NCBI RefSeq assembly: GCF_000466385.1
Contig: NZ_KE952759.1
Span: forward strand, 1-50,100
From: Aneurinibacillus aneurinilyticus ATCC 12856
GTDB taxonomy: Bacteria > Bacillota > Bacilli > Aneurinibacillales > Aneurinibacillaceae
Direction: 5' to 3'
Length of the DNA stretch: 50,100 bases
Position 1 is the first letter of the stretch. Each line of letters starts with the position of its first letter. Shown piece after piece: positions 1 through 50,100 of the stretch. The notes below the pieces were generated by a model. That model saw only the letters and a list, made by a program, of their open reading frames with translations. It did no database searches and was not told the origin of the DNA. A program made the translations under genes and the position numbers.

Positions 1-12
1 AATCGTCAGGTT

Positions 13-303
13 TTAAGTGGTGGGTAGTTCACATCCACACTTTAAATATAATTCTTGAGCATATTTTGTCCAAAGAACTTTGGTTGTATTTTTTATACTT
101 GGATGATTATTTATAAATTCAATTAGCTTCTTTCCCAAGCCCTTACCTCTATATTTTTCATCAATGACTACGTCTAATATTAAACTATAAACAGCATAAT
201 CACTTACAACCCTCGCAAATCCAATCTGCATATCATTGTGATAAACCAAAAAACAAAGGGAAGTTTCAATTGTTTTAGTAATATTCGTTGTATAGAGTAC
301 TAG
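13..303 (-). pseudogene. Degenerate GNAT N-acetyltransferase remnant
   Basis: The minus-strand reading frame carries a recognisable GNAT core: an IGFARVVSDYAV beta strand, then the acetyl-CoA loop DEKYRGKGLGKKL, which fits the Q/RxxGxG/A motif. The frame stays open upstream of the TTG at 249 (codons reading ETSLCF continue the family pattern) but meets a stop at 304-306, with no convincing ATG or ribosome binding site. The C-terminus ends abruptly after LYLKCG, where family members usually have a further strand and tail. About 95 codons remain against a usual 135-140, so I read it as a fragment. It might extend beyond the window only if the stop at 13-15 were bypassed. Confidence 0.55.
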
Positions 304-518
304 CTAATTAGGATCCAAGAAGGGCGAACTGTGATTTGGATATTGGGTGGAATGGGAAATGAAATCTATCAGAACGTAAAATTCAGACTATATTTTTTGT
401 GAAAAATTCGATGATTCTAGCCCGTAATTTAAGAAATTTGTAAGAGTTATTTCAAGGGGGAGTAAGATCTTTTCTGTATAGTAGGCATGAAAGCGAACAG
501 AAAAGGAGTGAGTAACCC

Positions 519-1250
519 ATGACGTATGTAGTTGAAACGATGCAGTTAACTAAAAAATTCAAGTCGCAAAAGGCTATTGACGGTGTAGATCTTGAGGTCA
601 CGCAAGGAAAGGTTTACGGTCTGTTAGGTGCCAACGGAGCGGGCAAGACAACGCTGCTCAAGCTGCTTGTCGGCCTGCTTAAGCCTACGGGAGGAAGCAT
701 TCGCCTGTTCGGAGAGCCATGGAGCCGCCATTCGCTTGTCAAAATCGGAGCGCTGATCGAGACGCCGGCGATTTACGGGCATTTGAGCGGATATGAAAAT
801 CTACAGGTCCATCAGCGCTTGCTCGGGCTGCCGGAGAAACGGATTGACGAAGTGCTTGAGATTGTCGGACTCTATCAGACGAGCCGTAAGAAGCGGGCCT
901 CTGCCTATTCGCTGGGCATGAAGCAGCGGCTTGGAATTGCCATTGCTCTGCTCAATAAGCCGCAGCTGCTTATACTCGATGAGCCTACGAACGGGCTTGA
1001 TCCGATGGGCATTCGCGAAATGAGAGCCCTGATCGCTTCCTTCACCGAGCAGGGGATGACCGTCATTTTGTCCAGCCATATTCTGAGCGAGGTGGCTCAG
1101 ATTGTTCAGGAGGTTGGAATTGTCAGCGGAGGACGGCTTCGCTTCCAGGGTTCGCTAGACCGTCTGCTTGCCGAAGGGGATGGCAAAGAAAATTTGGAGG
1201 AGCTGTTTATGCGGTATGCAACTGCTTCCGAGGAGGCGTTGTACCGATGA
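519..1250 (+). CDS. ABC transporter ATP-binding protein, lantibiotic-immunity (LanF/BcrA) type
   Basis: A 243-residue nucleotide-binding subunit. Walker A GANGAGKTT lies at residues 37-45, the signature YSLGMKQR at 130-137, Walker B LILDEP at 151-156, the D-loop NGLDP follows, and the switch histidine is in SSH at about 187, so all catalytic motifs are intact. The GALIETPAIYGHLSGYENL segment is typical of LanF, BcrA and SpaF ATPases that power export of membrane-active peptides. The start ATG follows GGAG with good spacing. The 3' end overlaps the next permease by 4 bp (ATGA). It is the first gene of an eight-gene operon, so it probably energises permeases 1247-2008 and 2011-2769. The exact substrate cannot be read from the sequence. 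Confidence 0.9.
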   Translation: MTYVVETMQLTKKFKSQKAIDGVDLEVTQGKVYGLLGANGAGKTTLLKLLVGLLKPTGGSIRLFGEPWSRHSLVKIGALIETPAIYGHLSGYENLQVHQRLLGLPEKRIDEVLEIVGLYQTSRKKRASAYSLGMKQRLGIAIALLNKPQLLILDEPTNGLDPMGIREMRALIASFTEQGMTVILSSHILSEVAQIVQEVGIVSGGRLRFQGSLDRLLAEGDGKENLEELFMRYATASEEALYR

Positions 1251-2008
1251 CAATAACAGCCGCTATTTCTTCGGAGAGCTTGAAATACCGCCGCACGCTG
1301 TCCTTGTGGCTCATCATGGGCGGCCCCTTTACATTCGCCCTCATGCAAATGCTGTTCGGGCTGCTGATGCCCGGAGGGGTGGACTGGAGCCATGCGCTAA
1401 TGAATGTATACAACTGGTGGGCCGTATTCGGCTTGCCCTTTGGCATTACGCTGCTGACAACCTTATCGGTCGCGTACGAGCGAAGATCAGGCGCGTGGAG
1501 AGTGCTTCGCACGTATCCGCTTCAAGCCATGCGGTTGTACATGGCCAAGCTAATCGTCCTCGTCGCACAGACATTAGCTGCTTGCTTGTTGTTTACCATT
1601 TTTATTGCCGTACTCTGCAGTTTCACCGTTACGGGGGCGATGCCCTGGTCCGAACTGCTGCAAGGCTTTGCGGTAGCCTGGCTGACCTCGTTAGCGCTTG
1701 TTGCATTCATGCTGCTTGCCGCTCATTTGCTTGGATTTGGCTGGACGGTTATGACCGGCTTGGCGGGTATTTTCCTCGGCATTGTGACGGGCAATTTATC
1801 TGTGGTATGGGTGCCCGTACCTTGGCAGTGGCCGATTCGCGCGCTTGGGGCTCTCTTCGGTTTTCAGACGAATGGCTTGCCGCAAGAACCATCCAGTCCG
1901 CTGCTCGATCCCAGCCTTATGGTTACAGGCTCTTTGTGGAGTTTGCTTGGATGTGTTGTGTTAACGGCTATCGGGGCATGGTGGTTCCACTGTAAAGAGG
2001 TGCGGTAG
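1247..2008 (+). CDS. ABC-2 type permease, LanE/MutE-like immunity subunit
   Basis: A 253-residue integral membrane protein with about six hydrophobic segments. It starts with the cytoplasmic motif SSESLKYRRT, shared with the next two gene products, and ends WWFHCKEVR. This layout matches the small permeases of LanFEG transporters, which remove lantibiotics from the membrane. It overlaps the upstream ATPase by 4 bp and is followed 2 bp later by a paralogous permease, so translation is probably coupled. Family assignment rests on hydropathy, size and context rather than on a diagnostic motif. Confidence 0.82.
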   Translation: MTITAAISSESLKYRRTLSLWLIMGGPFTFALMQMLFGLLMPGGVDWSHALMNVYNWWAVFGLPFGITLLTTLSVAYERRSGAWRVLRTYPLQAMRLYMAKLIVLVAQTLAACLLFTIFIAVLCSFTVTGAMPWSELLQGFAVAWLTSLALVAFMLLAAHLLGFGWTVMTGLAGIFLGIVTGNLSVVWVPVPWQWPIRALGALFGFQTNGLPQEPSSPLLDPSLMVTGSLWSLLGCVVLTAIGAWWFHCKEVR

Positions 2009-2010
2009 CA

Positions 2011-2769
2011 ATGAGAAGAGAAATAGGATCAGAATGGATCAAATATAAGCGTTCGGCGGTTCCGTGGATCATTGCACTCGTTCCGCTCGGCATTTGCGGG
2101 ATCATCATGATGTACGGACGTGGGGGCCGCGGTGCAAGCTGGACGCTAACCCAATTATTTGATAAGGTTGGGGCAATATGGTATGGGGCATTGCTTTGCT
2201 TTTTTTGGGGGCTTTTGCCGGCGCTCGCAGCTCAACTGGAAGCGGGATCAGGCCGGTGGTCGTTGCTGCGCTGCCGCGGCGTGAGGCCGGGAAGATTGTA
2301 TATCTCCAAGCTACTCGTCATCGTCATGCATACTGCAATCAGCACGTTGCTGCTCATTATGCTGCTCATCATTAGCGCCAAGCTGCTGGGTGTGACGGAT
2401 TCGCCCCATCTATGGGCAGGAACGCTCGCCGCAATCGCGGCCGGCTGGCTCGCTTCATTGCCGCTACTGGCAATATCATTATGGCTCGCGGAAGCTTTCG
2501 GATGGCCGATCGCGACCGGCTTCGGCTTTACGGGCATTATTATAGCCGCTGTGATCGGCGTAACGAGTCTGGGCAATGAAATATGGATGCTGCTCCCCTG
2601 GACCTGGCCGGTACGTTTTTCCTACACGGTGTATCAACTGGTTATCGACCCGGCAAACAGTGAATTTTCATATGCATCCGTCGGACTGCGGTTTGCTGCA
2701 GTGCTTCTCATCTTTGCCGCCATCTCGGCGCTTTCTTCGTATTGGTTCGGCAAGCGGGAGGTTCGATGA
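2011..2769 (+). CDS. ABC-2 type permease, LanG/MutG-like immunity subunit
   Basis: A 252-residue membrane protein, paralogous to the proteins before and after it: N-terminal IGSEWIKYKRS and C-terminal SYWFGKREVR mirror the neighbours. A GSGRWSLLRCRGVRPGRLYISKLLV segment forms the conserved cytoplasmic coupling stretch after the second hydrophobic helix. About six transmembrane segments. The ATG lies 2 bp after the previous stop, preceded by AGAGGTG. In LanFEG systems LanE and LanG form the heteromeric channel, which fits genes two and three here. Confidence 0.8.
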   Translation: MRREIGSEWIKYKRSAVPWIIALVPLGICGIIMMYGRGGRGASWTLTQLFDKVGAIWYGALLCFFWGLLPALAAQLEAGSGRWSLLRCRGVRPGRLYISKLLVIVMHTAISTLLLIMLLIISAKLLGVTDSPHLWAGTLAAIAAGWLASLPLLAISLWLAEAFGWPIATGFGFTGIIIAAVIGVTSLGNEIWMLLPWTWPVRFSYTVYQLVIDPANSEFSYASVGLRFAAVLLIFAAISALSSYWFGKREVR

Positions 2770-3453
2770 ATGTTGCGTCGCATGCTCCGTTCGGAAGCTG
2801 TGAAATACCGCCGTATCTTTATGCCCGCTTTGTGCTTTATTGCGCCGTTATTGCCCGCAATGCTAGCTTTAGCTGGGCAGTACGATCCGCTTACGAAGCA
2901 GGTCGACTGGGAGGAGGCCATGAGAGCGGCCAGCCTGTATTGGTTCGGGCTGCTGTTGCCGGCTGCAGGCGGACTAGTAGCGGGATACGCAGCGCAGATC
3001 GAAGCGGCAGCGGGAGATTGGAAGGGAATGATCGCCCGCGGTGTATCGCGAAGAGGCCTGTACGCCTCCAAGCAGCTTTGGCTCGCTCTGTGTCTGGGCT
3101 TAAGCACCGCCGTTCTATATGCGGTGCTTGCTGTAGCCGCGATGCCGTTTCCTGAAGCTTTCGGCAATGCGTTGTGGATTTGGGGCTATATTTGGCTCGT
3201 GCAGTATGCAGCCGCACTTGCACAGCTGTTCATTTCACTATGGATCGCTGTAGCTTGGGGACGCGCGGCGGCTGCCGGTTTCGGCTTTATTTCTATTTTC
3301 CTCATGCTGTGTTGGAGATCGCTGACAGGAGTTGCATATCCCGGGATTCCCACGGCGGTATTGACGTTTCATTTGGCCAGCTTGGTTTTGCTCTGCGTAA
3401 TGTTGTTCGCTGCAGGCGCAGCATGGTTCCATAGAAAGGAAAGAACAGGATGA
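2770..3453 (+). CDS. Third paralogous ABC-2 type permease
   Basis: A 227-residue membrane protein beginning LRRMLRSEAVKYRR and ending AAWFHRKERTG, clearly a third tandem copy of the LanE/LanG-like fold. It contains the AAGDWKGMIARGVSRRGLYASK coupling segment also found in its neighbours. The ATG directly follows the previous TGA, and the stop overlaps the ATG of the second ATPase. Standard LanFEG systems have two permeases, so a third is unusual; it may pair with the second ATPase at 3450-4367 or substitute for LanE or LanG. Which ATPase it uses is not visible. Confidence 0.78.
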   Translation: MLRRMLRSEAVKYRRIFMPALCFIAPLLPAMLALAGQYDPLTKQVDWEEAMRAASLYWFGLLLPAAGGLVAGYAAQIEAAAGDWKGMIARGVSRRGLYASKQLWLALCLGLSTAVLYAVLAVAAMPFPEAFGNALWIWGYIWLVQYAAALAQLFISLWIAVAWGRAAAAGFGFISIFLMLCWRSLTGVAYPGIPTAVLTFHLASLVLLCVMLFAAGAAWFHRKERTG

Positions 3454-4367
3454 AAGGCATAACGGTCATTCGGACTTATTCATTGACGAAACGCTTCAAG
3501 TCAATTACGGCGGTTGATGCTGTCGACCTTCATATTAGAAGGGGAGAAATCTATGCTTTACTGGGGGAGCCGGGATCGGGCAAAACGACGCTGTTGCGTC
3601 TGCTGCTCGGATTAATGAAGCCGACTGACGGTGTAGTGGAGCTGTTCGGTGCCAAGCACAAACATACAGATCGGAAGATGATGGAGCGAATCGGGTACCT
3701 TCACGGCGACAGCGGGCTGCTGCCCCATATGACGGTAGTCGAGCATTTGGAAATGCACCGCAAGCTGATGGGGATTCCAGGCAAGCAATGCATAGAAGAG
3801 GCTCTTAGAACGCTTTCCCTGTCGGAATGCAGACATTTGCGCGCAGCAGAGCTTCCTCTCGATATGCGAAGAAGGCTGGCCCTGGCCCGAGCGCTGCTGC
3901 ACCGTCCCGAACTGCTAGTGCTGGATGAACCCCTGCACGGTCTGGAAGGGGACACCAGGCAAGATCTGCTAAGGCTGTTCCGCGATTTAGCCCAGTCTCG
4001 TCAGGCAACGATTGTATGTACAGGCCGCAAGCTGGACGAGATTCAGTATACGGCTTCCCGGATCGGGTTGATGGCAAATGGCAGCGTGATCAAGGAATTC
4101 GGTGCATCCGAGATTCTTGATCATTTCAGGGACCGGTTGGATATTAAAGTGAGTGATACGTCAAAGGCGAGCGTGCTGCTGGAGCAGGAGCTTCGAATCC
4201 ATGACTACACTGTCGCCGGGGCGGGTTTGATTTCAGTCTATGAGCAGCTTCATCGGTCTGCGGAGATCAACCGCGTGCTGATGCTCGGTAATGTAGATGT
4301 ATACGAACTTAGCTTCGGGACGACGGAAAGGAGCATGCATAAGCTGATGGAGGTAACAGAGTGCTGA
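3450..4367 (+). CDS. ABC transporter ATP-binding protein with degenerate motifs
   Basis: A 305-residue ATPase. Walker A GEPGSGKTT (about residues 39-47) and Walker B LLVLDEP are intact. The signature reads LPLDMRRRLALARAL instead of LSGGQ or LSxGM, the D-loop reads HGLEGD instead of SGLD, and the switch histidine is absent: the usual TH or SH is replaced within IVCTGRKLDE. A C-terminal extension of roughly 90 residues (IKVSDTSKASVLLEQEL onward) resembles the regulatory tail of NatA/BcrA-type ATPases. It overlaps both neighbours by a few bases. Hydrolysis may be impaired, so a heterodimer with the first ATPase is possible (inference). Confidence 0.85.
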   Translation: MKGITVIRTYSLTKRFKSITAVDAVDLHIRRGEIYALLGEPGSGKTTLLRLLLGLMKPTDGVVELFGAKHKHTDRKMMERIGYLHGDSGLLPHMTVVEHLEMHRKLMGIPGKQCIEEALRTLSLSECRHLRAAELPLDMRRRLALARALLHRPELLVLDEPLHGLEGDTRQDLLRLFRDLAQSRQATIVCTGRKLDEIQYTASRIGLMANGSVIKEFGASEILDHFRDRLDIKVSDTSKASVLLEQELRIHDYTVAGAGLISVYEQLHRSAEINRVLMLGNVDVYELSFGTTERSMHKLMEVTEC

Positions 4368-5125
4368 CATTATGGAAGGTAGAATTTATGAAGCTGAAGC
4401 GCTCGCTGGTCGGATGGGTGCTTGTGTTTGTGCTGGCGGTGCATCTGATCGCGGATTTATCGAAAACGGGCAGCGGAGAGTGGGACGTTTTTTTGCAGGC
4501 TGTCTATATGGATCTCTGGATACGTCCCGTCGTCTTTACTTTTTTGGCCGGCTATCTCTTTGTTATGGATTATGAAGGGCGAATGCAAAGCCTTTGTTTT
4601 ACATATCCATTCCGCCGCAGCGAGTGGTTTATCGCCAAAATGCTGGTTGCCTGCGCCCTGACAGGCGCGGTCCTTGTCCTATCCGGTTTGCTCGATATTG
4701 TGGTTGGCACGCTGTTTCTCGCTGAGCCGCTTACATGGCCAATTCTTGCCAATCAAGGGCAGACGCTGCTCTTTTCCTGGTGTCTCTACCTTGGCTTGCT
4801 GCCGCTAGGCGCATTAATGGGAATCGTTACTGTAACCGCTCTGCGGCTTGCCGTGGCCGCTATAGGCGTAGTAGTCCTGGAATTTCCCTTGGTAGCTTTA
4901 TTTCCGGGTTACTTCAGTTGGTATCCATGGCTATCGCCCTATTTGACCATGCATGATTCCGGCCAAAATGAGGCTCTTCACGTGTCAGAGACAGGATTGT
5001 GGGTCGCCTTAAGCATCATGCTGCTGTCCCTCATGCTTAGCTGGTATCTGTATGTCATGAAGGACCCGTCTGATGACGGGAGATCATTTTCTATCCGTAG
5101 CTCAGTAAAAAAGGTGGAATCATAA
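4361..5125 (+). CDS. ABC-2 type permease
   Basis: A 254-residue membrane protein with about six hydrophobic segments, starting at GTG (4361) and overlapping the upstream ATPase by 7 bp. The N-terminus [21 protein letters not shown] has the short amphipathic helix plus first membrane span of BcrB/NatB-like permeases, and the [18 protein letters not shown] segment is the usual cytoplasmic coupling loop. It is not closely similar to the three permeases upstream, so it probably forms a distinct exporter with the 3450-4367 ATPase. The C-terminal tail is hydrophilic. The stop overlaps the response-regulator start. Confidence 0.78.
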
Positions 5126-5838
5126 TGATGAATGCAGCCCATATTCTGGTCGTGGAAGATGATTTGGAAATATGCGGGTTTGTTGTGGAAGCGCTTCGAA
5201 GGGACGGATACCGGGTTACCTTTGTGCATGACGGACAGTCTGCCATTCAGGCATGGGAGGGCGCAAGCTTTGATCTCGTCATTTTAGATATTATGCTTCC
5301 TGGAATTGACGGCTTGGAGGTGCTGCGCAGAATCCGGGAGAAGGAGCGGGTGCCGGTCCTGCTCTTGTCTGCGAAGGATGGGGAGGTAGACAAAATTCTT
5401 GGCCTCGGAGGCGGTGCTGACGATTATTTAACCAAGCCCTTCCTGCTCGGGGAGCTGTTAGCCCGCGTGAAGGCACAGCTTCGCAGATATTTATATTATC
5501 AATCCGCGGCATCAGAGGCTTCTCCGGCCGTAATTGCTTACCGCCAGTTAGAGCTTAATCCCAATACTTACGAAGTCAAGGTGGATGGCACTTCCAGGCC
5601 GCTAACGGCAAAGGAATTTGAAATCTTGAAGCTGCTGCTCTCCGAGCCGCGGCGAGTTTTTACGAAGTCCCAAATATTTGAACGGGTATGGGGCGAAACG
5701 TACTCCTCGGAAGTAGACGAGAACACAGTTATGGTTCATATCAGGAGACTGCGCCAAAAGATTGAAGCCGATGCATCGCGACCGCAATATATCCAAACCA
5801 TATGGGGAATCGGCTACAGGCTGGGAGGGGAGGATTGA
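5125..5838 (+). CDS. OmpR/PhoB-family response regulator
   Basis: A 237-residue two-domain regulator. The receiver domain (about 6-120) has the acidic pair VVEDD, the phosphoacceptor aspartate at residue 55 in [10 protein letters not shown], a serine in LLLSAKDG and the lysine of LTKPF. The winged-helix DNA-binding domain occupies about 135-235, with the typical [16 protein letters not shown] and the end [11 protein letters not shown]...[11 protein letters not shown]. It overlaps the upstream permease stop and is followed by its kinase 5 bp later. It probably activates this operon in response to peptide antibiotics, as LanR, BceR and CprR regulators do. Confidence 0.92.
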
Positions 5839-5843
5839 GCTTC

Positions 5844-6755
5844 ATGCTTGAGCTGTCGCTTATTAGTGCGCTTGGCATCATTTGTGCATGGCTGTGGATT
5901 CATCGTATCGTACAGGCTAGACACATCAGGGAGATAACCAAGGTTCTTGCCGCGCTTCGTTCCGACCGGGAGCTTCCTTTATTGCATATAAGGACAGGCA
6001 GTCCTGCATTAAATGAGCTTGCAGAGCAAGTCAATTTCCTGAGGGATCATCTCCTGTCTGTAGGCAAGCGGACCGAGCAATTGGAAAATATCCAGCGGCA
6101 GGTGATGACCCACATTGCGCATGATTTGCGTACGCCGCTCACCTCGTTGTCGGGTTATGCAGAGCTCTTGAAAAGCCAACAACTGGCTAAAGGAACGGAG
6201 ATGGAAAAGTATGCGGACATCATCATTCAAAAGTCCCGGAAGCTGACAGAAATTATACGGAACTTTTTTGAATGGGCCCGGCTGGAATCAAACGATATGC
6301 CCTTGCAGTTTCAAAAGGTGGATATGACGAAGAAGGTCGAGGAAGCAATGCTGTCGTTTCTGCAACAATTCGAGCAAGCGGGCGTACAGCCGATACTCGA
6401 ATTGCCTAAGGAACGGCTTTCGGTATGGGCGGATCCGGCCAGCATCGATAGAATATTGCATAACCTCATCTCGAACTCGCTTAAGTACGGCGGCGAGGGA
6501 GGCAAGCATGGCATCAAGCTGTGGAAAAAACGCGGGAGAGTATGGGTGGAAGTATGGGATTGCGGCCGGGGGATCGAACCGGAGCATCTTCCTTTTATTT
6601 TTGACAGGTTGTACAAAGGGGGCCGTTCAGGCCGGTACGATGGAGGAAGCGGGTTAGGACTGAGTATTACGAAGAAGCTGATCGACAAGCATCAAGGCGA
6701 AATCTTTGTGCGCAGCGTGCCGTATGAGAGGACTTCGTTTATTTTTGGGATATAG
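5844..6755 (+). CDS. Sensor histidine kinase with a single membrane span
   Basis: A 303-residue kinase. I chose ATG 5844 because GGAGG ends 10 bases upstream, whereas the open frame upstream runs inside the response regulator. One hydrophobic segment (about residues 3-24) is followed by a short linker, a DHp helix with histidine 93 in HIAHDLRTPLTSLSGY, and a HATPase domain with N-box DRILHNLISNSLKYGG, G1 DCGRGI, F-box FIFDRLYKG and G2 GSGLGLSI. There is no extracellular sensor domain and only one span, so input probably comes through the membrane or the adjacent transporter. It forms a pair with the response regulator. Confidence 0.88.
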   Translation: MLELSLISALGIICAWLWIHRIVQARHIREITKVLAALRSDRELPLLHIRTGSPALNELAEQVNFLRDHLLSVGKRTEQLENIQRQVMTHIAHDLRTPLTSLSGYAELLKSQQLAKGTEMEKYADIIIQKSRKLTEIIRNFFEWARLESNDMPLQFQKVDMTKKVEEAMLSFLQQFEQAGVQPILELPKERLSVWADPASIDRILHNLISNSLKYGGEGGKHGIKLWKKRGRVWVEVWDCGRGIEPEHLPFIFDRLYKGGRSGRYDGGSGLGLSITKKLIDKHQGEIFVRSVPYERTSFIFGI

Positions 6756-7311
6756 ATACGCGTTCAGGTGATGGGTATAAAGAGCTCGTACATGTTTGTG
6801 CGACATCCGATGTACGGAAATCGGATCGAGGAGGCAACAAGCTGACGCTTGATGAAATAGAACTAAAAGGGTAAATATGGAAAAAACTAAGAGAGTAATC
6901 GCTTGAATCGAGTAGCAGGGAACGGCTAGCCCCCGAGTTCTCAACACATATATCGGTTCCGAGAAACAACAATACTATAGGTTTATAAAGTAAGCACTTT
7001 AGCTTCCAAAACGGGAGAGCCGTTGTTTACGGGTAGTGGCGGAGTTGGCCTGCCCCGTTCGACACCCTCAATATAACATTTTCCTTTTGTTCTACAAAAT
7101 GACGCTCTTTTTAACTCCTCAAATCGACTCACGTGTTTGTTTAAAAACCTCAATGTTCACTACATATGATGCGTTCGTTCAACTTAGAGGATAAAGATTA
7201 CATAATTAACTCACATTATGCTGATTTGTACGACAAACAATCAAAAAAACCGGAATTGGTTCTCTGTGAATGTTTTGGGGTATATCATAAAATTATCAGG
7301 AGGTGTAGGAC
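6756..7311. other. Intergenic region with a possible gene-end remnant
   Basis: No full gene is visible. On the plus strand 6764-6874 reads as an uninterrupted 36-codon tail (GDGYKELVHVCATSDV, then TLDEIELKG and a stop) with no start codon or ribosome binding site. Its composition looks protein-like, and it could be the 3' remnant of a lost gene, but I do not recognise the family. The rest (6875-7311) holds no ORF or obvious RNA motif until the AGGAGGTG at 7298 that belongs to the next gene. Confidence 0.3.
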
Positions 7312-7834
7312 ATGCATCTAAATTATCTAATAAATTCCCAAAGAATGTTTATTAGACATACTAACAATGATGACTTGCATTTTGTGCTTGAAGCTGAACA
7401 GGGGCTATATTACTCCTTGGAATAGGGAACAGCATGCAACGTCATTGTTGAATACGGACTGTATTCATATGATTCTGGAAAATAGAAATAAGCAACCCAT
7501 TGGATTTGTTATCCTATTCGGAATAGAGAACAGACACGGGAATATTGAACTAATGAGGATTGTAATCACAGACAAGGGAAAAGGATACGGGAAAGAAGCT
7601 ATTGGTTTAATTCAGGAGTTTGTATTTTCGCAACTCAAAGCGCATCACCTTTGGCTTGATGTTAAAGACCATAATCTAAGAGCGATACATGTCTATGAAT
7701 CCACTGGTTTTCAGGTTGAAGGAAAGTTAAGGGAATGTATACGAACTGATGATCGATATGAATCATTAATCATCATGGGGATTTTGGAAAGAGAATATGT
7801 AAGCAAATTTAAGGAAGGTGGAACCAGCACATAA
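7312..7834 (+). pseudogene. GNAT acetyltransferase broken by a frameshift
   Basis: AGGAGGTG (7298-7305) precedes ATG 7312, which opens a GNAT N-terminus (MFIRHTNNDDLHFVLEAEQ) that stops at a TAG about 40 codons in. The rest of the family fold (GYITPWNREQHATSL, IGFVILFGIENRHGNIEL, MRIVITDKGKGYGKEAIG, NLRAIHVYESTGFQVEGKLRE) continues to 7834 in the frame shifted by one base. The junction falls near 7397-7403 in GAACAGGGGC. Joined, the halves give a typical 170-residue RimI/RimL-like protein. It is a frameshift pseudogene or carries a single-base sequence error; an internal restart at 7367 would lack the first strand of the fold. Confidence 0.7.
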
Positions 7835-8226
7835 CATAATCGTAGGCTATACAGGGATTTACTACTTTAGGGCGGATCTGAAATGAGGCGGAAGGAGAGT
7901 TTGAGTTTACACTGGGCAATCAGCCCAAAGAAGTTACTTTATTAAACTATACTTACAATTAATATGGAAACAAGCACGCCTCTTAGCGTAATAAAACACC
8001 GGTTGTTTTTTTGTGTCCCACAGCAGACAAGTTTAGACGGTTATCGGTAGTCAAGCCATTGTTGTTAATTTGTCTTTAGATACTAGTGCCTTATCAGGCT
8101 ACCTTGTCCTGTTTTTGATAGAATAACATGCTTTATTACTTATGAGTTAACCCTACATAATTGTGCACGAAATGTCGGACGGGTACATTCAACCCCTGTT
8201 ATTCTTTTGATAAAGGAGGTCACATA
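7835..8226. other. Intergenic region without visible genes
   Basis: AT-rich non-coding sequence between the GNAT frame and the AraC-type gene. I see no ORF with a ribosome binding site and no convincing hairpin. The only notable site is AAAGGAGGT at 8212-8220, the ribosome binding site of the next gene. Confidence 0.5.
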
Positions 8227-9099
8227 ATGGATTTGCTTAAAAACATGAATGAAGCATTAAAGTATATTGAAGAAAATCTTACTAATGATATTGACTTTAA
8301 AGAAGTAGCAAGGCTGGCTTTCTGTTCCGAATATCATTTTAAAAGGATGTTTTCCTTCCTTGCAGGTATTTCACTATCGGAATACATCCGTCGCAGACGG
8401 CTTACCCTTGCAGCATTTGAGCTTAAAGATAGCAGTGTAAAGGTCATTGACATTGCAATAAAATACGGATATAGCTCACCAGATTCTTTTGCACGAGCTT
8501 TTCAAAATTTGCATGGAATAACGCCCTCAGAAGCTAGAAATAATGGCCATTCACTTAAAGCTTATCCACGAATGACCTTCCAGTTATCAATCAAAGGGGG
8601 AAGTGAAATGAATTATCGTATTGAAGAAAAAGAGGCATTTCGCATCGTTGGTATTAAGAAAAGAGTTTCGATTATTTTCAACGGGGTTAATCCAGAAATT
8701 GCTTCTATGTGGGAAAGTTTAGATGGTGAAACGATTGAAAAACTAAAAAAACTTTCTAATGTCGAGCCGATGGGGCTGCTTAGTGCATCCACGAATTTTT
8801 CTGAAGGAAGAATGGAGGAAAAAGGAGAGCTTGATCACTATATTGGCGTAGCAACAACGAAGGGCTGCCCGGATAACCTCTCGCAGCTTGAAGTTCCTGC
8901 CTTAACATGGGCTGTATTCGAGGCAATCGGGCCATTTCCTAGCACGCTGCAAGATGTTTGGGGACGTATTTATTCTGAATGGTTCCCCTCCTCAAACTAT
9001 GAACAAATCGAAGGTCCAGAAATTCTGTGGAATGAGAATAAGGATGTAACCTCACCAACGTTCAAAAGTGAAATATGGATACCGATTTTAAAAAGGTAA
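8227..9099 (+). CDS. AraC-family regulator with GyrI-like effector domain
   Basis: A 290-residue protein from ATG 8227, chosen because AAAGGAGGT sits 6 bp upstream; the frame is open further but lacks such a site. Residues 1-105 form the AraC/XylS two-HTH domain ([21 protein letters not shown], then the signature [21 protein letters not shown]...GITPSEAR). Residues 125-290 form a GyrI-like small-molecule or effector-binding domain ([20 protein letters not shown] ... WIPILKR). This SoxS/Rob-like architecture is common in Bacillales and often regulates multidrug or stress genes. The neighbours give no target. It stands alone as a transcription unit. Confidence 0.88.
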
Positions 9100-9564
9100 T
9101 GATAGGTCCTTGTTCCAGAATCAGGTGCTTTAATGGAATAACATTTAGATTTAAACGACTTTCGTATGTATTTGTACTCCATAATAAGCAAGACCAGCTA
9201 AGAATTGCTCCGAATAAGTAAAATTAAGATATAAATCAAAGAATGTTATCAGAATTATTAAGATTAATAAAATTATGTACCTCCTATTTTGTTTTTCTTT
9301 AACAAAATCCAGAACTTTGTTTACCAATATGCTTCTTTACTTTGCATGGTTCCGAAGTTCTTTAAACGAAAATAGCCTAAGTCGCGAATGTACAATTCTT
9401 TTTCTCGTATTGTTTCTATTTTGTCCGTACTATAACTCAAATCACTTTGCTTTCCAGATCCAACATGAACATCAAAAAAGAGAATTAGAAAAAGAAAAAT
9501 CCTCATCATTTGACAAGGATTTTTCTTTGCGTTTTCTATAGTACTTTCACTTTTTATTTTGTCT
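9100..9564. other. Intergenic region between convergent genes
   Basis: This 465-bp AT-rich stretch separates the AraC-type gene from the convergent anti-sigma gene. I see no supported gene. Its only clear structure is the 13-bp-stem hairpin listed at 9491-9528. Confidence 0.5.
9491..9528 (-). terminator. Intrinsic terminator of the sigma/anti-sigma operon
   Basis: A perfect 13-bp inverted repeat, AAAGAAAAATCCT (9491-9503) and AGGATTTTTCTTT (9516-9528), with a 12-nt loop. It lies 36 bp after the minus-strand stop at 9565. The stem is AT-rich, and the T-rich arm can serve as the U-tract in either direction. Confidence 0.6.
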
Positions 9565-10905
9565 CTATTTTATATCAATTGACCAATTTCCGGTCATTAC
9601 AAATTGCGGGTATGATATTTGAATATTAGTGGTAGTAAGATTTTTATCGAACTCCAAAGTCATGATAGCTTTATTACCATTAAATTCAGCTGACATCTTT
9701 TTTATATCAGGACTATTAAGGCTAAATGACCTTATATCAATATTTTTATTCCCACCTGTATTTAATTCAAATTCTATCTGAGCAGAGGCTGGTGATACTC
9801 TTTTAACGTTTTTAACAACCGCTTTTTGAATCGTAAAATCAATTTCTTTGTTTAACGTTGCTTCTCCCTCCTTAGGAATGCTAAGTGGAAGGGAGGTGAT
9901 AGTTTTGTCAAATGAGGCAACGAGAGCAGGCAATTTTAGTGTTAGATTTTTGTCTTTTGGAGCGTTTGTTTCAAATACTGTTACTGGGCGACCTTTTGCA
10001 TTTTCTGGAATTTGAAGTTTGTATTTCGTATTCATTTCATCAAACGCATAAAGCTCCTCGGCTTTACTACTTGTAGAAGATGAAAACATACCTTTATCCC
10101 GTTTTTCAAATGTAGATACTACTTTTGCTTCAATTGGTTTGCCTAAACCTACTAATTTCAAGCTCTTATCTTCAAATGATGTAACAAATTGAATGTTTGA
10201 TTTTCCATTTTCATCAATAACTTTAGCCCCAATATCTACACCTTTTATATTGCTTTCCCCAGCATTAGGGGTATAAATTTTGCCGTTTAAATCCAGGCTT
10301 TTAGCTTTTTCTAAGGAGACATTATAGGAGTTTCTTCCAATTACAAGTTTAAAATCTTTAAAGGGTTTAATATTATAATTGTTTTCTGTTTTATTCATAA
10401 AGCTAAAATAGTATTTCTTCCCTTCCTCAGAGTAACCACCTGGATGATACACGGTACTAGCATCATTTTGTGGGATAATGTTTATCTCACCAAGCTCAGA
10501 TAAACTTGGATTAGCGGTTATTTCCATCTCTAGGTTTCCTTCTGAAACCATTATGTTTTCTATTGCAATCTCATTATTTAAAACATGTCTTTCTTTTAAA
10601 TAATACGCATCTCCATCAACAATGGTTGAATATATTGGCGTTTTGTTAATAAATGACTTTATTGTTTCAGAAATATCACTGGCATATACAGTAGTTACAC
10701 CCAGTAAACATACGCAAGCAGCAGCAACATATGAGTATCTTTTTCTGCGTTTCCTCTTTTTGTTATTGTCGGTAAGTTTTTGATGCGCTTTTTTATTTAT
10801 AGCATCCATATCTATTTCCACTCCTTCTAATAATTTATCAATTTCTTTTTCAAGCAAATCATCATCCATATTATTCAATAATTCAAACATTTTTCTTTCG
10901 TTCAC
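9565..10905 (-). CDS. DUF4179-type membrane-anchored anti-sigma factor
   Basis: A 446-residue protein starting at GTG 10905, with AAGGAGG ten bases upstream. Residues 1-55 are charged and cytoplasmic (EKEIDKLLEGVEIDMDAINKKAHQKL, then KKRKRRKR). One membrane span lies at about 57-75 (VAAACVCLLGVTTVYA). The rest is a large extracellular region starting with the DUF4179 domain (SDISETIKSFINKTPIYSTIVDG), followed by beta-rich segments. It overlaps the upstream ECF sigma gene by 23 bp. In this family the cytoplasmic part holds the sigma factor and the outer domain senses envelope stress (established for related systems, inferred here). Strongly AT-rich. Confidence 0.85.
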   Translation of the reverse strand: MNERKMFELLNNMDDDLLEKEIDKLLEGVEIDMDAINKKAHQKLTDNNKKRKRRKRYSYVAAACVCLLGVTTVYASDISETIKSFINKTPIYSTIVDGDAYYLKERHVLNNEIAIENIMVSEGNLEMEITANPSLSELGEINIIPQNDASTVYHPGGYSEEGKKYYFSFMNKTENNYNIKPFKDFKLVIGRNSYNVSLEKAKSLDLNGKIYTPNAGESNIKGVDIGAKVIDENGKSNIQFVTSFEDKSLKLVGLGKPIEAKVVSTFEKRDKGMFSSSTSSKAEELYAFDEMNTKYKLQIPENAKGRPVTVFETNAPKDKNLTLKLPALVASFDKTITSLPLSIPKEGEATLNKEIDFTIQKAVVKNVKRVSPASAQIEFELNTGGNKNIDIRSFSLNSPDIKKMSAEFNGNKAIMTLEFDKNLTTTNIQISYPQFVMTGNWSIDIK

Positions 10906-11452
10906 AATTTAATGCCTCCTTTATCATTCTTCTGCCCCTTAAAAGCCGATTATCTACAGCAGACCTTGATAAATTAAAAGCTTTTGCCAGATCGCTTATT
11001 TTTTCATCAAAAAAGTACCTTCTGAAAAATATTTTTTTGTCCACTTCATTAAAAGAATTAATTATTTCTATGACCTTTTCCTGGTCTTGCCTTAAAAAAA
11101 ACTCTTTTTCCAGGCTATAATCATCTTTGATTTCAAATTTTTCAATATCAACAACATTTGTCACTGTTTTTCTACGTTTGTATGTAAGTGCTTTATATTT
11201 TGTCTTAATCAAGAGCCATGTTCTAAAATTTCCTCTTTCCTGGTCAAACTCATCAATTTTAAGCCAGGCATCTAGAAAAACATCAGATACACATTCCTCA
11301 ACATCTTCCTTACTACATGCCGGGAATAAAATTGTATAGGCTAGGCAATAAATTGTTTTTGTATACTTGCTTATCATATACTCATAAGCAAGTGTGTCTT
11401 GGTTTTTAATTCCTTCTACAAGCGCCTGTTGCGAGTATTCCAAAATATTCAC
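10883..11452 (-). CDS. ECF-type RNA polymerase sigma factor
   Basis: About 189 residues. Sigma region 2 is visible (YEYMISKYTKTIYCLAYTIL, then EDVEECVSDVFLDAWLKIDEF and the GNFRTWLLIKTKYKALTYKRR core-binding and -10 recognition stretch). Region 4 follows with an HTH (EKISDLAKAFNLSRSAVDNRLLRGRRMI). The annotated GTG at 11452 lies within one or two bases of the G-run, so the TTG at 11443, with GGGGGTGA about six bases upstream, may be the true start. It is co-transcribed and overlapped with the DUF4179 anti-sigma factor, the normal arrangement for an envelope-stress switch with autoregulation. Confidence 0.9.
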   Translation of the reverse strand: MNILEYSQQALVEGIKNQDTLAYEYMISKYTKTIYCLAYTILFPACSKEDVEECVSDVFLDAWLKIDEFDQERGNFRTWLLIKTKYKALTYKRRKTVTNVVDIEKFEIKDDYSLEKEFFLRQDQEKVIEIINSFNEVDKKIFFRRYFFDEKISDLAKAFNLSRSAVDNRLLRGRRMIKEALNCERKKNV

Positions 11453-11562
11453 CCCCCTTCATATATTACTACGCGCCAAATATCACTTTTCTCTTAAGCG
11501 TAAATTCCGGATGAACGAGGAAAACAGGGTGAGTAAATAAGCTGTATGCATTCATTACGATC

Positions 11563-11587
11563 AAAAAAAGCCGTATTTCTACGGCTT
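11563..11587 (-). terminator. Minus-strand intrinsic terminator
   Basis: Arms AAGCCGTA (11568-11575) and TACGGCTT (11580-11587) around a 4-nt loop, followed on the minus strand by seven T. It ends a minus-strand transcript entering from 11588-11750, where I find no supported gene; a frame opening at 11688 runs straight through the hairpin. It may be a leftover terminator or mark a short non-coding transcript. Confidence 0.65.
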
Positions 11588-11759
11588 GAGTCTGTCAGGG
11601 GAATGTAGGAGTTATACAGTCCCAGCAAATCAATTAATCTAGTTCGTCCCTTTTCGTTATATGTTGCTTGGAAATAAAGTTTGATCAAAGTGGATTCTTA
11701 TCCAATCAGATATAATTGAAATGTGAGTGTAAGGCGATAGCAGCAGAATGGAGGATATT

Positions 11760-12404
11760 ATGATAAAAATCGATAGAGATGGTGAAGCCTACTGGAGTGA
11801 AACCGTTGATTTGGGTGTTTTAGGTAAGTTCAATAGCATTTTTATAAATTTAGATGGATGCGATATAACAGGGGCAACGGATGATATGTCCCAAGAAGAG
11901 AAGATAGAAAAAGCTACAAAATATTATGGTAATAGATTCAAGGAGCTAGAAGCAAATGTGGGTTTTATAAATGAGCAATTTCTAATGTGGATTATAACGC
12001 ACTTATGTGATATAGAATATCCATTTTGGGAATTTGGTGATGAAGATAAAGGCAGTGAAGATTATCCAGATTATATAGTTAAAGAAGAAATAAAAAAATT
12101 CGAAGATGAAAATGGACAATTGAACCATGACCCGTATAATCCAAGTCCGATTTATAAAGAAATCCAGGAATATAATGCATATACGAATAAAGATAATTTA
12201 TCAAGCTATGAAATGATAGCAAAATATTTACCAGTTCTTAATTTTAAAAAACTTGTAGATACAATTAGAGCTGATAGCATAGATACGTATGAAGATAACA
12301 TAAGCTTTCAAGTGAGTAGCGAGGTTTGTGGTGGCATGTTACTTTGTGCTACTTACGGAACAATATATGCCAATAATGAGCTGGAAGTTACGCATAATTG
12401 TTAA
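11760..12404 (+). CDS. Conserved-looking acidic protein of unknown function
   Basis: A 214-residue soluble protein. ATG 11760 is preferred because GGAGG (11750-11754) is 5 bp upstream; an ATG at 11748 overlaps that site. The sequence is acidic and AT-rich, without signal peptide or membrane span. The N-terminal half (WSETVDLGVLGKFNSIFINLDG) looks like a beta sandwich, followed by helical stretches around QEEKIEKATKYYGNRFKELEANV. I do not recognise the family with confidence; it resembles small DUF proteins often found singly in Bacillales, sometimes as immunity proteins, but nothing toxin-like lies beside it. Confidence 0.6.
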   Translation: MIKIDRDGEAYWSETVDLGVLGKFNSIFINLDGCDITGATDDMSQEEKIEKATKYYGNRFKELEANVGFINEQFLMWIITHLCDIEYPFWEFGDEDKGSEDYPDYIVKEEIKKFEDENGQLNHDPYNPSPIYKEIQEYNAYTNKDNLSSYEMIAKYLPVLNFKKLVDTIRADSIDTYEDNISFQVSSEVCGGMLLCATYGTIYANNELEVTHNC

Positions 12405-12451
12405 TACAAAAGTGACCGGTGACAATAAAACAATACCTAAAGAACCACATC

Positions 12452-12494
12452 TATTGATTATCCATAAGATGGAAAAAAGAAGGTGCACGCGTCA
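12452..12494 (+). repeat. Repeat family B, left-end fragment
   Basis: TTGATTATCCATAAG and the following GGTGCACGCGTC match the left end of the 206-bp element at 37765-37970 almost base for base over about 42 bp, then similarity stops. It lies downstream of the 11760-12404 gene. Confidence 0.7.
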
Positions 12495-12507
12495 CTCTTA
12501 GCGGAAA

Positions 12508-12540
12508 CAGATGACCTCGAATCCACATCGAGGTCATCTG
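12508..12540. terminator. Strong hairpin between convergent genes
   Basis: A perfect 13-bp inverted repeat CAGATGACCTCGA (12508-12520) / TCGAGGTCATCTG (12528-12540) with a 7-nt loop. It sits between the convergent 11760-12404 gene and the ykoC end at 12599. No strong U-tract follows on either strand, so terminator function is probable from position rather than from sequence. Confidence 0.5.
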
Positions 12541-12598
12541 CCTAGTACATAACAAAAGGGGTTCTTGCTTTTTTCCGCTCGTATCACTTGTTGCAAGG

Positions 12599-13378
12599 CT
12601 ATGCACTGCTTCCGTTCCAGGTCCAATGAAGCCAGCCGAATGAGAAGGATAATGCGGTGAGACTAAGGACTGCCATAAACAGAAAAGCACAATACATCCA
12701 GTCTATCCTCCTGATGGTGGGCACATGATAATACGTACGGGGCTTGGCACCATCGAATCCGCGGGCTTCCATTGCGATCGCTACGCGCTCTGCTTTGCGG
12801 ATACCCTGAGTGAATAAGGGCAGTGTATAGCGGGCGAATGATTTTAGTTTTCCTTGTGCATGGAATCCGCGGATTTTGTGCGCAGCTTTCATCTGAGACA
12901 GCTCGCTTTGAAACAGGGGGATGAATCGTAATCCTGCGAGCAATCCGTATCCCCATTTCGGCGAAAGGCGATATTGGTGAATCATGCTCATCACAAGCTG
13001 GGTCGTATCCGTAGTAGATGTAAACAGCAGGCCGTATGTGACGAATCCAAGCATGCGGAATGCGATGGTCAATCCGTTATATATGCCTTCCTCTGTAATA
13101 CGGAACCACGCGAATTCTCCTACAATATGCTCACCTTTACCAAAGGCGGCTAACATCCAGAACACAAGCAGAAAAAAAGCAAAGTAAGGCACAATGCGCT
13201 TGATGATATACTGTATATTCCAGCCTCCGAAAAGGATGCCTATGACGATGGAGAGTACCCATAGCAAGGCGGAGGTGGCAGGGTCGGCAATCATCATTAA
13301 AAACAGCATAACCATCAGGTGAGCTGTTAGTTTTACAGCCGGATTAATTTGTGCCAATCGGACACTTGTGTTGACCAT
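12599..13378 (-). CDS. ykoC: ECF transporter T component YkoC (thiamine precursor uptake)
   Basis: A 259-residue energy-coupling-factor transmembrane protein. ATG 13378 follows GGAGG with good spacing and lies inside the 3' end of ykoD. Several membrane spans are visible (HLMVMLFLMMIADPATSALLWVLSIVIGILFGG and later stretches). The coupling helices carry the two family signature motifs with an Ala-Arg-Gly core: FIPLFQSELSQMKAAHKIRG and the later RVAIAMEARGFDG. YkoC joins YkoD (ATPase) and YkoE (S component) into a transporter for thiamine precursors such as hydroxymethylpyrimidine. It is the last gene of a TPP-riboswitch operon. Confidence 0.9.
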   Translation of the reverse strand: MVNTSVRLAQINPAVKLTAHLMVMLFLMMIADPATSALLWVLSIVIGILFGGWNIQYIIKRIVPYFAFFLLVFWMLAAFGKGEHIVGEFAWFRITEEGIYNGLTIAFRMLGFVTYGLLFTSTTDTTQLVMSMIHQYRLSPKWGYGLLAGLRFIPLFQSELSQMKAAHKIRGFHAQGKLKSFARYTLPLFTQGIRKAERVAIAMEARGFDGAKPRTYYHVPTIRRIDWMYCAFLFMAVLSLTALSFSFGWLHWTWNGSSA

Positions 13379-14942
13379 TACGCACCCTCCTTTCCCATTC
13401 GTATGATAGGGGACGGGTAAGGCCGGGAATAGACTCTTCGGAAGAGAACAGGCGATAAGGAGCTCCGTCAAAACGGATGGCACCGTCTGAGATCCAGAGT
13501 ACACGATCTGCATACCGGTCCACGATATCCATATCATGGGTCACCATAACGATGGCCGTACCTTGTTCCTTGCGTTGCATAAGACGTGCAAGCAACTGAG
13601 TGGATGTGGCTTCATCCTGCCCGAAGGTCGGTTCATCAAGCAGCAGGAGTTTTTGTTCGAACAGAAGCATGGTCGCTACGCTTAAACGCCGCTTCTGTCC
13701 CTGACTCAAGGTGAATGGATGTGCATCCCGGTGTGCATCTAAAGAAAATTCCTGCAGCAGACGATGTGTCTTCTCGCTAAGTTTCGATTCGTCGAATTTG
13801 CGGATACGCCCGCCAAAGGCTACTTCATCATATACCCGATCCGTAACGAATTGGAGTTCAGGATTCTGAAATACAAATCCGACCTGCTCATACAGTTTTG
13901 CGGTCGGCCATTTACGGATGGGGCGGTTCTGGATATAGATGTTACCCTGTCGTCCTTTTTCCAGTCCGGCCAGCGCTTTTAACAGGGTGCTTTTGCCTGC
14001 GCCGTTCTCCCCGACAATAGCTGTCCATTCCCCCTCTGTAATGTCAAATGAGATGTGCTCCAGCACATTCGTTTTACCGTAGCTAATAGTAAGGTCGCGT
14101 ACATTGCAGATGTCCAGTCGCTTTTGTTTGGGTGCCTGAGCGCGCTTTTTACTTTGTTCGAGTGAATCGCGCCAGGCAATTTGAAGCGGGTGGGAGGGGT
14201 CCGCGCTTACTTTGTCCATCGTGTATGGGAACAGGCGGGGCCGCCAGATGCCGGCAGCCTCGATTTCTTTGGCATATTGTCTTAATACATCCTGCGGTGT
14301 GCCTTCCCCGATAATGCTTCCCGTAGCATCCAGAAGAATGACCCGATCCATCCAGTCGATAAGACCGTCCAGCACATGCTCAACGAATATCATGGTCATA
14401 TTGGATGCAGCAATTGATTTGAGCAAGGAAAATATATCATGACGTCCTTGTGGATCGAGCTGTGCTGTCGGTTCATCAAGGAATAATACGTCCGCCTCAA
14501 GTGCCAGCAGACAGGCAAGCGCCAGACGTTGCTTCATGCCGCCGGATAGTGTCTCGATAAGCGTATCCTTTGGCACGAAAAGGCCCGCTTGCTTCATTGC
14601 CGTATCAATACGCGCATCCATCTCATGCTGTGGGATGGCGCGATTTTCCAGGCTAAAGGCAATTTCATCTCCGACGGTAAGCATGCAGAACTGGGCGTCC
14701 GGATCTTGAAACATGACGCCGACGGAGGCGGGCCGAATGATACTGCCGGTGACTTCCGCTTCAATGGTGCCGGGAATAATACCGGATAATACGGATAAGA
14801 GCGTTGATTTACCGCAGCCGCTTGGACCGAGCAGCAATACTTTTTCTCCCGGCTGTACCGAGATGCTCACATTCCGTAATGTAAGAGAGGATGTTCCGTA
14901 GAAACGGACGGATACATCGTTACATGCCAGATGTTGAGCCAT
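13344..14942 (-). CDS. ykoD: ECF transporter duplicated ATPase YkoD
   Basis: A 532-residue fusion of two ABC ATPase domains. I take ATG 14942 (MAQHLACNDVSV) because it overlaps the ykoE end and the upstream extension is out of family. Domain 1 (about 1-250) has GPSGCGKST, signature LSGGMKQRLALA and LFLDEPTAQLDP; domain 2 (about 280-520) has GENGAGKST, LSQGQKRRLSVA and LLLDEPTFGQDE, with MVTHDMD as switch region. Such double CbiO-like ATPases power ECF transporters. It overlaps ykoE upstream by 23 bp and ykoC downstream by 35 bp, so translation is probably coupled. Cytoplasmic, membrane-associated. Confidence 0.92.
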   Translation of the reverse strand: MAQHLACNDVSVRFYGTSSLTLRNVSISVQPGEKVLLLGPSGCGKSTLLSVLSGIIPGTIEAEVTGSIIRPASVGVMFQDPDAQFCMLTVGDEIAFSLENRAIPQHEMDARIDTAMKQAGLFVPKDTLIETLSGGMKQRLALACLLALEADVLFLDEPTAQLDPQGRHDIFSLLKSIAASNMTMIFVEHVLDGLIDWMDRVILLDATGSIIGEGTPQDVLRQYAKEIEAAGIWRPRLFPYTMDKVSADPSHPLQIAWRDSLEQSKKRAQAPKQKRLDICNVRDLTISYGKTNVLEHISFDITEGEWTAIVGENGAGKSTLLKALAGLEKGRQGNIYIQNRPIRKWPTAKLYEQVGFVFQNPELQFVTDRVYDEVAFGGRIRKFDESKLSEKTHRLLQEFSLDAHRDAHPFTLSQGQKRRLSVATMLLFEQKLLLLDEPTFGQDEATSTQLLARLMQRKEQGTAIVMVTHDMDIVDRYADRVLWISDGAIRFDGAPYRLFSSEESIPGLTRPLSYEWERRVRNGQHKCPIGTN

Positions 14943-15519
14943 ACGTATCACCTTGCTGTTCTCTGCGTTGCCGCATGAGTTCGTATTGCTGAAGCGTGCC
15001 GGTTTTCGCAAGCGATTCGGCAATTAGCTTTGCAAGCAGTCCACCTAGAATAGCACCGCTTATGATGCGTAACGCAAATGTGGCGCCTAGCACGCCCGGG
15101 GTAAAATAGCCGAATCCGTTGGCCAGTAAACTATACACCATGCTACCTATTGCCGCAAATGCACCTGAGAGCATGAGGGTGGACAATGAATATTTTTTAT
15201 AACGGAATAAGAAGAATGCAAGCTCTGCACCGAGTCCCTGACAGAAGCCGATGAGCAGGGAAGAGAGGCCGAAATGACTGCCGGTGAACACTTCAACCGC
15301 GGCAGCGGACACTTCGGCGATAAGTGCAGCCCCAGGCTTACGAATAATAAAGGCGATAAGCGGGCTTGCCAATACCCAGATTCCGAACATAATTTCAGCT
15401 CCAACCGGCCCTACAAGGGCCGAGATTGGGAGCCAGAGTGTGGACCAGCCGAGATACAGGACACCGCAGGCAAGCGATAACGCTACAGTTAATACGACTT
15501 CCCGCATTTTCCAATTCAT
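14920..15519 (-). CDS. ykoE: ECF transporter S component YkoE
   Basis: A 199-residue membrane protein with about five to six spans. ATG 15519 overlaps the tenA stop (ATGA), preceded by AGGTGA inside tenA; a longer frame upstream is only the tenA shadow. The sequence (WKMREVVLTVALSLACGVLYLGWSTLW, GFCQGLGAELAFFLFRYKKY) matches the YkoE family, the substrate-binding subunit of the hydroxymethylpyrimidine/thiamine ECF transporter. Its place between tenA and the ATPase ykoD under a TPP riboswitch supports the assignment. Confidence 0.9.
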   Translation of the reverse strand: MNWKMREVVLTVALSLACGVLYLGWSTLWLPISALVGPVGAEIMFGIWVLASPLIAFIIRKPGAALIAEVSAAAVEVFTGSHFGLSSLLIGFCQGLGAELAFFLFRYKKYSLSTLMLSGAFAAIGSMVYSLLANGFGYFTPGVLGATFALRIISGAILGGLLAKLIAESLAKTGTLQQYELMRQRREQQGDTYGSTSGM

Positions 15520-16211
15520 TGTGCCGTCACCTGCTCTAAAACCACTGGCCATGTTTGTTTCGTATAAGCCATATCCCAGAACATGTATTCCAACTGGCAG
15601 CTTGTAAGGAAGTGTTGTTTCATTTTTTCTTTTTCAGATTCATTTGCCCCTTCGGCCCAGCGGTCGAGACGGGCGCGGAAGCGACCGGTGAGATCATTCA
15701 TGGACGCCTCGCCGTAGAACGTAATCCATTCATAGAAGGGGTGGGAAGGGTTTGGTTTGACTTCGTCTACAAGCTTCTGTCCGATTTCAAGGTAGGTCCA
15801 CGGGCATGGCAGGAGTACGGCCAGAATCTCACCGAGCGTACCTTCATGCGCTACGGTCAGCATGTGACGGATGTAGTGGCTTGCATTTGGGGCGAGCGGG
15901 TAACCCTGTACATCTTCGTAGCGAACTCCAGCTACGCGGCACAAGTTGTTGTGGGGATGGGCTTCACCGTGCAGCACGAACGAAACCTGCTCGGCGAACA
16001 TGCCCATATCATCGCGATCCTCGCATTTAGAAATAGCGATGCCATAGATGCGCGCAAATGCATTGAGGTATTCAAAATCTTGTTTTACATAATGAATAAT
16101 CGCTTCTTTATCCAGATCGCCGTTCGCGATTCCCTGTACGAACGGATGAGTGAAAATTGCCTCGAAAATCGGAGCAGCCTCCTGGCGAAGTTGTTCGGTA
16201 AATGTCAACAT
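15516..16211 (-). CDS. tenA: Thiaminase II / aminopyrimidine aminohydrolase TenA
   Basis: A 231-residue all-helical enzyme that hydrolyses 4-amino-5-aminomethyl-2-methylpyrimidine to the hydroxymethyl form for thiamine salvage. The catalytic cysteine is residue 136 in LLPCPWTYLEIG, matching Cys135 of the Bacillus subtilis enzyme; the family acid lies in QLEYMFWDMA near residue 210, and HPFVQGIANGDL is the usual N-terminal motif. The ATG follows AGGAGGAATTTGTT. It is the first gene of the operon, so a TPP-dependent attenuator directly controls it, and the following transporter genes import its substrate or product. Confidence 0.95.
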   Translation of the reverse strand: MLTFTEQLRQEAAPIFEAIFTHPFVQGIANGDLDKEAIIHYVKQDFEYLNAFARIYGIAISKCEDRDDMGMFAEQVSFVLHGEAHPHNNLCRVAGVRYEDVQGYPLAPNASHYIRHMLTVAHEGTLGEILAVLLPCPWTYLEIGQKLVDEVKPNPSHPFYEWITFYGEASMNDLTGRFRARLDRWAEGANESEKEKMKQHFLTSCQLEYMFWDMAYTKQTWPVVLEQVTAQ

Positions 16212-16276
16212 AACAAATTCCTCCTAAAAATTATTTTTTCAGAAAGAAAGATTTCCACCAGGAGTATACCCCGAAT

Positions 16277-16304
16277 AAAAAAGCCGCTCTATTAGCAGAG
16301 CGGC
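16277..16304 (-). terminator. Riboswitch-controlled attenuator of the tenA operon
   Basis: Arms GCCGCTCT (16283-16290) and AGAGCGGC (16297-16304) with a 6-nt loop, followed on the minus strand by a run of six T. It lies between the TPP aptamer and tenA, the expected position for transcription attenuation when TPP is bound. Confidence 0.85.
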
Positions 16305-16364
16305 ATCTGAGACCAGGAATATAATGTCATCCGTTTATAAGCCGATGACAGGTCAATGATACCA

Positions 16365-16445
16365 CTTCCCTACGCTGGTATAATCCAGATCAGGTTCAAA
16401 GGGATTAAGGTTATACCTTATCTCAGCCATATTGGCACCCCTAGT
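16365..16445 (-). promoter_or_regulatory. TPP riboswitch (THI box)
   Basis: Read on the minus strand, the conserved TPP aptamer cores are all present: AGGGGTGCC, GGCTGAGATAAGG, CCTTTTGAACCTGATCTGG and the closing TACCAGCGTAGGGAAG. Spacing fits the P2-P5 layout with a short P3. Together with the downstream hairpin at 16277-16304 it should repress tenA-ykoEDC when thiamine pyrophosphate is abundant. Confidence 0.96.
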
Positions 16446-16469
16446 GGACTTTCTTATGAAATTACCCGT

Positions 16470-16498
16470 AGAATATCAGGATCTTGTACTGCTGTCAA
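16470..16498 (-). promoter_or_regulatory. Sigma-A promoter of the tenA operon
   Basis: On the minus strand TTGACA (16493-16498) is separated by 17 bp from TATTCT (16470-16475), a near-consensus vegetative promoter that starts transcription just upstream of the TPP aptamer. Confidence 0.75.
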
Positions 16499-16636
16499 AC
16501 TTTTTATCGGTCCAAACTTTTTTTAATTGAATTCAGAACCGAAGGGCTTAACTTTTTTGCAACTTTTTCATAGCTAGTTGCATCTATAATGATAGTGAAT
16601 ATGAAATAAAATTGAGAACATAAGGAGGGCATGAAT

Positions 16637-16717
16637 ATGGGATGGTCGCTTCTTTCTATAGGAGTAGCGAGCGTGCTGTTTGCTGCGTTTTATAATCTAC
16701 TGTCGAAGGCCGAGTAA
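16637..16717 (+). CDS. Small hydrophobic membrane peptide (26 aa)
   Basis: A 26-residue ORF, MGWSLLSIGVASVLF continuing to a YNLLSKAE end: one membrane span with a short charged tail. ATG 16637 has AAGGAGGG seven bases upstream, a much better spacing than the ATG at 16631. It precedes a second membrane-anchored protein gene by 28 bp and is probably co-transcribed with it. The family is unknown to me; the very strong ribosome binding site is the main support. Confidence 0.5.
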   Translation: MGWSLLSIGVASVLFAAFYNLLSKAE

Positions 16718-16745
16718 ATGCAGAAATGAACGGAGACGAGACAAT

Positions 16746-17351
16746 ATGAGAGAGCAACAGGAGGCGCAAACTGGAAAGTGGAAAGGGATGCGCTGGCTTC
16801 TGCTAGGTGTCGGAATTATTTTCTTACTTGTATATGCATCCGGCCATGTTGAGAGCTATACGGAAAAAACGGCATATGAGCAGGCGATCAGAAGCATCAA
16901 AGAACGGGATTGGGTCAAGGCACAGCAGCATCTTCAGGATGCGGATGACACAGAGGATGCACATATGCTGCTTAAGTATGTAAAAGCCCAACGTGAATTG
17001 GCTGCCGCAAGAGCGGGGGAGTCGGACATCAATAGGTACGCAGCAGCTCTTAGTGAATTAAACGATGTTCCTGATACATATCAGGGTGATCTGCATCAGG
17101 ACATTATGGTGCTGAAGCGTGAAATAAGACAGGCATGGCAAGCCCGATCGAAACAATTGCAAGCCGAACAGGCAAAGCGACAGATGCCAAAAGTCGGCAT
17201 GACGGCAGAAGAGGTACGAAAATCGAGTTGGGGAGAGCCGAAATATATTAATCAAACAAAAACGGAAAAAGGAGTGGTGGAGCAATGGGTATACCCGGCA
17301 TACCAGTTTGTTTATTTAGAAAATGGAAAAGTAACCATTGTTCGACCATAA
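16746..17351 (+). CDS. Membrane-anchored protein of unknown function
   Basis: A 201-residue protein from ATG 16746 (MREQQEAQTGKWKG); the upstream frame lacks a ribosome binding site. One membrane span at about residues 14-33 (WLLLGVGIIFLLVYASG) puts the remainder outside the cell or in the cell-wall space. The middle (AYEQAIRSIKERDWVKAQQHLQDADDTEDAHMLLKYVKAQ) looks like a TPR-like helical hairpin. The end (VGMTAEEVRKSSWGEPKYINQ ... EQWVYPAYQFVYLENGKV) has the GMTxxxVxxxxGxP pattern of SmpA/OmlA- or DUF2845-like modules. Role unknown. Confidence 0.65.
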   Translation: MREQQEAQTGKWKGMRWLLLGVGIIFLLVYASGHVESYTEKTAYEQAIRSIKERDWVKAQQHLQDADDTEDAHMLLKYVKAQRELAAARAGESDINRYAAALSELNDVPDTYQGDLHQDIMVLKREIRQAWQARSKQLQAEQAKRQMPKVGMTAEEVRKSSWGEPKYINQTKTEKGVVEQWVYPAYQFVYLENGKVTIVRP

Positions 17352-17352
17352 G

Positions 17353-17396
17353 AACAAAGCGCTCCGATATGAATATATACGCGAGCGCTTTGTTTT
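17353..17396. terminator. Bidirectional terminator
   Basis: A 12-bp perfect stem AACAAAGCGCTC (17353-17364) / GAGCGCTTTGTT (17383-17394), followed by TTTT on the plus strand. It separates the 16746-17351 gene from the convergent aminopeptidase gene and can serve both. Confidence 0.85.
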
Positions 17397-17406
17397 TTAT
17401 GCGTTC

Positions 17407-18780
17407 CTAATTTTCTAGTTCGACCTCTTTTTTCGGATAATCAACCCGTTCGATAATTAGTTCGCCAGGACGGGCCGCCTGATATATCGCTGACCCGACA
17501 ATATCAGCTACATTATTCAATTTTTCCTTGCTGATTTTATCGAGAGTGTCATCCTTTGTATGATACCAGGGCTCGACTGGAGCGTGGATAAATAATGCGG
17601 CAGGTATGCCGAGTGCATGGAACGATTCATGGTCGCTTCGCCCTTCCTGACCGTAAGGGATCACCCCGGTGAGGCGGGAACTCGCTGCAGCGCCCAAATC
17701 GGTCACTCTGTTTTTCTGCCCGTCAATGGTGTACATAATCAGCTCTCCCGCATCCTTGCTGCCCACCATATCCATTTGGAACATGCCGATCGTGCGTTTG
17801 ATTTCGTCTTCGCTTAGCGATGCCGCATATTTTTCAGAGCCGATGAGGCCATTTTCCTCAGCACCAAACGTAACGAAGCGCAACTCGGTGTCGGTTTTCA
17901 TTTTAGCCATAATACGTGCCAACTCCAGTGTAACGGCAACACCTGAGGCGTCATCGTTGGCGCCTGGTGCGTCTTGTACCGAGTCATGGTGTGCACCGAC
18001 AATAATAATGTCATCGGTGTTTTTCTTATTTGCATTTGGTTTTTTTGTAGCAATGACGTTATGTGATGTTAATGTTTCCACTTTTGCTCCAGCCACTTTT
18101 ATGCTTGTGGTTACAATTTCTCCGTTCTTCAGTTTGGCCGCCAGTGCTTCCCCGTCCTGTTTTGCAATACCGACTGCAGCAACAAAGGATTTGTCTGCAC
18201 CGCCTAATGTGCCGTTCAGTTTTCCATCGGTGTTATTATAAATTATGACGGCTTTTGCCCCCTGTCTGGCGGCATTACGAACTTTGTCGCCGAATGAGAT
18301 TTCACCGCGCTGGATGAGCGCAATTTTACCTGTCAAATCCTTGCCTTTTATATCTGTTTCCGTACCAAGTCCGACATAGACCAGGTCTGCTGTTACTTCT
18401 CCGTTCGGGGAATAAGTGAAAGCTTCTGCTGTGACGGCTGCATTTCCTGTTTTTACCGCTACCTCAGATGGTGCGGTATACCCTTCGAATTGAAATGGCC
18501 GCACCTCCGTTTGATAGCCGAATGATTTGAACTGCTGTTCGATATAGCGTACAGCTTTCAATTCTTCAGGTGAGCCAGCTACGCGTGGAGTTTTAGACAA
18601 CTGCTGAATTGTGCGGTACATCCTTTCAGCATCCGTTTGCTTTACGATCTGCTGATCAAATGCCTTTTGAGATTGCCCGTGTTCGGATTTTTCTACTTGT
18701 ACCGGTGGTGCAGCATAGACGGATGCGCTGCCCGCAAGCAGGGTGGCTGCAAGCAGAGTGGACAGAAGTGATCTGCGCAT
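17407..18780 (-). CDS. Secreted M28-family zinc aminopeptidase with PA domain
   Basis: A 457-residue exoenzyme. A signal peptide is clear (MRRSLL, then a hydrophobic core ending ASVYA). A protease-associated domain (about 130-230, GKIALIQRGEISFGDKVRNAARQGAKAVIIYNN) precedes the M28 catalytic domain. Zinc and catalytic residues are visible in VGAHHDSV, GANDDASG, FGAEENGLIGS (the EE pair), QMDMVG and GRSDHESF. This architecture matches Bacillus subtilis YwaD and Streptomyces/Vibrio aminopeptidases that release N-terminal amino acids from peptides. A single-gene unit ending at the terminator at 17353. Confidence 0.93.
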   Translation of the reverse strand: MRRSLLSTLLAATLLAGSASVYAAPPVQVEKSEHGQSQKAFDQQIVKQTDAERMYRTIQQLSKTPRVAGSPEELKAVRYIEQQFKSFGYQTEVRPFQFEGYTAPSEVAVKTGNAAVTAEAFTYSPNGEVTADLVYVGLGTETDIKGKDLTGKIALIQRGEISFGDKVRNAARQGAKAVIIYNNTDGKLNGTLGGADKSFVAAVGIAKQDGEALAAKLKNGEIVTTSIKVAGAKVETLTSHNVIATKKPNANKKNTDDIIIVGAHHDSVQDAPGANDDASGVAVTLELARIMAKMKTDTELRFVTFGAEENGLIGSEKYAASLSEDEIKRTIGMFQMDMVGSKDAGELIMYTIDGQKNRVTDLGAAASSRLTGVIPYGQEGRSDHESFHALGIPAALFIHAPVEPWYHTKDDTLDKISKEKLNNVADIVGSAIYQAARPGELIIERVDYPKKEVELEN

Positions 18781-19107
18781 TACGTACTCCCTCCCATTTA
18801 TTTTATTTTAAAAGTTTCAATAATTATAAATTATGCAGGATATTCCAAATAAATCCAAGGGTAATCAGTTGGTATTATGTTAGGAAAGGAAAAGGAGATT
18901 TCAGATGTATTAACCATTCATTCATATGAAAAAGATAACAAGGGGAATTTTGTGTCCGGGTACAATAGAAGAAATTTTATGAATCATTATTTATCATCTA
19001 TCTATAACAGAATGTATCTGTATGCAAGGGAATAACAAGAAGGATGTCGAATAAAAGTCATTATTATTCGAAAACTTATTTTTTTATGATAAAGGGGGTA
19101 TTGTAAA
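18781..19107. other. Intergenic region, divergent promoters expected
   Basis: An AT-rich 327-bp region between two divergently transcribed genes. It must hold promoters for both, but I cannot pick convincing -35/-10 pairs. AAAGGGGGT at 19091-19099 is the ribosome binding site of the following GTG start. No repeat or RNA motif is seen. Confidence 0.45.
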
Positions 19108-19638
19108 GTGAGCTATCAAATTCCGCAACTTATTTTATTAGGGGTAGACTCATTGTGTCTGCGCAGGTCCCTTCGTCTTGCGGAGCAAAAATGGGTACAA
19201 ATAGCGGCGGTTTGGAACCCGAAGATGTTAGAGGAAGAGCGCGTTCTGTGCGAGAAGGCAAGCATTACTCTGCTCCCGGAGAAAGGACTTGCATTAGAAG
19301 CGGCTGTACAAGTTCTTGGCTGTGAGTATGTCATTTATGGCCATGGCTGGGAGGATGCCGGGCGAGCACGCTATCTGTTGAGGGATCGACATGGTATGGT
19401 GCTGGAGCAGAATGCTTTTGCACTGCTGGAAGCATTTCTGGAAAAAGAAGCAGAACTCTCTGTAGCAGTCGAGCCGGAACTAGCTTCATTACGGGTAGTG
19501 GAACGCAAGATGATCGAAAAAGCATTGCAGCGTTTCGGTACAACCGTAAACGGGAAAAAGCAGGCGGCACGTACGCTGGGCATATCTCTTGCGACATTGT
19601 ACAACAAAATTAGACAATATCAGTTATTGAAGGAGTGA
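19108..19638 (+). CDS. Protein with C-terminal Fis-type helix-turn-helix
   Basis: A 176-residue protein starting at GTG 19108 behind AAAGGGGGT. The last 45 residues (ERKMIEKALQRFG, then KKQAARTLGISLATLYNKIRQY) are the Fis-type HTH found at the end of NtrC-family activators. The first 120 residues are not an AAA+ module; they look like a small alpha/beta domain (IPQLILLGVDSLCLRRSL, VLGCEYVIYGHGWED) that may sense a signal or partner. It is therefore a sigma-54-activator-like DNA-binding protein without the ATPase. A small ORF follows 10 bp downstream. Target unknown. Confidence 0.75.
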   Translation: MSYQIPQLILLGVDSLCLRRSLRLAEQKWVQIAAVWNPKMLEEERVLCEKASITLLPEKGLALEAAVQVLGCEYVIYGHGWEDAGRARYLLRDRHGMVLEQNAFALLEAFLEKEAELSVAVEPELASLRVVERKMIEKALQRFGTTVNGKKQAARTLGISLATLYNKIRQYQLLKE

Positions 19639-19648
19639 TGAAGCGGAT

Positions 19649-19774
19649 ATGGCGACAAAAGAAGAATTTGTCGGATCGCTTCACGATATGCCTGTCAAAG
19701 CCGCCTGTATACAAAGCGTTGCTGCCCGTGCTCGCAATGAGCACGGATTTCCTATCTATATACATCTGATTTGA
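19649..19774 (+). CDS. Short ORF whose 3' end lies inside a family A repeat
   Basis: A 41-codon frame from ATG 19649 (MATKEEFVGSLHDMPVKAAC, ending FPIYIHLI). The first 36 codons look like a genuine protein start, 10 bp after the preceding gene and behind a GGAG. The last five codons and the stop are supplied by the inverted end of a family A repeat (TATATA at 19757). I read it as the N-terminal stub of a gene cut off by repeat insertion or by a repeat-mediated deletion. Confidence 0.4.
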   Translation: MATKEEFVGSLHDMPVKAACIQSVAARARNEHGFPIYIHLI

Positions 19775-19797
19775 TAAATCGACACATTTTGGTGGGG
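19757..19797 (-). repeat. Repeat family A, right-end fragment (inverted)
   Basis: TATATACATCTGATTTGATA and the following AATCGACACATTTTGGTGG match, in reverse complement, the right end of the element at 41757-41952. Only about 40 bp is kept. It lies between the truncated ORF and the MBL hydrolase gene. Confidence 0.8.
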
Positions 19798-19811
19798 GGC
19801 TTTATCTTCCA

Positions 19812-20807
19812 TTACAGCTGAGGGGAGATTTTTTCTACATCGGGCCATTGTCTTGGTAAAGGCAGTGTGGGAGACCATTCTGCCCTGGGAGAAGTATACG
19901 GTGCACCGGCGACATATCGACCATCATCTGTTCGGACGGCAGCACCGGAACGGAGCATTTCCTCAAGAAGCGGTGTGACAAAGTGATGTGGCTCGGTTTT
20001 AAAGGCGTGGCGGCTGAAATCGTGAAACCAGTCACAAGCCATTAGGTATTCGGATATCTCTTCTTCGTATATACCGTCTACTATCATCAGCGTGTATGCA
20101 AAAATGCGCTTACAGCCGTGCCAGGCAACTTTTTCGGGTGTCTGTAACCATTTCTCCAGCCGTCTTCTTGCGTTATCAATTGATACAGAGGGGGCTTCTA
20201 TCGCCGGGCCATGTCCTGAATAAGCGCGGCGAATCGGAAGAGTTGCCAAACGGTCAAGGCTTATAAGGCTACGCTGCATCGCTCCGCTTCCTTCGCGAAA
20301 AACATTAATCCATCCTACATCGTTTTGATGAAAAAGATCGCCAGCGATCAAGATTTGCTGATCTGGAGCATACAAGGAAATATGCCCCAGCGTGTGTCCA
20401 GGTGTATGTATAACCTGTATAGGTACACCGCCGGCATCAAGCTCATCTCCATCAGAAAGCATGCGGTTTACCATGTACGGTTCAACTGGCTGCTGCAGCC
20501 ATTCCGCGCTGCATGCCTCCCAATCGCGTGAGTTAATCATTTCACCTTCCCAGCGGTGCGCAGCAATAGGAATCCGATAGTTTGTCTGAAGGGTGTAGTT
20601 GCCGCCGACATGGTCGCTATGATAATGCGTATTGACGATAAGCGAGAGATTTTCCGGTGCGACCCCAGTTTCTCTCAACAGCTCTTCGGTTTCAGATATG
20701 TCGCTACCGAATCCTGTATCAACAAGAATGGGTTGTCTACCTTGCAGTAATACCATGTTAGCACTGGGAAAAGAACGCTGGAAAAAATGAATGGGAGAAA
20801 TAGACAT
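19812..20807 (-). CDS. MBL-fold metallo-hydrolase
   Basis: A 331-residue metallo-beta-lactamase-fold enzyme. The metal-binding motif is NTHYHSDHVGGN (HxHxDH), followed by HTPGHTLGHIS, an aspartate in LIAGDLFHQND, and a late histidine in SGHGPAI. A C-terminal region of about 100 residues (RRRLEKWLQTPEKVAWHGCKRIFAYTLMI onward) is the helical DNA-binding-like extension seen in RNase-Z/glyoxalase-type bacterial MBL proteins. The ATG follows AGGAG about ten bases upstream. Substrate unknown; a thioester or other small-molecule hydrolase is likely. Confidence 0.85.
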   Translation of the reverse strand: MSISPIHFFQRSFPSANMVLLQGRQPILVDTGFGSDISETEELLRETGVAPENLSLIVNTHYHSDHVGGNYTLQTNYRIPIAAHRWEGEMINSRDWEACSAEWLQQPVEPYMVNRMLSDGDELDAGGVPIQVIHTPGHTLGHISLYAPDQQILIAGDLFHQNDVGWINVFREGSGAMQRSLISLDRLATLPIRRAYSGHGPAIEAPSVSIDNARRRLEKWLQTPEKVAWHGCKRIFAYTLMIVDGIYEEEISEYLMACDWFHDFSRHAFKTEPHHFVTPLLEEMLRSGAAVRTDDGRYVAGAPYTSPRAEWSPTLPLPRQWPDVEKISPQL

Positions 20808-20954
20808 ATAGCATGCAGCTCCTATCCTATAATGAGCAAACGCTCGCTCGAATATTTTATATATTCGAACTATATCATGTTTTTTTAAAGAAATCTACAA
20901 ATAAGCAGCCATTCCGCTTTCGGTCTGACTGCTAGAGAAAGGTTGCTTTTTTGA

Positions 20955-21767
20955 TTATTTGTATTTGATTCTTGGTTTATCCGGACGGCAGTCGGGTTGT
21001 TTTACGTTTGATATTTCTGCCAGTTTGGTCAAATAGTAGCATTCCTCTCGCATCATATGATCTGGTATAAGCGGAGAAAGCGTTCCTAGCAATGACACAT
21101 GAATATCCATTTCTTCAATCTCTTTCAGAAACTGAAGAAATACAAACATCTCCAGCTCTACTTGTTTATTGAAGCGTTCAAGGGCCGGAAATTGGGGAAG
21201 ACGGGCCCGCAAATATCCGGCGAATTCCACCGCTTTGCTATATAAATCCTCAAAATGTTTAGTAAAAGTTTTACTTCGTTCCTTAATATCCCGTTCCACC
21301 TGGTCTACCTCACATGTAATTGTTGCCGCATGCCCTACTGCATCCTGTAGCCATAAGAGATGGTGATGCACGGGATGGCATACCGGAGGACATTGCTCCT
21401 GTATGAGATAGGAAAGGATGCGTACATATTCATCAAGTTCATTCACCATATGATTCAAAAATGTAGGAGAGAGATGAAGAGCAATGCTTCCAGCTATATG
21501 TCTGCGTAAAAGATGAAGCTTATATTCGCGTAACCGCCCCGTCCATTCGGATGCCTGCCGGGTTAGAGTAATAAGCTCCACTCGCGATATATCTTTTTTA
21601 CGTGCATATTCCAACAGCGTATCGAAACTCTGGATAAACACGGTAGCCATCTTGATTTCCTGCTGCTCACTTACCGAGAGCGACATGTGGATAAACCGGG
21701 CGTGATCACCAAGAACTTGCAGCCAGAAACGGTGCTCAAACAGCGCCGATTCCTTATATTTTTTCAT
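20955..21767 (-). CDS. DUF2935 protein (hemerythrin-like helical bundle)
   Basis: A 270-residue soluble helical protein. ATG 21767 (MKKYKESALFEHRFWLQVLG) is chosen because GGAGGG lies eight bases upstream. Two homologous helical repeats are typical for DUF2935: EHRFWLQVLGDHARFI near the N-terminus and a second EFAGYLRARLP/FLKEIEEMDIHVSLLGTLSPLIPDHMMREECYYL half with conserved Glu and His, consistent with a metal-binding bundle. Function is not established. A hairpin sits in the leader (21787-21809). Confidence 0.85.
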   Translation of the reverse strand: MKKYKESALFEHRFWLQVLGDHARFIHMSLSVSEQQEIKMATVFIQSFDTLLEYARKKDISRVELITLTRQASEWTGRLREYKLHLLRRHIAGSIALHLSPTFLNHMVNELDEYVRILSYLIQEQCPPVCHPVHHHLLWLQDAVGHAATITCEVDQVERDIKERSKTFTKHFEDLYSKAVEFAGYLRARLPQFPALERFNKQVELEMFVFLQFLKEIEEMDIHVSLLGTLSPLIPDHMMREECYYLTKLAEISNVKQPDCRPDKPRIKYK

Positions 21768-21786
21768 TCGTAGCCCTCCATTTTGG

Positions 21787-21809
21787 CCCTCTTTACCGAA
21801 TAAAGAGGG
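21787..21809 (-). promoter_or_regulatory. Hairpin in the leader of the DUF2935 gene
   Basis: A 9-bp perfect stem CCCTCTTTA (21787-21795) / TAAAGAGGG (21801-21809) with a 5-nt loop lies 20 bp upstream of the DUF2935 start codon, just before its ribosome binding site. There is no U-tract. It may affect translation or mRNA stability; no known RNA family is recognised. Confidence 0.35.
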
Positions 21810-21974
21810 AAGGTTCACTTCATCATTGTATGGGTGTGGGCCTAAAATGGTGTCTGTTTAAGCTAAGCTCTTGTCCCAGTGTATAGGGCGCATATATGTA
21901 TGGATAATGGTAGCCACGGAAAGGAGGAGGTTAAAATTTGCTCTTCCATTGATCAGGTCGAGTTTATTCGTAAC

Positions 21975-22062
21975 TTTTTCGACCGTGCCCACCCACCGCC
22001 CTTCCTTCTTTTCTTACCTCTTACCACAAAAGTTTGTCGATTTATCAAACCAGATGTATATA
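21975..22062 (+). repeat. Repeat family A, right-half fragment
   Basis: From TTTTTCGACCG through CCGCCCTTCCTTCTTTTCTT to GATTTATC and GATGTATATA, this 88-bp segment aligns with the right half of the full element at 41757-41952. The left half is missing. The end supplies an ATG to the short ORF at 22055. Confidence 0.8.
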
Positions 22063-22206
22063 GAAGAGGAGAGTTTGAATACTTTAATGGACAGATCTGT
22101 CGTATTTGGCAACATTGAGGAAGCCAGGGTATTACTAAGGCAGCTGGAGGAGTCTCCCTTATGTGACGATAAAAATAAGCTATTCTCTTTGTGGATGGGT
22201 ACATAG
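22055..22206 (+). CDS. Short ORF starting inside a family A repeat end
   Basis: A roughly 50-codon frame beginning at the ATG in the repeat end (MYIEEESLNTLMDRSVVFGN, ending KLFSLWMGT). Outside the repeat the composition is protein-like (charged, helical: IEEARVLLRQLEES). The stop lies in a strong hairpin terminator. No ribosome binding site precedes this ATG, so a start further inside (TTG in GAGAGTTTG near 22070, behind GAGGAG) is possible. Family not recognised; it may be the tail of a gene interrupted by the repeat. Confidence 0.35.
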
Positions 22207-22224
22207 AGAATAGCTTATTTCTAT
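22174..22224 (+). terminator. Intrinsic terminator with 15-bp perfect stem
   Basis: AATAAGCTATTCTCT (22174-22188) and AGAGAATAGCTTATT (22205-22219) form a perfect stem, followed by TCTATTTT. It ends the transcript carrying the short ORF, implying that the ORF region is or was transcribed. Confidence 0.8.
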
Positions 22225-22281
22225 TTTGGAGTATTATATAGCCTTAACTCGATGGATTTGTGTTGGAATCTTAGTTAAGCA

Positions 22282-22345
22282 TTGACAATAAATGAACACA
22301 GTGATTATACTGTGTATAAAGATATATACAGTAAGCACAGTGCTT
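22282..22345 (+). promoter_or_regulatory. Promoter and inverted-repeat operator of the ytr-like operon
   Basis: TTGACA (22282-22287) and TATACT (22306-22311), 18 bp apart, form a strong sigma-A promoter. Overlapping the -10 is ACACAGT-N6-ACTGTGT (22296-22315), then TACTGTGTATA/TATATACAGTA (22308-22333) and the palindrome AAGCACAGTGCTT (22333-22345). The repeated ACAGT/ACTGT half-sites suggest binding of the operon's own GntR regulator (inference). Confidence 0.6.
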
Positions 22346-22365
22346 ATGGCCATATAGTATGCTAT

Positions 22366-22424
22366 CGCCCGTTTGGAGCACGGTGTGGTGACGATTCACT
22401 CTGGATCGTACTGGATAATCAACA
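22366..22424 (+). repeat. Repeat family B, right-end fragment
   Basis: CGCCCGTTTGG through GACGAT, ACTCTGGATC and TGGATAATCAACA matches the last 60 bp of the element at 37765-37970; identity continues a few bases past the inverted repeat (CCCTTGA). It lies in the leader of the ABC operon. Confidence 0.75.
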
Positions 22425-22471
22425 CCCTTGATAAACCAAAATGTGTTGATTTATCAAATCAGATGTATATA
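22425..22471 (+). repeat. Repeat family A, right-end fragment fused to family B
   Basis: GATAAACCAAAATGTGTTGATTTATC to CAGATGTATATA is the right end of family A, joined directly to the family B end at 22366-22424. Both lie between the operon promoter and the first start codon at 22533. Confidence 0.78.
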
Positions 22472-22532
22472 GATTGCACTGAATATCGACCGATAAGAAA
22501 TCATAAATCCGGCGCAGAAAGAAGGATGAACA

Positions 22533-23261
22533 TTGAGCAAGCAATATAAAGAAGCATGGGCGCTCGTCAGAACGGACCTCATACGCTTTAAATGGGGAGT
22601 GGTTTTTACCTTACTATTTAGTGTATATATGAGTGCCACGAGTTTGTTGTTAACCAACCACTTATTGAATGAAAACGAGGAGAAGCTGCGATTCCTTAGC
22701 GGGTTGCTGGATTTCATATATCTAGTCACACTGCCGAATTTTGGTTTTTTCTTCTCGCGTAGATCGATGCGTTATCTACAAGAAGATTCTTATACAAAAT
22801 GGATGATGAAATTGCGTACCTTGCCGATTACTATTCATACGATTGCACTGTCGCGAATTATGCTGATGACTGTCGCCTTTGCGCTTAATATGTTTATTTT
22901 CATTCTTATCCAGGCTACCTTCAGTACCGAGCTTCGGGCGGAGTTATCCCCGGTTTCCATAGCCGCTTACACCCTCATGCTCACTGCACTTGCCATAATG
23001 ATCAATTTAATTTATATCATGATGGAGCTAAGCTATAACGGCAGGAAATACATGAAAAGCATCTTCATTACACTCGGTATAATCACGGTAATCTCGATTT
23101 TCATTGCCTTGTCGGGAGGGAGTCTCGTGTTAACCGTCATTCATGTTGCCAAGTATTACCCTTGGTTGAGCGCCATACTGGCTTTAGGCGTTATTGCTTG
23201 TGCATTGATGCTTGGTATCACCGGAGCAAGAAATAGAATTCGTAAACGAGATATCGTATAG
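22533..23261 (+). CDS. ABC transporter permease, first gene of a ytr-like operon
   Basis: A 242-residue protein with about six membrane spans (VVFTLLFSVYMSATSLLL, IMLMTVAFALNMFIFILIQA, IMINLIYIMMELSY and further). TTG 22533 is the start in this frame, with AGAAGGATG just upstream. It precedes the YtrA-type regulator and the ATPase 23737-24642, with which it probably forms one exporter. Similar gene sets in Bacillus (ytrABCDEF) respond to cell-wall antibiotics. No closer family is recognised. Confidence 0.75.
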   Translation: MSKQYKEAWALVRTDLIRFKWGVVFTLLFSVYMSATSLLLTNHLLNENEEKLRFLSGLLDFIYLVTLPNFGFFFSRRSMRYLQEDSYTKWMMKLRTLPITIHTIALSRIMLMTVAFALNMFIFILIQATFSTELRAELSPVSIAAYTLMLTALAIMINLIYIMMELSYNGRKYMKSIFITLGIITVISIFIALSGGSLVLTVIHVAKYYPWLSAILALGVIACALMLGITGARNRIRKRDIV

Positions 23262-23312
23262 AATGCTTTAGAAAAGAGCATGGATCCACAGAGCAGGAGG
23301 TGGTTAGTAGCG

Positions 23313-23720
23313 GTGTTTATGCCTATTCAGATTAATGAAAACAGTTCGGAACCGCTGTATGCCCAAATCAAACACCAGCTTCGTGCGCTTATTTTAAGCG
23401 GCCATCTTGAAGGAGGAATGCTTCTTCCGTCCATACGTGAATTTGCCAATCAATTGCAATGCAGTGTGATAACGGTAAGAAGGGTGTATCAAGATTTGGA
23501 GAACGATGGATTGCTTCGAACAAAGCAAGGGACTGGTACATTTGTTGCACATGTTCATGTTGAGGAACGGGATCGCTATCGACGACATGCGGTGGAGCGA
23601 GCTTTAGAAGAAGCCGTTGATGCAGCCATTCGGGTCAACATATCGAGAGGGGAACTAGAGCAGCTCCTGCAAGATGTGATTCATCGGAAGTGGAATGCAG
23701 AGCAAGCGAAATCGGAGTAA
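23313..23720 (+). CDS. YtrA-subfamily GntR transcriptional regulator
   Basis: About 135 residues. GTG 23313 lies nine bases after GGAGGTGG and is preferred over ATG 23319. The N-terminal winged helix is clear (EPLYAQIKHQLRALILSGHL, LLPSIREFANQLQCSVITVRRVYQDLENDGLLRTKQGTGTFV), followed by the short two-helix C-terminal tail typical of the YtrA group. Such regulators repress ABC transporter operons in which they are encoded. The inverted repeats at the operon promoter are its likely operator. Confidence 0.9.
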   Translation: MFMPIQINENSSEPLYAQIKHQLRALILSGHLEGGMLLPSIREFANQLQCSVITVRRVYQDLENDGLLRTKQGTGTFVAHVHVEERDRYRRHAVERALEEAVDAAIRVNISRGELEQLLQDVIHRKWNAEQAKSE

Positions 23721-23736
23721 GGAGGGGGAGACGGTA

Positions 23737-24642
23737 ATGAAAGAGAGCAATGTTATTTTGTTCCAAGATGTCGTAAAGACTCGTGAAAATATACAAGTCG
23801 GTCCATTAAACATTCAAATTCCGCAAGGTTGTGTCACGGCGATAGTCGGAACGAATGGTTCAGGGAAGACAACATTACTTAGTATGTGTATGGGCTTCGT
23901 TCACCCTGATCGAGGAGTAATTTCTATCTTTCAAGAGCAAATTCAATCGGATCGCGATGCTGCATTAAAAGCACGTATCGGGTTCGTCGGGGAACATCCA
24001 AATTCAGATGACAACGATTGGACAGCAGATCAGCTTGCGGCATTTACGGCGCAATGGTACCCGAAATGGGATTGGCAGTTCTATCAGCACCATGTGACAA
24101 AATATGGAATACCACCAAAGAAGAAACTTCATAAATTATCCAAGGGAATGCGTAGAAAGCTGGATTTGATTATTGCCATGAGTCCACAGCCTGAATTGCT
24201 GCTGCTCGATGAGCCGTCGTCAGGTTTAGATCCTTTGGCGTGGCGAATGATGATTGATGACATGCACACATATTTGCAGGACGGCAAGCGTTCGGTTGTC
24301 ATTGCCACACATAGCATTGAAGAAGTGAAGCGTCTTGCCGACTACATCCTGTTTATGTACAAAGGACAGGTGTTGCAGATGGTCGAGAAGGATGCGATGT
24401 TTGATGCCTGGAAGGAGTTTTTCATCGACGGTAAAGCAGACGATTATGACCGCGTACCTGGGCTTGTAAAAGCGATTCAGGAGCGATACGGCGTACGTCT
24501 TATTTCCAATAATGCAGAAAAGCTGGAGGCTTTTTTGCAAAAGAATGAAATTCCAGCATTGCAGACGAAAAGTATGGAGTTAGATGATATATTAGCTTAT
24601 TTGATTGAGCTGAATGACGAAGGGAGAAACATACAACGATGA
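23737..24642 (+). CDS. ABC transporter ATP-binding protein, YtrB-like
   Basis: A 301-residue ATPase from ATG 23737 behind AAGGAGGGGG. Walker A is GTNGSGKTT, signature LSKGMRRKLDLI, Walker B LLLLDEPSSGLDP, switch ATHSIEE. The stretch AQWYPKWDWQFYQHHVTKYGIP is typical of YtrB/EcsA-like exporters. About 80 C-terminal residues form a regulatory tail. It overlaps the next ATPase by 4 bp. The likely partner is the 22533-23261 permease; the intervening GntR gene indicates co-regulation. Confidence 0.9.
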   Translation: MKESNVILFQDVVKTRENIQVGPLNIQIPQGCVTAIVGTNGSGKTTLLSMCMGFVHPDRGVISIFQEQIQSDRDAALKARIGFVGEHPNSDDNDWTADQLAAFTAQWYPKWDWQFYQHHVTKYGIPPKKKLHKLSKGMRRKLDLIIAMSPQPELLLLDEPSSGLDPLAWRMMIDDMHTYLQDGKRSVVIATHSIEEVKRLADYILFMYKGQVLQMVEKDAMFDAWKEFFIDGKADDYDRVPGLVKAIQERYGVRLISNNAEKLEAFLQKNEIPALQTKSMELDDILAYLIELNDEGRNIQR

Positions 24643-25544
24643 AGCCATTACAGTTAAAGGAAGTCGTAAAGCAGTACGGTGATAAGACCGCTGTTAATAG
24701 TTTGAGTTTGGAAGTGGATGAAGGAGAAATTTACGGACTGCTTGGTGCAAATGGTGCCGGGAAGACAACGACGATGCGGATGGTGCTTGGGCTTATCTAT
24801 CCTGATGGGGGAAGCATCCGTTATAATGGTAAGCCGTTCCACGAAGGCTTGTCCCGTATTCTTGGTTATTTACCGGAAGAAAGAGGGATGTATCCGAAGA
24901 TTAAAGTAAGCGAACAGGTTGTCTATCTAGCCCAGTTGCGGGGGATGTCACGCAAAGAAGCTGATAGCAACCTGAAGTATTGGCTGGAGCGATTCAATGT
25001 ACCGGAGAATTATAATAAGAAGATTGAGGAGCTGTCCAAAGGAAATCAGCAGAAAGTTGGCTTTATCGCCTCTATTGTTCATAAACCGAAGCTGCTCATT
25101 CTGGATGAAGCATTTAGTGGGCTTGACCCCGTGAATGTAGAATTGCTAAAGGAGACAGTCAAGGAGCTGCGTGACCAGGGCACAAGTATCCTGTTCTCTA
25201 CACATCGAATGGAGCATGTTGAGGAATTGTGCCGCAACCTTACCATTTTGCAAAAGGGGAACGCTGTCCTGCAAGGATCGTTACGAGAACTGAAGTCGCA
25301 TTATCCGCGTGAACATATCATCCTGCGTACGGGTGGACCAGTGGAAGGACTTCAGAACATAACCGGTGTTAGTGATGTGAAACGTACGGATGACGGTTAT
25401 CGGTTACGCATCACGGATGAATCGGTTGCCCAGACCATTTTGCATGTGGCAATGACACAGACGAGTGTACAGCAGTTCGAGTTGAAGGAGCCGACATTGA
25501 ACGAAATCTTTATTAAGGCGGTTGGGGGTGAGTCGAATGCATAA
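24639..25544 (+). CDS. ABC transporter ATP-binding protein, YhaQ/NatA-like
   Basis: A 301-residue ATPase. Walker A GANGAGKTT (about 38-46), LPEERGMYPKIKVSEQ, signature LSKGNQQKVGFIASI, Walker B LLILDEAFSGLDP and FSTHRMEH are all present. The LSKGNQQK signature and LDEAFSGLD wording are characteristic of YhaQ/NatA ATPases. The C-terminal tail of about 80 residues is usual. It overlaps both neighbours by a few bases and pairs with the YhaP/NatB-like permease downstream. In characterised relatives this type extrudes sodium or drugs; the substrate here is not known. Confidence 0.9.
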   Translation: MKPLQLKEVVKQYGDKTAVNSLSLEVDEGEIYGLLGANGAGKTTTMRMVLGLIYPDGGSIRYNGKPFHEGLSRILGYLPEERGMYPKIKVSEQVVYLAQLRGMSRKEADSNLKYWLERFNVPENYNKKIEELSKGNQQKVGFIASIVHKPKLLILDEAFSGLDPVNVELLKETVKELRDQGTSILFSTHRMEHVEELCRNLTILQKGNAVLQGSLRELKSHYPREHIILRTGGPVEGLQNITGVSDVKRTDDGYRLRITDESVAQTILHVAMTQTSVQQFELKEPTLNEIFIKAVGGESNA

Positions 25545-26790
25545 TGTATGGACGGTTGTAAGGTTTACACTACGCACAAAGATGATGACAAAGTCGTTCA
25601 TCGTAACGACGATTATTTTAGCGCTTATTATTAGTTTAGGTGTAAATTTGCCTTATATCATATCATTGTTTTCCAATAATGAATCGGCGTCTATCGGTCT
25701 TGTGCCAGGAAAGTTTACGAGCATTGAGAAGTCACTGGAGCAACATTTTATGAAGCAGGAGAAAACGGATTTTAAAATTGTTCCGTATCCCAATGCTTCT
25801 GAAGTCGAGCTGAACAAGGAAGTGGAAGCTGGCAAGCTTGATGGCTATTTGACGTTGGAAGAAGAGAAGGTCGGGGCGTTTCCGAAGATTGTATACCATG
25901 GGAAAGAAGAACTCGGCATGGGAGAAGAAGCGGCACTGACCAATGCCTTTACACTGATTAAAACGGAGTGGCTTGTTAAAGATTCGCTTACAGCAGAGCA
26001 AATGGCCGAGTTAAGCCAGCCAGTATCTGTAGATTCAAAGCTCATTGCAAAAGCGGGAGAGACGAAAGAAAAGAACCCGGTCTCTATCATTGTCGTTATG
26101 GTTCTCATCATTCTGTTTTTTATGTCAAATATGATGACCAGCAATATGATTGCAGCGGAGGTAACGCAGGAGAAGAGTTCGCGTATTATGGAAATTCTTA
26201 TTACAAGTGTGTCACCACTTGCTCAGATGTTTGGCAAGATTATCGGTATGTTCCTGCTCGGACTATTCCAGATTGCAGTTTTTCTTGCTGTCATTATCGT
26301 GAATTTACTGTTACCACATAATACGCTGCCATTGAAGTCGCTGAACTTCGACTTTTCTATGATCGATTGGTCGGTTGTCGGCGGTGGGTTGATATTGTAC
26401 GTACTAGGATATTTTCTCTATGCGACGCTGTCTGCTGCCGTTGGTTCCATTGTGAGCCGGACCGAGGATTTGTCGCAGGCGATTATGCCGATTACAATGC
26501 TGTCGATGGCTGCTTTCTATATTGCAATCTTCAGTGTTTCCACCCCGAATTCGATGCTGGTGAAAGTATCTTCATATATTCCATTCTTTACGCCAACAAC
26601 GATGCTGCTACGAATCGGAGCAGGCAATCCGGCATGGTGGGAGTTCTGGATCGGGGGGCTTATCATGCTTGTATCCATTGTATTTTTCGGTTGGTTATCA
26701 GCGAAGATTTATCGTACTGGCGTACTGATGTACGGTAAGCGTCCGTCATTGAAGGAAATTCGCAAAGCAATGAGGGCATACAAAATTTAA
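25537..26790 (+). CDS. ABC transporter permease, YhaP/NatB-like
   Basis: A 417-residue membrane protein from ATG 25537, eight bases inside the preceding ATPase and behind GGGGGTGAG. It has one N-terminal span (SFIVTTIILALIISLGVNLPYII), a 150-residue extracellular domain (about 45-185), then six spans beginning PVSIIVVMVLIILFFMSNMM and including the family motif AAEVTQEKSSRIMEILITSVSP. This matches the ABC2_membrane_3/NatB group. It is the last gene of the operon; a strong terminator follows. Confidence 0.9.
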   Translation: MHNVWTVVRFTLRTKMMTKSFIVTTIILALIISLGVNLPYIISLFSNNESASIGLVPGKFTSIEKSLEQHFMKQEKTDFKIVPYPNASEVELNKEVEAGKLDGYLTLEEEKVGAFPKIVYHGKEELGMGEEAALTNAFTLIKTEWLVKDSLTAEQMAELSQPVSVDSKLIAKAGETKEKNPVSIIVVMVLIILFFMSNMMTSNMIAAEVTQEKSSRIMEILITSVSPLAQMFGKIIGMFLLGLFQIAVFLAVIIVNLLLPHNTLPLKSLNFDFSMIDWSVVGGGLILYVLGYFLYATLSAAVGSIVSRTEDLSQAIMPITMLSMAAFYIAIFSVSTPNSMLVKVSSYIPFFTPTTMLLRIGAGNPAWWEFWIGGLIMLVSIVFFGWLSAKIYRTGVLMYGKRPSLKEIRKAMRAYKI

Positions 26791-26801
26791 AAGATTAATA
26801 G

Positions 26802-26842
26802 AACAAGTCCGGATGCAAATCAATGCATCCGGACTTGTTTGC
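26802..26842. terminator. Bidirectional terminator with 16-bp stem
   Basis: AACAAGTCCGGATGCA (26802-26817) and TGCATCCGGACTTGTT (26824-26839) form a perfect stem with a 6-nt loop. It separates the ABC operon from the convergent small membrane protein gene. Confidence 0.88.
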
Positions 26843-27025
26843 TTAGGAATTACTGCTTCCATTCCGTGAATCAATATATGACTGCCCAAGCAGATAGCTA
26901 ACGATAATGCTGGCAATAGCGGTAACTTGATCAGCGGAAAGGTGTAAATTGAATTGATCGTTGAATGCGACTAGCACTATAGATAGAATGGTGATGAGAA
27001 ACTTCCTGCTTTTCAGGAAATTCAT
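26843..27025 (-). CDS. Small membrane protein, holin-like
   Basis: A 60-residue protein from ATG 27025 behind AAAGGGGG. Two hydrophobic segments are visible (KFLITILSIVLVAF and AIASIIVSYLLGQSYID) joined by a short NDQFNLHLSADQV loop. The pattern with GQSYID near the end is seen in small phage-associated holin-like proteins of Bacillales. No other phage gene is nearby, so it is either a stray prophage remnant or a domesticated small membrane protein. Confidence 0.6.
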   Translation of the reverse strand: MNFLKSRKFLITILSIVLVAFNDQFNLHLSADQVTAIASIIVSYLLGQSYIDSRNGSSNS

Positions 27026-27340
27026 AGCATTTCCCCCTTTCTCACAGGAAAAGGTAGGGAAAGACAAGTCAAGATACCTGTTTGTGGACGGTAGTGACTA
27101 TACAACGCTTCTCTATGCCTGTCCTCTCCTTTTTATTACATTATGCGAGCATCTGTATCATGGTATAAACCGACGTCCAATTTTCATAGATTCCGCACAT
27201 TTTAAAATTTTGCAGGCTAACATATCGGCAACAAAGCTTAATTAACAAAAAAACATTATGGTAAACTAAAAGCAAGGATAATGATGGATAATCCATATTG
27301 TTAGTCTACCTTTATTTATCTCGAAGCTTGCATTATGAAC
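27026..27340. other. Intergenic region without visible genes
   Basis: A 315-bp AT-rich stretch between two minus-strand genes. I see no ORF with a ribosome binding site and no clear hairpin or repeat. It should hold the promoter of the small membrane protein gene. Confidence 0.4.
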
Positions 27341-28939
27341 CTATTTAATTTTTATTGTAGTGCCGTTAAATTTGGTAAGAGAGAAGCCGTTAAAATTTTC
27401 ATTAAAGGTCGCCTTGTAATCCTTAAGGATTCCGATGGCGACTGTTTCCCCTAGCTTTAGACCCTCGCTTCCGTCCGAGCGCCAGTGGACACCAGCAGCA
27501 TTTCGACCAAGCGCGATATTAGCAGCAAGTTTGTTTAATTCTCCACCTATTGTTAAAGAAGACTCCGGATAAGGGAGCAAGGAGAGGCCATCAGAGCTAA
27601 CTATAACTGGATTGGGAATAACGAACGATTCATTGAAAAAAGCTTTTAGCACAGTGGCTGCCGCGCCTGCAATACAGGCATGACCAGCAGGATAGGCTGG
27701 ATGAGTGGGGCATCCTTCTGGATAGGCCATGGGCAAAAGATAGGTACCAAATTTGTTGACAACCTGGGAAATCGCTTGTGAGGAAAGCAATTCTGTGTTG
27801 ATTGGATAGCTGGCAGCGCCCGTCAAATGGTTGTGTACACGACCTCCAAACTCTTCGGGGCGCAGGCGACGATGGATTAGAAATTTTTGGAACCAGGCGG
27901 CTTCTAACGCTGTTCGTGCTGCTTTAGCTACTAAATCCAGAATATGCGGGGCACCGAAAGTGATAAATCCGTCCTGGGTTCGTGAAAGCAAGTAGGGATT
28001 GGCTCGATCAAGAGCTGCTCCTCCAAAACTGAGTAGAATTAAACAGGCGGCAAGAAAACCTTGGTAGGTAAAATCCTTATGAACCCATCCGCTCAAATCA
28101 CGACTGTTACGAATATAACGGGGTGTAGAATCAAATGTGTTCTTTGCGGCTGGAGGCAAACCATTCTGAATGTTTAACCATTCTTCATATGAGGTCATAT
28201 GGTCATCATTCGCCACCGTCGTGCGATATCGCTGGACAATCGTTGTGGCTCCGAAAGGAATGTCCTTCCATAGAAATTGAGAGATATATGGTCCTATTAG
28301 GTCGCCGGGTGTATTTCCACGGAACAAGGTATCGGTAGTGACTACCTGATTAACTTTAGGCCCCTTGAATTTTGAAAATGTGGATAAATCAGATGCGGCC
28401 ATTACAGTAAGTGGATTGGTGTTGTAGTCTGTGAAAGGAACATCGCGGGTAAGTGCTTGCCAGTAAAGTTCGGCCATCTCACTCGCTTCCCAGGAACTGC
28501 TGAAGGGCGGTGGTGCCATAATCCCTAAATGATGACTATCAGGTCCGACCAAATCGAATGCATAAGCGGCTTGCGGATTAGAGAACTTGACAACACCTCC
28601 TAGAGGTATGGATTCAAAATCACCCGGCTTCCCTGTCCTTAACGAGTGAATTAAGGCTTTATAGGCTTTAAGATTAACCTCACCTAAATGGTTGTGTGGC
28701 AATCCCTTAGAATAATTACCAATTTTATTTGAGAATAAACTTTCATCGCCATTACAGGGGTGATCCGCATGAGGACGGTTCTTTTGTGAATAGGCTGCTT
28801 TCTGACGAACATGATAGGCCTTTTTACGACGCTCCTGTACAGTTAGCGGTCCGATTTCACAAGGATTTTTGCATTTTACATGTATGTTTTTCTTCTTTCC
28901 TTGATTGACCTTAGTCCTAGTGAATTGCTTTTCTTTCAT
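27341..28939 (-). CDS. Vanadium-dependent haloperoxidase-like protein, algal bromoperoxidase type
   Basis: A 532-residue enzyme of the vanadium haloperoxidase/PAP2 superfamily. Vanadate-binding residues are visible: Lys and Arg in KFLIHRRLRPEEFGG (seven residues between Lys and Arg, as in algal bromoperoxidases), Ser-Gly-His equivalents in AYPAGHACIAGAA, and Arg plus His in GRNAAGVHWRSDGSEG. Such enzymes oxidise halides with hydrogen peroxide. The first 60 residues are very basic (KEKQFTRTKVNQGKKK) and lack a signal peptide. ATG 28939 follows AAGGAGGG. It is flanked by unrelated genes, so the substrate is not indicated; a phosphatase activity is the alternative. Confidence 0.87.
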   Translation of the reverse strand: MKEKQFTRTKVNQGKKKNIHVKCKNPCEIGPLTVQERRKKAYHVRQKAAYSQKNRPHADHPCNGDESLFSNKIGNYSKGLPHNHLGEVNLKAYKALIHSLRTGKPGDFESIPLGGVVKFSNPQAAYAFDLVGPDSHHLGIMAPPPFSSSWEASEMAELYWQALTRDVPFTDYNTNPLTVMAASDLSTFSKFKGPKVNQVVTTDTLFRGNTPGDLIGPYISQFLWKDIPFGATTIVQRYRTTVANDDHMTSYEEWLNIQNGLPPAAKNTFDSTPRYIRNSRDLSGWVHKDFTYQGFLAACLILLSFGGAALDRANPYLLSRTQDGFITFGAPHILDLVAKAARTALEAAWFQKFLIHRRLRPEEFGGRVHNHLTGAASYPINTELLSSQAISQVVNKFGTYLLPMAYPEGCPTHPAYPAGHACIAGAAATVLKAFFNESFVIPNPVIVSSDGLSLLPYPESSLTIGGELNKLAANIALGRNAAGVHWRSDGSEGLKLGETVAIGILKDYKATFNENFNGFSLTKFNGTTIKIK

Positions 28940-29067
28940 TTTATCCCTCCTTTCGATTCATTTTAGTATATTCATATTTACTTTATTGGCATGGATTATG
29001 CTCGTACATTTATTGCCCTTTTTTACCTATAAAGAATGCTAAAGCTCGTGTTTCGGATAGGTTAAAA

Positions 29068-29096
29068 ATAAAAAGACCTTCCAGAAAGAAGGTCTT
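29068..29096 (-). terminator. Intrinsic terminator
   Basis: AAGACCTT (29073-29080) / AAGGTCTT (29089-29096) with an 8-nt loop, followed on the minus strand by TTTTTATTTTTAA. It ends the TrpD-like gene, 18 bp after its stop codon. Confidence 0.82.
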
Positions 29097-29114
29097 AGAA
29101 GATCGATATTTAAT

Positions 29115-30149
29115 TTAGGAGGTTAGAGTTTGATGCTGTTGCACAATGCTTCTCCAAGCTTCAAATTTTTCTAGCGCGTGTCCTTCTGTCAAGGAAGCTT
29201 TCGCGGCTTTAATTCCAGCCTCGATTGAAGGAACCTTTTCTGCCACCCACAGGCGGATAGCGCTGTTCAGCAATACGAGATTAAAGAAAGGCAGGGGTGC
29301 TTCATTTTTTAGAACGTCAAGAGCGATAGCTGCTTGCGACCTTGGAGACCATTCCAATTCAGGTGTCTCAGTTTGCAGGCCTAATGCTTCCGGATCGATG
29401 ATGAACAATTCATGTGAATCTTTGCTTACTAACAGGGTACGGGTACGTTGGTGCACGGGTACATCCTCTGATCCTTCCATTCCTTGAACAACGATACCAC
29501 GTGCCACGCCTAACCGTGTCATCATTTCGGCCATTTTTTCAAATACCGTACCATGAAAGACTCCGGCCGCCATATAGGGAGCATTGGAGTAACGCAGTAA
29601 TTTCTCGACCGTGTTCAGCATTGTTCGAAAGCCTAGTTCTTCGCGCAGCGGACGTAAACGCGCCAAGCCATCATTCCAGGTCTCGGCATGAACGTATAGT
29701 ACACCGCTTTCATGCGATGCTTCAACGAAGGCTTGTTCGTGTCCCCGTGCTTGTATACTAAGGGCATTGAGAATATCGGAGAGGGTAATTCCCCACTTGG
29801 GAGGTAAAGGATCGCCGCTGTGCAGAGTAACCGGCACGCCGCATGCAGCCGTTACGAATGCGGCCGGAAAGTTAGCAAAAAACGATTTTTTCCTGCCGTC
29901 GTACGGTCCCGCACAATCTATGCTTTGTGGTACAGCGTGTTTTAGACTATGTTCCCTCAATGCTTCAACGAACGCCAGTAGTTCGTCTGCGGTCTCCATT
30001 TTAATACGTTCTGCTACAAAAAATGCAGCAGTCTGTGCCGGAGTAGCCTCTCCAGATAGAATCATTTTAGCCCCTTGTAAAGATTGTTCATAGGATAGAT
30101 TTTTAGCCCCTTTCTTTCCACGGGCCACTTCTTTCAATAATTCTCTCAT
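29115..30149 (-). CDS. TrpD-like (anthranilate phosphoribosyltransferase family) protein
   Basis: A 344-residue protein of the nucleoside phosphorylase/phosphoribosyltransferase class III fold. The N-terminal helical domain (LSYEQSLQGAKMILSGEATPAQTAAFFVAERIK) is well kept. The canonical GTGGD loop of TrpD is replaced by DCAGPYDGRKKSFFANFPAAF, which is characteristic of YbiB/TrpD2-like paralogues that bind DNA rather than make tryptophan. The later RTMLNTVEKLL corresponds to the RTxFNxLGPL region. ATG 30149 is preferred over the preceding TTG. No trp genes are nearby, which supports a non-biosynthetic role. Confidence 0.82.
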   Translation of the reverse strand: MRELLKEVARGKKGAKNLSYEQSLQGAKMILSGEATPAQTAAFFVAERIKMETADELLAFVEALREHSLKHAVPQSIDCAGPYDGRKKSFFANFPAAFVTAACGVPVTLHSGDPLPPKWGITLSDILNALSIQARGHEQAFVEASHESGVLYVHAETWNDGLARLRPLREELGFRTMLNTVEKLLRYSNAPYMAAGVFHGTVFEKMAEMMTRLGVARGIVVQGMEGSEDVPVHQRTRTLLVSKDSHELFIIDPEALGLQTETPELEWSPRSQAAIALDVLKNEAPLPFFNLVLLNSAIRLWVAEKVPSIEAGIKAAKASLTEGHALEKFEAWRSIVQQHQTLTS

Positions 30150-30469
30150 CAAACATGAACCCCTTTCTTTCCCACTATAGATATTATATTGTCATGTACT
30201 ATACCATCAATATATTAAGTTTGTCTACCGGTTTAATAGGAAAAAGAGAGCCTTTTATTTGTTGTTGCAAGCAATATGATTGTAGACATAAGCACGATGA
30301 ACATATAGACGGAGAATATTGTATTGAAATAGGATGGAAACATTTTCTTGTATGCTATCGTCTTGTTGCCTATAATTTATGTGTGTTTTTCAGTACGGAA
30401 TAAACATAAAAAAGGAATAGAGAAAACAAATCAAACGAGGAGAAAGTATAAAAATGGGGGAGAACGAAT
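30150..30469. other. Intergenic region, divergent promoters expected
   Basis: A 320-bp AT-rich region between the divergent TrpD-like and CapA-like genes. A frame of about 80 codons exists on the plus strand but lacks a ribosome binding site and looks random. No RNA motif is seen. Confidence 0.45.
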
Positions 30470-31636
30470 TTGAATCGCCTGCAATTATTGTGTGTACAAA
30501 TAATTTTATCGATATCTTTGTGCGGAGCTGTGACATGTGCCATGCTGCTAAGTTATAAAAAAGATAATGAGGCAGAGGCAGCGAAGCCCTCAGGTAAGAC
30601 AAGGGAGGCGTACAGTGCTTTACCGAAATCGGATAAAGTGGAGTCGGAACAAAAGCCGAATACCCTTTTACCTGAAAATAATTCACTAAGCGAAGAAGCA
30701 AAAACAATTACGGTTAGCGCTGCTGGGGATGTAACGATTGGAACTGATGAAAGCTTCCCATACCCTAATAGCTTCAATCATGAATTGAAAAAAAACGGGC
30801 ATCTTTTCTTTCCGCAAAATGTAAAAGATATCTTTAACCAAGATGACCTTACAATTGTAAACCTGGAGACTACGCTTACCGAAGCAAAGGTGAAGGCAGC
30901 AAAGCAATTTCGTTTCAAAGGTGCTCCGGAAAATGCCCAAATATTACGTATGGGGAGCATTGAGGCAGTGAATATTGCAAACAATCACATACATGATTAT
31001 TTGCAGCGGGGGTATGAGGATACCATCAACAATTTGAAGAAGCATAACATAGGTTTTTTTGGCTATGAGCATACGTATATGACTAATATTAAAGGCGTTA
31101 AGGTCGGGGCTTTAGGATATGAAGGATGGGACAATACAGTTGCCTTGCGCACTCGAATTGATAATGATATTGCACAGCTTCGTGCTAAAGGAACACAAAT
31201 TGTGATCGTCAGTTTTCATTGGGGAGTGGAACGCAGCAATTATCCAAACGCTACACAAATGGCGCTTGGCCGGCATGCGATAGATAGCGGTGCTGATTTG
31301 GTGCTGGGTCATCATCCGCATGTTATTCAGGGAATAGAAGAATATAAGGGCAAATATATTGTCTATAGTCTCGGTAATTTCATATTCGGAGGAAATCGAA
31401 ATCCGACCGATAAAGATACGTTTATATTTCAGCAAACGTTTCATATTAAAAATGGGAAAATTACTGAAAAAAAGGAATGCAAAGTCATTCCAACATCAAT
31501 TTCCTCCGTTAAAGAACGGAATAATTATCAGCCTACCCCGCTTAGGGGGCAGGAGGCTGAGCGTGTGCTTTCCCGCCTGAAGAAATACAGCGAACATCTT
31601 CAAATAGACTGGAATTTTATACAGCAATCGTTATAA
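30470..31636 (+). CDS. CapA/PgsA-family metallophosphoesterase-like protein
   Basis: A 388-residue exported protein starting at TTG 30470, seven bases after GGGGGAG. An N-terminal hydrophobic anchor (LLCVQIILSISLCGAVTCAMLL) is followed by a low-complexity linker to about residue 75. The CapA domain then shows AAGDVTIGTDES, IVNLETTLTE, VNIANNHIHDY, VIVSFHWGVERSNYP, LVLGHHPHVIQGIE and VYSLGNFIFGG, all conserved family motifs. PgsA/CapA proteins take part in poly-gamma-glutamate synthesis or capsule anchoring, but no pgsB or pgsC lies here, so it is an orphan family member. Confidence 0.88.
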   Translation: MNRLQLLCVQIILSISLCGAVTCAMLLSYKKDNEAEAAKPSGKTREAYSALPKSDKVESEQKPNTLLPENNSLSEEAKTITVSAAGDVTIGTDESFPYPNSFNHELKKNGHLFFPQNVKDIFNQDDLTIVNLETTLTEAKVKAAKQFRFKGAPENAQILRMGSIEAVNIANNHIHDYLQRGYEDTINNLKKHNIGFFGYEHTYMTNIKGVKVGALGYEGWDNTVALRTRIDNDIAQLRAKGTQIVIVSFHWGVERSNYPNATQMALGRHAIDSGADLVLGHHPHVIQGIEEYKGKYIVYSLGNFIFGGNRNPTDKDTFIFQQTFHIKNGKITEKKECKVIPTSISSVKERNNYQPTPLRGQEAERVLSRLKKYSEHLQIDWNFIQQSL

Positions 31637-31650
31637 ATGCTTCGTGTATG

Positions 31651-31682
31651 ACCGGGAGCCTTTATTTGGGGTTCCCGGTTTA
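31651..31682. terminator. Terminator hairpin between convergent genes
   Basis: ACCGGGAGCC (31651-31660) pairs with GGTTCCCGGT (31670-31679), with one G-T pair and a 9-nt loop, between capA and the convergent map gene. The following T-tract is short. Confidence 0.6.
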
Positions 31683-31716
31683 TGGTTAAATACATTCAAT
31701 AAAATTCTTTCTTACA

Positions 31717-32466
31717 TCACTCCTGCTTTGTCAAAATTAGTGGTCCGTTCTTCGTAATGGCAATTGTATGTTCATATTGTGCGGAAAGCTTCCCGTCGAT
31801 TGTTCTTGCCGTCCATCCGTTTGCATCCATTTTTGAATGCCATGAACCTAGATTAACCATTGGCTCTACGGTTATTACCATTCCCTCTTTCAACCTAGGC
31901 CCTTTACCCGGTTTACCGTAATGGGGAACAGGAGGGTCCTCATGTATGGTTTTTCCTATGCCATGTCCGGTAAAATCTCTTACAATAGAAAAACCTTCGG
32001 CTTCCACATATGTTTGTATCGCATGACCAATATCTCCTATGCGATTTCCAATTAGTGCTTGCTCGATACCTTTATACATCGATTCTTTTGTGATTTTTAA
32101 TAAACGGCTCGCATCGTTAGAAATAGTACCTACTGTATGGGTCCAGGCTGAATCAGCCAAACCGCCATGTAAGTTGGCGACAAAATCAATAGTTACAATA
32201 TCGCCGTCTTTAAGTGGCTTATGGGTGGGAAACCCATGACAAATCTCATCATTAACGGAGGCACAGGTAGCATATTGATAGCCATTAAACCCTTTTTGTT
32301 CAGGCGTTGCGCCAAATTTAGCTAAATATTTTTCAACAAAACTATCAATTTCTAGTGTAGTCATACCTGGCTTGATTCTTTTTGCAATTTCTTTGTGACA
32401 GGCGGCTACAATCTTTCCTGCTTCAAGCATCATATTGATTTCTCGTCCACTTTTTATCGTAATCAT
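31717..32466 (-). CDS. map: Type I methionine aminopeptidase
   Basis: A 249-residue enzyme that removes initiator methionine. The five metal ligands of the pita-bread fold can be placed: Asp in VTIDFVAN, Asp in LADSAWTHTVG, His in DFTGHGIGKTIHEDPPVPHYG, Glu in VITVEPMVN and Glu in QYEHTIAIT. NGYQYATCASVNDEICHGFP holds the catalytic-site histidine. The length is typical. It stands away from the ribosomal operon where the main map gene normally lies, so it may be the second copy (mapB/YflG-like). Confidence 0.93.
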   Translation of the reverse strand: MITIKSGREINMMLEAGKIVAACHKEIAKRIKPGMTTLEIDSFVEKYLAKFGATPEQKGFNGYQYATCASVNDEICHGFPTHKPLKDGDIVTIDFVANLHGGLADSAWTHTVGTISNDASRLLKITKESMYKGIEQALIGNRIGDIGHAIQTYVEAEGFSIVRDFTGHGIGKTIHEDPPVPHYGKPGKGPRLKEGMVITVEPMVNLGSWHSKMDANGWTARTIDGKLSAQYEHTIAITKNGPLILTKQE

Positions 32467-32492
32467 GCTGGGGCTTCTCCTTTGGTTTGCAT

Positions 32493-33017
32493 TTAAGCTT
32501 TCAATCCTTTAAATAGTACGGTAATAACGTCATCAATCCAGTTAGGACGGTCCGCTTCATCCAAATCATTATTTTTTCCAATATAAGAGGTCGCAGTTCC
32601 AATCAAAGTTCCAAAGAATAGCTTTACAAGCGTTTCGGATTGAATGGACACGAACTGGCCGGAATGAATCCCTTCTTCTATTGCCTGGGTAACAGGACTA
32701 TACAAGTGGGTCTGGAAATTATTTAGCAGTTCATCATAATTTTGGATAGGAATGGGCTCAGATTGAAACAAATTCTTAAACAAAATAAATACAAATGGTT
32801 GTTTAATCCAACTTCTAAGCTGGCATTTTGCGTATTGTTCCAATCGAATTAACGGTGATTCATTTGTGTTCAATGTCTCCATTGTAATTTTTTGTGCTTC
32901 TTCAAACGCCTCAATTAGTAAATCCTCAATCAGACTTATTTTGTTGTTGTAATAGTGATATACGGTTCCCCGGCCTAATCCAGCCTTCCTGGCAATATCA
33001 CCCATCTCCATATTCAT
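32493..33017 (-). CDS. TetR-family regulator with a compromised start
   Basis: The 174-residue frame from ATG 33017 has the HTH (MGDIARKAGLGRGTVYHYYNNKISLIEDLL) and a C-terminal ligand-binding domain. Family members normally have about 28 more N-terminal residues, forming helix 1. Those codons are present and in frame (IRRQRIYQIRNTAAEIYLEKG) back to a stop at 33099-33101, which directly follows an ATG at 33102-33104. No other ATG, GTG or TTG exists in between. Either a mutation has damaged the start, or translation begins at an internal ATG or at a rare ATT. It is divergent from wrbA. Confidence 0.72.
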   Translation of the reverse strand: MNMEMGDIARKAGLGRGTVYHYYNNKISLIEDLLIEAFEEAQKITMETLNTNESPLIRLEQYAKCQLRSWIKQPFVFILFKNLFQSEPIPIQNYDELLNNFQTHLYSPVTQAIEEGIHSGQFVSIQSETLVKLFFGTLIGTATSYIGKNNDLDEADRPNWIDDVITVLFKGLKA

Positions 33018-33104
33018 GCCTTTTTCTAAATAAATCTCCGCGGCCGTATTACGAATTTGATAAATTCGCTGTCTTCGAATGGCTTCATTTTGTTCCTTTC
33101 ACAT

Positions 33105-33445
33105 TTTTTAAATTGAATTTAACTATGCTATTTCATTTTTGAGAATCGACGGTTCAAATAAGTGTTTAATTGGGGAAGAATGTAGGTAACTTGGATTTGA
33201 AGATAGCATTACAGCTTGTTCACTTCGGAGTGGCTCTCGTTGGAACGGTTCTGATTCTATTGATGCCTTGTTATAGGGTTAAAAAACACTGTGCATAGGT
33301 AATAATAAATAAAAAGCAGTTTCACGTATATACAGCAGAATCGCGTTTCACGGTCAATTATGGATGGTGAAAAACATCAATAGCTGGCACATGAGCGAAA
33401 ACGCAGGGAGTGTTCATATGACCAACTATTTAAGGAGGGCTTATC
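33105..33445. other. Intergenic region between tetR and wrbA
   Basis: No supported gene. At 33191-33298 a 35-codon hydrophobic frame (LQLVHFGVALVGTVLILLM, then CYRVKKHCA) looks like the tail of a membrane protein but has only a weak ribosome binding site. AAGGAGGG at 33431-33438 serves wrbA. Confidence 0.35.
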
Positions 33446-34072
33446 ATGTCCGTCAAACTTGCAATTGTGTATTATAGCTCCACCGGAACGAATTATGAGT
33501 TAGCTCAATGGGCTGCGAACGGAGCAAAGGAAGTCGGAGCCGAAGTGAAGATCTATAAGGTTCAGGAGCTCGCTCCACAAGCTGTCATTGATGGCAATCC
33601 GGCCTGGAAAGCCCATGTGGAAGCCACTAAAAATATTCCGGTTGTTACGCCCGATGATATCGTTGAAGCCGACGCGATTATATTCAGTACGCCCACTCGA
33701 TTTGGAAATGTCGCTGCCCAAATGAAGCAATTTTTAGATACGACAGGTGGTATTTGGTTCCATGGAAAAACAGTAAATAAAGTGGTGAGCGCGATGACTT
33801 CCGCTCAAAACGCTCATGGTGGCCAAGAGGCAACCATCCTCAATTTATACACCACCATGTACCATTGGGGGGCTATCGTGGTTGCTCCAGGATATACGGA
33901 TGCTTCTTTGTTTGCTGCTGGGGGAAATCCTTATGGCACAAGTGTATCTGTTGATCAAAACAATCAAATTGTTGGGGATAAAGAAGCTTATCAAAATGCA
34001 GTGAAACATCAAGCTAAACGTGTTGTCACAGTAGCTGAATGGGTAAAGAAAGGAAATGAACAAAGCTATTGA
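33446..34072 (+). CDS. wrbA: NAD(P)H:quinone oxidoreductase, WrbA type
   Basis: A 208-residue flavodoxin-like enzyme that reduces quinones by two electrons. The FMN phosphate loop is YYSSTGTNYELA; other family motifs are PTRFGNVAAQMKQFLDTTGG, then TSAQNAHGGQEATILNLYTTMYHWG and NPYGTSVS. ATG 33446 follows AAGGAGGG. WrbA forms tetramers and protects against oxidative stress. The divergent TetR gene, if functional, probably controls it. Confidence 0.95.
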   Translation: MSVKLAIVYYSSTGTNYELAQWAANGAKEVGAEVKIYKVQELAPQAVIDGNPAWKAHVEATKNIPVVTPDDIVEADAIIFSTPTRFGNVAAQMKQFLDTTGGIWFHGKTVNKVVSAMTSAQNAHGGQEATILNLYTTMYHWGAIVVAPGYTDASLFAAGGNPYGTSVSVDQNNQIVGDKEAYQNAVKHQAKRVVTVAEWVKKGNEQSY

Positions 34073-34118
34073 AGTGAAAAAAATTCTGGCATCTTTATTT
34101 GGATAGAAAAATAAAGCG

Positions 34119-34150
34119 GCATGATTTTGATTCTTGTACTGAAATCATGC
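34119..34150 (+). terminator. Hairpin after wrbA
   Basis: GCATGATTT (34119-34127) and AAATCATGC (34142-34150) form a 9-bp stem 47 bp after the wrbA stop. There is no clear U-tract, so terminator function is tentative. Confidence 0.45.
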
Positions 34151-34228
34151 TCGCATCCCTTTCGGGAGAGTATGGAGAATAATAAGAAACACAGATGATT
34201 ATGAACTTTAATACAGAAAGGTTAAAAA

Positions 34229-35086
34229 ATGGATATCATCTTAGCGATTTTACCATCTCTGTTTTGGGGAAGTATTGTGCTGTTTAATGTCAAGCTTGGT
34301 GGTGGACCTTATAGTCAAACACTTGGGACAACCTTGGGCGCACTTATTTTCTCCATAGGTATTTATATTTTTGTAAAGCCTGTGTTAACGCCTGTAATTA
34401 TCGGTGTGGGAATTGTATCAGGTTTATTTTGGGCACTGGGACAGGCGAATCAATTAAAAAGTATTGATCTAATGGGAGTTTCAAAAACAATGCCCATTTC
34501 GACAGGGCTGCAACTAGTTTCAACTGCTTTATTTGGAGTTATTGTGTTTCATGAATGGTCGACAACAATGTCTGTTATATTAGGTGTTCTTGCACTTATT
34601 TGTATCATTGTTGGAATCATTCTTACATCACTTCAAAATCAAGAAGAAAAACAGAAAGAACAAGCAGGAAATTTAAAAAAAGGAATTTTAATTTTACTGA
34701 TTTCAACCTTTGGTTATTTAGTATACGTAGTGGTGATACGCTTATTTAACATAAATGGATGGTCTGCTTTATTCCCGCAGGCAATTGGAATGGTATTAGG
34801 TGGTATTCTGCTAACAATTAAGCATAAGCCATTTAATAAATATGCAATTCGAAATATTATCCCAGGTCTAATATGGGCAGCCGGAAATATGTTTTTATTT
34901 ATCTCACAGCCACGCGTAGGTGTAGCAACAAGTTTTTCTCTTTCACAAATGGGAATTGTGATCTCGACCCTAGGTGGAATTTTTATATTAGGTGAGAAAA
35001 AAACAAAACGTCAATTTATCGCGATTATAATTGGGATTATTTTGATTATCGCAGCTGGAATTATGTTAGGAATTGCAAAAGGATAA
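34229..35086 (+). CDS. glcU: Glucose uptake protein GlcU (GRP/DMT family)
   Basis: A 285-residue protein with ten membrane spans, typical for the glucose/ribose porter family. The N-terminus DIILAILPSLFWGSIVLFNVKLGGGPYSQTLGTTLGA, the motif LGQANQLKSIDLMGVSKTMPIS and the C-terminal FSLSQMGIVISTLGGIFILGEKKT are conserved features of GlcU/RbsU. It lies 16 bp upstream of gdh, the known glcU-gdh operon of Bacillus made in the forespore and during germination. The AT-rich codon use differs from the GC-rich 0.5-6.8 kb operon. Confidence 0.93.
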   Translation: MDIILAILPSLFWGSIVLFNVKLGGGPYSQTLGTTLGALIFSIGIYIFVKPVLTPVIIGVGIVSGLFWALGQANQLKSIDLMGVSKTMPISTGLQLVSTALFGVIVFHEWSTTMSVILGVLALICIIVGIILTSLQNQEEKQKEQAGNLKKGILILLISTFGYLVYVVVIRLFNINGWSALFPQAIGMVLGGILLTIKHKPFNKYAIRNIIPGLIWAAGNMFLFISQPRVGVATSFSLSQMGIVISTLGGIFILGEKKTKRQFIAIIIGIILIIAAGIMLGIAKG

Positions 35087-35099
35087 GAAGGAGGACTAA

Positions 35100-35888
<789 letters not shown>

Positions 35889-35993
35889 GCAGTTGCATGA
35901 AAGGCTGGCTATTTATAGAAAGAATAGCTAATTTTTTCACTTTATGATATGGGATTAACTTGGCTTGATGGGTGTGCGGCTGAACATCTTCCC

Positions 35994-36020
35994 AAAAAGA
36001 AAAATCCCCGAAAACGGGGT
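35994..36020 (-). terminator. Terminator of the minus-strand MFS gene
   Basis: CCCCG (36006-36010) / CGGGG (36015-36019) with a 4-nt loop, followed on the minus strand by ATTTTTCTTTTT. About 160 bases separate it from the MFS stop at 36182; that stretch holds no supported gene. Confidence 0.7.
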
Positions 36021-36181
36021 AATTTGGCTGAATTCGAGGATTTATACGGTTATTTACACTCTCACAGCTAAAGCAACAGGATTCTTGAATGACTAAACGC
36101 GCAGCTTGCCTCTCCGGGACTCCATATCCTCTAGGTGCAGGAATCCTTTTTTCAGCGTACATTTACTTTCTTCCTATTTGA

Positions 36182-37327
36182 TTAGGAAATTTTCATTTTT
36201 ATTATGATCAATAAGAAAGCAAGTAATGTAAACATAATGCCACTCCAGATGAGTTGATGTATGCCCAAGTAAGAAATAAACCAACCACCGATAGAAGCCC
36301 CTACAGTAATGCCAACATTGGAAAATGAGACAAACAAGCTGTTGCCGAATTCAGGAGCTTCTTTCGCCTCAGTCATCAACAAGGCTTGACTGACAATAAG
36401 CCCCCCGGAATGCACGGCCCCCCAAATGAATACGATGACCGCCATCGGAAAGACATAAGACCCCAGATAATAAGTAAATAAGTAAACGGCCGCATATAGC
36501 AGAGGAAATATGAGAACGGTCTTTGTCATGCTTTTGTGCAAAAAGCCTCCGAATAAAAAATTCCCAACAATCATAGTGATACCAAAGGCCATCAGCATAA
36601 TACTAATCCATGATCCGTTCATATGAGCTACTTGTCCAAGATACTCGGCAAAGTAGCTGTACACAGAAAACATAGCTGCAAAGATGAAAATAACGGCTAT
36701 GATGGTTAACCACAATTCAGGTTTGCGCAATATGCCAAGCTGCTTGCTAAAAGACATTTTTTCCTTAACAGGCATGGAAGGAAGCCAGGCAAGGATCCCT
36801 ATGAAGGCAATCATACTCACAGCGGCTCCAAACAGGAAAGCAGCTTCTAGCGAAATTTTTTCCGCGAGATAAGATGTCAAAGGCACGCCAAAAGCAAATC
36901 CAACGGTTATTCCGGCGAAAACCTTTGTAATCGCTTTGCTGCTTTTTTCCGGGGGAACGAGTTGGGCAGCGGTCACAAGGGCAATTGAAAAAAAGACAGG
37001 ATGAAAAATAGCAGGGAGAATCCGAAATGCTAGCATCACTTCGAACTTGGTTGTATAGGCATAAACAATATTTGATATTGCAAACATAAGAACAGCGGTT
37101 AATAGAATGACTTTACGATTAATGCCGGAAGCAAGTAATGTCAGGAACGGGCCTGAAATGGCAACGATCAAAGCAAATATACTTACAAGATACCCGGCCT
37201 GTGAGGTCGATATATGAAATTTTTGAGTGATCTGGGGGAGAACACCTATAATACCCATTTCCGTTGTAATAATGCCAAACACACCTAAAGCCAAAAAAAT
37301 AATAAGTGAAGAATGAACCTTTTTCAT
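36182..37327 (-). CDS. MFS efflux transporter, AraJ/YdhP type
   Basis: A 381-residue transporter with twelve hydrophobic spans. ATG 37327 is chosen because GGAGG lies eleven bases upstream; an earlier ATG overlaps that site. The N-terminus (IFLALGVFGIITTEMGIIGVLPQI) and the motif-A region LLASGINRKVILLTAVLMF fit the DHA1 drug:proton antiporter subfamily. An ArsR-type regulator is encoded 73 bp upstream in the same direction and probably controls it. Confidence 0.87.
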   Translation of the reverse strand: MKKVHSSLIIFLALGVFGIITTEMGIIGVLPQITQKFHISTSQAGYLVSIFALIVAISGPFLTLLASGINRKVILLTAVLMFAISNIVYAYTTKFEVMLAFRILPAIFHPVFFSIALVTAAQLVPPEKSSKAITKVFAGITVGFAFGVPLTSYLAEKISLEAAFLFGAAVSMIAFIGILAWLPSMPVKEKMSFSKQLGILRKPELWLTIIAVIFIFAAMFSVYSYFAEYLGQVAHMNGSWISIMLMAFGITMIVGNFLFGGFLHKSMTKTVLIFPLLYAAVYLFTYYLGSYVFPMAVIVFIWGAVHSGGLIVSQALLMTEAKEAPEFGNSLFVSFSNVGITVGASIGGWFISYLGIHQLIWSGIMFTLLAFLLIIIKMKIS

Positions 37328-37399
37328 TAAAATGTATACCTCCATTTATATTCATATACAGAATTGTAGATATGTAAAGCGAAAAAAACTCCTTTCTGT

Positions 37400-37720
37400 C
37401 TATAGTTTATTTTGGACGTATTCGGCAAATTGCTGGATTGTCTTTTCGTTTCGACGATAGTACGTCCATTTTCCAATTCGCTCTGATTCCAATAAACCAG
37501 CTTTTTGCATGGTTGACAAATAACTTGAGATAACAGACTGTGCAAGCCCCGATTTTGACTGAATATCTCCTACGCATACACCAATGCGAAAATTCAGCCC
37601 CTGTTGTAAATAGGGCTGTTCATCAAAAAAATTCTCTGGATTTTTTAACCATTGCATAATTTGGCAACGCGTCTCATTAGACAAGGCTTTATAAATCAAT
37701 AAAGGTTCCATACCCATCAT
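37400..37720 (-). CDS. ArsR-family winged-helix regulator
   Basis: About 106 residues from the ATG cluster at 37711-37720 (MMGMEPLLIYKALSNETRCQIMQWL). The HTH core follows: VGDIQSKSGLAQSVISSYLSTMQKAGLLESERIGKWTYYRRN. There is no cysteine metal-site motif such as ELCVCDL, so it is probably not a metal sensor. The frame is open upstream, but that part lies in a family B repeat and has no ribosome binding site. It likely represses the MFS gene downstream. The repeat begins only about 45 bp upstream of the start. Confidence 0.82.
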   Translation of the reverse strand: MMGMEPLLIYKALSNETRCQIMQWLKNPENFFDEQPYLQQGLNFRIGVCVGDIQSKSGLAQSVISSYLSTMQKAGLLESERIGKWTYYRRNEKTIQQFAEYVQNKL

Positions 37721-37764
37721 TATATCTACTTTTATAGATTTGTAAAGATGAGCAATATCATATC

Positions 37765-37970
37765 TGTTGATTATCCATAAGGTGGAAGAAAGAAGGTGCA
37801 CGCGTCGGCGTGTTCCCTCGTCTTTCTCACGAGGAAGAGACACGGCCGCTTTGTGGCGCCAGGGCCGGACCGGCAAAACATCTGGGTATTACGGTGCGGG
37901 AGACGAACCGACGCCCGTTTGGGGCACGGTGTGATGACGATCTACTCTGGATCATACTGGATAATCAACA
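37765..37970. repeat. Repeat family B, apparently complete copy (206 bp)
   Basis: The element is bounded by 13-bp perfect terminal inverted repeats TGTTGATTATCCA (37765-37777) and TGGATAATCAACA (37958-37970). An internal hairpin at 37810-37843 has CCTCGT/ACGAGG as its core. The interior is GC-rich compared with its surroundings and has no ORF of its own. Left and right end fragments recur at 12452-12494 and 22366-22424. It occupies the promoter region between the ArsR gene and patB. Confidence 0.75.
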
Positions 37971-38135
37971 CCCTTGAGTCGATGCTGTTCAATGCGACTG
38001 TAATTTACGAATAATATAGTATAAAAATACTACGTATAAATAATAAAAAAAGTATTCCTCAAACAAGGATATTGCATATCTTGCTGGAAAATACAACAAT
38101 ATAGATTATTAAAAGATGGAGGAGGTACATTATCC

Positions 38136-39314
38136 ATGAAATATGATTTTGATGCAGCAATCAGCCGTACGGATACAAATTCCGCTAAATGGGATTATCT
38201 TGAAAGTATATTCGGTACGGAAGATGTTTTGCCGTTATGGGTGGCCGATATGGATTTCGCTTCTCCGCCATGTGTAGTAGAAGCATTAGTTGCACGTGCC
38301 AAGCATCCGGTATATGGCTATCCGGGGACGCCACAAGCACTTTTCGAGGCAGCTTCCCAATGGATGGCACACCGCTTCAACATACAGGTTCAACCTGAGT
38401 GGATGACGGCTGTCTCGGGTGTTATATCGGGCTTGCATGCAGCGGTAGAAGCATTCACTCGGCCCGGAGATAAAATCATTGTACAACCACCTGTATACCC
38501 GCCCTTTTTCAAAGTTGCGTTAAGCCGTGGCCGTTATGTTATCGAGAATCCATTGCGTGAACAGAATGGATACTATGTGATGGATTTCGAAGATTTGCGA
38601 AGTAAAATCGATGATAGGACGAAGCTGCTGATTTTATGCAGTCCTCATAATCCTGTAGGAAGGGTATGGACAAAAGAAGAGCTTGCACATGTAGCGGCAA
38701 TTTGTGTCGAACATGACATCATCATTCTGACGGATGAAATTCATGCGGACCTTGTATATGAAAAAAATACACATACTCCTTTTGCCTCACTCGGTCCAGA
38801 GGCATCCAAAAGATGCATTACTTTCCTTTCTCCGAGCAAGACGTTCAACGTAGCGGGACTGTTTACCTCGATTGCATTCACTGAGCATACCGGGTTGCTG
38901 AAAAGGTTAAAAGCCTCGGTTAGGAAAGCCGGAACTGATCATATTAATCTTTTTGGCATTGAAGCATGTATTGCTGCCTATAAGGGAGGAGAGGAATGGC
39001 TTGAAGAAGTGCTTGTGTATTTGAAAGGAAATGCAACATATATAGAACGATTCTTACAAGAGAGGTTACCCCAAATACAGATGCGAATCCCAGAAGCAAC
39101 ATATCTTGGATGGTTAGATTTTCGCGAGTTTGGTTTTTCCGCAGGCGAATTGAAACGATTCATAGTGGAAGAGGCTCGCCTCGGATTCAACGATGGAGCT
39201 TCGTTTGGCACAGGAGGAGAAGGTTTCCAACGGATTAATTTTGGCTGCTCACGAGCCGTGCTGGAAGAGGCAATGCTTCGATTAGAGAAAGCAGTATATG
39301 AACGGAGAATGTAA
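38136..39314 (+). CDS. patB: PLP-dependent C-S lyase, PatB/MalY type
   Basis: A 392-residue fold-type I PLP enzyme, probably a cystathionine beta-lyase or cysteine-S-conjugate lyase. The N-terminus KYDFDAAISRTDTNSAKWDYL is diagnostic of the MalY/PatB group. Other motifs: LPLWVADMDFASP, YGYPG, CSPHNPVGRVWTKEEL, LTDEIHADLVY, and the PLP lysine in FLSPSKTFNVAGL. The C-terminal arginine that binds the substrate carboxylate is in INFGCSR. ATG 38136 follows GGAGGAGGTAC. A single-gene unit. Confidence 0.93.
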   Translation: MKYDFDAAISRTDTNSAKWDYLESIFGTEDVLPLWVADMDFASPPCVVEALVARAKHPVYGYPGTPQALFEAASQWMAHRFNIQVQPEWMTAVSGVISGLHAAVEAFTRPGDKIIVQPPVYPPFFKVALSRGRYVIENPLREQNGYYVMDFEDLRSKIDDRTKLLILCSPHNPVGRVWTKEELAHVAAICVEHDIIILTDEIHADLVYEKNTHTPFASLGPEASKRCITFLSPSKTFNVAGLFTSIAFTEHTGLLKRLKASVRKAGTDHINLFGIEACIAAYKGGEEWLEEVLVYLKGNATYIERFLQERLPQIQMRIPEATYLGWLDFREFGFSAGELKRFIVEEARLGFNDGASFGTGGEGFQRINFGCSRAVLEEAMLRLEKAVYERRM

Positions 39315-39406
39315 AGCGAAGTTATCATCGTATATCAAACGGGTTGCGGAAAAATGGAAGTTCCCACAACCCGAAAATATTTCTATACATAGTTGCATTA
39401 ATATGC

Positions 39407-40012
39407 TTAAAAACCGAACGTTTTATTTGGAACTAGGATGATAAAGGTTAATTTATTTTGTTTGAAGTCAAATTCTTTTACTTTTATTTTAAAGTCGCTT
39501 TTTGTTTTCATCTTCGTAACAGCTATGTATATATTTTCTCGATCCACATTCACGCGAATCCACTCAGGCATGTGGTAATTGTCCCGTATATATTCAAGCA
39601 CGGCTCTTTTTGGCAGGTGAAGTTTGCCGATCATAATTGATTTTTGCCGCAGTATAAGATCGCCATTTTTTTGCACGATGGGTTCAAACGTTGCAATAAG
39701 GGGGATTTTTTTTCCGAAAGCATCGATAAATCCCTGTAATTGGACGTCTTCGCCTAAAGAAACTGTATAAGCAGACGCATTTTTCGGCAATGTCTTAAGG
39801 TAGCTGTTCATTAACTGATTCAAATTTTGTTTAGTAGAAGATACGGTGAATTCGGATCTTTTTTCATTTAGCTCTTGTATGGGGGGCATATTGATGTCAG
39901 AAGAAGGAAGAAAAATCAACCATACTATTCCTATGACGACACCAGCATTCACTCCGGCAACAATCCAGAATAATTGTTTCCATTTGTTTTTTGTTTGCAG
40001 ACTTTCAAACAT
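39407..40012 (-). CDS. ypmS: YpmS family protein (DUF2140)
   Basis: A 201-residue membrane-anchored protein. One N-terminal span (LFWIVAGVNAGVVIGIVWLIFL) is followed by an extracellular beta-rich domain with the conserved pattern FTVSSTKQNLNQLMNSYL, YTVSLGEDVQLQG, LPKRAVLEYIRDNYHMPEWI and the final KVKEFDFKQNKLTFIILVP. It matches the DUF2140/YpmS family of Bacillales, whose role is unknown. ATG 40012 follows AGGGGATG with moderate spacing. Confidence 0.88.
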   Translation of the reverse strand: MFESLQTKNKWKQLFWIVAGVNAGVVIGIVWLIFLPSSDINMPPIQELNEKRSEFTVSSTKQNLNQLMNSYLKTLPKNASAYTVSLGEDVQLQGFIDAFGKKIPLIATFEPIVQKNGDLILRQKSIMIGKLHLPKRAVLEYIRDNYHMPEWIRVNVDRENIYIAVTKMKTKSDFKIKVKEFDFKQNKLTFIILVPNKTFGF

Positions 40013-40111
40013 GCAACATCCCCTGCTTTAATCTTGTTGTATTCGTATTCCAGTCCACAATAATCTGTCCATTGTTTTTAGTATGTTTTAAAGTGGTATC
40101 AATGATACGAG

Positions 40112-40193
40112 CGTATCCCCCCGTTTCTTTTTTCCGAATCTCCTCCTTCCAACCGCCTGAACTTTTGTTACTGTGTCAAGTGATTTCTATATA
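40112..40193 (-). repeat. Repeat family A, left-end fragment (inverted)
   Basis: TTCTTTTTTCCGAATC, CTCCTTCCAACC and TGTCAAGTGATTTCTATATA match, in reverse complement, the left 80 bp of the element at 41757-41952. The right half is absent. It lies in the divergent promoter region between ypmS and the GntR gene. Confidence 0.78.
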
Positions 40194-40287
40194 GACGTCC
40201 TAAGAAAATAAATAGAATTTCATACTGATATGTGATATATTACATGCTGATGAATAGCATAACCGATATTTTGTCAAGGAGGCTTTA

Positions 40288-40974
40288 ATGATGACTCTTT
40301 CACATTCTAATGAAAAACTCAGACGTACATTTGTTCGTGAAGAAGCATACATCATTTTACGGGACTGGATTATACAGGGGAAGCTTGGGCCTGGTCAACA
40401 GTTACGTGACAAGGAGCTGGCAGAACAATTGGGTGTAAGTCGAACGCCTATACGGGAAGCTTTGTTACGGCTAGAAGATGAGGGGTTCGTGCAAACCAAG
40501 CCTAATCGTTCTACTACTGTATCTCCTATCGATTTTCATGATACATTCCATCTTTACTCTATTGCATGGTCCCTTGAAAGGCTGGCTTTGGAACAGGCTT
40601 TTGAACAAATAAACAGTCAGCATCTGCAAATGATGGTAGAAATCAATCAAAAACTTAAGAGTGCACTTGAAGAAGGAGACAAATTAAAGGCTTTAGAGGC
40701 AGATAATGAATTCCACTCTATGTACATTGAGCTTTCCAGAAATAAAGAGCTTAAGCGAATTCTTCTAGGAGTGAAACAAAAGTTAAGACGATTAGAACTA
40801 TACTATTTTGATAAGGCAACAGACGTCCATCTTTCCTGTGATGAACACACGCAGATGATAGAAGCGTTAGAACAAAAAAATCTGCCATTAGCCCTAAATG
40901 CGGTTGAATTAAATTGGAAGCATGGTTTTTCTCGTATTCAGGAGTACACAGCACAAGTAAAACAAGATAAGTAA
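40288..40974 (+). CDS. FadR-subfamily GntR transcriptional regulator
   Basis: A 228-residue regulator. The N-terminal winged helix is typical (YIILRDWIIQGKLGPGQQLRDKELAEQLGVSRTPIREALLRLEDEGFVQ), and the C-terminal FCD helical domain (LEADNEFHSMYIELSRN, HLSCDEHTQMIEALEQKNLPLA) carries the Asp and His metal ligands of the family. AAGGAGG lies five bases before ATG 40288. A 50-codon ORF follows 15 bp downstream. Effector and target are not shown. Confidence 0.9.
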   Translation: MMTLSHSNEKLRRTFVREEAYIILRDWIIQGKLGPGQQLRDKELAEQLGVSRTPIREALLRLEDEGFVQTKPNRSTTVSPIDFHDTFHLYSIAWSLERLALEQAFEQINSQHLQMMVEINQKLKSALEEGDKLKALEADNEFHSMYIELSRNKELKRILLGVKQKLRRLELYYFDKATDVHLSCDEHTQMIEALEQKNLPLALNAVELNWKHGFSRIQEYTAQVKQDK

Positions 40975-40989
40975 GAAGATTGGAGGAAT

Positions 40990-41142
40990 ATGTCCACTTT
41001 TAACCATTCAGAAATGCTAATTCTTTTATGCGAATTAATTTGTATATGCTCCATCAATCCAGTACTTATGATGGAGCAAAATTACAACGAAATGAAAATA
41101 GCTGAAAATGTGGAACAAGCTTTTCAAAGCAACATGCATTGA
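40990..41142 (+). CDS. Short ORF downstream of the GntR gene
   Basis: A 50-codon frame from ATG 40990 (MSTFNHSEMLILLCELICIC, ending VEQAFQSNMH), with GGAGG three bases upstream. The first half is hydrophobic and cysteine-containing, the second half polar and acidic. The family is not recognised. The short distance to the regulator and the ribosome binding site favour expression, but it could be the stub of a decayed gene. Confidence 0.4.
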   Translation: MSTFNHSEMLILLCELICICSINPVLMMEQNYNEMKIAENVEQAFQSNMH

Positions 41143-41161
41143 GACGTAAAATGGATAAATA

Positions 41162-41189
41162 AGCGACCGGGGAAAATAGTGCGGTCGCT
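41162..41189 (-). terminator. Terminator of the yuzB-like gene
   Basis: AGCGACCG (41162-41169) and CGGTCGCT (41182-41189) form an 8-bp stem with a 12-nt loop, followed on the minus strand by TATTTAT. It sits 9 bp after the yuzB-like stop codon and may also stop the plus-strand GntR transcript. Confidence 0.7.
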
Positions 41190-41197
41190 ATAATGAA

Positions 41198-41437
41198 TTA
41201 ACACTTGGCTTTTGCTTCTTCCATGTGTGTAACGATTTTTTCTAGAAGCTCTTCCGCATTATCGGCAGCAATGTTCTTACCATTAAGTAAGGTGAAGGGC
41301 TGTACAAGACATTGACCACAATAAAGCACACAAAAGTCGTCAACGATCTCAATGTCAGGTAACTGCCTAAGTTTCTCTTTTACCCGATTGATTTCTTTCT
41401 CGCAGTTGTTAGGACAAATTTTAGCGATATATTCCAT
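41198..41437 (-). CDS. yuzB: YuzB-family protein (DUF1450)
   Basis: A 79-residue protein with the family's cysteine pattern: CPNNC near the N-terminus, then DFCVLYCGQC in the middle, like a thioredoxin-type or iron-sulfur motif. The ATG follows GGAGAGGAGCAA. DUF1450 proteins are common in Bacillales; their function is unknown, though a redox or metal role is plausible from the cysteines. Confidence 0.88.
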   Translation of the reverse strand: MEYIAKICPNNCEKEINRVKEKLRQLPDIEIVDDFCVLYCGQCLVQPFTLLNGKNIAADNAEELLEKIVTHMEEAKAKC

Positions 41438-41756
41438 TTGCTCCTCTCCTTTATGAATATTAAAGTATGCGCTTTCAGATATGTCGTTTGCCAGTACAAT
41501 GCTTTTTGCTTACAACCGTAGCCTGCTTTCACGGTAATAAGCCAGTAATGAAGAAAAGTGAGGCAGGTGATTTATCTGCCTTACCCGTACAAGATATCCT
41601 CTTCAAGACAGGGAAAAATCCTACATAATCATAATATTTTCACTTTATAGATAGAGTGAATATTGTTTATATTGTAAAGTGAATACAAGGGGCTTCGCAA
41701 GAAAGTGCGCAAATGTAAAACCGCTTTACAGCAGTAAAAGAAACAAGATATTCTTC
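41438..41756. other. Intergenic region upstream of the family A element
   Basis: About 320 bp with no supported gene. It should hold the yuzB-like promoter and perhaps the original hutG promoter, but no clear -35/-10 pair stands out and no RNA family is recognised. Confidence 0.4.
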
Positions 41757-41952
41757 TATATAAATTACACTTGATATTTTGACAGGGGAATGTGGTTGGA
41801 AGGAGAAGATTCGGAAAAAAGAAGGGGATGGATGCGCCCTGCGCTCCAGCAGAAGGAAGACCAGCGTGCCTTTTTCCAACCGCCCATCGCCCTTCCTTCT
41901 TTTCTTGCCTCCACCAAAAACATGTGTTGATTTATCAAATCAGATGTATATA
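41757..41952. repeat. Repeat family A, apparently complete MITE-like copy (196 bp)
   Basis: Both ends start with TATATA; the left end TATATAAATTACACTTGATA and the reverse complement of the right end TATATACATCTGATTTGATA match at most positions over about 27 bp. The interior is itself an imperfect palindrome: GGAAAAAAGAAGG on the left against CCTTCTTTTCTTGCC on the right. It encodes no transposase. Six other copies or fragments are in this window. The element ends 21 bp before the hutG start codon. Confidence 0.78.
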
Positions 41953-41973
41953 CAAAAGAAAGAGGAGATACGA

Positions 41974-42954
41974 ATGTATACAGTAACAGACGAAAAATGC
42001 TGGACGGGAAGAATAGACAGTGAGACGGAAGTAAATATGTTCAGGCTGCATCAGATTGTTAGAATAGAGGATGTATTGTCATTTAATGTAAAGCACAAAG
42101 GTATGGCCATTGGACTTATTGGTTTCAGATGTGATGAAGGCGTGCGCAGAAATAAGGGAAGGGTGGGTGCGTATAAGGCCCCTGATGCGATTCGCGAAGC
42201 ATTGGCCTCTTTTCCTTGGCATTTTGACGATTCAGTGGTTTTGTATGATTTTGGAAATGTAAGCTGCGATGATAAAGAATTGGAAGCAGCACAGGATGAA
42301 TTGGGAGAGGCAGTTAAAAAAATGCTGGATGCGAATATATTTCCTATCATTATTGGTGGTGGACACGAGGTGGCATACGGACATTATGTGGGTGAGAAGC
42401 GACACCTGAAAAATCAAAAATCAATCGGAATCCTTAATTTTGATGCGCATTTTGATATGCGTCCGTATGACCAAACCGTAAGCTCAGGTACGATGTTTCG
42501 GCAGATTGGAGACGAGCTTGCTGCAGAGAATAAACCGCTCCGCTATATGTGTGTCGGAATTCAAAAAAGCGGCAATACAAAGCATCTGTTTGCAACGGCG
42601 GAACAGTATGGATGCGAATATATTCGTGAAGATGAAATTTATTCATTTGGTCCGGAACATATAATAGAGCGAATTCAAGCGTTTATGGATGCAAATGAGG
42701 CGGTTATGCTTACACTATGCAGTGATGTACTGGATGCGAGCTGGGCACCTGGTGTCAGTGCACCGCAGCCATTTGGTCTGGAACCGAAGATACTGAGACG
42801 CCTAATGAAAGCGGCTATCCAAAATCGGAAAGTGACCAGCTTTGATATTGCTGAAATTAATCCAGAGCTGGACGAAGACGGGCGTACAGTAAAGCTTGCC
42901 GCATCGCTTTTGTATGAGGTTATCGAGAGCCTGTGCCAAAGGGAAGAAGAATAG
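41974..42954 (+). CDS. hutG: Formimidoylglutamase HutG
   Basis: A 326-residue arginase/ureohydrolase-family enzyme that hydrolyses N-formimidoyl-L-glutamate to glutamate and formamide in histidine degradation. The manganese motifs are present: GGGHEVAYGH, NFDAHFDMRPY and the later SDVLDASWAPG, SFDIAEINPELD. ATG 41974 follows GAGGAG. The frame is open 65 codons further upstream, but that part lies in the family A repeat and is not part of the enzyme. No other hut genes are nearby. The repeat sits where the promoter and leader would be. Confidence 0.92.
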   Translation: MYTVTDEKCWTGRIDSETEVNMFRLHQIVRIEDVLSFNVKHKGMAIGLIGFRCDEGVRRNKGRVGAYKAPDAIREALASFPWHFDDSVVLYDFGNVSCDDKELEAAQDELGEAVKKMLDANIFPIIIGGGHEVAYGHYVGEKRHLKNQKSIGILNFDAHFDMRPYDQTVSSGTMFRQIGDELAAENKPLRYMCVGIQKSGNTKHLFATAEQYGCEYIREDEIYSFGPEHIIERIQAFMDANEAVMLTLCSDVLDASWAPGVSAPQPFGLEPKILRRLMKAAIQNRKVTSFDIAEINPELDEDGRTVKLAASLLYEVIESLCQREEE

Positions 42955-42957
42955 AAG

Positions 42958-42999
42958 AAACCCGGAAGAGCGGCTGAAAGCCGAATTCCGGGTTTTGTG
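42958..42999. terminator. Bidirectional terminator between hutG and copC
   Basis: AAACCCGGA (42958-42966) and TCCGGGTTT (42987-42995) form the outer stem; an inner CGGCTGAAAGCCG makes a second helix. It is followed by TTGTG on the plus strand and by TTTCTTC on the minus strand. Confidence 0.8.
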
Positions 43000-43005
43000 T
43001 ATTTA

Positions 43006-43548
43006 TCAGCGCTTTTTACGAATAATGAAAGTAACAATTACCGCAAGCAGAATGACAGCGATAATAATGCCGATGAACAGAGGGGTGTTTGATTGTCCAT
43101 CAGCCGCTGGGCTTGTTGCTTGTGAATCGGTTGGCTGCGTTGCAGACTGTTCGCCAGCTTTCGGTTGCCCCGGATTCTCCGCCTTTGGTTCTTCCTTCGG
43201 TGCATTTACCTGGAAGGAGAAATCACCTCGTAGGCTATGCCCATCTTCCCCGATATTCATCCAGTTTACCGTATAGGCTCCATTTGGAAGTGGTTTATCC
43301 AGTATCGCTTTTAATGTAGTGCCGCCAGCATCAACCTTGCTTACCGGAATATTGGTTCCCTGTTCATCTTTAATTTCTATTTTGCCTACTTTCTCGATGT
43401 TCGCACTGAATGTTATTGCGATTTCCTGCACAGGCTTTGTGATGATTTCTCCGCTTTTAGGCGAACTGTCTACCAGGCGGGAATGGGCAGACACTTGTGT
43501 GGTCATCATCATAAGTGCAGCTATTAGAAAGATGACTATTTTTTTCAT
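43006..43548 (-). CDS. CopC-domain protein with C-terminal membrane anchor
   Basis: A 180-residue exported protein. ATG 43548 starts a signal peptide (MKKIVIFLIAALMMMTTQVSA) cleaved before HSRLVDSSPKSG; the mature N-terminal histidine is the Cu(II) ligand known in CopC. The CopC beta-barrel spans about 22-115 (ITFSANIEKVGKI, NIGEDGHSLRGDFSFQV, with a second copper-site histidine in DGHS). A proline- and glutamine-rich linker and a final span (LFIGIIIAVILLAVIVTFII) follow. It probably binds copper on the outer membrane face; its usual partner CopD is not seen here. Confidence 0.87.
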   Translation of the reverse strand: MKKIVIFLIAALMMMTTQVSAHSRLVDSSPKSGEIITKPVQEIAITFSANIEKVGKIEIKDEQGTNIPVSKVDAGGTTLKAILDKPLPNGAYTVNWMNIGEDGHSLRGDFSFQVNAPKEEPKAENPGQPKAGEQSATQPTDSQATSPAADGQSNTPLFIGIIIAVILLAVIVTFIIRKKR

Positions 43549-43746
43549 AGTTATAGCTTCTTTCCTCCTATAATCTGATGTGTTCTGATGATTGTACATC
43601 CTCATTATACTAACAGGTTGTGTTGAAATTGTGAAAATGTTTTGGGCGAATGTTCACTACACACTTTCAGGCTTTTTTTCGTTCTGGCTTTTGTACACTT
43701 GCTACAGCGGCAATGACAAGCAGGATATCGAGAATTTGCGAGATAA

Positions 43747-43786
43747 ATAAAAAGCAATTCCTCTGATGATTCAGAAGAACTGCTTT
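43747..43786 (-). terminator. Terminator of phoU
   Basis: AAAGCAATTCCTCTGA (43751-43766) pairs with TCAGAAGAACTGCTTT (43771-43786) through a 16-bp stem containing two G-T pairs, with TTTTTATTT following on the minus strand. It lies 17 bp past the phoU stop. Confidence 0.8.
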
Positions 43787-43802
43787 GCTTTAATTTAATG
43801 AA

Positions 43803-44474
43803 TTAATGATTCAGTTCAACGATATTGCCCACTTTCATATATATGGTCCATTCTCCGATATTGGTAACATGATCCCCGATACGTTCCAAAGCATGCAGTA
43901 CTTTAATGTATTGAATGGCTTCTTTAAAATTATGCGGTTGTGCCTCAAGCGCTTCTTCGATTTTTTCTACATTTTGTCGGTGCAAGGAGTCGATTATATC
44001 ATCCCTTTCATTCAATGAACGTAGTTCACTGATGTCTTCGGATAGGAATGAATGAATGACAAGCTCCATCATGTTGTTTACTTCATTGGACATATGGATA
44101 ATATCAAAAAGAGGCAGTGTTTGCTTTGTTTTTTCTAAACGAATGACGGCTTTTGCAATATTTACAGCTAAGTCCCCGATACGTTCCAGATCTGTAACGA
44201 TTTTTAGGTAGGCACCCAGTGTGCGAAGGTCAGTTGCGACTGGCGCTTGCAGCGCGATAGCTGAAAAGTTGTGCTTAGAGATTTTTTCTGTAAGTATATT
44301 TACTTTGTCATCTTTTATGATGATGTTTTCTGCGGCAGTCGTATCTTTTTCTTCGAATGCCTTGACGGCCAGCAAAAAATTGTCGCGTACCATATGAGCC
44401 AATTCAGTAATTTCTGCCTTTAATTCTTCGATGATCGTATCCTGCACTTGTAAACCCAACCTTTCGTTTAACAT
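43803..44474 (-). CDS. phoU: Phosphate-signalling protein PhoU
   Basis: About 223 residues from ATG 44474. Two PhoU three-helix repeats are visible, each with the metal-cluster motif E/DxxxD: TDLRTLGAYLKIVTDLERIGDLAVNIAK in the first half and YIKVLHALERIGDHVTNIGEW in the second. PhoU links the PstSCAB transporter to phosphate-responsive kinases. The exact start is uncertain: a GTG at 44447 is also possible. The pst genes are not adjacent, so it is a single-gene copy. Confidence 0.9.
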   Translation of the reverse strand: MLNERLGLQVQDTIIEELKAEITELAHMVRDNFLLAVKAFEEKDTTAAENIIIKDDKVNILTEKISKHNFSAIALQAPVATDLRTLGAYLKIVTDLERIGDLAVNIAKAVIRLEKTKQTLPLFDIIHMSNEVNNMMELVIHSFLSEDISELRSLNERDDIIDSLHRQNVEKIEEALEAQPHNFKEAIQYIKVLHALERIGDHVTNIGEWTIYMKVGNIVELNH

Positions 44475-44549
44475 CTTTCGTATAAAACTATAAGAAAACA
44501 ATGAAGAAAAGCCTATAGTATTTACTGAAAGTTTACCGTATCTTTACAA

Positions 44550-44585
44550 AAGAAAAAGCTTATCCTGTAAAAGCAAGATAAGCTT
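44550..44585 (-). terminator. Terminator of the alpha/beta hydrolase gene
   Basis: AAGCTTATC (44556-44564) and GATAAGCTT (44577-44585) form a 9-bp stem; TTTCTTTTG follows on the minus strand. It lies between the hydrolase stop and phoU and probably ends the SAM-riboswitch transcript. Confidence 0.72.
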
Positions 44586-44705
44586 ATCATATCTGTTATT
44601 TTATGTTAGTGTCGTAAATAAGCTAGCCAAAACACGAGCATGAATGTTATGCAAAGTAATATAGGATACGGCAGCTCTGATAAAAGCCGCATGAAGCAGC
44701 CGGAG

Positions 44706-45530
44706 CTATATCACCCAATCGCTCCAATTCGCCGTACGATTTTCCAATTTTTTCAACCAGTTAGACGTATAATCAAATAGCTCCTCTGAAGCTGGAACAG
44801 ACGAAAACGTATGGTCCGCACCTTCCAGTGCAAATGCTTCACACTGACCGGTCGTCCGCTGGCGCAGCATTCCTTCATATAAATAGCAAGCATCTACCGG
44901 AATATCTTCGTCCCGTGTTCCATGCAAAATCAATACATCGCTTAGTAAGGAAGAACCCGGCGCAAGCGGCTGTGTCTCTGCAAGCGAGGAGAAGAACGTA
45001 TTAGATAAATGATAGCCGCTATACTCAGTGCGGCCTTCACGCATGGCTTGCTCATAAGCTGGACGGCTTACAATACGTGTAATATCCGTCAGAGGATGGG
45101 CGACTGGAGCCCATAAAATAAGCGATGAGACACGGCTGTCCTCTTCAGCGGTTAGACGGGCTACTGCACCACCTAAACTATGGCCGAGCAGGAAAACGCG
45201 GGAATTATCAATGCAGTCTATACTCAATGTATAATCAAGTGCACGCCTTGTCTGCTCAATGAAGCTATCCATGCCATATGTCCCATATTCTCCTTCGCTT
45301 TCTCCGCAGCCAGCATAGTCGAAACGAAGCACGAAATAGCCTTCTTCCGCCAACCTGCGTGCGGCTTTTACAAAAAGCCGATTTACTCCAATACGATTGC
45401 CAATAAAGCCGTGACAAAAAATTACAGCAGGCCAGCGTTTTTCTTCTTGCTTGCGGGCTGAGGCGCATGGATAATGCACCGTAGCAGCCAGATTGAGTTG
45501 TTGATAACGAATAGTCACGGATCGTTCCAT
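44706..45530 (-). CDS. Alpha/beta hydrolase under a SAM-I riboswitch
   Basis: A 274-residue serine hydrolase. The oxyanion region is FCHGFIGNRIG; the nucleophile serine lies in LLGHSLGGAVA, the acid in HGTRDEDIPV and the histidine in EGADHTFSS. FDYAGCGESEGEYG is typical of BAAT/dienelactone-hydrolase-like lipase or esterase families. AAAGGAGG lies seven bases upstream of the ATG. The transcript starts at a strong promoter, passes a complete S-box aptamer and a terminator, and ends at 44550. This places it in the methionine/SAM regulon and suggests a role with a sulfur-containing ester or thioester, which is inference. Confidence 0.88.
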   Translation of the reverse strand: MERSVTIRYQQLNLAATVHYPCASARKQEEKRWPAVIFCHGFIGNRIGVNRLFVKAARRLAEEGYFVLRFDYAGCGESEGEYGTYGMDSFIEQTRRALDYTLSIDCIDNSRVFLLGHSLGGAVARLTAEEDSRVSSLILWAPVAHPLTDITRIVSRPAYEQAMREGRTEYSGYHLSNTFFSSLAETQPLAPGSSLLSDVLILHGTRDEDIPVDACYLYEGMLRQRTTGQCEAFALEGADHTFSSVPASEELFDYTSNWLKKLENRTANWSDWVI

Positions 45531-45550
45531 GAGACATCCTCCTTTAAAAT

Positions 45551-45579
45551 AAAAAAGCTTTCTTCTGAAGAGAAGAAAG
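45551..45579 (-). terminator. SAM-controlled attenuator
   Basis: On the minus strand, CTTTCTTCT and AGAAGAAAG (plus 45558-45566 and 45571-45579) form a 9-bp stem with a CTTC loop, followed by CTTTTTTATTTTA. It lies between the SAM aptamer and the hydrolase start codon, as in S-box transcription attenuation. Confidence 0.85.
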
Positions 45580-45599
45580 GAGGCTCAGTACATATCCTT

Positions 45600-45706
45600 C
45601 CTTATCTTTCAGAACCATGTGTTCTGTAGGATGTAGCACCTTGCGGACATACCGCCGGTTGCCGGGCTTCATCGGGCCTATTCCCTCCGCCGCTCTTGAT
45701 AAGAAA
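45600..45706 (-). promoter_or_regulatory. SAM-I riboswitch (S box)
   Basis: Minus-strand reading shows every S-box core: CTTATCAAGAG with GGCGGAGGGAA, GGCCCGATGAAGCCCGGCAA, AAGGTGCTACATCC, and CAGAACACATGGTTCTG as P4, closed by AAAGATAAGGA pairing with the 5' TTCTTATC (P1). The attenuator at 45551-45579 follows. SAM binding should stop transcription of the hydrolase gene. Confidence 0.96.
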
Positions 45707-45736
45707 ATTGCATTCAGTATGATATTATTAATGTTT

Positions 45737-45765
45737 AGTATAGCGTGTAAGCATACAAGCGTCAA
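45737..45765 (-). promoter_or_regulatory. Sigma-A promoter upstream of the SAM riboswitch
   Basis: On the minus strand TTGACG (45760-45765) and TATACT (45737-45742) are 17 bp apart; the expected start near 45730 leads directly into the aptamer. Confidence 0.78.
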
Positions 45766-45864
45766 TTACAAATACATAAATCCTAATTTGTTTAGTCGGG
45801 TTTTGGTTCTTTGTTTATTTTGCGTTACAATAATTGCAGTATACATCACCAAGGAGGAATTGCT

Positions 45865-46998
45865 TTGAAAATCGTATCGATTGAACCTACGCCCAGTCCG
45901 AATTCTATGAAGCTAAATCTTGATGAGCAGCTTTCAACGGGCATTAGTCATAATTATACACGTAACTCATTAGAAAATGCTCCAGAACACGTCCGAAAAT
46001 TATTAGAGATTCCGGGTGTTACAGGCGTTTTCCAGGTGCTTGACTTTATCGCGCTGGAACGGCATCCAAAAGCGGATTGGCGAGATATTCTAACACAGGC
46101 ACGGGCCGTACTCGGTACAACTGAAGAATACACCGAAGAAGATATCGCCTCGCCAGCAAATGATGCGTACGGTGAAGTCCAGGTATTTGTCCAAATGTTC
46201 CGCGGACTACCGATGCAGGTTAAACTGGAGGCGGGCGGCGAACAAAAACGTGTCGGATTGCCGGAGCGCTTCATGAAGGCAGCATTAGAAGCACAAAAAT
46301 CCTCTGCAAACCTGGTTATGGAACGGAAATGGGAGGACAGAGGCGTACGCTATGGCACCATGGAGGAAATCGGAGAAGAAGTAGTGCAGGAAATTTCGGC
46401 CGCTTATGATGACGAGCGTCTGCAACAGCTTGTAGAACAGGCATTTTCACAGGAAAAAGGGGGACATTCGAAGGAGGCATCATTATCAGGTGAAGCAGTG
46501 GAAGGTATGTTAGATAATCCGGATTGGGAGAAACGGTTCGCAGCTTTGGAACGAATGAATCCGACGGAGCAGGATGTACCTGTGCTTCATAAAGCGTTGC
46601 ATGATACGAAAACATCCATTCGTCGGCTGGCGGTAGTTTATTTAGGAATGATTGAGAATAAGGATGTTCTCCCGTTACTGTTTGAAGCCTTGAAAGATAA
46701 ATCGCCAGTCGTTCGCCGTACAGCGGGAGACACATTGTCCGATTTAGGCGATCCGTCAGCTATCGTACCGATGACAGAGGCGCTTGAAGATCCAAATAAG
46801 CTAGTCCGCTGGCGAGCGGCGCGTTTCTTGTATGAAGTAGGAGATGAGACGGCACTTCCTGCACTTCGTGAAGCACAGGATGACCCGGAGTTCGAAGTGA
46901 GTCTTCAAGTAAAAATGGCGCTAGAACGTATCGAAGCCGGGGAACAGGCCAGTGGCACGGTCTGGCAACAGATGACGCGCAGCCGGAAAGAAAAGTAA
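45865..46998 (+). CDS. cvfC: Conserved virulence factor C (CvfC)-like protein: NifU_N domain plus HEAT repeats
   Basis: A 377-residue protein from TTG 45865, seven bases after AAGGAGGAA. The N-terminus (IEPTPSPNSMKLNLDEQL, then PGVTGVFQVLDFIALERHPKADW) is a NifU N-terminal/Scaffold domain. From about residue 215 onward, HEAT-like repeats are seen (PDWEKRFAALERM, SIRRLAVVYLGMIENKDVLPLLFEAL, PVVRRTAGDTLSDLGD, LVRWRAARFLYEVGDETALPAL). This two-part architecture is that of Staphylococcus CvfC and its Bacillus orthologues. The molecular role is not defined; iron-sulfur trafficking is a possibility. Confidence 0.9.
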   Translation: MKIVSIEPTPSPNSMKLNLDEQLSTGISHNYTRNSLENAPEHVRKLLEIPGVTGVFQVLDFIALERHPKADWRDILTQARAVLGTTEEYTEEDIASPANDAYGEVQVFVQMFRGLPMQVKLEAGGEQKRVGLPERFMKAALEAQKSSANLVMERKWEDRGVRYGTMEEIGEEVVQEISAAYDDERLQQLVEQAFSQEKGGHSKEASLSGEAVEGMLDNPDWEKRFAALERMNPTEQDVPVLHKALHDTKTSIRRLAVVYLGMIENKDVLPLLFEALKDKSPVVRRTAGDTLSDLGDPSAIVPMTEALEDPNKLVRWRAARFLYEVGDETALPALREAQDDPEFEVSLQVKMALERIEAGEQASGTVWQQMTRSRKEK

Positions 46999-47081
46999 GA
47001 GAAAATCTGCTTCTTTTTCTCTTGGAATACGTATAAGAAGGATAGAAAGGATTCAAAATATAAGGAGGAATAAGGTAATAA

Positions 47082-47570
47082 ATGGAAGTTTTCATTTGGA
47101 TTGTGATTAGTCTGCTTTTTATCGGCAGCTTTATTGGAGTAATCGTACCGGTAATCCCGGATGCATTACTTTTATGGATCGGATTTTTACTTTATCAATT
47201 TGCGCTCGCTACAACATCGCTTGGTTGGACTTTTTGGGTACCGATGACCCTTCTTACTTTGTTGCTTATCGGGGCTGATCTGCTCTCGAACATATATTTC
47301 GTAAAAAAGTATGGCGGAGATAAGTGGTCGATGCTCGCAGCAGTGGCGGGCATTATTCTTGGACCGCTTGTGCTTGGTGCATTCCTTGGACCGCTTGCGA
47401 TTATAGTTGGCCCGTTTCTTAGTGTTTTTCTGGTGGAGCTTGTGCGAAGCAACGGTGCGGAGAGGTCATTACGCATCGCCTTTGGTACTGTGCTTGCCTT
47501 TTTGAGCAGTGCGGCTGCAAAAATTGTTATCCAGTTAATTATGGTGATTTGGTTTTTCTTTGCCATATAA
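47082..47570 (+). CDS. DUF456 membrane protein
   Basis: A 162-residue membrane protein with four to five spans and glycine-rich helices. Family features: FIGVIVPVIPDALLLWIGFLLY (with the PxxPG/PxIPD motif) and AAVAGIILGPLVLGAFLGPLAIIVGPFLSVFLVEL. ATAAGGAGGAA precedes ATG 47082. It follows cvfC by 83 bp. DUF456 (YqgC) proteins are widespread in Bacilli; their function is unknown. Confidence 0.88.
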   Translation: MEVFIWIVISLLFIGSFIGVIVPVIPDALLLWIGFLLYQFALATTSLGWTFWVPMTLLTLLLIGADLLSNIYFVKKYGGDKWSMLAAVAGIILGPLVLGAFLGPLAIIVGPFLSVFLVELVRSNGAERSLRIAFGTVLAFLSSAAAKIVIQLIMVIWFFFAI

Positions 47571-47595
47571 ATTCCATTACACGTTTTATTATTTG

Positions 47596-47630
47596 AAGGT
47601 ATGTCACAAATAAAGTGATGTGCCTTTTTT
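47596..47630 (+). terminator. Terminator of the DUF456 gene
   Basis: AAGGTATGTCAC (47596-47607) pairs with GTGATGTGCCTT (47615-47626) through a stem with three non-canonical or G-T positions, followed by TTTT and ATTGG. Confidence 0.65.
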
Positions 47631-47673
47631 ATTGGATTTTTTACAAGGAAAACAGACCGATAAGCTAAAGACA

Positions 47674-47746
47674 TCGTCTACCGCCCTTCCTTTTTTCTTG
47701 CCTCTTACCACAAACATGTGTCCATTTATCAAATCAGATGTATATA
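47674..47746 (+). repeat. Repeat family A, right-half fragment
   Basis: TCGTCTACCGCCCTTCC, TTTTCTTGCCTCTTACCAC and ATTTATCAAATCAGATGTATATA match the right half of the element at 41757-41952. The left half is missing. It lies 170 bp upstream of the Sda-like gene. Confidence 0.8.
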
Positions 47747-47916
47747 GATATACATAAAGTAAGAGAAGGAATACGATTTTGAAGATATGGGACTTTATCA
47801 GTTCATTGGTTTTATTGTATGATTTTGATACAAATAGTTAAAAAAACTTACTATTTAGATTAAAATGAATGAATTATATTTATTTTATTATGGATTTTTA
47901 GAAAGGGAGAGGGTAA

Positions 47917-48057
47917 ATGAAAAGAAAAAGTGCTTTATCCTTACTAAGTAATGAAGAATTATTAAAAATATATACTGAAGCAATATCCCTTGACCTAGAT
48001 GGTGATTTTATAAAGCTGATTAAAGCTGAATTAATCAGAAGAGGCATTCGTTTTTAA
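47917..48057 (+). CDS. sda: Sda-family sporulation checkpoint protein
   Basis: A 46-residue protein (MKRKSALSLLSNEELLKIYT, then LDLDGDFIKLIKAELIRRG). LSNEELLKIYxxAxxLxLDxDFIxLIxxEixRR is the Sda pattern: a helical hairpin that binds the DHp domain of KinA and related kinases and blocks sporulation initiation when DNA replication is perturbed. ATG 47917 follows GGGAGAGGG. No DnaA boxes, which control sda in Bacillus subtilis, are evident upstream, and a family A repeat fragment lies there instead. Confidence 0.88.
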   Translation: MKRKSALSLLSNEELLKIYTEAISLDLDGDFIKLIKAELIRRGIRF

Positions 48058-48196
48058 GCTATTCTCGATCTTGGGCTTTTATGTCGTATATTAGCGATAA
48101 ATAATAAAATAAGGCAAAACATAGGACAAAAATGTCCAAGCTATCCTTGTCCTATCTGCATAACATAATGTAGCAAAGGACAAGGAGGTGAGGTAT

Positions 48197-48619
48197 ATGA
48201 AACGTATCCTCGACTATAAGGCAACAGAACCTAGACGTAGCTTTAATGTTGCACAGCCGACCATGATCCCGCTAGCTCCGGGTCGGGTTCGTCTGGCTAG
48301 TGTACGTATAATGATACCAAGAAATTCTTCAAGAAATACGGTGGAATTGGTGGCGACAGTGGGGGTCAGGGGAATAACAGGCATCTCACAAGTTCGCTTC
48401 CGCATCTTTCGCGATGGAAAAGAAATCTTTAACACACAACAGGGTATTGAATCCGCTGGTTCTGAGCAAAATTACACAGTAGCTTTTCAGGCCATCGATC
48501 AAAATGTTCCTTCTGGTTCCCACACTTATACGCTGACTGCGGAAAATCGAACAAGCGGTACCGCTGTTAGCGTGGTTGGACCTATTTCTTTCAGTGCTTT
48601 AGCGATCAAAAAATCGTAA
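48197..48619 (+). CDS. Beta-rich protein, possibly spore-surface associated
   Basis: A 140-residue protein from ATG 48197, preceded by AAGGAGGTGA. No signal peptide or membrane span. After a basic N-terminus (MKRILDYKATEPRRSFNVAQ) the sequence alternates polar and hydrophobic residues (VELVATVGVRGITGISQVRFRIF, VAFQAIDQNVPSGSHTYTLTAENR), suggesting a beta-sandwich. It is similar in style to exosporium or coat proteins of Bacillales, and it lies beside the Sda-like gene. I do not recognise the family with certainty. Confidence 0.6.
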   Translation: MKRILDYKATEPRRSFNVAQPTMIPLAPGRVRLASVRIMIPRNSSRNTVELVATVGVRGITGISQVRFRIFRDGKEIFNTQQGIESAGSEQNYTVAFQAIDQNVPSGSHTYTLTAENRTSGTAVSVVGPISFSALAIKKS

Positions 48620-48632
48620 GCATCCACTTCTG

Positions 48633-48661
48633 AGCACTTCCTTTGGGAAGTGCTTTTGTTC
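48633..48661 (+). terminator. Intrinsic terminator
   Basis: AGCACTTCC (48633-48641) and GGAAGTGCT (48646-48654) form a perfect 9-bp stem with a TTTG loop and TTTGTT following. It ends the 48197-48619 transcript. Confidence 0.88.
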
Positions 48662-48742
48662 GTTCTATGCGGAAGTACTTTCCAAAATGACGTTTAATAG
48701 CTCTATTATAGTACGATGTTGTAAGTCAACAAGCAGATTAAC

Positions 48743-48886
48743 GAAAGAAGGGGATAGATGCGCCCTGCGCTCCGGCAGAAGAAAGGCTAACGTGTCTTTT
48801 TCCGACCGCTCTCGTCCACCGCCCTTCCTTCTTTTCTTGCCTCTTACCACAAAAATGTGTCAATTTATCCAATCAGATGTATATAA
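48743..48886 (+). repeat. Repeat family A, copy lacking its left end
   Basis: GAAAGAAGGGGATAGATGCG, then CTGCGCTCCGGCAGAAG, CCGCCCTTCCTTC and AATCAGATGTATATA match the element at 41757-41952 from its position of about 60 to its end. The left inverted repeat is replaced by unrelated sequence. It abuts the CRISPR leader. Confidence 0.8.
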
Positions 48887-49104
48887 GTAGCTTTATTCAT
48901 ATAGGGAGGTTTCGATGAAATTTGCAGTAAACCTAATTTTAGGTATACTGGACATGAGCCCTTATATAACAAGGACTTCAGGCATTTTTTCTTCCGTGTT
49001 AAAAATAGAACTCCTGGTTTACTGCAAAAAGCTGATTTTTGATTTTTTTTTCAATCGGTGAAACCCTTGATACATGAAGGCTTTTGTCCATTTTGTGTTT
49101 AGGG
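48887..49104 (+). promoter_or_regulatory. CRISPR leader
   Basis: A 218-bp AT-rich segment directly before the first repeat. It has runs of A and T (TTTTTTTTC near 49043-49052) and ends TGTGTTTAGGG. It contains a 13-bp inverted repeat, TTTGCAGTAAACC (48921-48933) / GGTTTACTGCAAA (49016-49028), and a short ORF with a good ribosome binding site. Leader placement upstream of the GTTTTA end agrees with the orientation of C. difficile-type I-B repeats. Confidence 0.65.
48915..49061 (+). CDS. 48-residue hydrophobic ORF inside the CRISPR leader
   Basis: ATG 48915 follows AGGGAGGTTTCG. The product starts MKFAVNLILGILDMSP and ends KKLIFDFFFNR: hydrophobic with a basic tail region. The inverted repeat TTTGCAGTAAACC/GGTTTACTGCAAA begins four codons into the frame and closes within it, so its mRNA could fold back over its own start. 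Short hydrophobic toxins of type I toxin-antitoxin pairs next to C. difficile CRISPR arrays offer a precedent; no sequence homology is claimed. It may simply be a chance frame in the leader. Confidence 0.35.
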   Translation: MKFAVNLILGILDMSPYITRTSGIFSSVLKIELLVYCKKLIFDFFFNR

Positions 49105-50100
49105 GTTTTATCTGAACGTAGTGGGATATAAAGTTTTTTGAAACCCTTTAAAACGGCCATCTGATAGCAGTTTTATCTGAACGTAGTGGGATATAAAGAC
49201 ATGAGGGATGGATGGGGCACTACGTTGAATAAGGTTTTATCTGAACGTAGTGGGATATAAAGAAACGAACGCTCAACAATCTTGGCCCATCTGTCATTGG
49301 TTTTATCTGAACGTAGTGGGATATAAAGCATTTATATTTGCATTAGTAAAAAATGCGGATTGGGTTAGTTTTATCTGAACGTAGTGGGATATAAAGCGGT
49401 ATCATACGGTCATTTTTGTTAATAGATATTTTTTGGTTTTATCTGAACGTAGTGGGATATAAAGCAGCTTGTGCGAATTCCAACTCCGAGTTTGCATAGT
49501 GTTTTATCTGAACGTAGTGGGATATAAAGTAGCTCTGGCAGCAGCCCGAGTGGGCTTGCTGTTTAGTTTTATCTGAACGTAGTGGGATATAAAGAGTTCT
49601 CAGTAGCTTCATTTGCTTTAGATGGTGCATTTGTTTTATCTGAACGTAGTGGGATATAAAGGGAATTCGTTGTATGCGATACTCTTCCGCCCGCCTTGTT
49701 TTATCTGAACGTAGTGGGATATAAAGTTGAATCTTATAGGCATCATCAGAATCTGTATCTCTGGTTTTATCTGAACGTAGTGGGATATAAAGCTATATCG
49801 CGGAATTATGGTTGACTCTGATTTTAAAGTTTTATCTGAACGTAGTGGGATATAAAGTGAGAATTCAACTTCATTCCTTCCTTTTGACGGTCTTGTTTTA
49901 TCTGAACGTAGTGGGATATAAAGAAACATATGGATATCGACCGACTCACACGTATTTCTCTTGTTTTATATGAACGTAGTGGGATATAAAGCCGTTTGCA
50001 GAGCACTTGGTTAGAGCGAACCTTCCAGAGTTTTATCTGAACGTAGTGGGATATAAAGTGTTAATCTGGTCATTGACCAACGCTTTAATATCATGTTTTA
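49105..50100 (+). CRISPR. CRISPR array, type I-B-like repeats, running off the window
   Basis: Fifteen complete 29-bp repeats plus the first six bases of a sixteenth (50095). Repeats start GTTTTATCTGAACGTAG and end GGGATATAAAG; starts are 49105, 49170, 49234, 49300, 49368, 49436, 49501, 49566, 49633, 49698, 49764, 49829, 49895, 49963 and 50030. The fifteen spacers are 35-39 bp and all different. The repeat at 49963 has one change (TATATG for TATCTG). The pattern GTTTTAT...AAC...GG.AT.TAAA resembles C. difficile type I-B repeats, giving an expected 8-nt crRNA handle ATATAAAG. No cas genes lie in the window. Confidence 0.98.

Follow-up and report, generated by a model that had tools for sequence, protein, structure and literature searches.

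A palindromic, MITE-like repeat family with IS630-like ends in Aneurinibacillus aneurinilyticus and a sister species

The element upstream of hutG and its relatives in the window

The region described here lies in a stretch of 50,100 nucleotides from Aneurinibacillus aneurinilyticus ATCC 12856 (contig NZ_KE952759.1, positions 1 to 50,100; hereafter, the window). At positions 41974-42954 of the plus strand, the window carries hutG, a formimidoylglutamase gene of the arginase family (TIGR01227, 298.8 bits over the cut-off) whose closest named relative, in Aneurinibacillus thermoaerophilus, is 65% identical. The right end of a short repeat that we term family A is 22 bp upstream of the hutG start codon, and the ribosome-binding site of the gene falls outside the repeat. 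The gene is a neighbor of the element and not a part of it, and the only ORF listed over the repeat (41779-42954) extends hutG in the upstream direction.

An earlier note on this DNA, made from the sequence alone, placed the element at 41757-41952. The location stands, but the outer TA on each side (41757-41758, preceded by a C, and 41951-41952) is duplicated target, a duplication seen at the empty sites of other copies, and the element proper therefore spans 41759-41950 on the plus strand. With the boundaries set by those empty sites and the copy itself recognized by both nhmmer and blastn, the element comprises 192 bp that are palindromic throughout and contain no ORF of their own; in being short and lacking a transposase gene it conforms to a MITE. 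The terminal repeats, each including its TA, read TATATAAATTACACTTGATATTTTGACA at the left (41757-41784, plus strand), which resembles the IS630 ends of the genus, and TATATACATCTGATTTGATAAATCAACA at the right when read inward (41925-41952, minus strand), the family consensus of which was also compared with IS630 ends. These terminal inverted repeats, another MITE trait, are imperfect, with 19 of 28 bases matching in the window copy. Family A matches its own reverse complement over the full length, so the interior is palindromic as well, and the earlier description of imperfect inverted repeats around a palindromic core is confirmed.

That description also counted seven copies or fragments in the window, and all seven were recovered near the positions given, with E-values from 3e-4 to 4e-61, by an nhmmer model built from genome copies of the family; a blastn comparison of the element with the window returned the same places and no others above noise. 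In addition to the full copy at 41757-41952 (plus strand, model positions 1-203, E = 4e-61), a nearly full copy without its left end lies at 48718-48885 (plus strand, model 39-203, E = 5e-45). Right-half fragments are located at 21975-22062 (plus strand, model 116-203, E = 2e-22) and 47675-47746 (plus strand, model 131-203, E = 2e-14), and right-end fragments at 19757-19799 (minus strand, model 161-203, E = 7e-7) and 22435-22471 (plus strand, model 167-202 over 22435-22470, E = 3e-4, with the exact right-end pattern at 22447-22471). A left-half fragment is present at 40109-40193 (minus strand, model 1-83, E = 3e-10). Most of the fragments in the window do keep the right half, as had been remarked, but the preference does not extend to the family, which has 37 left-end-only versus 38 right-end-only copies in 2.4 Mb; the surplus is an accident of the window.

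Copy number, target sites, and distribution

The source genome (G000) is a 5.3-Mb draft of 285 contigs, and the sister Aneurinibacillus species G002 is ≈90% identical to it and collinear over long stretches. A genome-wide search, suggested earlier as the test that a lack of further copies would decide, instead found many: G000 contains 127 matches to the right-end pattern and G002 contains 227, the reversed control pattern is absent from both genomes, and family A candidates number 257 and 363, respectively. The family is thus dispersed at high copy number, as expected of a MITE. Although the arms are rich in purines and pyrimidines, a chance or low-complexity similarity is vanishingly improbable; it is ruled out by the control pattern, with 0 occurrences against 127 and 227, and by E-values that reach 4e-61.

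Copy statistics cover 1.20 Mb of G002 together with 1.18 Mb of G000 that come from a nonrandom set of contigs known to carry copies. The G002 portion gave 61 hits, or ≈50 per Mb and ≈1% of the sequence, and 44 of these have both ends, compared with 19 of 89 in the G000 portion. Across the combined 2.4 Mb, 63 copies have two ends, separated in nearly every case by 168-203 bp. In G000, the 40 best-scored copies share 79-89% identity with the window copy, and mean divergence from the consensus is 8.6% for G002 copies and 14% for G000 copies. Lower divergence and more complete copies in G002 suggest that the burst there was younger or longer lasting than that in G000. Apparent 100-bp insertions were seen in three G000 copies; the case on C81 is a run of N and hence an assembly gap, and the other two are of about equal length.

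Copies in G002 are clustered, with 17 neighbors less than 2 kb apart versus 5.9 expected. About eleven copies are packed densely into the 18 kb of G002 C4:774757-792758 (L143, L144), a region with few long ORFs. Alignment of the copies also revealed a second type of right end, GTAAATTTATAAAGTGAGATG, and interior blocks that alternate between copies in shuffled-looking combinations, for example CCGACCGCTCCCGCCCACC versus CTAGTCTCTGATTTT; exchange between copies is a possible cause of this alternation.

Sites that are filled in one genome and empty in the other establish the ends of the element and its target, with the reservation that the two genomes differ by ≈10% and such comparisons are therefore imperfect alignments. 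At G000 C215:32296-32497, the filled site reads CATCATC-TA[element]TA-GAAGTGAAAGGGG, whereas G002 has the empty CATCCTC-TA-GAAGTGAAAGGGG (in a shorter view, CATC-TA[element]TA-GAAGTGAAAGG versus CCTC-TA-GAAGTGAAAGG). The sites at G002 251860 and G000 C171:1755 have a single TA after C on the empty side as well. A single TA in the other genome at all three sites identifies TA as the target duplication expected of a MITE, and the determination of ends and target duplication that the earlier note had called for is thereby obtained. The empty sites of G002 C4:132635 and G000 C171:18000-18194 contain ≈6-15 extra bases in place of a plain TA. These extra bases (TATATAAA and TATATGAATGTAATAG) resemble element ends and may be remnants of excision or deletion.

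The duplicated TA is preceded by C in 52 of 64 copies and followed by G in 48 of 71, even though TA in the genome is found less often in the context C-TA-G (1.9%) than in any other. Duplication of TA is a hallmark of the IS630/Tc1/mariner family (PMC2170065), and IS630 is described, in a passage of PMC6811581 citing Tenzen and Ohtsubo 1991, as preferring TA within 5'-CTAG-3'. In both its TA target and its CTAG preference, family A behaves as an IS630-type MITE would.

Bulk amplification is confined to two of seven Aneurinibacillus species. A blastn search of the five remaining species of the genus detected no copy, and the order's other genera yielded a single weak match to one arm, within the taxonomic family; plasmids, phages, and viral contigs gave no match to family A. 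Among 398 Bacilli genomes, the left-end pattern has no carrier outside the genus; inside it, the two sister species carry the pattern in bulk, and G001 and G005 carry one or two copies. Locus L223 in G005 holds a related element, complete at 226 bp, that has the family A ends around a different core. The related copies in G001 and G005 indicate that family A predates its two main host species and was amplified in them. Two partial resemblances were also recorded. L218 in G001 (around 1150-1520) is the left half of a related element beside a small ORF, putatively Hfq-like as recognized by eye, and L041 in another genus of the family (G009 C43:21363-21447) is a weak left-arm match (71%, E = 7e-4) that is maybe a distant relative.

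Relation to the IS630 elements of the genus

Both genomes contain IS630-family transposases (DDE_3 domain, NF033545), with 12 DDE_3 loci in G000 and G002 together. The ends of these resident elements start with TATATA, several with a preceding C, as in family A. When the IS630 loci were scanned with the family A ends, both IS boundaries in L261 and L262 emerged as the top two hits, and the best single match, 22 of 28 bases, was that of a multi-copy element in G005 to the left end of family A. Over the inner 22 bases, ten IS ends compared with the two family ends gave 249 matches, a score that none of 20,000 joint shuffles reached (maximum 235). Family A ends are, by this measure, IS630-like. 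The IS630 elements of the genus (L206/L207, L213, L261, and L262) share with family A the TATATA ends, often after C, the 28-bp repeat pattern, and the TA target; unlike family A, they measure about 1.1-1.2 kb and carry a transposase gene. Their inner 22 end bases have 8-16 in common with family A, and the interiors of those in G000 and G002 are unrelated to it. The two copies L206 and L207 in G002 are 1.17 kb long, 99.8% identical, and contain two adjoining ORFs; this element was apparently active recently and perhaps uses a frameshift.

A search for an IS with matching terminal repeats, also proposed in the earlier note, succeeded in part, in that related IS630 ends exist in the genus but no exactly matching IS was found. 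None of the 12 DDE_3 loci in G000 and G002 has ends identical to those of family A (best resident, 20 of 28), although the G000 draft breaks at repeats and the absence there is not firm. No longer element bearing both family A ends was found in either genome, and the family A interior matches none of the resident IS630 elements. A live pair, though not necessarily a relic, would be expected to include an autonomous IS that shares the ends of the element within one genome, and this set contains none. Family A appears to be of the IS630 type, with its exact driver transposon lost or diverged.

The IS630-type ends could also mean that each repeat is left over from the interior or the termini of a longer IS630 element and is not a mobile unit in its own right. 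We regard this as very improbable, given that in nearly all of the 63 two-ended copies the ends lie 168-203 bp apart, that the interior is unlike that of any resident IS630, and that the empty sites point to a unit inserted whole. The possibility raised earlier that the copies are inner parts of a longer known IS or gene is contradicted by the same constant, two-ended unit.

The evidence instead favors a MITE moved in trans by an IS630-family (Tc1/mariner-like) transposase, a reading that we hold to be very probable on the combined strength of hundreds of copies, defined ends, TA duplication, CTAG preference, presence or absence in sister genomes, and IS630-like ends. The initial proposal of a nonautonomous, MITE-like mobile family is borne out by these observations. 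In the mechanism that we envisage, the transposase would bind the 28-bp ends, excise the element, and join it to a TA. The palindromic interior would be a by-product of the origin of the element and not an RNA function, and insertions into genes would be eliminated by selection. The original driver is presumed extinct or diverged in G000 and G002, and the family may or may not still be mobilized by those resident IS630 elements whose ends are related to its own.

The closest described relatives in behavior are RUP of the pneumococcus and the Correia elements of Neisseria, both compared here by description. RUP of Streptococcus pneumoniae, for which mobilization by IS630-Spn1 has been proposed (PMC2229807), is similarly short and without an ORF, is present in about a hundred intergenic copies, and has a terminal TA, a target duplication, and IS630-like ends (PMC2229807). 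It differs in that it is 107 bp long and its ends closely match those of IS630-Spn1, whereas family A is a 192-bp, full-length palindrome for which no matching IS was found. Correia/NEMIS elements resemble family A in being short and repeated, in their TA-type terminal repeats, and in having filled and empty sites that show insertion (PMC2229807), but they are about 107 or 155 bp long, occur in another genus, and are reported to contain an IHF site and putative promoters. In the literature searched, we found no description of a MITE in Aneurinibacillus. Family A is a previously undescribed representative of a known class, the IS630-type MITE, and leaves the existing understanding of MITEs unchanged. 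It adds a large, well-delimited example from a Gram-positive genus, with filled and empty sites and a measured CTAG preference, and offers a usable case for MITE multiplication without a resident twin transposase, with a burst in two of seven species. Its repeats also help explain breaks in the draft genome.

Folding, genomic placement, and other features of the window

Single copies fold more stably than shuffled sequences, with z = -3.7 for a typical G002 copy and -2.0 for the window copy. Such values are compatible with REP/BOX-like structured elements kept for an RNA hairpin role (terminator, mRNA stability element, or riboregulator) and not transposons at all, but any long palindrome would fold well. 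RNAalifold on 48 aligned copies produced no full-length consensus structure and only nine pairs, none of which (0/9) has changed on both sides, so that the compensatory change characteristic of a structured RNA family is lacking; Rfam likewise has no family over the element. The folding of copies, recommended in the earlier note, thus gave stable single molecules without a structure conserved across the alignment.

Placement and orientation bear on the same alternative. With gene calls made by a simple longest-ORF rule, none of the 63 two-ended copies lies inside an ORF (at least 150 aa, whole without the element), although 72% of CTAG sites are coding, which argues that insertions in genes have been removed. 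In G002, 33 copies lie in tandem gaps, 8 in convergent gaps, and 10 in divergent gaps, compared with expected values of 31.0, 8.4, and 11.7; placement among intergenic gaps is roughly proportional to the available space. Between codirectional genes, 35 copies lie with the direction of transcription versus 12 against it (20 versus 9 in short gaps only, p = 0.06), and a terminator-like hairpin with a T-run is present in 15 of 60 copies in reverse reading and in 0 of 60 in forward reading. The orientation bias and the reverse hairpin hint weakly that selection acts against reverse copies in operons. These two features, together with the single-copy folding, speak for the structured-RNA reading. 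We nevertheless consider that explanation distinctly unlikely in view of the RNAalifold and Rfam results, the space-tracking placement, and the TA duplication, empty sites, and CTAG preference, all three of which are transposon traits. An IS630-type MITE remains the preferred reading.

The earlier note had placed the copies in intergenic leaders, where they might affect nearby expression. The intergenic location holds, but the role in expression is not supported by the space-proportional placement, the lack of a conserved RNA structure, or a consensus scan of the window copy, which found no outward promoters. It is conceivable, if unlikely, that family A has been partly tamed, with reverse copies that carry the terminator-like hairpin depleted between codirectional genes and with insertion and orientation tuning operon read-through in the two species after the extinction of the driver.

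Three further features of the window were recorded, all on the minus strand. A TPP riboswitch (16350-16452), over the Rfam cut-off, precedes a TenA-like gene cluster, and a SAM riboswitch, also over the cut-off, lies at 45599-45705. A CRISPR array (Rfam CRISPR-DR43) at 49105-50058, which reaches nearly to the end of the window, contains the repeat CTTTATATCCCACTACGTTCAGATAAAAC 15 times. On G002 C4, matches (94-100%) to three of the spacers lie near 693.5, 1026.5, and 1057.5 kb, at sites that are perhaps prophages.
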